Position numbers and translations under genes: made by a program
Notes under the pieces: generated by a model
What the model was told of the DNA's origin: nothing
Seen by the model: the letters and a program-made list of their open reading frames with translations, nothing else
The model's database searches: none
Shown: positions 1 through 32,238 of the stretch, piece by piece
Layout of the letters: each line of letters starts with the position of its first letter
Numbering within the stretch: the stretch's first letter is position 1
Source: Candidatus Sumerlaeota bacterium
Lineage (GTDB): Bacteria; Sumerlaeota; Sumerlaeia; JABWBI01
Length of the DNA: 32,238 nucleotides
Reading direction: 5' to 3'
NCBI GenBank assembly: GCA_016928695.1
Contig: JAFGKF010000299.1
Coordinates: 1 to 32,238, forward strand

Positions 1-2
1 CC

Positions 3-737
3 CCCACCGCGACAGAGGTCTGGATGCTCCACAAGCCCCGGGGTGTGGTCACCACAATGCGGGATCCCCAGCGCCGCAAAACGGTCGCGCAGCTTGTCAA
101 GTCCCAGGGGCGGCGTCTCGTCCCTGTGGGGCGACTCGATCTCAACACCACCGGGCTCCTGCTGATGACGGACGATGGGGATCTGGCCTTGCGCTTGACA
201 CATCCGCGCTGGGGCGTAGAGAAGGAGTACCTCGCCACCGTGGAGGGGAGGCCCAGCCGCGCCGCTCTTGCGCGCCTGCGCGAGGGGATCGAGATCGAGG
301 GACGGCGCTCGGCCTTTGTCCGACTGGCCAGGGCCCGCGGCTTCGGCCCGGCCGCCCAGGGCCAGACGCGGTGGCTGGCCACGGTCCACGAGGGGCGGCA
401 CCACCTGGTGCGCCTCCTCTTCGAGGCCGTTGGCCACAAGGTGGTCCGCCTTCACCGGACACGGGTCGGGCCACTGGAGCTGGGCACGCTGGGGCGCGGC
501 GAATCGCGCCGACTCACACCCGAGGAGGTCGCCACACTGCGCCGGGCGGTGGGGCTGAGCGATGGCCAAGAGAAAGTCACCCCCGAGAAAGGGCGCCGCC
601 AGGCGGCCGAACATCGCGTCGCTGCGGCGCGAGATCGACGCGATCGACACCGAGGTGATCGAGCTGCTCAACCGCCGCGCCGTGCTCGCCCAGCGCGTGG
701 GCGAGGCCAAAAGCGTCCGCGGTCAGGCGATGTTTGA
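3..737 (+). CDS. RsuA/RluB-family 23S/16S rRNA pseudouridine synthase, 5'-truncated
   Basis: The reading frame is open to the left edge, so the gene starts outside the window and its usual N-terminal S4 RNA-binding domain is missing here. What is visible is the catalytic domain that isomerises a uridine in rRNA. The conserved opening is LHKPRGVVTT, the active-site motif is GRLDLNTTGLLLMTDDG with the catalytic Asp 39 codons after the Met at 24, and the family C-terminal segment ends near base 553 (LTPEEVATLRRAVGL). After that the frame continues for about 60 codons of Arg/Ala-rich, low-complexity sequence that overlaps the start of pheA by 176 bases. Arg-rich tails occur in RluB proteins, so the tail may be real, but a sequencing frameshift near 550 would instead end the protein there. 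I cannot tell RluB from RsuA or RluE subtype without the N-terminus. Confidence 0.85.
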   Translation, partial: PTATEVWMLHKPRGVVTTMRDPQRRKTVAQLVKSQGRRLVPVGRLDLNTTGLLLMTDDGDLALRLTHPRWGVEKEYLATVEGRPSRAALARLREGIEIEGRRSAFVRLARARGFGPAAQGQTRWLATVHEGRHHLVRLLFEAVGHKVVRLHRTRVGPLELGTLGRGESRRLTPEEVATLRRAVGLSDGQEKVTPEKGRRQAAEHRVAAARDRRDRHRGDRAAQPPRRARPARGRGQKRPRSGDV

Positions 738-1680
738 CCCGGCGCGGCAGCGTCAGATTCTCCGCCGCCTCGCCAAGCGCAATCCCGGCCCCTACCCCAC
801 GCTCTCGCTCCAGCGCGTCTGGACCGAGATCATGGGCGCCTGCCTCAGCCTCGAGCAGCCGCTGCGCGTCGGATACCTCGGGCCGGAGTCCTCCTTCAGC
901 CACCTCGCCGCGATCCACGAGTTCGGGCACGCGATGGATCTCCGGCCCTATGTCTCCATCAGCGACATCTTCCACGCCGTCGAGAAGGAGCACCTCGACT
1001 GCGGCGTCGTCCCCATCGAGAACTCCACCGAGGGGATCGTCCACTTCACGATGGACAGCTTCCTCGACTCGCCGCTCAAGATCTGCTCCGAGCTCCTGCT
1101 GCGCATCCGCCTGAGCCTGCTCGCCAAGGGGACGCTCGGAAAAATCAAGAGGGTCTACAGCCATCCCCAGCCCTTCCGGCAGTGCCACCGCTGGCTGCGC
1201 GAGAACCTCCCCCAGGCCAAGCTCGTCGAGGTCTCCTCGACGGCGAAGGGCTCCGAGCTCGCCGCGCGCACCTCCGACGCCGCCTCGATCGGGTCGGTCG
1301 TCGCCGCGGAGAAGTACGGCCTCAAGATCATCGCCGAGGGGATCGAGGACGACGCGGACAACACCACCCGCTTCCTCGTCATCAGCCCGATGCACCCCGG
1401 CCCCAGCGGCGACGACAAGACGTCGATCATGTTCACCCTGCGCGACAAGCCGGGGGCGCTCGTCTCCGTGCTCGAGCCGCTCGACCGAAAGGGGATCAAC
1501 ATGACGAACATCGACGTCCGCCCCTCACGCCGCCGCGCGTTCGACTACGTCTTCTTCATCGACCTGGAGGGTCACATCGAGGAGCGCCGCGTGGCCGACG
1601 CCATCGAGCAGATGCACGACCACTGCGTGATGGTCAAGGTCCTGGGCTCCTACCCCCGACAGGCGGTGAGAACAGGCTGA
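562..1680 (+). CDS. pheA: Bifunctional chorismate mutase / prephenate dehydratase (P-protein)
   Basis: Converts chorismate to prephenate and then to phenylpyruvate, the committed branch to phenylalanine, in the cytoplasm. The 372-residue protein has an AroQ-type chorismate mutase helix bundle at about 18-100 (LRREIDAIDTEVIELLNRRA), a prephenate dehydratase domain at about 103-280 (GYLGPESSFSHLAA, GVVPIENSTEGIV), the catalytic TRF motif at T269-F271, and a C-terminal ACT domain from about 290 (DKPGALVSVLEPL, then NIDVRPS in place of the classical ESRPS), which normally binds phenylalanine for feedback inhibition. Length and domain order are as expected. The ATG at 562 leaves a short basic leader before the mutase domain. 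It is followed 36 bases later by hisC and then tyrA, an aromatic amino acid block. Confidence 0.95.
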   Translation: MAKRKSPPRKGAARRPNIASLRREIDAIDTEVIELLNRRAVLAQRVGEAKSVRGQAMFDPARQRQILRRLAKRNPGPYPTLSLQRVWTEIMGACLSLEQPLRVGYLGPESSFSHLAAIHEFGHAMDLRPYVSISDIFHAVEKEHLDCGVVPIENSTEGIVHFTMDSFLDSPLKICSELLLRIRLSLLAKGTLGKIKRVYSHPQPFRQCHRWLRENLPQAKLVEVSSTAKGSELAARTSDAASIGSVVAAEKYGLKIIAEGIEDDADNTTRFLVISPMHPGPSGDDKTSIMFTLRDKPGALVSVLEPLDRKGINMTNIDVRPSRRRAFDYVFFIDLEGHIEERRVADAIEQMHDHCVMVKVLGSYPRQAVRTG

Positions 1681-1716
1681 GCGCCGCCGCCGCCCATCTC
1701 CACTGATCGAGGCACC

Positions 1717-2823
1717 ATGATTCCCCTGAACCCCCATCTCGCCTCCCTTCAGCCCTACCCTCCCGGCAAGCCGATCGAGGAGGTCAAGCGCGAGCTCGGG
1801 CTCGACCGCGTGATCAAGCTGGCGAGCAACGAAAACCCCCTGGGGCCGAGCCCGAGGGCCATCGAGGCGCTGCGCGCCACCGCCTCCGAGCTCCACCTCT
1901 ACCCCGAGGGCCATGCCCACGAGCTCCGCCATGCGCTGAGCGAGGCTCTGGGTGTCGCCCCCGAGCGCCTGATCTTCGGCAACGGCAGCGACGAGATCCT
2001 GATGCTCGTGGCGCTGACTTTCCTCCGCCCAGGCACCAACCTGATCATGAGCCGGCACGGCTTCATCCGGCCACTGCAGCACGCGACGCTGGTGGGGGCG
2101 GAGACAAAGGTGATCGACGTCATCCCCCGCAACTGCGAGCAGGACGTCGAGGCGATGGCCTTCGCCATCGACGGCTCGACGCGCGCCGTCTACCTCGCGA
2201 ATCCGAACAACCCCACGGGCGACCTGGTCCACCACGAGCGCGTCCGCGGCCTGCTCGCCCATGTGCCGAGCGACTGCCTCTTCCTCTGCGACGCCGCGTA
2301 CCACGAGTACTGCGCGGACCGGGAGGAGTACCAGGACCCCCTCGAGTGGATCGACGAGTTCCCGAACATGCTTGTTCTCCGCACGTTCTCGAAGGCCTAT
2401 GGCCTCGCGGGGCTCCGCTGCGGCTACGCGGTGGGCCACCCCGATGTGATCCGTGAGATCGAGCGCGTGCGCCCCCCCTTCAACGTGACGCGCTCCGCGC
2501 AGGTCGGTGCGCTCGCCGCCCTCGGGGATCAGGGGCACATCGACCGCGGCATCGAGGTCAATCGGGCGGGCATGGTGCAGCTCGAGCGGGGACTCGCCCC
2601 GCTCGACGTCACCGTGATCCCCTCGGCGGGCAACTTCCTGCTCGTCGACGTCCACCGCCCCTGCGGACCCGTCTTCGAGGCGCTCCTGCGCCGCGGTGTG
2701 ATCGTGCGCCCGATGGCGGGCTACAGCCTGCCGTCCTGCGTGCGTGTGAGCATCGGCACGGAGGAGCAGAACGCGATTTTCCTCGGAGCCCTCGAGGAGA
2801 CCCTGAGCGAGGCGAAGCCATGA
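1717..2823 (+). CDS. hisC: HisC-type aminotransferase (histidinol-phosphate / aromatic aminotransferase)
   Basis: A fold-type I PLP aminotransferase of 368 residues. The HisC-family signatures are visible: KLASNENPLGPSP near the N-terminus, YLANPNNPTG in the middle, and TFSKAYGLAGLRCGYAV with the PLP-binding lysine at K226. The family converts imidazole-acetol phosphate to histidinol phosphate, but many members also transaminate phenylpyruvate and hydroxyphenylpyruvate or prephenate. Lying between pheA and tyrA, and overlapping tyrA by ATGA, it most likely supplies the aminotransferase step for phenylalanine and tyrosine, possibly serving histidine as well. No other his genes are in view, so the substrate is inferred from context. 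Confidence 0.88.
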   Translation: MIPLNPHLASLQPYPPGKPIEEVKRELGLDRVIKLASNENPLGPSPRAIEALRATASELHLYPEGHAHELRHALSEALGVAPERLIFGNGSDEILMLVALTFLRPGTNLIMSRHGFIRPLQHATLVGAETKVIDVIPRNCEQDVEAMAFAIDGSTRAVYLANPNNPTGDLVHHERVRGLLAHVPSDCLFLCDAAYHEYCADREEYQDPLEWIDEFPNMLVLRTFSKAYGLAGLRCGYAVGHPDVIREIERVRPPFNVTRSAQVGALAALGDQGHIDRGIEVNRAGMVQLERGLAPLDVTVIPSAGNFLLVDVHRPCGPVFEALLRRGVIVRPMAGYSLPSCVRVSIGTEEQNAIFLGALEETLSEAKP

Positions 2824-3701
2824 TGGATCGCGCCCCCTATCACGAGAACGTGACGATCATCGGCGTGGGGCTGCTCGGCGCCTCGCTGGGCATGGCGATC
2901 CGCCGCCACAACTTGGCGCGGCGGATCACCGGCTGCGGCCGGAACCGGCAGCGGCTGCTCGACGCGAGGAGCCAGGGGGCGATCGACGCCGTGTCGACCG
3001 ATCTCTCCGAGGCCGTCTCCAGCTCCGATCTCATCATCCTCTGCACCCCCGTGCAGCACATCATCGAGAACCTGCCGACGGTCATGCGCGCGGCCGAGCC
3101 CGGCGCGCTCGTGACCGATGTCGGTTCGACCAAGGGCGCCATCCTCCGCGTCGCGGCGAGCATCGAGGAGCGCGGCGTGACCTTCATCGGATCTCATCCG
3201 ATGGCGGGCAGCGATCGCACGGGCCATGAGCACGGCACACCCGATCTCTACGAGGGCGCGACGACGTTCATCACGGTCGAGGAGACGACGCCGAAAGACA
3301 AGGTGGCCGAGGTCTCCCAGCTCTGGCGCTCCGTCGGCGCCCGGGCCGTGCTCATCCACCCCGAGCGCCACGACCGGCTGGTCGCGGCGATCAGCCACCT
3401 CCCCCACCTGCTGGCCGTCGCCACCGTGCGGATGGTCAGCGAGGTGCACGACGACGAGAATTTCCTGCGCTGGGTGATCGGCGGGGGATTCCGCGACACC
3501 ACACGCATCGCGAAGGGGTCCTCTGAGATGTGGCGTGACATCTGCGCCACCAATCCCCAGGCGATCGTCGAGGCGATCGACGCGCTCCTGGAGAAGATGC
3601 AGGAGATCCGACACGAGATCGCATCGACCGACATGCGGGAGCTCACAGCCATGCTGGAAGAGGCCCGCCGCTACCGCGAGGGATTGGAGGACGAGGCGTG
3701 A
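2820..3701 (+). CDS. tyrA: Prephenate dehydrogenase
   Basis: Oxidative decarboxylation of prephenate to 4-hydroxyphenylpyruvate with NAD(P), the tyrosine branch. The 293-residue protein opens with a Rossmann nucleotide-binding loop (IGVGLLGASLG, residues 14-24), carries VTDVGSTKG and the family hallmark GSHPMAGSDRTG around residue 120-135, and ends with the helical dimerisation domain (FRDTTRIAKGS and following). There is no fused chorismate mutase and no ACT domain. The ATG overlaps the hisC stop in an ATGA, implying translational coupling. A second ATG directly follows the first, so the exact start may be one codon later. Confidence 0.94.
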   Translation: MMDRAPYHENVTIIGVGLLGASLGMAIRRHNLARRITGCGRNRQRLLDARSQGAIDAVSTDLSEAVSSSDLIILCTPVQHIIENLPTVMRAAEPGALVTDVGSTKGAILRVAASIEERGVTFIGSHPMAGSDRTGHEHGTPDLYEGATTFITVEETTPKDKVAEVSQLWRSVGARAVLIHPERHDRLVAAISHLPHLLAVATVRMVSEVHDDENFLRWVIGGGFRDTTRIAKGSSEMWRDICATNPQAIVEAIDALLEKMQEIRHEIASTDMRELTAMLEEARRYREGLEDEA

Positions 3702-5377
3702 ATCACCCCGTGCGTGCCCTGGCTCTGGCGCTGCTCGCCGCTCTGGCCGCACCGCTCGCGGCGCAGTCCTTTCCCATCACCGCCATCGATCCCTCGGGCG
3801 AGGGTGAGTTCCCCGGCTCGCGGGGTCCCGACCAGATGATCGTCTACACCCCCGCCTATGACCACCCGACGACGGGGACCAATCCCTGGGGCTCGGAGGC
3901 CGTCGTCTCCGGCGGCGTGGTTGTCAGCGTGGGGACAAACGACTCGGCGATCCCCGAGGACGGTTTTGTCGTCTCGGGGCACGGCGTGGCGCGCGACTGG
4001 ATCAACACGAATCTGGCGCCCGGCTATCCCGTGATCCACGACGGGACCGAGGTCCGCATCGACGATTCCCCCGCGGGGCAGTTCGCTCTGCTGATGTGGC
4101 GTCTCGGCGATCTCCGCTCCAGGCTCGATGCCCTCGCGGCGAGCGGCGCTCCGGCGGAGACCCTCGGCGGACTGCGGGCGGCCATCGACGATCTCGAGAA
4201 TCTCATCTATCTCTCACCGGGGGTTGCCATGGATCAGCGCGCCGAGGAGGCCCGTGAGATCGAGTCGGCGATCTGGGATCTGGAGCTGGGACAGATCCCC
4301 TCACCCGAGGGCGAGGTCCGAGGCGTCTGGCACCGCCTGAGCGAGACGACGCCCGGGGCGATCACTCAGCTGGTGGAGGAGCTGGAAGCGGCGCATGTGA
4401 ACGCCTTCTTCCCCGAGACGATCTACGGCTCGCAGGCGATCTTCGCCGATGAGACCGGGCTCTACCCCCTTTTCCAGCACTTCGAGGGGCACGACGCGCT
4501 CGCCCAGATCATCGAGGAGTGCCACGCGCGCGGCATCGAGGTCCACGCCTGGGTCCACTGCTTCTTCATCGGAGTGCAGGGGAATCAGGACGAGCCTCCG
4601 CTTCTCGCCGAGAGTCACCCGCAGTGGCTCCAGAGCGACCGCGAGGGACGCCAGGTGTCGATCGACGAGGCGGATTACATGTTCATCAATCCCGCCCAGC
4701 CTGAGGTGCGGCGGGCGCTGATCGACGCCTACGTCTCACTCGTTGAGAGATACGATCTCGATGGCCTTCAGCTCGACTACATCCGTTATCCCAACCATCA
4801 GTCATGGCAGCGGGGATGGGACTATTCCGAGTTCACCCGGACGCAGGTCACCCGAGATCTCGATTTTGATCCCATGGAAATCGCTCCCGACACGCACCCC
4901 GAGCAGTGGGCCCGGTGGCTCGCATGGCGCGAGGGGGTCATCACCTCGTTCGTCGAGGAGGCGAGCGGGGCGATCCGCGCCGCGCGGCCCGAGATCTTCC
5001 TGAGCGCCGACATCTTCCCGGGCATTGAGTACGCCGTGGAGGTCAAGGGGCAGAACTGGGCCGACTGGGGCCAGCGCGGCCTCGTCGACGCGATCATCCC
5101 GATGGCCTACACCACCGACCCGGCCGACGTGGCCGATGCCGTCAGCGAGATGCATCGGCTGCTTCCGGAGGCAGGGCCGTTCGCCATCGCACTCGGGCCC
5201 TTCCTGGGCCTCTCGCCCCGGCAGCTGATCGACCAGATCCGCGCCGCGCGCGGAGCCAGCTCGACCGGGCAGATCCTCTTCTGCTGGGATCGTCTGACCC
5301 CCGAGGCGCGCCGAGCGCTCGCCCTTGGTCCATGGCGCAGCGGCGGCGCCCCCGACTGGATGGAGGAGTCGCTCTGA
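3698..5377 (+). CDS. Secreted GHL10/DUF187-type glycoside hydrolase-like protein (DigH-like)
   Basis: A 559-residue exported protein. It starts at GTG, overlapping the tyrA stop as GTGA. Residues 1-22 are a signal peptide ending in LAAQS. Residues about 25-130 form an N-terminal domain with a glycine-rich GFVVSGHG segment, reminiscent of phosphodiester-glycosidase-like modules. From about 205 (EVRGVWHRLSE) onward is a TIM-barrel GHL10 domain with the characteristic YDLDGLQLDYIRYP, in which D355 and D360 are candidate active-site acids, and IIPMAYTTDP near the end. Relatives such as E. coli DigH act on denuded glycan strands of peptidoglycan, so a cell-wall role is plausible. Its position behind tyrA is probably co-transcription, not pathway linkage. 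No lipobox is seen, unlike DigH. Confidence 0.82.
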   Translation: MNHPVRALALALLAALAAPLAAQSFPITAIDPSGEGEFPGSRGPDQMIVYTPAYDHPTTGTNPWGSEAVVSGGVVVSVGTNDSAIPEDGFVVSGHGVARDWINTNLAPGYPVIHDGTEVRIDDSPAGQFALLMWRLGDLRSRLDALAASGAPAETLGGLRAAIDDLENLIYLSPGVAMDQRAEEAREIESAIWDLELGQIPSPEGEVRGVWHRLSETTPGAITQLVEELEAAHVNAFFPETIYGSQAIFADETGLYPLFQHFEGHDALAQIIEECHARGIEVHAWVHCFFIGVQGNQDEPPLLAESHPQWLQSDREGRQVSIDEADYMFINPAQPEVRRALIDAYVSLVERYDLDGLQLDYIRYPNHQSWQRGWDYSEFTRTQVTRDLDFDPMEIAPDTHPEQWARWLAWREGVITSFVEEASGAIRAARPEIFLSADIFPGIEYAVEVKGQNWADWGQRGLVDAIIPMAYTTDPADVADAVSEMHRLLPEAGPFAIALGPFLGLSPRQLIDQIRAARGASSTGQILFCWDRLTPEARRALALGPWRSGGAPDWMEESL

Positions 5378-5592
5378 TGCTGAGGAAGATCAAGGGACTC
5401 TTCGGCGGCGGCTCCAGGAGGGAGAGAATTCCCTGCCCCACCTGCGAGGGCACTGGGCAAGCCACCTGCCTCCGCTGCGGCGGCTCGGGCCTCCTCTCGA
5501 TCCCCAATCAGACTCTCGACTGCCCCGAGTGCGGGAAGACGGGAAAGCTTCCCTGCCCCGCGTGCCGCGGGACAGGTCAAGTCGTCAAGTGA
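5377..5592 (+). CDS. Small DnaJ-type zinc-finger protein without J domain
   Basis: A 71-residue protein whose ATG shares one base with the preceding stop (TGATG), so it is probably translated by re-initiation. After a short basic leader (MLRKIKGLFGGGSRRER) it consists of four CxxCxGxG-type repeats: CPTCEGTG, CLRCGGSG, CPECGKTG and CPACRGTG. This is the two-zinc-site pattern of the cysteine-rich region of DnaJ, but no J domain or substrate-binding domains are present. Stand-alone proteins of this kind are known for disulfide/holdase or assembly roles, and the substrate here is unknown. Its last 16 bases overlap the end of the convergent FliB-like gene. Confidence 0.85.
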   Translation: MLRKIKGLFGGGSRRERIPCPTCEGTGQATCLRCGGSGLLSIPNQTLDCPECGKTGKLPCPACRGTGQVVK

Positions 5593-6734
5593 TCTGAGAC
5601 ATCGAGCTCTCTCCGATCGCACAGGGCCGTGAACAGCTCCCGCGACATGCGGTGAACGAGCAGCAGGTCGGAGTCGCGGATCGCCTCCCGCAGCAGATCG
5701 CGATCGAGTGGGCGCCCCGCCTCCTCGCACCGCAGTGCGGCGTGGACGCGGAGGCTCGCATGCGCGGCGATCACGGCGAAGAGCGCGCTTCGCATCCCCT
5801 GCCCCTGATAGGCGATCCAGTTCGCGAAGGCCTTCGACGCGAGATAGCGCCGGATCGGCCCCTGAAACTCCAACCAGTGTGGCTGAACCGATCGGCCGAG
5901 GTGATCGGCGAAGTGATCCAGGCATGGAGGGGGACCAATCTGAGCGGAGGGGGGGATGCAGTGGAGGAGCTCACGGAAAATCGCCTCTGTGCTCTCGATC
6001 CCCAATCCATGGGAGCCAGACTCTGAGGGGCGCCCCTCATCACAGCAGCGCCGCAGGTGCTCACTGAATTCGCCATCACTCTCGCGCCACGAGCGGATCA
6101 TCTCCCCCTGTGCTGCGAGCAGCCCCAGCGCCTGCTCGGGGGTGAGGTCGCCGCGGGCGAGCGTCGCGACCATGTGGCGTTCCCAGTGAGCGTGATCCTC
6201 CCAGCGCATCAGGGCGTCGGGGCAAATCATCGGTGGAAGTGCCTCGCGCGCATCGAGCCCCTCCCACGTCTCTCTCTCGGAGAGGATGGGGGGATTGACC
6301 ACGATCGCCAGGGGCCTGTCCTCCCGGAACAGCATCTCCGCGGCGGTGGGGCAGAGATGCGAGAGCGTGACCGACACACCCAGGGGGTGCAGGACGCAGA
6401 TCCGTGGAAAGTGCTGACACTCCGAGGGGAGAGCGCTGTGTCCCGCCTGGCGGTGAATCGCGCAGAGACCGCTGTCCTCGAGGAAGACGCACCGCCCGCC
6501 CCGTGTGCCGAGCAGCGCCGAGCGGCTCTCGGGGAGCTCGTCACATCTCTCGAAGAGCACCTCGGGATCGGTCTCCCCGCCCGGCACCGCGATCCTTCCC
6601 TCTGCCATGAGCCGGGTGATGTGCTGGCGCACGGACCGCTCCACCGGGATGCGCCACCCCGATGCGCAGCAGAGACTGGTCCCTGCGCAGCGGTAGTCCA
6701 CGTGGATCGAGAGGGCGTGGAGGGTCGGGCCCAT
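5577..6734 (-). CDS. FliB-like / YkgJ-superfamily cysteine-cluster protein (putative lysine N-methylase)
   Basis: A 385-residue soluble protein with the cysteine layout of the FliB (flagellin lysine-N-methylase) and YkgJ families. It has YRCAGTSLCCASGWRI (C16, C22, C23), CVFLEDSGLCAIH (C82, C91), LPSECQHFPR (C106), C113 and LSHLCPTAAEML (C128). These cysteines probably bind a metal or Fe-S cluster. FliB proteins methylate flagellin lysines in Salmonella, and a flagellar operon lies a few kilobases away, but no flagellin gene is in the window. The C-terminal two-thirds is helical and poorly conserved. It starts 12 bases after the deoxyhypusine-synthase-like gene and is the last gene of a four-gene minus-strand run. 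Methylase activity is inferred from family resemblance only. Confidence 0.72.
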   Translation of the reverse strand: MGPTLHALSIHVDYRCAGTSLCCASGWRIPVERSVRQHITRLMAEGRIAVPGGETDPEVLFERCDELPESRSALLGTRGGRCVFLEDSGLCAIHRQAGHSALPSECQHFPRICVLHPLGVSVTLSHLCPTAAEMLFREDRPLAIVVNPPILSERETWEGLDAREALPPMICPDALMRWEDHAHWERHMVATLARGDLTPEQALGLLAAQGEMIRSWRESDGEFSEHLRRCCDEGRPSESGSHGLGIESTEAIFRELLHCIPPSAQIGPPPCLDHFADHLGRSVQPHWLEFQGPIRRYLASKAFANWIAYQGQGMRSALFAVIAAHASLRVHAALRCEEAGRPLDRDLLREAIRDSDLLLVHRMSRELFTALCDRRELDVSDHLTT

Positions 6735-6746
6735 GCCCGGGGGGTC

Positions 6747-7754
6747 TCAGCGCGACCGCAGGCGCTCGATCACAGCGGCGACGATCAGGGGCAGCGCGAT
6801 GGTCACGTCGCACTTGACCGTGACAGCCGTGTTGCGCGGATCGTATTTGCCCCAGCTGATCGACTCACTGATCGTGCACCCGCTCATCCCGCCGTAGACG
6901 GGGGTGTCGGTTGTGATGTGGATGCCATAGCGATAGCCGGGGAACTTGCGGACAAAGGTGCCGATCGGGACATGGAGATACTCGAGCAGCGGAGTCACCT
7001 GCTGCGCCCAGTTGCGGGGCACGCCGCCGCCGCAGATGACGATGCCGCTGACCTCGACCTCTCTCATCATCTCGGCGAAGGCCATGTTGTCGCTGAGTCC
7101 GTCCCAGATGATCTGCTCCTCCTCACCGCGCTGGCTGTTGAAGCTGTTGATCAGGAGGCCCAGCTCGGAGTCATTCAGCGCGGGGATGAAGATGGGGACG
7201 CCTCTCTCCCGCGCGGTCGAGAGCAGGCAGGGCTCTGTCACAGCCTCGCCTGCGAAGGCGCAGATCTCCGGCGAGGTCCGCCGCCCGGCGATCTCCCCCA
7301 GGCGCCTGTGCATCGCGAGAGCCGTCCGCTGAAAGGCGTCGTCGGTGATGTACGTGTCGTAGACGCGGTTGATGAAGGCGTCGCGGAGATCCGTGTCGGA
7401 TCGGAGGTTGCACCGCTGCCAGTGGTGATGGCCCATCCCCTCGACGAGGTCGTGCGAGACGTTCGCCCCCGTCGAGATGATCACGTCGACCATCCCCTCG
7501 CTGACCATCTCCATCAGGACGCGCTTGAGGCCCCCCGGGATCAGTGCACCCGCCAGCGTCAGGACCTTGAAGACGCCGGGCTCCGCGCACATCTCGGTGA
7601 GAATCTCGGCTGCGCGGCTCAGTGTGCGCGCCTGAAACGACATGCCGCCAAGGGCGGCCAGCAGCGCGTCGCAGCCCGTGTGCTCCGAGGGCACCATCCC
7701 TGTCACGGGGCCGGTGAGCTCGGCTCTCTCTCTCAGACTCTGTGTTTCACTCAT
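6747..7754 (-). CDS. Deoxyhypusine-synthase-like protein (NAD/polyamine-dependent transferase family)
   Basis: A 335-residue protein clearly of the deoxyhypusine synthase family. It has GGMSFQARTLSRAAEI, LAGALIPGGLK, VIISTGANVSHDLVEGMGHH (NAD-binding region), FIPALNDSELG and the C-terminal ESISWGKYDP with the active-site lysine at K303. Eukaryotic and archaeal enzymes move an aminobutyl group from spermidine to a lysine of eIF5A. Bacteria lack eIF5A, and bacterial homologues are thought to act in polyamine metabolism, for example homospermidine-type synthesis, or on unknown acceptors. The catalytic lysine is kept, so I expect an active enzyme. It lies 66 bases downstream of the M48 protease gene and 12 bases before the FliB-like gene. 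No clear Shine-Dalgarno sequence precedes its ATG. Confidence 0.88.
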   Translation of the reverse strand: MSETQSLRERAELTGPVTGMVPSEHTGCDALLAALGGMSFQARTLSRAAEILTEMCAEPGVFKVLTLAGALIPGGLKRVLMEMVSEGMVDVIISTGANVSHDLVEGMGHHHWQRCNLRSDTDLRDAFINRVYDTYITDDAFQRTALAMHRRLGEIAGRRTSPEICAFAGEAVTEPCLLSTARERGVPIFIPALNDSELGLLINSFNSQRGEEEQIIWDGLSDNMAFAEMMREVEVSGIVICGGGVPRNWAQQVTPLLEYLHVPIGTFVRKFPGYRYGIHITTDTPVYGGMSGCTISESISWGKYDPRNTAVTVKCDVTIALPLIVAAVIERLRSR

Positions 7755-7820
7755 GATGTGACACAGTTGGGATGACAGCGGGGTCTTTGTAAAGGGCGAA
7801 TTCTGAGAGGCGAGAGAGCG

Positions 7821-8648
7821 TCACTGGCCGATCAGTGACTCCACACGCGCCTGGACAAAGTGAAACTGGGGGGTGTCGCTGATGAGATCGCTGCGGCTGG
7901 CCGCCGACTCGATCATCGCGTCGATCTCCGCGATGCGCTGAGTCGTGGCGGGGTGGGTCGACAGGAGACCCTCGATCCGCCCGGGCTCGCGCCCCTCGAT
8001 CTCATGGAGGGTCTCAAAGAAGTCGCGGAGCCCCCGGGGATTCCACCCCGCGCGGAGCATCGCCTCGACGGCGACGCGGTCGGCCTCGCTCTCCTGGGTG
8101 CGGCTGAATCTGAGCATTCCCAGACCCGATGCGATGCGCGCGGCGGCGACCGCGATGAAGGGGGACTCCTCATTGAAGACGATCCCCTCCGCCGTCTGGA
8201 TCAGCACCTGGTTCGCCAGCGCCCGGCGGTGATGGCCACACGTCACGTGGCTGACCTCATGGGCGATGACGCCGACCAGCTCACTCTCGGTCTCTGCCGC
8301 GGTGATCAGGCCCGTCTGGACATAGCAGAATCCGCCCGGAAGGGCGAAGGCGTTGACCTGATCGTTGACGACCACCTTGAAGGTGAAGGGAAACGATCGC
8401 TGCAGTGGAGAGGCCTGGATGATCCGCCCCGCGACCTCGTTGATGTAGGCGTCGACCTCGGGATCACTCAGCAGCACAAAGTCCTCACCGCCCTCGAGCT
8501 CTCCGACGAGCGTGAGACCCATCTCACGCTCCTGCGAATCGGAGATCAGCACCGGTCCGAGGCAGGTGCCCGCCAAACAGAGTCCGGCGAGCAGAGCCAG
8601 CAGAGCAGCTCGGTGAGGGGGGAGTCGAGAGAGCGATCTCATGTTCAC
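7821..8648 (-). CDS. M48-family metalloprotease, exported
   Basis: A 275-residue zinc protease of the BepA/YfgC/LoiP-like type that acts in the cell envelope. The N-terminal hydrophobic stretch at about 13-32 is a signal peptide; the cysteines in it do not form a convincing lipobox. The zinc site is H130-E-V-S-H134 with the third ligand E186 in an ExxxD motif (TQESEADRVA). NAFALPGGFCYVQTGL is typical of this subgroup. There is no C-terminal TPR domain, unlike BepA. The GTG at 8648 overlaps the stop of the upstream gene as GTGA, while an ATG two codons later (8642) is an equally good start. Relatives degrade misassembled outer membrane proteins, and that role is inferred. Confidence 0.9.
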   Translation of the reverse strand: MNMRSLSRLPPHRAALLALLAGLCLAGTCLGPVLISDSQEREMGLTLVGELEGGEDFVLLSDPEVDAYINEVAGRIIQASPLQRSFPFTFKVVVNDQVNAFALPGGFCYVQTGLITAAETESELVGVIAHEVSHVTCGHHRRALANQVLIQTAEGIVFNEESPFIAVAAARIASGLGMLRFSRTQESEADRVAVEAMLRAGWNPRGLRDFFETLHEIEGREPGRIEGLLSTHPATTQRIAEIDAMIESAASRSDLISDTPQFHFVQARVESLIGQ

Positions 8649-10510
8649 AGTCCCGGTGTGGGATTGGAGCCCGGTGCGTCGCCTCTCTGGGAAGAGGCGC
8701 GCTCGGCCGTGCGCAGATGGCGCAGCACCTCCGGCGAGTCGGGCCGGATGCTCTGGGCGAGCTGCAGGAAGTGCTTGGCCCGCGCCCAGTTCTCCGCCGA
8801 GATGGCCGCAAGCCCCTGGCGATAGTAGTCGATGAACAGGGCGTCACTGGTGTCCGTCGGACTCTCCGACGTCTCGCCCTCATCCGGCGCGGCGGACCCG
8901 CTCCGGTCATCCACACTCATGCTCCCCGGGGGAGGGGTGATCTCGCTCAGGACCTGTTTGATCTCATCCGGCTCGAGGATCAGTGTGACCGAGTCCGCTT
9001 TGGACGGTCCCCTGGGCCGCGAGGGGATGGCGATGGTCTCCTCGAGGTCCGCGGGATCGAACTTCGGTGGCTTTTCCTCCTCGGGACCGGGTTTGTCAGG
9101 GGACGAGTCCCTGCCGATCCCACCCTCCGTGATCCCGGCGGGTGAACGCGGCTCCGAGGGTGCGTCTCCGAGCAGGTCATCCAGCCTGAGAGGGGCGCCG
9201 GTGATCTCCGCCATCTCCTGCGGGGATGCGGGCTCCTCTGCCGGTCCCGTCAGAAGATCGTCCGTCGTCATCGGCGCTGAGGGCTCCCCCTCGGAGTGCG
9301 GGGATGTCATGGGGACGGGGGTGGCCTCCAGGTCGAGACTCGGTCCCACAGAGGCCTCCTCCTCGTCGGGGGGCACCTCGGAGGGGACCTCGAACAGGAA
9401 GTCATCGGCATCGACCGTCTCAGTCACAGTCCTCGGCGTCTCATGGGGAGCCTCGAGGTCTTCATCGTCGAGAGAGAGTGAGAGCGAGGTGGGCTCGGGC
9501 TCCGGCGGTTTCACCGGTGGCGGAGCAGTGCTTTTGGGCTCAGCGGTGCTGAAAGCCGATTCGATCGAGGGGCCTGCGACGGCGTCGAGCGACAGCGGCA
9601 CATCCCTCTCCTCAACCCGGGGCGCCGGTGCCTGGGGAGGTGCAGGGGGATTGTGGATTCTGTCGCGTATGGCCTCGACCGCATCGTCGATCGACGGCCA
9701 TGGGGCGGCCAGTGTGGCCACCGACACCCCTCTGAGGGGCACCGTGGCAGGCTGGGGCGAGGGCTCCATGGCGGCGCTGAGCGCCTCGTCAAGTGCAGAG
9801 CTCACCTCCCCCTCACCGAAGGGGGATTCGGGGATCTCCTCCTCCGGCGGTGCCCAGCGGTTGACACCGTCGTCCTCCACCGCCACCGCCGCTCTCCCAC
9901 GGCGCTGGCGACGCATCAGCAGCGGCAGAATCACCAGCACCGCGACCACGGCGATCAGAGCCCCCAGCGCCATGGAGCGATTGACCTCGCCGAGGAGAGG
10001 CAGCTCGATGGTCGAACCCGAGGAGCGTCTCGGACGGGGAGAGGGCTCCGGCTCCGCAGGGGGAGTCGGCTGTGCGGGCTCTGCCACCGGGGGCGCGGGC
10101 CCGGGAGGTGAGAGAGTGTCCGGTGAGGGTGGGGGAGGCGGAGGTGGGCCGAGGGGGGATTCGGCGACGGTCTCCGGGGATGTCACTGCCCCCGCCCTCT
10201 CGCTGGGCTGAAGAACAGGGGCCGGGATGGCGCCACTCTCGATCAGATCGAGCTGCTGCAGGGCACGGGTGCGGTAATGCTGAATCCGCCCATTGCGGGG
10301 ATCAAGGGCCTCCAGCTCGTCGCACAGATCCAGCACGCGCTGGTAGTCACCGATGCTGTACGCTCGCCGAATGTCGTCCTGGATCTGGTATCGCGTCTGG
10401 ACAATGTTGCCCCGCTCGACATCCAGGGGGTTGACCTGACTCGGCACAGCCACGGTCAGCGACAGTGTCAGTGCCAGGGCGAAAAGACTGTGGCGCAGCG
10501 TCAGACTCAT
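8645..10510 (-). CDS. FimV-like single-pass membrane protein with TPR ends and disordered acidic tail
   Basis: A 621-residue protein I do not recognise as a named family. I place the start at the ATG at 10510 because GGAG lies eight bases before it and a signal peptide follows directly (MSLTLRHSLFALALTLSL). Visible order: signal peptide 1-24; TPR-like helices at about 45-92 (AYSIGDYQRVLDLCDELEALDP); Pro-rich linker 95-165 including seven consecutive prolines; one transmembrane helix 181-199 followed by RRQRRGR, so the remainder should be cytoplasmic; a long Pro/Glu/Ser-rich acidic disordered tail with short repeated DDLL segments; and a C-terminal TPR-like unit at about 560-605 (AAISAENWARAKHFLQLAQSIRPDS). 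This order resembles FimV/polar hub proteins but lacks LysM. It may scaffold a polar or envelope complex. Confidence 0.75.
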   Translation of the reverse strand: MSLTLRHSLFALALTLSLTVAVPSQVNPLDVERGNIVQTRYQIQDDIRRAYSIGDYQRVLDLCDELEALDPRNGRIQHYRTRALQQLDLIESGAIPAPVLQPSERAGAVTSPETVAESPLGPPPPPPPSPDTLSPPGPAPPVAEPAQPTPPAEPEPSPRPRRSSGSTIELPLLGEVNRSMALGALIAVVAVLVILPLLMRRQRRGRAAVAVEDDGVNRWAPPEEEIPESPFGEGEVSSALDEALSAAMEPSPQPATVPLRGVSVATLAAPWPSIDDAVEAIRDRIHNPPAPPQAPAPRVEERDVPLSLDAVAGPSIESAFSTAEPKSTAPPPVKPPEPEPTSLSLSLDDEDLEAPHETPRTVTETVDADDFLFEVPSEVPPDEEEASVGPSLDLEATPVPMTSPHSEGEPSAPMTTDDLLTGPAEEPASPQEMAEITGAPLRLDDLLGDAPSEPRSPAGITEGGIGRDSSPDKPGPEEEKPPKFDPADLEETIAIPSRPRGPSKADSVTLILEPDEIKQVLSEITPPPGSMSVDDRSGSAAPDEGETSESPTDTSDALFIDYYRQGLAAISAENWARAKHFLQLAQSIRPDSPEVLRHLRTAERASSQRGDAPGSNPTPGL

Positions 10511-10655
10511 CAGTGTCACTCCACGGTGCTCAGCCTCGGGGCCTCCATCGGCGGGCCAGCGATTTTCCATGATAGAGGGAGGCCACATTCCCCTTCAACC
10601 CCCATTCCACTCATCGAGGAAGGCCAAGTGGGGAGCCACCCAAGGGAAGAACCCA

Positions 10656-10684
10656 ATGAGTGATCGTGTTCGCCGGTCTGTCAA
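10656..10684 (-). promoter_or_regulatory. Possible sigma70-type promoter for the FimV-like operon
   Basis: Reading on the minus strand, a perfect TTGACA (10684-10679) is followed after 17 bases by ACTCAT (10661-10656), which matches the -10 consensus at only three of six positions. The site is about 145 bases upstream of the ATG at 10510 and points toward it. The -35 and spacing are good but the -10 is weak. Confidence 0.3.
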
Positions 10685-11054
10685 GAGCGGATGAATCTCT
10701 GCGCTGCGAGGGGATCAGTCTGTGAAGCGGATCGCCTTGATAATGAGGGCTTGTGGCGGGGCTCATCACAACTCACAGGAAATCAGGGCGTCGATCAGAG
10801 GAGGGGCTGAGGGCAAAAAGAATGGCGAATCGCTCATCAGGTTTCGGAGAGCCACCGCGCTGTGTATGGGGAGTCTCAGGCTTGAACACCGCGGGCAACT
10901 GTTCTTCAGCCATAGGGCGATTCGCCACAGGCTTCCGACTGTCTCCCCAGAGAACAGTGTCTCAGGGAAGCCAGTTGATTCTGTGCACCAGATCTCAGTG
11001 AGAAAACAGCACCTCCTTCACAGCTCAGAATCCATGTGTCACGCAGAGGAGAAG

Positions 11055-11080
11055 AGCATACCACATGTGTCATGTGTCAA
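11055..11080 (-). promoter_or_regulatory. Possible promoter with repeated CATGTGTC boxes
   Basis: On the minus strand a perfect TTGACA (11080-11075) precedes TATGCT (11060-11055), which has an extended TGG just before it. The spacer is only 14 bases, shorter than usual. Two tandem copies of CATGTGTC, seen on the plus strand at 11064-11078, fill the spacer and overlap the -35; a third lies at 11033. The promoter points into the gene-free region, so if active it would make a non-coding RNA or a long leader. Confidence 0.3.
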
Positions 11081-11119
11081 GGCTTTTCCCCACGTCTCCC
11101 CAAAGGGATGTCTCGGCAC

Positions 11120-11581
11120 TCAGCCGGCCACGGCCCGCTCGGACCTGGCCGAGGGGGGGAAGATGCGATGGTTCATCGGAAATCGGTCATCAGTCAAAAT
11201 GATCTGGCGGCCCACACGCTCGGAGAAGATCACGACAAGCGGTGCCCGGAGATTCGCCGTCATGGCGGTCGGATTGTCGCGTGGGACAGTGACCAGGGAG
11301 ATGGTTGAGACGTCCTGCGGATCAAAGGGCCCAAAGGCGTCATGCACATCCCGCTCGATCTGCGCCAGATAGTCGGGCACGAGCAGGTGCGGGTCGATGA
11401 TGATGAACGCCAGGGCGGGTTCATCGACGGCCTGGAGCCACTTGAAGGGGGAGCCATCTGTGTCGTGCTCGAGCACCGCGAAGCCCTCGGCGTGGGGGAA
11501 GCCGGGCAATCCCCCGGGCACACGGATGACCAGGTCCCGCGGGAACTGGAGGACACCGAAGCGCGTGGTCTGGATCTCCAT
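11120..11581 (-). CDS. fliW: Flagellar assembly factor FliW
   Basis: FliW binds flagellin and CsrA and so couples flagellin export to flagellin translation. The 153-residue product starts MEIQTTRFGVLQF, has GLPGFPHAEGFAVLEHD and the family core VSTISLVTVPRDNPTAMTANLRAPLVV, and ends close to the usual length. I prefer the ATG at 11581, with GAGGAG ten bases upstream, over the GTG at 11599 that overlaps the csrA stop, because the family begins exactly at this ATG. It follows csrA directly, the arrangement expected for the CsrA-FliW partner switch. It is the last gene of the flagellar operon. Confidence 0.93.
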   Translation of the reverse strand: MEIQTTRFGVLQFPRDLVIRVPGGLPGFPHAEGFAVLEHDTDGSPFKWLQAVDEPALAFIIIDPHLLVPDYLAQIERDVHDAFGPFDPQDVSTISLVTVPRDNPTAMTANLRAPLVVIFSERVGRQIILTDDRFPMNHRIFPPSARSERAVAG

Positions 11582-11595
11582 GGGCGGCCTGCTCC

Positions 11596-11838
11596 TCACT
11601 CGCTCTTTCGACCCTGTTGCCAGAGGACAGCCACACCATCGAGGTCCGCCGGGGCTGTCTCCGCCGCCATCGCGTTCTGCTGCGTGATCATCTCATGGAC
11701 CTCTTCCCGATGCACAGGCACCGACCGCGGCGCGGCGATGCCAAGGCGCACCTGGTTGCCCCGGATGTCGACGACCTTGACGACGACATCATCGTTGATC
11801 CGGATTCCCTCACCCAACTTCCGTGTCAGGATCAGCAT
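11596..11838 (-). CDS. csrA: Carbon storage regulator CsrA (translational regulator)
   Basis: CsrA is a dimeric RNA-binding protein that blocks translation of target mRNAs, classically including flagellin. The protein starts MLILTRKLGEGIRI and contains VRLGIAAPRSVPVHREEV, which includes the RNA-binding arginine. At 80 residues it is longer than the common 60-75, with a tail of about 20 residues (TAPADLDGVAVLWQQGRKSE) of unknown use. The ATG at 11838 is chosen because it gives the canonical N-terminus and has GAGGAG seven bases upstream, whereas the GTG two codons earlier would sit on the ribosome-binding site. That ribosome-binding site is in a hairpin loop (see the leader entry), suggesting self-regulation. 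FliW, its likely antagonist, is next. Confidence 0.95.
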   Translation of the reverse strand: MLILTRKLGEGIRINDDVVVKVVDIRGNQVRLGIAAPRSVPVHREEVHEMITQQNAMAAETAPADLDGVAVLWQQGRKSE

Positions 11839-11840
11839 CT

Positions 11841-11905
11841 CCACCCTCCTCGGTGGACCCCGCTCGGCGGGGAAGAACTCTCGGCCCGGTGGGTCAGCCC
11901 ACCGG
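11841..11905 (-). promoter_or_regulatory. csrA leader with three hairpins; ribosome-binding site in a hairpin loop
   Basis: In the gap between flgL and csrA, minus-strand RNA can form three perfect hairpins. The first is CCGGTGGG-CTGA-CCCACCGG (11905-11886), the second CCCCGC-CGA-GCGGGG (11872-11858), and the third CCACC-GAGGAG-GGTGG (11856-11841). The loop of the last is the Shine-Dalgarno sequence of csrA. CsrA is known to bind GGA in hairpin loops that overlap ribosome-binding sites, so this is a candidate autoregulatory site. The first two hairpins may attenuate read-through from flgL. Confidence 0.5.
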
Positions 11906-11919
11906 TGGTGCGCGGCGCG

Positions 11920-13095
11920 TCAGCGCAGGTAATCCAGCAGGCTCAGCTGCATCACCCTCGATGTCGCCTCGAGGCTCGTCTGGTAGGCGGTCTCCGCCTC
12001 GGTGAAGTTCGTGATCGCCTCGGTCGCGTCGATGTCCTCGAGCGAGGAGATCAGCGTCTTCAGATTCACGCTCAGATCGCTCAGGCGGATCGTGGCCCGC
12101 TCGAGCTGGTTCTCGCGCGCCCCGATGGCCGCCTGGGCGCTCGAGATCTGCGCCAGGGCGTCGTCGAGGAGTGCGAGGGAGTCCACCAGAGTGGTCTCGT
12201 CCCCATCGCGCAGGGCCTCCACCACGTCGTTGAGAAGACCGAAGATGTCCACACCGCTCGAGAGTGTGGCGCCCTGGAAGACCACATCGCCCCGCAGATT
12301 GGTCTGCATGAACGAGTCCTGCTCGATCTCGAGCTGGGTCACCCCGTCGTCGCCGCTGTAGGTGCCCGTATCGGTGGTCGTGACGGAGATGACATCCCCC
12401 GGGTCAGGGCTGCCGCTCAGCGTCACCGAGATCCCGTCGAACACGATCCTCTGCCCGGGGACGTAGGTGTTGCCCGATGAGATGGTGAGCCCCTCATCCA
12501 CGTTGATGATGTCAAAGGTGCTCGGCCCCGTGAAGACGATCTCGTAGGCATCGCCCGTCAGGTCGATCACACTGCTCACGCTCGCATCGTCGACCACCGC
12601 CGTCCCGGTGTTGCCGGGGTCGGGCACAGCGGTGGCCTCGGCCGACAGGAACGCCGGGTCGTCGGTCTGGTGCCCGGAGAAGATGTGCTGGCTCCCGATG
12701 CGGGTGTTTGCGATGGAGATCAGCTGCTCGCGCAGAGTGATGATCTCGACCGCCGTGGCCTCACGCGTCAGGTCGTTCGCGGTCGCCGTGCTGCTCTGGC
12801 CCACGACCAGCTCGCGCACACGGGAGATCATGTCCACCGCCTGCTCCAGTGCCGCATCGTAGGCCTCCGTCAGGCTGGTGGCGATTCCGATGTTGCGCTG
12901 GAACTGCTCGGTCTGGCGCAGCTGGGTGCGAAGGCGGAGCACGCTGCCGGCCCCCAGCGGATCGTCGCTCAGGGTGTTGATCTGCCGCTGCGTCGACACC
13001 TGGGTCTGGGCATCGAGCAGCTGGCGGGCCTGGCGCTGCAGGACGCTGCGGGACGTGTCGAAGATGATGGACTGGGTGACACGCGTGATCGTCAT
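11920..13095 (-). CDS. flgL: Flagellar hook-filament junction protein FlgL (HAP3)
   Basis: FlgL joins the hook to the filament outside the cell after export by the flagellar type III system. The 391-residue product has the flagellin-like N-terminal D0/D1 helices (MTITRVTQSIIFDTSRSVL, INTLSDDPLGAGSVLRLRTQL) and the matching C-terminal helix (FTEAETAYQTSLEATSRVMQLSLLDYL). The middle contains a stretch also seen in the neighbouring FlgK (YEIVFTGPSTFDIINV, IVFDGISVTLSGSPDPGDVISV), a shared domain-type repeat in hook-associated proteins. AAGGAG precedes its ATG. A sigma28-type promoter lies immediately upstream, so flgL-csrA-fliW can be expressed as late genes. Confidence 0.93.
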   Translation of the reverse strand: MTITRVTQSIIFDTSRSVLQRQARQLLDAQTQVSTQRQINTLSDDPLGAGSVLRLRTQLRQTEQFQRNIGIATSLTEAYDAALEQAVDMISRVRELVVGQSSTATANDLTREATAVEIITLREQLISIANTRIGSQHIFSGHQTDDPAFLSAEATAVPDPGNTGTAVVDDASVSSVIDLTGDAYEIVFTGPSTFDIINVDEGLTISSGNTYVPGQRIVFDGISVTLSGSPDPGDVISVTTTDTGTYSGDDGVTQLEIEQDSFMQTNLRGDVVFQGATLSSGVDIFGLLNDVVEALRDGDETTLVDSLALLDDALAQISSAQAAIGARENQLERATIRLSDLSVNLKTLISSLEDIDATEAITNFTEAETAYQTSLEATSRVMQLSLLDYLR

Positions 13096-13113
13096 GGTGG
13101 CCTCTCCTTGCTC

Positions 13114-13141
13114 TTATCGGCCGGCGCCCCGGGGTGGATGA
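13114..13141 (-). promoter_or_regulatory. Sigma28 (FliA)-type promoter upstream of flgL
   Basis: In the 67-base gap between flgK and flgL the minus strand reads TCATCC (13141-13136), a 14-base spacer, then GCCGATAA (13121-13114), an exact match to the sigma28 -10 consensus. The ATG of flgL is about 19 bases downstream of the -10. The -35 half is weak, but the spacing is identical to the two other sigma28-type sites in this window. Confidence 0.6.
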
Positions 13142-13162
13142 GCCCTGTGTGACGGCATGGGA

Positions 13163-14815
13163 TCAGACGATGCTCAGAAGAGTCTGCAGCAGCTCGTCGA
13201 CCACCGCGATGACCTGGGATGAGGCCTGATAGGCCCGCTCGAACTGAATCAGACTGGTGCTCTCCTCGTCGAGCGAGACGCCGCTGACCGACGCCACGAG
13301 GGAGGAGACCTGATCCACGACCAGCTGCTGGGTCTCCAGCTCCCGCTCCGCCCGCTGACTCTCGACGCCGAGCGTCGTGATCTGCATGCCATACAGATCA
13401 CCGAAGGTCATGGTGCCGCCCCCGAGCACCAGGGCGTTCTCCAGATCCGCCATCGCCAGGGCGTTGGCGTTGTCGCCCGGCTCCGCCGTCAGACCCGCGG
13501 CGATCGCCTGCAGGTCCGCCGCCACCGCCGCGCTCAGCTCCACCTGGCCGGCCATCCCCTCGTATGTGTTGACGTGGATCACGTCACCCGCCACGGGGGC
13601 ACCGGCCATGCTGTCGAGAGTGATCGAGAGCCCGTCGAAGACGATGGAGCCGCCCGGCGTGTAGACGTTTCCCGTTGAGAGGACGGTCCCCGTCGTCGCG
13701 TCCACCAGATCGTAGGTCCCCGCGCCGGTGAACTGGATCTCGTAGTCATGGAATGTCAGGAGCGACTGATCCAGGATCGCCTGGCCTGTCTGCAGAACGC
13801 CCCCGGCGTTGTCCTCGTCCGCCCTGCCGACCACCTCGACCTGCCCGAAGAGATCGCGGTTGCCCACGCCGTCGAGCCCTCTGCCCTGGCGGTGCTGGAT
13901 GTTGAGCTCGGTGACAAACTGCGCGGCGAGCAGATCGATCTGCCGCAGCTGATTGGGGATCACGGTGTCACGCATCTCGAGCAGTCCCCCGAGCTCGCCA
14001 TTGACCACCCGGTCGGTGATGTCGAACGACACCCCGTCGAAGCGCTCGAGGATGACGTCGCTCATCCCCTCATTCCTGAGGTTGACCTGGGCGCGGAGGG
14101 TCGAGTGGCCGCTGCCCTCGACCAGGACCTGCTCGCCGGAGAGCAGCACCGTCAGCTGGCCATGGTCCTCGAAATAGGTGATCTCGACGAGCTGCGAGAG
14201 CTCCTCGATCGCCCGCTGACGCTGGTCGAGGAGCTCGTTGGGCTCCTGGCTGACCGTGGTCTGCTGGATGATCAGGGCGTTCAGCGAGGCGATCTCCGAG
14301 GTGAGGATGTTGACCTCCGAGATCACCGACTTGACCTGATCGTCGGCCGCCGTGCGCGTCTGCTCCACGCGGGTCCGGACGGAGGTGAATGCCTGGCCCA
14401 GCGCCACGACGCGCGAGCGCAGCGCCTCGCGCTGCCCGCTTCCGTCGGGCTGGGCGGAGAGATCCTGCAGGGAGGCGAAGAACTCGCTGAGCGAGGTGCT
14501 GATGCCGAAGCCATCGCTCTCGTTGAAGATCATCTCGAGCTGGCTCAGCACCGTGCTGCGGGCGGTGGCCAGTCCCAGCGTCACTTTCTCCGCGGCCAGC
14601 TGGGAGTCGAGAAAGCGGTTGCGGACCTGCTGGATCGTCTGCACCTGCACGCCGTTGCTGAACGCCCCGGGATCGTAGATCACACGCTGACGCGTGTAGC
14701 CCGGTGTGTTGACATTCGAGATGTTCTGGCCCGCCGTCTGGATCCCGACCTGGCTGCCAAACAGCCCCTGGCGGGCGATGTTCAGGATTCCACCGAGACT
14801 CGAGGTCGTGGTCAT
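13163..14815 (-). CDS. flgK: Flagellar hook-associated protein FlgK (HAP1)
   Basis: FlgK caps the hook and forms the first junction ring with FlgL. The 550-residue product has the rod/hook-type N-terminal motif (LNIARQGLFGSQVGIQTAGQNISNVNTPGYTRQ, residues 11-43) and the C-terminal helix (IQFERAYQASSQVIAVVDELLQTLLSIV). A segment at about residues 365-415 (YEIQFTGAGTYDLVDATTG, IVFDGLSITLDSMAGAPVAGDVI) repeats the pattern found in FlgL. The ATG has GAGGAG at a good distance. The gene follows the FlgN-type chaperone gene by 12 bases, as is common because FlgN carries FlgK and FlgL. Confidence 0.95.
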   Translation of the reverse strand: MTTTSSLGGILNIARQGLFGSQVGIQTAGQNISNVNTPGYTRQRVIYDPGAFSNGVQVQTIQQVRNRFLDSQLAAEKVTLGLATARSTVLSQLEMIFNESDGFGISTSLSEFFASLQDLSAQPDGSGQREALRSRVVALGQAFTSVRTRVEQTRTAADDQVKSVISEVNILTSEIASLNALIIQQTTVSQEPNELLDQRQRAIEELSQLVEITYFEDHGQLTVLLSGEQVLVEGSGHSTLRAQVNLRNEGMSDVILERFDGVSFDITDRVVNGELGGLLEMRDTVIPNQLRQIDLLAAQFVTELNIQHRQGRGLDGVGNRDLFGQVEVVGRADEDNAGGVLQTGQAILDQSLLTFHDYEIQFTGAGTYDLVDATTGTVLSTGNVYTPGGSIVFDGLSITLDSMAGAPVAGDVIHVNTYEGMAGQVELSAAVAADLQAIAAGLTAEPGDNANALAMADLENALVLGGGTMTFGDLYGMQITTLGVESQRAERELETQQLVVDQVSSLVASVSGVSLDEESTSLIQFERAYQASSQVIAVVDELLQTLLSIV

Positions 14816-14827
14816 CGCAAATTCTCC

Positions 14828-15328
14828 TCAGGCCTGCTGGCTGACGACGCAGCCGCGCCAGGGGGCGTTGCCCACCTTGGCGGAGGGGGTGTAGAGGGGC
14901 AGTGTCGCCACCGCCCGCTGGATGGCCTCCATGGACGAGGAGACCACGCTGAGGAAGCGCTCGGCGAGCGACCGGTTGCGCTCCTGGCTGTCCCGCGCCG
15001 CGCGCAGAGCGATCACAAGTCGCTCGCGCAGCTCCTCGAGCCGGGGGCGTTGCTCGAGGGGCAGGAGATCGATCAGATCGGCCAGCCGCATCGGCTGAGG
15101 GGCCAGACCCAGGCCCTGGCAGAGGGCCTCCATCGCCTGAAGGCGGAGCTGCTCAGCGGACTGGATGGCCTGCGCCAGCTCGACCTTGCGGCGGGCGCAG
15201 GAGTGGATGCTGTCGAGGCTGACCCCGACGAGCGCGGTGCGCTCCTCATCGAGGAGGGCGGCCAGGGCGGTGTGCGCCCGGATCTGCTCAATCAGACTCG
15301 TCTCGAGCTGTTGAAGGTGTTTTTCCAA
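14828..15328 (-). CDS. flgN: FlgN-type flagellar export chaperone
   Basis: A 166-residue, almost wholly helical protein with the FlgN pattern (LETSLIEQIRAHTALAALLDEERTALVG, then RRKVELAQAIQSAEQLRLQ). FlgN keeps FlgK and FlgL export-competent in the cytoplasm. The start appears to be TTG at 15328; no ATG or GTG fits better. No strong ribosome-binding site precedes it, and a CGGCC-ACACCC-GGCCG hairpin lies just upstream, so translation may depend on coupling with flgM, 30 bases before. Position between flgM and flgK supports the assignment, which rests more on context and helix pattern than on strongly conserved residues. Confidence 0.8.
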   Translation of the reverse strand: MEKHLQQLETSLIEQIRAHTALAALLDEERTALVGVSLDSIHSCARRKVELAQAIQSAEQLRLQAMEALCQGLGLAPQPMRLADLIDLLPLEQRPRLEELRERLVIALRAARDSQERNRSLAERFLSVVSSSMEAIQRAVATLPLYTPSAKVGNAPWRGCVVSQQA

Positions 15329-15358
15329 CGGCCGGGTGTGGCCGGGAGAGAACAGAGA

Positions 15359-15691
15359 TCAGCGGCGCCCCTTGCGGCGGAGAGACTCACGCAGCGCCTC
15401 GTTGACCATCCGCTTGGCGATCTTCTGGCTGTCGCGGGCATAGGTGCCGCCCTCGACCTCGCCCTGGATGGCGGAGACCAGCTCGACCCGGGTCTCCGGC
15501 AGGCCCTCGACCACCGCCTTGGCCTGCTCGACCTCGGCGGCCTTCGGGGAGATCGTGACGTCGACCTCACCGGGCCCGCGCTGCGCTCCTGACGCGGCGT
15601 TGGCCTTTCCCGACTTCGAAGATCCTCCGGTGCTGCGGGTCTGACCCACCGCGCCCGCCTTGCCGCTCTGATTGCGTCGCGAGATTCTCAT
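15359..15691 (-). CDS. flgM: Anti-sigma28 factor FlgM
   Basis: FlgM holds FliA (sigma28) inactive until the hook is finished and FlgM is exported. The 110-residue product has a disordered, basic N-terminal part (Gly/Ser/Lys-rich) and the family C-terminus: VDVTISPKAAEVEQAKAVVEGLPETRVELVSAIQGEVEGGTY followed by KIAKRMVNEALRESL. It is slightly longer than the usual 90-100 residues because of the N-terminal part. The gene sits after a 121-base gap holding a sigma28-type promoter, which matches the known FliA-dependent expression of flgMN in enterobacteria. Its presence implies a fliA gene elsewhere in the genome. Confidence 0.92.
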   Translation of the reverse strand: MRISRRNQSGKAGAVGQTRSTGGSSKSGKANAASGAQRGPGEVDVTISPKAAEVEQAKAVVEGLPETRVELVSAIQGEVEGGTYARDSQKIAKRMVNEALRESLRRKGRR

Positions 15692-15729
15692 CAGCTGAAT
15701 TCACCCCTCTGACACTTCACTCATTCACC

Positions 15730-15757
15730 GTTTCGGCCGGCTCGAAGTCAAACTTGA
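15730..15757 (-). promoter_or_regulatory. Sigma28 (FliA)-type promoter upstream of flgM
   Basis: In the 121-base gap between flgJ and flgM the minus strand reads TCAAGT (15757-15752, extended as TCAAGTTT), a 14-base spacer, then GCCGAAAC (15737-15730). This fits sigma28 consensus sequences of the TCAAG...GCCGATA type with one change in the -10. The flgM ATG lies about 38 bases downstream of the -10, with GAGGGG as ribosome-binding site. flgM is a classical sigma28 target. Confidence 0.65.
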
Positions 15758-15812
15758 GAAAGCTCGCCCTCTCATTTGTCTCCTCTCGGCCGAGTCATGT
15801 CAGGGGATCCGC

Positions 15813-16235
15813 TCAGCTCCCGGTCATCCTCCTCTCTGTGGACTGGTCCCGGTGGGTCTGCGGCTCAGAGGCCTCGCCTGAGACCTCCCCCCCGCGCTCC
15901 ACCAAGAGATGGGCGTATTGGCGCTCGAGCGCCTGGGCGATCTCCTCGGAGAGACGCCCGCCGGAGCCCGCCTCGACCCACTGCTGGTCGAGCATCTGGC
16001 GATAGGCGTCATGCCCGGGCTCCTGGGGAAGCAGGTCGCTCTCGGGCACGGAGTCACGCATCGACTCCATCATCATCCCGAGGATGATCTTCTCGAAGGA
16101 GTCGGCCAGCACACGCAGCTGCTCGCGTGTCACCCCCTGGGTCGGCTCGCTCACGGCCCGCTCCTGGCCCGCCCGGCGGACAAGGTCACTGTACGCCGAG
16201 AAGCCGAGGTCGCTGACGGAGAAGCCGCCGCTCAT
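15813..16235 (-). CDS. flgJ: FlgJ-type rod-binding protein without muramidase domain
   Basis: A 140-residue protein corresponding to the N-terminal rod-cap half of FlgJ: LADSFEKIILGMMMESMRDSVPESDLL, then YRQMLDQQWVEAGSGGRLSEEIAQALERQY. It scaffolds rod assembly in the periplasm. The C-terminal muramidase domain of enteric FlgJ is absent, as in many non-enteric bacteria, so a separate hydrolase must open the wall. Residues after about 118 (GGEVSGEASEPQTHRDQ) are a disordered tail. The ATG at 16235 overlaps the flgI stop as ATGA. The same frame runs open far upstream inside flgI and flgH, but that is an antisense-free artefact of high GC; the domain begins only here. Confidence 0.88.
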   Translation of the reverse strand: MSGGFSVSDLGFSAYSDLVRRAGQERAVSEPTQGVTREQLRVLADSFEKIILGMMMESMRDSVPESDLLPQEPGHDAYRQMLDQQWVEAGSGGRLSEEIAQALERQYAHLLVERGGEVSGEASEPQTHRDQSTERRMTGS

Positions 16236-17380
16236 CAGATCACCTCCAGGTCGGCCTGCAGGGCTCCGGCCGCCTCGATGGCCTGGAGGATTGCCACCAG
16301 GTCGCGGGGCGAGACGCCCAGGGCGTTGAGCGCATTGACCAGCTCGCTCAGCGTCACACCCTCGTGGATCACCGCCATCGGCCGATCCTCCAGCTCCGTC
16401 GTCACACTGTCCTCGGTGTAGGCGACGGTCTCGCCCGTCTGGCTGAACGGAGCGGGCTGGCTCACGAAGGTCTGCTGGGTCGTCGTGATCGTCAGGTTGC
16501 CGTGCGTGATCGCGAAGGTGGAGATGCGGACGTCCTCGGTGAAGATGATTGTCCCCGTCCGCTCGTTGAGGATGATCAGCGCGCGCGAGTCGGGGCTGAC
16601 CTCGATCCGCTCGACCTCGGCCAGGAAGTTGACCTGGGCATCCCCCTCGGCCGCGGGCAGATCCACGGACACGCACATGGCGTCGATCGCCTCGGCCACT
16701 CCATCGCCCGCGAAATGGTTGATCGCGTTCGCGATGCGCTGCGCCGTGGTGAAGTCCGGGTTGTTCAGAAGCAGATTGATCTCGTCGCGGCCCTCGAGCG
16801 TGACCGGCGACGGCCTCTCGAGCAGCGCGCCGTTGGCCACGCGCGCCGATGTCAGGTGATTGCGGGAGACCGAGCTCGCCCCCGCCGAGGCCTCGAAGCC
16901 CCCCAGCGCGATCGGCCCCTGCGCCACGGCGTAGATCCGGCCGTCGGCGCCCTCGAGCGGCGTCTGAAGGAGTGTGCCGCCGTAGAGAGACTCGGCATCG
17001 CCGAGCGAGGAGATCTGGATGTCGATCGTCTGCCCCGGGCGGGCGAAGGGGGGAAGCGTCGCCGTCACCGCCACCGCCGCCACATTGCCCGTCTCGAGAT
17101 CGTCGGGGTCGACGTTGACCCCCTGGCGGCGGAGCCAAGCGGCGATCGACTGCGCCGTGAAGTCCGCGTCCGAGTCGCCCGTGTCCGTGAGGCCGACGAC
17201 CAGCCCGTAGCCCAGCAGCTGGTTGTCGCGGACGCCCTCCCACGCGGCGACGTCCTTGATCCGGACCGCCCCCGCGGGCTGCGCGAGGAGAGCGGCGAGG
17301 GCCGCAGTCGCGGCGATCAGGGCCGCCAGAGAGCCTGAGCGCCCCCCTGTCCCCTGAGAGTGTGCTGTCATCCGACTCAT
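16235..17380 (-). CDS. flgI: Flagellar P-ring protein FlgI
   Basis: FlgI forms the P-ring around the rod in the peptidoglycan layer. The 381-residue precursor has a signal peptide (about 1-38, ending QPAGA) followed by the mature start VRIKDVAAWEGVRDNQLLGYGLVVGLTDTGDS. Other family blocks are RRQGVNVDPDDLETGNVAAVAVTA, LLQTPLEGADGRIYAVAQGP and the C-terminal TLSELVNALNALGVSPRDLVAILQAIEAAGALQADLEVI. Length is normal. It starts 12 bases after flgH with GGAGAGAGG just upstream; a second ATG three codons later is possible. FlgI proves a diderm envelope together with FlgH and requires FlgA as chaperone. Confidence 0.97.
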   Translation of the reverse strand: MSRMTAHSQGTGGRSGSLAALIAATAALAALLAQPAGAVRIKDVAAWEGVRDNQLLGYGLVVGLTDTGDSDADFTAQSIAAWLRRQGVNVDPDDLETGNVAAVAVTATLPPFARPGQTIDIQISSLGDAESLYGGTLLQTPLEGADGRIYAVAQGPIALGGFEASAGASSVSRNHLTSARVANGALLERPSPVTLEGRDEINLLLNNPDFTTAQRIANAINHFAGDGVAEAIDAMCVSVDLPAAEGDAQVNFLAEVERIEVSPDSRALIILNERTGTIIFTEDVRISTFAITHGNLTITTTQQTFVSQPAPFSQTGETVAYTEDSVTTELEDRPMAVIHEGVTLSELVNALNALGVSPRDLVAILQAIEAAGALQADLEVI

Positions 17381-17392
17381 CGCCTCTCTCCT

Positions 17393-18118
17393 TCAGAATG
17401 GCCACACCCAGCTGAGCAGCCTCGAGCCCCAGCCGGGACGTTGGACGTCGCTCATCACGCCGCGGCCCGTGTACTCGATGCGGGCCTCGGCCAGGCGGCT
17501 GGAGTCGATCGAGTTGTCCGCCTCGATGTCGAAGGGGCGCGCGATCCCCTCGACGGTGAGCAGCTGGTTCTCGCCGTTCACAGTCACCACCTGCGTGCCG
17601 TGGATGCGCATGTTGCCGTTGGGGAAGACCTCGACCACCTGGGCCGAGACCCGGGCTGCCAGGCTGCCACGCCGCAGCGTCTCCGCATCCCCCTCGAAAT
17701 CGTTGGACGAGTTCGCGCGGACCAGGTGCGTGGGATCGACGCCGTCGGTCGCATCGTCGTCGTTGATCGTGTTCCACTCGTTCTCGCGGCCGAGCAGATT
17801 CGGGATGCCGTAGTCCAGGTCCGCGGAGCGCTCGAGCTCCGTCTCCGCCGTCTGGGTCGCTGTCGCCTCCTCGGCGATGTTGACGAAGACGATGTCGTGG
17901 ACCTGGCTCGCCACCGGGTCGTGCCAGAGGCTGTCGCTCCGGCCGTGCACCCAGAGCGAGCCCTCGCTCTGCACCGGCGGCTCCGCGATCACACGCCCGC
18001 TCGGCGGGAGAAGCGGCTCGGGCAGCGGCTCCGCGGGCTCCGAGCGCAGCGACGCGCAGGCCGTCAGCCCGCACGCCGCGATCGGGATCAGCGTCATCTG
18101 CAGTGTCGCTCGAATCAT
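17393..18118 (-). CDS. flgH: Flagellar L-ring lipoprotein FlgH
   Basis: FlgH forms the outer-membrane L-ring. The 241-residue precursor has a type II signal peptide with lipobox LTAC (C21). The family signature follows: GSLWVHGRSDSLWHDPVASQVHDIVFVNI at about 53-81, SLAARVSAQVVEVFPNGNMRIHG, and VEGIARPFDIEADNSIDSSRLAEARIEYTGRG near the C-terminus. Length is in the normal range. GAGGAG precedes its ATG by eight bases and lies next to the flgA stop, so the two genes are likely translationally linked. Confidence 0.96.
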   Translation of the reverse strand: MIRATLQMTLIPIAACGLTACASLRSEPAEPLPEPLLPPSGRVIAEPPVQSEGSLWVHGRSDSLWHDPVASQVHDIVFVNIAEEATATQTAETELERSADLDYGIPNLLGRENEWNTINDDDATDGVDPTHLVRANSSNDFEGDAETLRRGSLAARVSAQVVEVFPNGNMRIHGTQVVTVNGENQLLTVEGIARPFDIEADNSIDSSRLAEARIEYTGRGVMSDVQRPGWGSRLLSWVWPF

Positions 18119-18130
18119 CCTCTGATCTCC

Positions 18131-19141
18131 TCAGCGCAGCACGCGCACAGTCCGCTCGCCGGTCACCAGCGCGCGCACCGAGCGCCCACTCTCGATGTTG
18201 TTGACCGTGATCTCGTCGCCCGCGGCGCCGTCCTCGGTGGCTGTCGCGCGGTCGGTGAGACGCAGCCCCCCCGACTCGAATATCATGGTGACGACATCGC
18301 CTCGGCGCACGAGGCGCGGCCGCTCCAGCGCCCGCTCCGTCAGGATGTCGCCCGCGCGGATCTGCTGCGTGGTCATCATGCCGACCGCGAGGCCGGGCGA
18401 CGTGATGGCTCCACGCGGTGCCGAGCGCATCATTCCCGGCGTCGGTCGGATGTGCTCGGAGGAGATCAGCACCCCGCGGGGCATGTCGCGCAGCACCTCG
18501 ATCAGCTCGACCTCGACGTCGACGCGCGCGTTGCCCTGGATCCGTGTGGGCTGCTCCTCCCCCTGGTGGGCGAGGAGCTCGAAGCCGACCGAGCCCAGCG
18601 TGCGACGCGTCCCCGTCAGGCGCAGCTCCCAGTCGACCACTCCCGGCGCGAGAATCACCTCGCCGGGGACGCGGATCTGATCGATCACCACGCGCGAGGG
18701 ATCATGGGGCAGCGCCTCCGGCAGAAGGTCCCGCACCACCTGTTCGAGATCGCGCTCGCTCAGCCGCAGCGCCTCCCGCTCGACGGTCACCGTCTCCGGG
18801 ATCCGGGCATCCAGCGCCTCCAGATCCCATCCCGCCTGCGCCAGCCGCGCGATGATCAGGTTGCGGTGGAGCGGGCGGCTCTGACCCAGGTGAGGCGAGG
18901 GGGCCAGGGTGAGAGAGCTCAGCGATTGCTCCTCCTCGGGATCGAGCGTCGCGACGTTGGCGATCGCGCCCAGCGTCACCTCCTCGCCCCGGACAAAGGC
19001 ATGCGATCGGCAGGTGATCTGAGGACGCCCGCTGAGAAGACCCTCGAGGGAGTCGGTTCCCCCGTGTGCGGGAAGCGCCGCGAGCAGAAACGCCGCGGCG
19101 ACCAGGGTCATGGAGATTCCGATGAGGACCTTCGACAGCAT
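18131..19141 (-). CDS. flgA: P-ring assembly chaperone FlgA, long form
   Basis: FlgA is the periplasmic chaperone for FlgI. The 336-residue product has a signal peptide (about 1-27, ending LPAHGG). The C-terminal half carries the SAF-type region with RGVLISSEHIRPTPGMMRSAPRG, the conserved GMMTTQQIRAGDILTERALERPRLVRRGDVVTMIFESGGLRLT, and a typical ending (VRALVTGERTVRVL). It is about 100 residues longer than enteric FlgA because of an N-terminal region (about 45-200) with two wing-like repeats. The ATG at 19141 follows the 63-codon orf by four bases. Confidence 0.9.
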   Translation of the reverse strand: MLSKVLIGISMTLVAAAFLLAALPAHGGTDSLEGLLSGRPQITCRSHAFVRGEEVTLGAIANVATLDPEEEQSLSSLTLAPSPHLGQSRPLHRNLIIARLAQAGWDLEALDARIPETVTVEREALRLSERDLEQVVRDLLPEALPHDPSRVVIDQIRVPGEVILAPGVVDWELRLTGTRRTLGSVGFELLAHQGEEQPTRIQGNARVDVEVELIEVLRDMPRGVLISSEHIRPTPGMMRSAPRGAITSPGLAVGMMTTQQIRAGDILTERALERPRLVRRGDVVTMIFESGGLRLTDRATATEDGAAGDEITVNNIESGRSVRALVTGERTVRVLR

Positions 19142-19145
19142 GGCC

Positions 19146-19337
19146 TCACTCCTCTCCCAGATCCTCGAGCATCTCCAGGCTCCAGCGGGGCAGGTTGGAG
19201 CCCCGTCCCGTCGCCTGTCCCGGCTCGAGCGTCCCCTGGGGGTCCGGCGTCTGGCGCTTGGCGAATCGGCGTGCGATCACCGGGATCGCCCGGGTGCGCG
19301 GGCGGCGGCGGACGAGGGGGATGCGACGTGCACTCAT
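19146..19337 (-). CDS. Small basic protein of unknown function inside the flagellar operon
   Basis: A 63-codon reading frame between flgG and flgA. I do not recognise the product. It is strongly basic in its first 30 residues (RRIPLVRRRPRTRAIPVIARR) and acidic at the end (SLEMLEDLGEE), with no signal peptide or membrane segment. Support for it being real: an ATG preceded by GGAGG at seven bases, a start 22 bases after the flgG stop, and a stop only four bases before the flgA ATG, so it fills the gap exactly. Its GC-rich codon use does not differ obviously from its neighbours. It could be an assembly or export factor for the rod or P-ring. Confidence 0.6.
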   Translation of the reverse strand: MSARRIPLVRRRPRTRAIPVIARRFAKRQTPDPQGTLEPGQATGRGSNLPRWSLEMLEDLGEE

Positions 19338-19359
19338 CGGGTGCCTCCCTTGGGATCAA

Positions 19360-20148
19360 TCACCGCTTCACATTGTTGGCGGTCTGCAGCATCTCGTCGG
19401 CGGCCTGGATCGCCTTCGAGTTCACCTCGTAGGCCCTCTGGCCCACGATCATGTTCACCAGCTCCGTGACGATGTCGACGTTCGACAGCTCGAGGAAGCC
19501 CTGGGCGAGGCGCCCATAGCCGTCCTGGTTCGGCGTGCCGCGGGTCGGAGATCCGGAGGTCTCCGTCTCGCGGAAGAGGTTGTGACCGATCGACTCGAGC
19601 CCAGGGGAGTTGGTGAATCGCACCAGCTGAATCGTGCCCACCTGCGTCGGCGTCGGGCTGCCCGTCTGACGCACGGAGACGGTGCCATCGAGTCCGATGA
19701 TCACCTCCTCGCGCTCGGCGGGCAGGGTGATGGCCGGTGTCAGTGGATCGCCGTCGACGGTGACGATCCGTCCGGTCGAGTCGACGCTGAAAGACCCCGC
19801 GCGCGTGTAGGCGGTTGTCCCGTCGGGCAGCTCGATCTCGAAGAAGCCCGCCCCCTCGATCATCAGGTCGAGCTCCTGCGCCGTGTTCTGCGCCGACCCC
19901 TGCGAGTGCTGGCGGATCGTCGCCGCCAGCCGTGAGCCCAGTCCGATCTGGATGCCCGTCGGGATCTCGGTGCTCGTCGTGGCGTTGGCCCCCGCGGGCC
20001 GCATGTTCTGATAGAGCAGATCCTGGAACTCGGGACGTGAGCTCTTGAAACCCGTCGTGTTCACATTCGCCAGATTGTTTGCGATCACATTCATGTTCAG
20101 CTGCTGAACCTGCATGCCATTGGCGGCGGTGAAGAGGGGGCTGGTCAT
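19360..20148 (-). CDS. flgG: Flagellar distal rod protein FlgG
   Basis: FlgG builds the distal rod. The 262-residue product has MTSPLFTAANGMQVQQLNMNVIANNLANVNTTGFKSSRPEFQDLLYQ at the N-terminus, including the rod-protein ANNLANVNTTGFK motif and the FlgG-typical FQDLLYQ. It continues with LDLMIEGAGFFEIELPDGTTAYTRAG and ends with the conserved C-terminal helix LSNVDIVTELVNMIVGQRAYEVNSKAIQAADEMLQTANNVKR. Length is exactly as in other bacteria (about 260). It follows flgF by 36 bases. Confidence 0.97.
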   Translation of the reverse strand: MTSPLFTAANGMQVQQLNMNVIANNLANVNTTGFKSSRPEFQDLLYQNMRPAGANATTSTEIPTGIQIGLGSRLAATIRQHSQGSAQNTAQELDLMIEGAGFFEIELPDGTTAYTRAGSFSVDSTGRIVTVDGDPLTPAITLPAEREEVIIGLDGTVSVRQTGSPTPTQVGTIQLVRFTNSPGLESIGHNLFRETETSGSPTRGTPNQDGYGRLAQGFLELSNVDIVTELVNMIVGQRAYEVNSKAIQAADEMLQTANNVKR

Positions 20149-20184
20149 CTCGCTGGCTCCTTTGGCCTCTCAGTGGGTGTCAGC

Positions 20185-20946
20185 TCACGAGCTCATCGTC
20201 AGGCTCGTGCGGCGGCTCGTCGCCTCGTCGACGGTCATCATCGCCTTGGCGATCGCCTGGTGCGCGCGCTGGATCTCGATCATCTCCACCAGGCACGAGA
20301 TCGGGTCGGCATTGCTCATCTCCAGCGCCCCCTGGCGGACGCGGGTCGCATCGGATCTCCCGTCGATCAGTCCCGCGGCATCCGTGGGATTCCTGTAGAG
20401 TGCGCTCCCCGCCCGCACCAGGAGCTGGGGATTCGCGAAGTCGACCACACCCAGTGTGCCGGCGACCGAACCATCCTCCGCCGTGATCTCTCCACTCTCG
20501 GAGATGCGGATCTCCTGCGACCCGACCGTCAGCGGCTGGCCGCCCGAGCCGAGCACAGGGGCCCAGCGCTCCTCCACGCGGGTGACGAGTCGCCCCGCTG
20601 CGTCGAGCTCGAACTGCCCCGCCCGCGTGTAGAACGTCTCGCCGTCCACATCGACCGTGAGGAATCCCGAGCCCTCCAGGGCGATGTCCGTCGGGCTCCC
20701 GGTCATGCGCAGCTGGCCCTGGCTGAAGTCGATCTGCTGGGTGACGACCTGGCTGAAGATCTCGTCGCCGAACTGCTCGGTCTCGGAAGTGGCCGCCACC
20801 TCCCCACCGTTCGGGTAGGTCGAGCCCGCGGCAATGCGGGTTCGCTTGTGGCCCGCGGTGTTGAGATTGGCGAGGTCGTTCGCCACGATCTGGAGGCGTT
20901 GCTCCAGGGTGATGGCGCCGCTCAGACTGTGGTAAATGCCATCCAT
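20185..20946 (-). CDS. flgF: Flagellar proximal rod protein FlgF
   Basis: A FlgF/FlgG-family rod protein of 253 residues and the first gene of the flagellar operon. N-terminal LEQRLQIVANDLANLNTAGHKRTR and C-terminal MSNADPISCLVEMIEIQRAHQAIAKAMMTVDEATSRRTSLTMSS carry the paired rod motifs, with IALEGSGFLTVDVDGETFYTRAGQFELD in the middle. It is called FlgF and not FlgG because it precedes a clear FlgG and its N-terminus and ending are less conserved. The ATG at 20946 lies about 36 bases downstream of the -12 element of a sigma54-type promoter. Confidence 0.92.
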   Translation of the reverse strand: MDGIYHSLSGAITLEQRLQIVANDLANLNTAGHKRTRIAAGSTYPNGGEVAATSETEQFGDEIFSQVVTQQIDFSQGQLRMTGSPTDIALEGSGFLTVDVDGETFYTRAGQFELDAAGRLVTRVEERWAPVLGSGGQPLTVGSQEIRISESGEITAEDGSVAGTLGVVDFANPQLLVRAGSALYRNPTDAAGLIDGRSDATRVRQGALEMSNADPISCLVEMIEIQRAHQAIAKAMMTVDEATSRRTSLTMSS

Positions 20947-20981
20947 CAGCGATCCGGGGTCCTTTCTCCCCCGCGGAGTGG

Positions 20982-20997
20982 TGCAGCTCCGGTGCCA
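20982..20997 (-). promoter_or_regulatory. Sigma54 (RpoN) promoter of the flagellar operon
   Basis: On the minus strand the sequence TGGCACCGGAGCTGCA carries the -24 TGGCAC and -12 TGC elements with exactly ten bases between GG and GC, the strict sigma54 spacing. The only notable deviation is CTGC for TTGC at -12. The predicted start of transcription is near 20971, about 25 bases before the flgF ATG, with GGAGAAAGGA between. Sigma54 control of rod, ring and hook genes is common in polar-flagellated bacteria and requires an NtrC-type activator, which is not in this window. Confidence 0.75.
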
Positions 20998-21042
20998 GAG
21001 CCATGGGAGTGCGAAGTCTTGGGCTCATGAGAACACAACTCA

Positions 21043-21052
21043 TGTGATCACA
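21043..21052. promoter_or_regulatory. TGTGATCACA palindrome, candidate activator site
   Basis: A perfect 10-base palindrome about 75 bases upstream of the predicted flgF transcription start, a usual distance for the enhancer of a sigma54 activator (FlrC/FleQ/NtrC-type). A CRP-like factor is the other option, but the half-sites have no spacer as CRP sites do. No second copy is seen. Confidence 0.3.
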
Positions 21053-21253
21053 GTGATGTGGATCGATATCGGGGGTTGGTGTGGAGAGTGGTGTTCTCTG
21101 ACGGATCCGCCAAAATCCCGTCGGGTGGGAAGGGCCTTCCGGGGGCAGGGCAAAACTTTCCGTCAAGGGATCGACGGGCACATGAGAGGAGAATCTCACC
21201 GTCGTCTCAGGGCCCAGTGCGCGGACGAACCCCGCAGAGTCTGCAGTGAGGTG

Positions 21254-21282
21254 TTGACCATCCCCCTGGGATCTGCAAATCC
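21254..21282 (+). promoter_or_regulatory. Weak sigma70-like promoter toward the tolC-like gene
   Basis: TTGACC at 21254-21259 is followed after 17 bases by AAATCC at 21277-21282. The -10 is poor. It is about 90 bases before the tolC start and is the best such pair I see in that direction. Confidence 0.2.
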
Positions 21283-21371
21283 TCTGCGTCCGGCGGAGAT
21301 CGATCCACCGGAGGCGAGAGAGATCGATGGCACTCGGGTTTCGCAGAGGCCCAGGAAAGTGAAGAGGTGAA

Positions 21372-23048
21372 ATGCGCTCTCCCTGGTTGATCACATTGAT
21401 GTTGGCCCTGGCATTGGCCAGCTCTCTCCCCGCGGCGATGGTCTCCGCGGAGTCGGCGACGGCGGAATCCCCCACGCACGAGCTCGATGTGCTCGGCGAA
21501 CTGAGGTCTCCCCATCCGATCGGATGGGTGCCTGATGACGAGCTCTCTGTGACCGCCCTCGAGCGCTTTGCGGATCTGCTGCCCAACGTGCGTCAGATCG
21601 CGGGAGCCCCGGAGCCGGAGAATGTGCTCGAGCTCACGGTCGACGAGGTGATCCGCATGACCCTCGAGAACTCCTCGGACATCGAGCAGGCCCGCTTCAC
21701 CCCGCGGATCCGCGCCCATGCCGTCGAGCAGCAGCGGGGCTCGATCTTCGACACCGAGCTGAGCGCCAGCGTCTCGTACGGCGTCACCGACTCACCCGAC
21801 AGCAGCGGTCGCTTCAGCTCCCACTCGCGCTCGGACAGCTACCGGGCAGGGCTGAGCCAGCGGCTCGCCACAGGCGGTCTTGTCGATCTCTCCTACAGCC
21901 TCTCGCGCTCCGGCTCGCACACGCGCTCGGGCTCGCACAGCGAGTCCTGGAACAACTCGGTCGCACTGGATGTGACCCAGCCGCTGCTCCGGGGGTTCGG
22001 CCCGATGGTCACCCGCGCCCCGATCACCACCGCCGATCTCAGCCGTCAGGCCTCCGAGCAGGATTTCCGCAACACCGTGATCGACACGGTGGCGGGGGCG
22101 ATGAACACCCACTGGGATCTCTTCTTCGCCTGGCAGCAGGCGCAGGTGCAGCTGATCAGCCTCGATCAGGCCCGCGAGGTGCTCAACAACAACCGCATTC
22201 GCCTCGAGGTCGGCGACATGACGCGCGCCGAGGTTCTCCAGGCCGAGAGCATCGTCGCCCAGCGCGAGGGAAACTACTTCAGCGCGCTGCGCACCATCCA
22301 GGACACCGAGGACGCCCTCTGGCTGCAGATCGACCGATCGGGCCTCCAGCGCAGATGGGACACGGAGATCATCCCCGCTGACGCGCCGGTCCTCGAGCGG
22401 ATGGATCTCAGCGAGGAGCAGCTCATCGCGCTCGCCTATCAGAACCGCCCCGATCTGATCGCCGCCCAGCTCCGGCGCGACTCCTCGGAGATCAGCCGCC
22501 GCCTGGCGACCAACAGTCTGCTCCCCAGGCTCGACCTCAGCGCCGGACTCGGCTTCATGGGAGTCGGCGGCGAGGCCAGTCGCGCCCTCGACAACATGGG
22601 CACGATGGATTTCGAGGACTGGGCGGTGGGCCTGACGTTCAGCTATCCGCTGCAGAACCGCGCCGCGCGTCACAGTCTGCGCCAGGCCGAGCTCTCGCTG
22701 GAGCAGGCCGAGGTGGGGCTGACCTCGCAGCGCCTGAGAATCCTCCTCGAGATCCGCAACACCCTGCGTCAGCTGCAGAACGCCACGGACCTCCTGGCCG
22801 CGCGTGAGGCCGAGGTGCGCGCCCGCGAGCTGGAGCTGCGCGACGAGCAGAGGCGCTACGAGGTGGGCCTCTCCACGACCGAGATCCTGCTGCGCTTCCA
22901 GAACGACTTGGCCTCGGCGCGCATCAGCCGCCTCTCGTCAGTCGTCTCCTACGTCCAGGCGATCATCTCCCTGGACCAGGCGACGGGCACACTGCTGGAG
23001 AAGCATGGGATTGTCATCGAGCCGGTGGACATCACTGTCAGTCCATGA
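21372..23048 (+). CDS. TolC-family outer membrane efflux protein
   Basis: A 558-residue outer membrane factor of the OEP/TolC family, which trimerises into a channel across the outer membrane and periplasm. A signal peptide spans about residues 1-26. The mature protein shows the two-fold repeat: long coiled-coil helices around residues 225-310 (NTHWDLFFAWQQAQVQLISLDQAREVLNNNRIRLEVGDMTRAEVLQAE) and again at about 435-535 (AELSLEQAEVGLTSQRLRILLEIRNTLRQLQ). A beta segment rich in Ser and Gly lies at about 135-190. No membrane fusion protein or inner membrane pump is adjacent, so its partner is unknown. The ATG has GAGG five bases upstream. Its stop overlaps the kinase gene as ATGA. Confidence 0.9.
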   Translation: MRSPWLITLMLALALASSLPAAMVSAESATAESPTHELDVLGELRSPHPIGWVPDDELSVTALERFADLLPNVRQIAGAPEPENVLELTVDEVIRMTLENSSDIEQARFTPRIRAHAVEQQRGSIFDTELSASVSYGVTDSPDSSGRFSSHSRSDSYRAGLSQRLATGGLVDLSYSLSRSGSHTRSGSHSESWNNSVALDVTQPLLRGFGPMVTRAPITTADLSRQASEQDFRNTVIDTVAGAMNTHWDLFFAWQQAQVQLISLDQAREVLNNNRIRLEVGDMTRAEVLQAESIVAQREGNYFSALRTIQDTEDALWLQIDRSGLQRRWDTEIIPADAPVLERMDLSEEQLIALAYQNRPDLIAAQLRRDSSEISRRLATNSLLPRLDLSAGLGFMGVGGEASRALDNMGTMDFEDWAVGLTFSYPLQNRAARHSLRQAELSLEQAEVGLTSQRLRILLEIRNTLRQLQNATDLLAAREAEVRARELELRDEQRRYEVGLSTTEILLRFQNDLASARISRLSSVVSYVQAIISLDQATGTLLEKHGIVIEPVDITVSP

Positions 23049-23794
23049 TCGCCCCCCTGCCCGATCCCGAACACCTCCGCCGCATCGGACTGCTGTCGCG
23101 GACGGTGGCGCACGACTTCAACAACTTCCTCGGGGCCATTCTCGGCTACTCCTCTCTGCTGAGCAGCCGCCTCGAGCCCGGCTCGGCGGGGCAGCGCCAG
23201 GCCGGCAAGATCGAGATGGCCGCCAACGACGCCAGCGCCAAGACCAGCCGCCTGCTCGCCTTCGGCCGCATGTGGACCATGCCGCCCTCGCGCATGCCGC
23301 TCGAGCTCTCGCTTCTGCAGGAGGAGATCATCCGCCGTCTCGAGGGGGGAGGCGACCAGCCGCTGGCCGAGGTCCACGCCGAGCGCACCGAGAGTGGGGC
23401 CAAGGTGGCGATCGATCCCCAGCAGCTTCACCGGGGGATCGAGACAATCGCGACGAACGCCTGTGAGGCTCAGCGCGGAGCGAAGCCCCCTCGCATCGAC
23501 GTCCGCTTCGCCGTTGTCGGGTCGTCCGCTCTCCCCACCGAGCCCGCGGCACCCTCCCCAACGGGGCAGTGGTTTCAGATCACGATCTCCGACCCGGGTG
23601 TGGGAATGGACGAGGAGACTTTGGCCCAGGCCGGGGAGCCGGGATTCAGCTCCCACGTGGAGGTCCGTCGCCAGGGCCTGGGGGTGCCCATCGCCCACGG
23701 TTTCGCCCACTCGCACGGTGGAGCGCTGCAGATCGACTCCAAAGCGGGGGAGGGGACTGTGGTCACCCTCTGGCTCCCCGTCGCGTCTGTGTGA
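23045..23794 (+). CDS. Sensorless cytoplasmic histidine kinase (NtrB-like core)
   Basis: A 249-residue minimal histidine kinase. Residues 15-80 are the phosphoacceptor domain with the HDFNN-type H-box (VAHDFNNFLGAILGYSSLL, H23). Residues 120-248 are the ATPase domain with N-box TNACEA (N138), G1 motif DPGVGMD (D183-D189), GLG (211-213) and HGGALQIDSKAGEGTVVTLWLP. There are no transmembrane helices, PAS or HAMP domains, so it must sense through a partner or be always on. It is translationally coupled (ATGA) to the tolC-like gene. H-boxes of this type often pair with NtrC-type activators, and sensorless soluble kinases such as FlgS drive sigma54 flagellar genes in some bacteria. A flagellar role here is a guess from the divergent operon. 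Confidence 0.85.
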   Translation: MIAPLPDPEHLRRIGLLSRTVAHDFNNFLGAILGYSSLLSSRLEPGSAGQRQAGKIEMAANDASAKTSRLLAFGRMWTMPPSRMPLELSLLQEEIIRRLEGGGDQPLAEVHAERTESGAKVAIDPQQLHRGIETIATNACEAQRGAKPPRIDVRFAVVGSSALPTEPAAPSPTGQWFQITISDPGVGMDEETLAQAGEPGFSSHVEVRRQGLGVPIAHGFAHSHGGALQIDSKAGEGTVVTLWLPVASV

Positions 23795-23804
23795 TCCTCT
23801 CCCC

Positions 23805-24422
23805 TCAGCGCCGCGCGAACGGGGACTCCAGCGGCATGATCTCAGGCACGGGGTCGGCGATGCGGACCACGCCGTCGGTGGGGTGGAGCCAGTAGACCTC
23901 ACGCACCGCGGCGCTGGGATTCCCCTCCGGTGATCCGAAGACCAAAATGCACAGACGTGTCTCATCGGGATCCCAGCCGATCGCCTGGAAGGACAGGCGC
24001 TCCATCGGCTCCGGGTGCATTCGGTCCCAGAGCGCCTGCACGGGCTCCATGAGGCCCGGCTGCTCGATGAGCACATGGCGCTGCAGCCGCAGGACCACAA
24101 AGTCGTGGAGGTGGCCGTAGTCGCGGTGGTTGATCGCGAGCCATCGGCTGTCGGGTGACCAGATCAGGCTGCCGGGGCCGTGGAGCTCGTCGATCAGGCA
24201 ATCGACCCCCTCGCGGGTGAGATGGCGGTACCAAACCTCTTGAACTCCGCGCCGCTGGCTGTCCATGATCTGAACCCCCTGGCGGCCATTGGGAGCGGGA
24301 AACCAGGTGTGACCGATCTCCTCGGGCGCGAAGGTCAGGCGCTCATGGCCGCAGCCCAGGGTGAGAGCCGCCAGAGCGGCGACTGAGATGAGGAGTGTTT
24401 GGGAGATGCGAATCAACATCAT
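23805..24422 (-). CDS. Lipoprotein with WD40/TolB-like segment, unknown function
   Basis: A 205-residue predicted lipoprotein with signal peptide and lipobox TLGC (C24). The mature part contains LIWSPDSRWLAINHR, a TolB/PD40-type beta-propeller blade motif, and a second similar blade around IGWDPDETRLCILVFGSPEG, so it may be a short incomplete propeller. I do not recognise a named family. Two ATGs in a row (24422 and 24419) are possible starts. Its end lies ten bases from the convergent kinase stop, and its start is only about 22 bases from the likely start of the divergent isomerase gene, so their promoters must overlap coding sequence. Confidence 0.7.
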   Translation of the reverse strand: MMLIRISQTLLISVAALAALTLGCGHERLTFAPEEIGHTWFPAPNGRQGVQIMDSQRRGVQEVWYRHLTREGVDCLIDELHGPGSLIWSPDSRWLAINHRDYGHLHDFVVLRLQRHVLIEQPGLMEPVQALWDRMHPEPMERLSFQAIGWDPDETRLCILVFGSPEGNPSAAVREVYWLHPTDGVVRIADPVPEIMPLESPFARR

Positions 24423-24444
24423 GACGAGGAACTTGGACGAGAGA

Positions 24445-26166
24445 ATGCGGTGCCGTCAAACAATTCTGGCGGCTCTTGCACTTGCACTCATGGTGCTGCC
24501 CCTCGGGGCGCAGGGGGACGACGATCCCATCATCGCCGAGGCGCGCGGTGCCACCATCACACTCAGCCAGTGGAATGCCCACCTCGAGGCCTCCCCGCGG
24601 CTGAGCGCGGTCACAGACCTCTCACCGGAGCAGGCGCGCTCCATGGTGGAGCGAGAGCTGCTCGGGCTGCTCGGACGCCAGATCGATCTCAGAGAGATCG
24701 AGGAGCGGGGCCTGGAGAATCTCTCGGAGACCGACGTCCGTGTCGCCGCGGCCGAGCGCAGCCTGCTGGCACAGTGGGCCCGCAGAGAGGGGCTCGCCGG
24801 GGAGATCGAGATCTCCGAGGAGGCCCTGGAGGAGGCCCTCGAGGAGCGCAGTGATGAGCTGAATGTCCCCCCCGCCGTCCGGTTCCAGCAGATCTATCTC
24901 TCCCTGCGGGGCCTCAGCGAGGAGGAGGCGGAGGCCAAGCGGGAGCTGGCTGAGGAGATCGATGCCCAGCTGGGGGAGGACCCCTCTCGCTTCGGTGAGC
25001 TCATGGAGAGCCACTCGGACTCAGAGATCCGCGACCCGTCCGTCATCCTGGGACCCATCAATCCCGAGCAGACCCATGAGGCCGTGGTCGAAGTGCTCTG
25101 GTCCCTGGAGGAGGGCGAGGTCAGCAGATCGTTGGAGACCCCCTATGGCATCCACTTTTTCAAGCTGAACGGCTTCGTCGATCGATCCCTCAATCCCTCC
25201 CAGGCCAGGATCCAGGTGCGCGCGGATCTCGTCCGCGAGGCCACCGAGGCGCGCATCGAGGAGATCGTGGCCAACCCCGGTGCGCTCGATCTTCAGCTGC
25301 CCCCCCCGCCGGAGACACTGGCCGAGGACACGGTGATCGTCGGCGGAACCGTCGAGGTCACAGGGGCGGACCTCGCCCTTCTCCGGGGATTCGATCTCGC
25401 CAACCCTCCGGACAGCGAGACCCTCGCGGCGATGATCTCCGAGACTCAGGAGGAGGCGGCCCTCGCCACCCTGGCCCGGGTGCATGGGTGGGATCAGGAC
25501 CCGCAGATCGCCGAGGCTGTGGAGAGTGCACGTGATCGCACCCTGATCCAGGTGCTCTGGGAGCAGCGCCTCGAGGAGGACCAGCCGATCACCGACGAGC
25601 TCGTGCGCTCGACCTATGAGGAGAACATCGACGCCTGTGCCCAGCCCCGCCGCGTGCTGGTGCGCGAGATCGAGCTCCGCCCCGCTCGCCACGCGGAGTC
25701 GGGCCAGTCCTTCGCCCTCCTCGATGTTCTGGAGCAGGCCGAGGCGCTGTGCGAGCGCCTCGCCGCGGGCGAGGACTTCGGGGATATCGCGCGCGAGCGC
25801 TCCACGTCCGACGATGTCGAGGCGGATCTCGAACCCCACTGGGTCTATCCCCACGGGATCGACAGTGCGCGCTTTGGGGCCCTTGCGGAGGCCGCCACCG
25901 GCGAGATCTCGGAGCCAATCCAGCTCCCGGACGGCTTCCTGATCGCGGAGGTCCTCGGCGTCGAGGAGAACATCCACGCCCCCCTCGAGCACGTCGAGGG
26001 CAGCATTCGCCACCGCCTGCTCCGCACGCGGCAGCGGCGCGTGGGCAATGCCTGGAATGAGGCGATTCAGCAGGAGGCCGTTTTCCACATCCCCGACGAC
26101 GTGATTCTCCGCCACACGGCTCCCACCGAGGAGGAGATCCCCGCCTCGCCCGAGGAGAGCCTCTGA
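24445..26166 (+). CDS. SurA-like periplasmic peptidyl-prolyl isomerase with two parvulin domains
   Basis: A 573-residue exported protein. I place the start at ATG 24445 because the signal peptide (MRCRQTILAALALALMVLP, cleavage near LGAQG) begins there; an ATG at 24421 would add a charged leader. After a SurA_N-like helical region (about 30-140) come two degenerate parvulin domains at about 145-246 (VRFQQIYLSLRG, GILGPINPEQ-like turn, ETPYGIHFFKL) and 402-507 (RRVLVREIELRP, DFGDIARERSTSDDVEADL, LPDGFLIAEVLGV). It is very acidic. SurA-type proteins chaperone outer membrane proteins, which fits the TolC and flagellar ring genes nearby. Several parvulin active-site residues seem not conserved, so it may be mainly a chaperone. 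Confidence 0.8.
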   Translation: MRCRQTILAALALALMVLPLGAQGDDDPIIAEARGATITLSQWNAHLEASPRLSAVTDLSPEQARSMVERELLGLLGRQIDLREIEERGLENLSETDVRVAAAERSLLAQWARREGLAGEIEISEEALEEALEERSDELNVPPAVRFQQIYLSLRGLSEEEAEAKRELAEEIDAQLGEDPSRFGELMESHSDSEIRDPSVILGPINPEQTHEAVVEVLWSLEEGEVSRSLETPYGIHFFKLNGFVDRSLNPSQARIQVRADLVREATEARIEEIVANPGALDLQLPPPPETLAEDTVIVGGTVEVTGADLALLRGFDLANPPDSETLAAMISETQEEAALATLARVHGWDQDPQIAEAVESARDRTLIQVLWEQRLEEDQPITDELVRSTYEENIDACAQPRRVLVREIELRPARHAESGQSFALLDVLEQAEALCERLAAGEDFGDIARERSTSDDVEADLEPHWVYPHGIDSARFGALAEAATGEISEPIQLPDGFLIAEVLGVEENIHAPLEHVEGSIRHRLLRTRQRRVGNAWNEAIQQEAVFHIPDDVILRHTAPTEEEIPASPEESL

Positions 26167-26170
26167 GCCA

Positions 26171-26207
26171 CCCGGCCGGCTCCAGGCCAACCATCGATCA
26201 GGCCGGG
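26171..26207 (+). terminator. Possible hairpin downstream of the isomerase gene
   Basis: CCCGGCC (26171-26177) and GGCCGGG (26201-26207) form a perfect 7-base inverted repeat with a 23-base loop, five bases after the stop. There is no T-run, so a rho-independent terminator is uncertain. Confidence 0.25.
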
Positions 26208-26221
26208 GAGTCATCTCTCTG

Positions 26222-26250
26222 TTGACACTGGGACCTGACCGCGTCAGAAA
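26222..26250 (+). promoter_or_regulatory. Possible promoter of the LysM lipoprotein gene
   Basis: A perfect TTGACA at 26222-26227 lies 65 bases before the gene. At 17 bases spacing the -10 position reads CAGAAA, a poor match. The box is in the right place but only half supported. Confidence 0.25.
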
Positions 26251-26291
26251 ACAGCTCAACCACCATCCCGCCCGAAAGGAGACGAGAGCCC

Positions 26292-26951
26292 ATGCTCACG
26301 CTCATGCGCTCACCCGCCCCCGCTCTCGCCCCAACGCTTCTGCTCGTCTCCCTGCTTCTCCCCCTCGGGGGTTGCATGGGATCCTCCCCCGGGGACGACC
26401 CCGCGATCCAGCACCGCTTCCAGGTTCTGGCCGATCAGATCCGCGATCTGAAGTTCGACGTCGAGGACAGCCAGGAGACCATCGAATCTCTCAGCGCTCG
26501 GCTGGAGTCCGATGGCCCCGGCGTCGCCCCCGGAGCGCTCGCCACCCTCGAGGCCTCCGATCAGGAGCTGCTCCAGACTCTCGAGGACCTGCAGCGTCAG
26601 GTCGCTCAGCTGTCGGAGGAGCTGGAGACCATGCACCGCCAGCAGATGGTGAGCACCATCTCCGCGGGGTCAGCGCTGCCCGCGCCCCCCACCGCGTCGC
26701 GGGCCTCCGCCGACAACGCCGTCTCCGCCGCCGCTGATCCGGCCGAGTCGAGAGCGAGCGCGCGTCTGGCCTCGACCCAGCCCACCTCCAGCCGACCACG
26801 CGGATTCTATCATCGCCTGGCCGAGAGCGAGGACCTCGAGTCACTGGCCGAGCGCTATCACACCGATGTCGCCACCCTGCTGCAGGCCAACGGCATGCCC
26901 AGCAACGCCAGGCCCCTCGCCGGTCAGCAGCTCTTCATTCCGCAGAACTGA
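26292..26951 (+). CDS. LysM-domain lipoprotein with coiled coil
   Basis: A 219-residue lipoprotein. The signal peptide ends in lipobox LGGC (C28). A coiled-coil stretch at about 38-122 (FQVLADQIRDLKFDVEDSQETIESL, LLQTLEDLQRQVAQLSEELETMH) follows, then an Ala/Ser/Pro-rich linker, then one LysM module at about 168-218 (FYHRLAESEDLESLAERYHTDVATLLQANGM, ending QQLFIPQN). LysM binds peptidoglycan glycan strands, so this probably links the outer membrane to the wall or recruits a partner through the coiled coil. The pattern recalls YbgF/CpoB-like and NlpD-like proteins but has no TPR or peptidase domain. AAAGGAG precedes the ATG. Confidence 0.82.
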   Translation: MLTLMRSPAPALAPTLLLVSLLLPLGGCMGSSPGDDPAIQHRFQVLADQIRDLKFDVEDSQETIESLSARLESDGPGVAPGALATLEASDQELLQTLEDLQRQVAQLSEELETMHRQQMVSTISAGSALPAPPTASRASADNAVSAAADPAESRASARLASTQPTSSRPRGFYHRLAESEDLESLAERYHTDVATLLQANGMPSNARPLAGQQLFIPQN

Positions 26952-27006
26952 GTCCCCACCGATCGGGGACCGAACAGATGTGCGGGGCTCCCCGTGGGGG
27001 CCCCGC
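26952..27006. terminator. Bidirectional hairpins between convergent genes
   Basis: Directly after the LysM gene stop are two perfect hairpins: GTCCCC (26952-26957) with GGGGAC (26965-26970), loop of 7, and GCGGGGC (26982-26988) with GCCCCGC (27000-27006), with a nested CCCC-GT-GGGG. They fill the 65-base space before the end of the convergent PilZ gene and could end transcription from both sides, though no T-run follows. Confidence 0.5.
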
Positions 27007-27016
27007 CCTGTGTCTC

Positions 27017-27892
27017 TCAGACCTGTGCGTCCGCCTCGAGTCGCCGGCGCCGCAGAATGCGGCGCTGCATTTTGAAGACGTAGCGGATGATCCGGTCTCG
27101 GTCCTCCTCGCGGATGTGGGTGAAGCGGACATAGACGAGGTGTGAGGGGGTTCCCTCCGGGGGGGAGGGGTGGTGGTCGACCCGCGTGATCTCGCCGAGG
27201 CAGATGATGGCGACATAGGGGAAGAAGGAGAGATCGAAGGTCATCTTCAGCCTGGTGCCGACCGCCGGCACCTCGTCGGACTCATAGGCCAGCCCCGCCC
27301 CGGAGATGTTGATGACCCGGCTGCTGCGCTCACGGCTCTCCTCGGGCTCCTCGCCCCGCTGTATGGCGATCAGCATGTCCACCTTGGCGGAGAGCTCGCG
27401 CAGCATCCGGTGGAAATTGGAGAGAACCAGGTCGAGGCGCTCGAAGCTGTCATCGTTGGTCCCTGAGCGATCGTGGTCACCGGTGTCCTGCACACCTCCG
27501 AGCGGCTCACTGATGATCCGCTGGCTCAGCTCGGTGAACTCTGCCTCACTCAGCTCGACATGGCGGAAGAGCAGAGACGAGTCCACGCGCAGGTGGGTGC
27601 GCCGCTCGACGATCTCGACGGTCACCTGCCGCCCCCGCTCGTCGATGTGCTCCAGGTGCACGGGGACGGACATCTGGCCCAGCTCAGGGGAGATCCACGA
27701 GAGCTCCAGCCCCCCGGTCGAGGCGATCTCCTCGAGTCTCTGGGGGCTGAAACCGTCGTCGATGCCGATGGTGTGTCGCTTGCCGTCGGTGGCGAGAAGC
27801 CGCCCGACCTGCGGGCTCATGTCCCCGTCGGGGAGATCGACGCTGTGAAGCGTCACTGCGCTCTCGGCGTTGGGGAGGGTCTGGATGGTCAT
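27017..27892 (-). CDS. PilZ-domain c-di-GMP-binding protein with an insertion
   Basis: A 291-residue cytoplasmic protein. The c-di-GMP binding elements of PilZ are present but far apart: RRTHLR at 97-102 and NISGAG at 195-200. About 90 residues of helical sequence (FERLDLVLSNFHRMLRELSAKVDMLIAIQ) lie between them, where ordinary PilZ domains have 20-30. The barrel continues through LKMTFDLSFFPYVAIICLGEITRVD and ends in FTHIREEDRDRIIRYVFKMQRRILRRRR. Residues 1-95 form a YcgR-like beta domain. I choose ATG 27892 (GGAGG ten bases upstream) over the GTG at 27916 that overlaps the HD-GYP gene stop. As last gene of a c-di-GMP module it likely reads out the signal at the motor or envelope. Confidence 0.85.
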   Translation of the reverse strand: MTIQTLPNAESAVTLHSVDLPDGDMSPQVGRLLATDGKRHTIGIDDGFSPQRLEEIASTGGLELSWISPELGQMSVPVHLEHIDERGRQVTVEIVERRTHLRVDSSLLFRHVELSEAEFTELSQRIISEPLGGVQDTGDHDRSGTNDDSFERLDLVLSNFHRMLRELSAKVDMLIAIQRGEEPEESRERSSRVINISGAGLAYESDEVPAVGTRLKMTFDLSFFPYVAIICLGEITRVDHHPSPPEGTPSHLVYVRFTHIREEDRDRIIRYVFKMQRRILRRRRLEADAQV

Positions 27893-27912
27893 GGGGATCG
27901 TCCTCCGTGCTG

Positions 27913-29451
27913 TCACATCACAGCCAGGCGGTCATCGGCCTCGGCTCTGAGGGTGCGGTGCAGCGCATCGATCACGTCGGGGTCATAATGGACACCGCGG
28001 GTGCGCTTGAACTCCGACAGGGCGTAGGCCTGACCCATCGCCCGCCGGTAAGGTCGCGTGGTGGTCATCGCGTCGTGGGCATCGGCCACGGCGACGATCC
28101 GCGCCAGGAGCGGGATCTCATCACCCCGCAGGCCATCGGGGTATCCCGTGCCGTCGACTCTCTCGTGGTGGCTGCGGATGATGTCGCGCTCGGCCTGGAT
28201 CAGATTCAGCGGCTCGACGATGCTCTCCCCGATGACCGGGTGGGTCTTGATCACCTCGAACTCCGCGGAGGTGAGTCGCCCCGTCTTGAGGAGGATCGAG
28301 TCGCGCACGCCGATTTTGCCGACGTCGTGCAGGATCGCGGCGAACTCGATCGACTCGATGTCCGTCTCGGGCAGGCCCATCTCCCGGCCGATCATCATCG
28401 CCACCTGCGTGACCCGCTTCGAGTGCTCCTTCGTGTACGGGTCCTTCGCCTCCAGCGTGCTGACCAGGCTGCGGAGGGTGTCGACGAGGTTGAGGTGAAG
28501 CGATTCATAGAGCGCGTTGTTCTCGATCTTCATCGCCGCCTTCGCGGCCAGAGACGTGATCAGGTGGAACTCCTCCGAGGTGAAGTCCTCCCCCCCGTGC
28601 TTCTCGCTGAGGTTGAGCACACCCAGCACCTCACCCGAGATCGCCAGGGGCACGGAGATGAACGATGGCGAGTGGTAGATCTGGAGACGAGAGGGCGAGG
28701 TCGACAGGGCGCTGCCGCGGGTCACATGCAGCGGCGCCAGGCTCTGGGCCACGCTCCCCGCGACACCCTCGCCCACGGGGATCTCGATCTGGCGCTGGAG
28801 CGGCTCGCTGAGCCCGTGGGCACTGCGGACCGTCAGCGACCGCCCGTCGGGTGTGACCAGCATCAGGCTGACGCGCTGCGCCCCCGTCAGATCCACGGCC
28901 AGCTCGACGACGCGGTCGAAGAGCGTCGCGTTGTCCTCGGCCTCGGTGATCTCCTCACTGATGCGGTTGAGGCTCGTCAGCTCGCGCACGCGTCGGTTCA
29001 GCTTGGCGTTGAGCCGCTGGATCACCGCCAGGCGGTTCGCCTTCGCCGCCAGCTGATGATTCTCATGGACCAGTCGGTGCTCCTCGAGGGCGCGGGTGAT
29101 CACACGCTCCAGGATCTCCATCTTGAAGGGCTTGGTCAGAAACTCACAGGCCCCCAGACGCATCGCCTGCACCGCCTGGTCGACCGTGGGATAGCCCGTC
29201 AGAAGAATCACCGGGATCTCCGGGCTCATCTCCCGGCTGCGCCGCAGGACCTCGATCCCGTCCATGTCGGGCAGCCGCAGGTCGGTCACCACCAGACCCA
29301 GGCCGCCCAGCGCGATCATCTCGACCGCCTCCTCGCCGCTGTGCACGACGAGCGGCTGGTGGCCCAGCTGCTCGATCATCATCGAGAGCGTCTCACAGAC
29401 ACCCGCGTGGTCGTCGACGATCAGAATCTGCTCGCGGACGGCGCCGGCCAT
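27913..29451 (-). CDS. Response regulator with GAF and HD-GYP domains (c-di-GMP phosphodiesterase)
   Basis: A 512-residue protein with three domains. The receiver at 8-118 has phosphoacceptor D57 in VVTDLRLPDMDG and K107. A GAF domain at about 165-310 follows (EITEAEDNATLFDRVVELAVDLTGAQRVSLML, PVGEGVAGSVA). The HD-GYP domain at about 322-500 has H343, HD at 375-376 in AAILHDVGKIGV, and HHERVDGTGYPDG with GYP at 436-438. HD-GYP enzymes hydrolyse c-di-GMP to pGpG or GMP, and all key residues look intact. Lowering c-di-GMP usually favours swimming. It lies two bases after the upstream receiver gene and just before the PilZ gene, forming one operon behind a sigma28-type promoter. Confidence 0.95.
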   Translation of the reverse strand: MAGAVREQILIVDDHAGVCETLSMMIEQLGHQPLVVHSGEEAVEMIALGGLGLVVTDLRLPDMDGIEVLRRSREMSPEIPVILLTGYPTVDQAVQAMRLGACEFLTKPFKMEILERVITRALEEHRLVHENHQLAAKANRLAVIQRLNAKLNRRVRELTSLNRISEEITEAEDNATLFDRVVELAVDLTGAQRVSLMLVTPDGRSLTVRSAHGLSEPLQRQIEIPVGEGVAGSVAQSLAPLHVTRGSALSTSPSRLQIYHSPSFISVPLAISGEVLGVLNLSEKHGGEDFTSEEFHLITSLAAKAAMKIENNALYESLHLNLVDTLRSLVSTLEAKDPYTKEHSKRVTQVAMMIGREMGLPETDIESIEFAAILHDVGKIGVRDSILLKTGRLTSAEFEVIKTHPVIGESIVEPLNLIQAERDIIRSHHERVDGTGYPDGLRGDEIPLLARIVAVADAHDAMTTTRPYRRAMGQAYALSEFKRTRGVHYDPDVIDALHRTLRAEADDRLAVM

Positions 29452-29453
29452 GG

Positions 29454-30179
29454 TCAGCCCGTCGCCTCAGCCAGTCTCCGCTTGGCCAGCTCGAGGTCTT
29501 TCCCGCTCAGCACGCCCCGCCGATGCAGGTCCTCGAGGAGCATCAGTCTCTGCTCGTACAGGCTCTCATCGGTCTGCGCCGCCGCCGCGTAGGGGCGCAG
29601 CGCCTGCTGGGGGGTCGTCGGGACACGGAGGCGCACGCTGTCGTGCGAGCGCTGCTCCGACAGGGCGAGGAACTCCTGACTCAGGCTCTCAAAGCTGCGC
29701 TGCAGCCGGGTGAACTCCCGCTCGAGCTCCGCCAGCCGCGCGGACATCCGCTCGTTGTCGCGCCGCAGCGCGAGCTGCTCGGCGGCCCGCTGGACGACGA
29801 GCTTCACCTCGCCGAGCAGAAAGGGCTTGGTGATGTAGTCGAACGCGCCCAGCTGCACCGCCTCGAGCGTCGTCTGAAGGCTCGAGTAGCCCGTGATGAT
29901 GATCACCATCGTCTCGGGGCTCTGCTCGTGAACCATCCGCAGAAGATCGAGGCCCGTGACCTCCGGCATGTGGATGTCCGCGATCAGGATGTCCGGTGGC
30001 GAGGCCTCGAGATGGCGCTTGGCCTCCACGCTCGAGGTGAACGAGTGAACCGTCAGGCCATCGCTGAGAAAAACCTCCTCCAGCAGGGAGACGATGTAGC
30101 GGTCATCGTCGACAACCACCAGGGAGGGGGTGAAGACGCCCCTCTCGGTGGGGGAGGCGGTCTGCTGGGTTTCGCTCAC
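29454..30179 (-). CDS. Single-domain response regulator with coiled coil and SHOCT-like tail
   Basis: A 241-residue protein. I set the start at the GTG at 30179 because the receiver begins shortly after it; the open frame upstream is Cys/Gly-rich and unlike protein. The receiver spans 18-135 (SLVVVDDDRYIV, D68 in ILIADIHMPEVTG, K118 in YITKPF). A coiled coil at 135-178 follows (RRDNERMSARLAELEREFTRLQRSFESLSQEF). The last 33 residues (LMLLEDLHRRGVLSGKDLELAKRRL) match the short SHOCT-type pattern of a helix-turn with Gly-Val-Leu. No DNA-binding domain is present, so it probably acts by protein contact, perhaps with the HD-GYP protein encoded next. SHOCT resemblance is by eye. Confidence 0.82.
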   Translation of the reverse strand: MSETQQTASPTERGVFTPSLVVVDDDRYIVSLLEEVFLSDGLTVHSFTSSVEAKRHLEASPPDILIADIHMPEVTGLDLLRMVHEQSPETMVIIITGYSSLQTTLEAVQLGAFDYITKPFLLGEVKLVVQRAAEQLALRRDNERMSARLAELEREFTRLQRSFESLSQEFLALSEQRSHDSVRLRVPTTPQQALRPYAAAAQTDESLYEQRLMLLEDLHRRGVLSGKDLELAKRRLAEATG

Positions 30180-30288
30180 TTTGGCTGTCCCATGGCGCAG
30201 CGCGCGGGGGGATTCACCCGTGCGACCAGCGGGCAGAGGACACCCGCATGGCAGCACGCTCTGGCATCGTGCTGCGACGCCAAGAGAC

Positions 30289-30316
30289 GTATCGTCCTCC
30301 CCAGGGCTGCACTTGA
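30289..30316 (-). promoter_or_regulatory. Sigma28 (FliA)-type promoter of the c-di-GMP module
   Basis: On the minus strand TCAAGT (30316-30311) is followed by a 14-base spacer and GACGATAC (30296-30289). The -35 is identical and the spacing equal to the flgM promoter, and the -10 differs from GCCGATAA at two positions. It is about 110 bases upstream of the GTG at 30179, leaving a leader of about 100 bases. Confidence 0.55.
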
Positions 30317-30331
30317 TCGCCCATCCGATGC

Positions 30332-30346
30332 AAATCGGTCCGATTT
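30332..30346. promoter_or_regulatory. Palindromic operator candidate in the divergent region
   Basis: AAATCGG-T-CCGATTT is a perfect 7+1+7 inverted repeat, 16 bases upstream of the sigma28-type -35 box and about 90 bases before the divergent glycosyltransferase gene. Its size and position suit a dimeric regulator acting on either gene. A GC-only palindrome (CCCCCGCGGGGG, 30352-30363) is next to it. Confidence 0.35.
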
Positions 30347-30438
30347 CCAACCCCCCGCGGGGGCAGACTTTGGGCATTGCAACTTCACCCCGAAATCCGC
30401 ATTCTCCTGCCCCGTCACCCCGCGGTTTCCCAGCTGGA

Positions 30439-31980
30439 ATGTCCGAGCTCAAACCCATCTCTGTCCGCCCCTGGCATCACCTGACCGTGGGGCTCAGTCT
30501 CGCGGTCATCCACATGCTCTTCTATCTCGGCTGGAGCATGGACGACCCCCACATCACCTTCCGCTACGTGGAGAACGTCGTCCGTGGGGATGGATTCGTT
30601 TTCAACCCCGGTGAGGCCCCCGTTGAGGGATATTCAAACTTCCTGTGGCTGCTCCTGCTGCTGCCCTGCCGGCTGCTGCTCGGACCCGATTCCCTGATGC
30701 CCTGCGCCCAGATTCTCGGGGTGCTCTGCGCCCTGGCGACGGGACCCCTGCTCGCCCTGGCGTGGCAGCGCACAGGCCCCCCCGCAAAGGACGCGGCCCC
30801 GCTCTGGCGCTGGCTGCCGCTTCACCTCTGGGCGCTCAGCGGCCCCGCGATGCTCTGGGCCGTCGGGGGATTGGAGACGCCGCTCGTGGCCCTGCTGGTC
30901 ACCTGGACCCTCTGGGGTCTCGGGGAGCGGTGGGACACCGATCTCCGCCGCGCTCCCCTGCTCGCGCTGGTCTTCACGCTCCTCGCACTCGCGCGCCCCG
31001 AGGGGGCGATGTATGGGCTCGCCTTCTTCGCGGTGACCGTCTGGGGGCTTCGCCGCAGGGGCACGGGGCAGATCCGCGCTTGGCTCCTCGCCCTGGGGCT
31101 CTTTCTCCTCGCGCTCATCGCCTACACCGCCTGGCGGTGGTGGGTCTTCGACTCGCTGCTGCCCAACACCTACCACGCGAAGATGGGGGGCGCTCTCTTC
31201 CCCCGCCTGGGGAGAGGGACAGCGCATCTCGGCGATCTCATCCTCCTGACGGGGGGACTGCCGATCCTCGCCTGGCTGGGGCTCTGGGCATGGAGGCGCA
31301 GTGCCGCCGTCCGGGCGGCCGCGCTGTTCGCCGCGCTTCAGATCCTCTTCCTCGTCTGGGTCGGCGGCGATTGGATGCCCGCGGGCCGCTTCCTGGTCCC
31401 GGCGATCCCCTGCCTGCTTCTGCTCGGCACAGCCGGGCTTCGCCGATCGTGGGACGGCATCTGCTCCGTCACCGAGAAGCGGGGCGTCCGCGACCTGCTG
31501 ATCCTCGTGCTGATGATCTGGGTGGGTCTCTCGCTGTTCGGCGAGCGCCAGGCCACCCGCGAGCTGGTCCGCCTGCTGCGCGCGGGCGAGCTCCACGGAC
31601 CCCTGATCGAGGCCGCCATCTGGATCGAGCAGCACGCGGAGCCAGGCGACACCTTCGCGGGCGAGGAGGCGGGGATCATCCCCTATCTCACCGAGCGGCA
31701 GTTCCTCGATCTCCTCGGCATCGTTGATGCCCATCTCGCCCACCAGCCGGGCGACCTGCACTCGAAGATGGATGTCGACTACGTGGTCAACCAGTGGCGC
31801 CCCGACTGGGTGCTGCTCCTCAGCACGCACGACGTCGAGGGTGAGCCGATCCGCTGGCACTCACCCGCGACGGAGATCCTGGTTGGCAGCGAGGCCTTCC
31901 AGAGCCACTACACCGAGGTTCATCAGATCCCGCGTCTCTGGGGCACGCAGGTGACGCGGATATATCGGCGCTCGGGCTGA
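30439..31980 (+). CDS. GT-C-type multi-pass membrane glycosyltransferase (AftB-like)
   Basis: A 513-residue integral membrane protein with roughly ten hydrophobic helices. I place the start at ATG 30439 because the first helix follows directly and the upstream open frame is not protein-like. The first extracytoplasmic loop carries DDPHITFRYVENVVRG (D35, D36) and FNPGEAPVEGYSNFLW. This is the hallmark of polyprenyl-phosphate-sugar-dependent GT-C enzymes related to mycobacterial AftB (DDAYISFRYARNL...VEGYTNPLW pattern). The Asp pair is the likely catalytic site. It ends in a soluble domain of about 110 residues (EEAGIIPYLTERQFLDLLGIVD). It probably adds a sugar to a periplasmic glycan, glycolipid or protein; the acceptor is unknown. 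No other glycan genes are nearby. Confidence 0.82.
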   Translation: MSELKPISVRPWHHLTVGLSLAVIHMLFYLGWSMDDPHITFRYVENVVRGDGFVFNPGEAPVEGYSNFLWLLLLLPCRLLLGPDSLMPCAQILGVLCALATGPLLALAWQRTGPPAKDAAPLWRWLPLHLWALSGPAMLWAVGGLETPLVALLVTWTLWGLGERWDTDLRRAPLLALVFTLLALARPEGAMYGLAFFAVTVWGLRRRGTGQIRAWLLALGLFLLALIAYTAWRWWVFDSLLPNTYHAKMGGALFPRLGRGTAHLGDLILLTGGLPILAWLGLWAWRRSAAVRAAALFAALQILFLVWVGGDWMPAGRFLVPAIPCLLLLGTAGLRRSWDGICSVTEKRGVRDLLILVLMIWVGLSLFGERQATRELVRLLRAGELHGPLIEAAIWIEQHAEPGDTFAGEEAGIIPYLTERQFLDLLGIVDAHLAHQPGDLHSKMDVDYVVNQWRPDWVLLLSTHDVEGEPIRWHSPATEILVGSEAFQSHYTEVHQIPRLWGTQVTRIYRRSG

Positions 31981-32065
31981 GAAAGAGGCGATGAGATATC
32001 CTGTTTGATCCTGCAGGGGCACGGCATTCAGCCGCCGCAGCCTTGGTTGCTGTGGCGAAGGAGGC

Positions 32066-32101
32066 TGCTGCGCCCCCACACCAGAGAATCCAGGAAATCG
32101 G
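32066..32101 (+). repeat. 36-base direct repeat, copy 1
   Basis: Runs from TGCTGCGCCC to GGAAATCGG and is identical to 32203-32238 except for one base (C at 32077 against T at 32214). The second copy is cut by the window edge, so the repeat may be longer. Copy 1 lacks the left arm of the palindrome seen at copy 2. Confidence 0.85.
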
Positions 32102-32145
32102 ATTGCTGGAGCGCCGGCGCCCTCGCCGCACTCATCGCATGGCTC

Positions 32146-32238
32146 TGTAGGGGCGCAGCACTGCTGCGCCCATCTCTCAGAGGCAATGGCACGGGCGCAG
32201 CATGCTGCGCCCCTACACCAGAGAATCCAGGAAATCGG
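32146..32238. repeat. Palindromic REP-like intergenic repeat cluster
   Basis: TGTAGGGGCGCAGCA (32146-32160) is followed by its partial inverse TGCTGCGCCC (32162-32171), giving a 10-base hairpin. A second unit, the perfect 20-base palindrome GGGCGCAGCATGCTGCGCCC (32193-32212), ends in TGCTGCGCCCCTACA (32203-32217), the inverse of the first 15 bases. Copy 2 of the 36-base direct repeat occupies 32203-32238. Such TGTAGGGGCGCAGC elements look like dispersed REP/MITE-type repeats. There is no gene in 31981-32238. Confidence 0.75.

Follow-up and report, generated by a model that had tools for sequence, protein, structure and literature searches.

A divergent deoxyhypusine-synthase homologue beside a FliB-like gene in a Sumerlaeota genome is probably a SpeY-type homospermidine synthase

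What does a homologue of deoxyhypusine synthase (DHS) make in a bacterium, and does the FliB-like gene beside it take part? The question is raised by a window of 32,238 nucleotides, the whole stretch of DNA analysed here, from a Candidatus Sumerlaeota bacterium (assembly GCA_016928695.1, contig JAFGKF010000299.1). A sequence-only reading of this window had paired the two genes and named two options, polyamine synthesis or the modification of a lysine on a protein such as flagellin or EF-P. Both open reading frames were confirmed on the minus strand. The DHS homologue (335 aa) is encoded at 6747–7754 and is proposed here as a SpeY-type homospermidine synthase from its PF01916 match, conserved residues and fold; the FliB/YkgJ-like cysteine-cluster protein (385 aa) is encoded at 5577–6734 and is so named from a sub-threshold match to NF038110 and its cysteine pattern. 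The gap of 12 bases between the DHS stop codon and the ATG of the FliB-like gene (6735–6746, minus strand) is exactly as it had been read. Upstream of the DHS gene, the context on the minus strand consists of a gene for an M48 family metallopeptidase (7821–8648) and, overlapping it by 4 bases, one for a 647-aa protein that had no Pfam match (8645–10588). Further upstream on the same strand are flagellar genes, encoding a flagellin-domain protein (11920–13095, minus strand) that adjoins FlgK, and FlgM-like, rod-binding-domain, FlgA-type and FlgE/F/G-type proteins. On the other side, an 86-aa protein with DnaJ-type zinc-finger motifs and Pfam matches below the cut-off is encoded on the plus strand (5332–5592); its ORF converges on the FliB-like gene and overlaps the end of that gene by 16 bases.

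The earlier assignment of the 335-aa protein to the DHS family, with the active lysine kept, proved sound. The protein matched the Pfam DS family (PF01916) over residues 31–327 with an E-value of 4e-74, and in the alignment its K303 takes the position of the human catalytic lysine. This residue was invariant among the homologues of two alignments (29/29 and 107/107), and D195, E297 and W301 were likewise present in all 107 homologues of the larger one. AlphaFold modelling from 32 sequences gave a pLDDT of 93.3, and a fold search with the resulting model had DHS chains as its top four solved matches (Z 35.0, 2.0–2.5 Å, 301–314 residues). The protein resembles human DHS in its fold (Z about 35) and in keeping the equivalents of human K329, E323, W327 and D238; it differs from human DHS in that L200 and M290 occupy the sites of human D243 and D316, and in its score of 207.4 bits against the DHS model TIGR00321, which has a cut-off of 304.25. 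It fell under the cut-off of each NCBIfam DHS, SpeY or CdmS model that it matched, with 169.8 against 450 bits for PRK00770 (homospermidine biosynthesis protein) and 198.1 against 500 bits for NF002699 (CdmS). Because the score lies below the PRK00770 cut-off, our claim is that the protein would work like SpeY, not that it belongs to that clade. It is the only DHS-family match in the window's genome.

The two replaced aspartates were considered as a substrate indicator and dropped. Leu, Ile, Met or Phe occupies the D243 site in 106 of the 107 aligned proteins, and the D316 site is without Asp in all 107 (Leu in 101, Met in 5, Cys in 1). According to the alignments, DHS chain 8put, which the window model matched with Z 33.6, also lacks both aspartates, and Pyrococcus chain 7cmc lacks D316. 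Since the replacements are near-universal in the aligned set and are present in chain 8put as well, they do not decide the substrate; they fit CdmS, nearly the whole aligned set and chain 8put alike.

Phylogenetic placement was based on a midpoint-rooted FastTree tree of 107 sequences. The window's DHS grouped with L071 (57% identity), from a MAG labelled Zixiibacteriota, and with L072 (39%), labelled Dadabacteria, with support of 0.995 and 0.987. Among the matches listed, these two, L072 more distantly, are the only other members of the clade, and the nearest relative is 57% identical to the window's DHS while the others reach 42% or less. The next node, which adds 40 sequences including SpeA- and PvlArgDC-linked ones, had a support of only 0.123, and a wider node with 87 of the 107 sequences had a support of 1.0. 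No polyamine gene was found beside DHS in the clade of the window, L071 and L072: L072 has none in the 6 kb downstream of DHS, and L071 has only 92 bases downstream and, 1.5 kb upstream, a frame that we take to be hydrolase-like. G001 is the only other genome searched from this family, and its DHS is instead of the PRK00770 clade and over the cut-off (480 vs 450). SpeY and its clusters with polyamine genes have already been published; judged by its sequence, the window's DHS is a divergent new member.

The genes adjoining DHS relatives were counted by family, in all six frames, at 80 loci. These are the best 80 of the 562 matches confirmed in a scan of public contigs with a narrower alignment (A2), which biases the locus set towards A2's part of the DHS family. 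Our analysis of these best 80 of 562 revealed 27 loci with a pyruvoyl arginine decarboxylase (PvlArgDC), 8 with SpeA and 8 with a ureohydrolase. At least one of the three lay within 500 bases of DHS at 38 of the 80 loci and within 2 kb at 40, the two added loci having ureohydrolases about 600 bases away; none of the three was found in the DNA examined at the other 40. The PvlArgDC neighbours of this set are not independent, since 22 of the 27 come from Lokiarchaeota or Prometheoarchaeum. Among the best 80 of 562, the polyamine-linked loci carry the labels of archaea (Lokiarchaeota, Sigynarchaeota, Euryarchaeota, Thermoplasmata, Woesearchaeota) and of bacteria (Kiritimatiellae, Verrucomicrobia, Chlorobiota, an Acidobacteriaceae MAG, patescibacterial groups), and those with SpeA or a ureohydrolase are labelled Verrucomicrobia, Kiritimatiellae, Chlorobiota, Woesearchaeota, Moranbacteria, Portnoybacteria and Patescibacteria.

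In addition, 118 genomes were searched, 39 of which, the window's own included, make up the window's class; the class DHS genes compared belong to other clades, with 26–38% identity. PvlArgDC, DHS and agmatinase genes stand in a row in class genome G003, and a SpeD-like gene accompanies DHS in G002, G017 and G022, with an agmatinase also in G002. The SpeD-like protein of G017 scored just over the cut-off of an AdoMet decarboxylase model (79.1 vs 75.65 bits) and so may serve spermidine synthesis there. According to PMC10407285, SpeY clusters with a SpeD-derived arginine decarboxylase and SpeB, or has AguA/AguB elsewhere in the genome; the window protein is like the SpeY described there in that arginine decarboxylase and SpeB are cluster partners of its relatives as well. 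Two SpeY-like copies in tandem were observed in L075, L090 and L094 (Lokiarchaeota), and L150 (6001–7895), from an archaeal MAG labelled Candidatus ainarchaeum, has a second DHS, canonical by eye, a few bases after its SpeY-like gene, which suggests that the two have separate jobs.

The window's own genome encodes a route to putrescine, made up of PvlArgDC on contig C387 (TIGR00286, 121 bits against a cut-off of 107) and adjacent AguB and AguA genes on C381, which are best matches yet lie under the cut-offs of their models. Read from these families, the feeder route would lead from arginine through agmatine and N-carbamoylputrescine to putrescine. The genome is a draft, 92.8% complete, so each gene absence is provisional. 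In this draft neither the arginase/agmatinase family (PF00491) nor the AdoMet decarboxylase family (PF02675) had a match. The same 92.8%-complete draft gave no match to PF16653, which we take to be the HSS/CASDH C-terminal family and expected to detect HSS; no HSS-bearing control gave a signal. The sole PF02784 match of the genome is LysA. Four SpeE-family matches (C126, C188, C235, C293) scored 39–85 bits in frames of 464–1153 aa, and the seven SpeE-family proteins of relatives scored 194–221 bits in frames of 286–297 aa.

From the fold, the catalytic residues, the feeder genes and the lack of a match in the draft to several rival families of triamine enzymes we infer the substrates and product of the enzyme: the gene at 6747–7754 probably encodes a SpeY-type homospermidine synthase that joins two putrescines. 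The claim is held at this strength because the HSS search had no positive control. Oxidation by NAD, an imine on a lysine and transfer to an amine make up the established DHS mechanism. In the window's enzyme, NAD would oxidise the amine donor, and the aminobutyl group would be carried as an imine on Lys303 and handed to an amine of another small diamine; donor and acceptor would most likely both be putrescine, giving sym-homospermidine. The window protein is like SpeY in its DHS fold and catalytic Lys and in a genome with putrescine-supply genes, whose draft gave a match neither to AdoMet decarboxylase nor to the C-terminal family of HSS and CASDH; it is unlike SpeY in its score under the PRK00770 cut-off and in window neighbours that have no polyamine role. 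The polyamine option named at the outset gains support both from the relatives' neighbourhoods and from the genome's polyamine inventory, and this is how a DHS-family gene in a bacterium should be read, the two lines pointing here to homospermidine synthesis, not protein lysine modification. The DHS-like protein is most likely the triamine-making enzyme of the window's genome. If this is true, SpeY would gain a divergent clade, and the triamine of a genome in which no spermidine route is recognised would depend on a single DHS-like enzyme.

Our second choice, which we regard as unlikely, is that the enzyme couples agmatine, as does caldomycin synthase (CdmS) of Thermus thermophilus. The window protein shares with CdmS the catalytic Lys and hydrophobic residues at the human Asp243 and Asp316 sites, where its L200 and M290 stand for the Phe204 and Leu286 of CdmS reported in PMC10981699; an arginine decarboxylase is also present in its own genome and adjoins DHS in many relatives among the best 80 of 562. 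However, the two sites do not discriminate, with Leu, Ile, Met or Phe at the first in 106/107 aligned proteins and no Asp at the second in any, and the protein scores far below the NF002699 cut-off (198 vs 500). Moreover, no arginase/agmatinase-family ureohydrolase that could trim the product, as in caldomycin conversion, was found in the draft, and AguA/AguB, which make putrescine, are present. With no ureohydrolase match and with AguA/AguB encoded, the balance tips to putrescine.

Would the enzyme instead act on a protein? That it alters a lysine of some bacterial protein in the manner of hypusine, EF-P being the most plausible target, with or without the FliB-like neighbour, appears very improbable to us, although the family has its precedent in eukaryotes and archaea and the genome's own EF-P carries a Lys at the loop tip (HVKPGKGKAF). 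The search for an IF5A-type substrate covered PF08207, which gave one match in this genome, with an ordinary EF-P loop. EF-P loops were read by tblastn, with one EF-P match per genome where two existed, and the modified lysine of E. coli EF-P was taken to mark the site. An EF-P row was obtained for 20 of the 25 DHS-bearing class genomes, and the tip was Lys in 8, Asn in 10 and Gln in 2; in class genomes that lack DHS it was Lys in 9 of 11. A DHS of a different clade lies close to an EF-P-like gene in G010 and G016, but both of these DHS genes go with a Gln-tip EF-P. The neighbours of many DHS relatives (best 80 of 562) are polyamine genes, and the canonical-looking second DHS beside the SpeY-like gene of L150, with its suggestion of separate jobs, also argues against EF-P as the target. 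That the window's DHS clade moves a butylamine group to Lys35 of its own EF-P, and not to a free amine, is likewise highly doubtful. As a general target in the class EF-P was rejected, 12 of the 20 DHS-bearing genomes being without the tip Lys. The two EF-P-linked loci, L188 (G010:C11, about 1487–3495) and L028 (G016:C27), come from genomes of one genus; there an EF-P-like domain, with the loop HYKREQRRA and without the usual tip lysine, is found about 0.4 kb downstream of the DHS.

Having named homospermidine synthesis as the preferred reading, we consider the FliB-like neighbour. A DHS-like match was found in 57 of the 118 genomes and a FliB-like match in 32; in the class of 39 the respective counts are 25 and 28, with both in 23. 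Within the class, a FliB-like match occurs, unlinked, in 23 of the 25 DHS-bearing genomes and in 5 of the 14 others (p 0.0004 if genomes are independent, phylogeny ignored; 0.07 by family), and for comparison AguA occurs in 18 of the 25 and 3 of the 14 (p 0.003), with p 0.02 by family for AguA or SpeB. Such class co-occurrence is not what a purely accidental pairing predicts. Most class FliB-like matches cover the N-terminal region only, with longer ones in G001, G014 and G017 (residues 4–207 in the last). Beyond the class, where the sensitivity of the query drops with distance, a FliB-like match was found in 2 of 32 DHS-bearing and 2 of 47 other genomes.

In none of the other 22 class genomes that have both matches, mostly draft contigs, do the two genes adjoin; they share a contig about 21 kb apart in G028 and about 670 kb apart in G004, and are on different contigs in the others. 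At the nearest named DHS loci (best 80 of 562) no FliB-like gene was detected in the DNA examined, and 63 of these loci have at least 1 kb of DNA on both sides. When the same four FliB-like queries were applied at a looser E-value to the 27 loci L035–L061, collected because of such a match, they revealed a frame in 26 of them. With adjacency at 0/80 loci (best 80 of 562) and in 0/22 class genomes, mostly drafts with DHS genes of other clades, the pair was rejected as a conserved unit. Co-occurrence, proposed earlier as the check on the pair, gave a divided answer: the two families do co-occur unlinked within the class, but among the genomes and loci searched the adjacent pair was found only in the window's genome. 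The FliB-like gene is probably a functionally unrelated neighbour of the DHS-like gene.

A two-gene lysine-modification unit acting on flagellin would fit the 12-base spacing on one strand, the flagellar genes that lie upstream in the same orientation and the co-occurrence of the families within the class. Against it stand the DHS loci (best 80 of 562) where no FliB-like gene was detected, the separation of the genes in all 22 class genomes and the FliB score and cysteine motif described below, and we find this reading hardly credible. The genome has four Flagellin_N matches in total, and the three strong ones (140–173 bits) are on other contigs (C232, C226, C218), as is a second FliB-like copy. 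The window's own match is weaker, at 57 bits, and its protein is presumably FlgL by its position next to FlgK. Flagellin was rejected on these grounds as the nearby target; of the candidacy that had been drawn from the flagellar operon, distance on the contig is the sole link. The earlier suggestion that the pair modifies a lysine of flagellin or EF-P found no direct support: among all genomes and loci searched the pair was seen only in the window's genome, the stronger flagellin matches lie on other contigs, and the tip Lys is missing in 12 of the 20 DHS-bearing class genomes with an EF-P row. Deoxyhypusine synthase is absent from the flagellin and FliB papers among the literature matches listed.

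The FliB-like protein itself had no Pfam match, and with the FliB model NF038110 it scored 55.9 bits over residues 22–149, under the cut-off of 85. Its cysteine cluster is CX5CC (C16-X5-C22C23) plus C82, C91, C106 and C128, and these cysteines are kept in 29–30 of 30 aligned relatives. In PMC8598068, the cluster of FliB is given as CX4CX3CC, a pattern that the window protein does not have. Its likeness to FliB/YkgJ proteins lies in the N-terminal cysteine-cluster region and the conserved downstream Cys, and it is unlike FliB in having CX5CC, a sub-threshold score and no adjoining filament flagellin. Among the literature matches listed, no mechanism was found for YkgJ, and an AlphaFold model of the FliB-like protein alone (pLDDT 35.6) was too poor for a fold search. 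The second FliB-like protein of the genome is encoded on the minus strand of L062 (G000:C370, 3724–4938) and scored 71.1 against the 85 bits of NF038110; the genes near it, which are not flagellar, we take by eye to be pseudopilin-like and comM-like.
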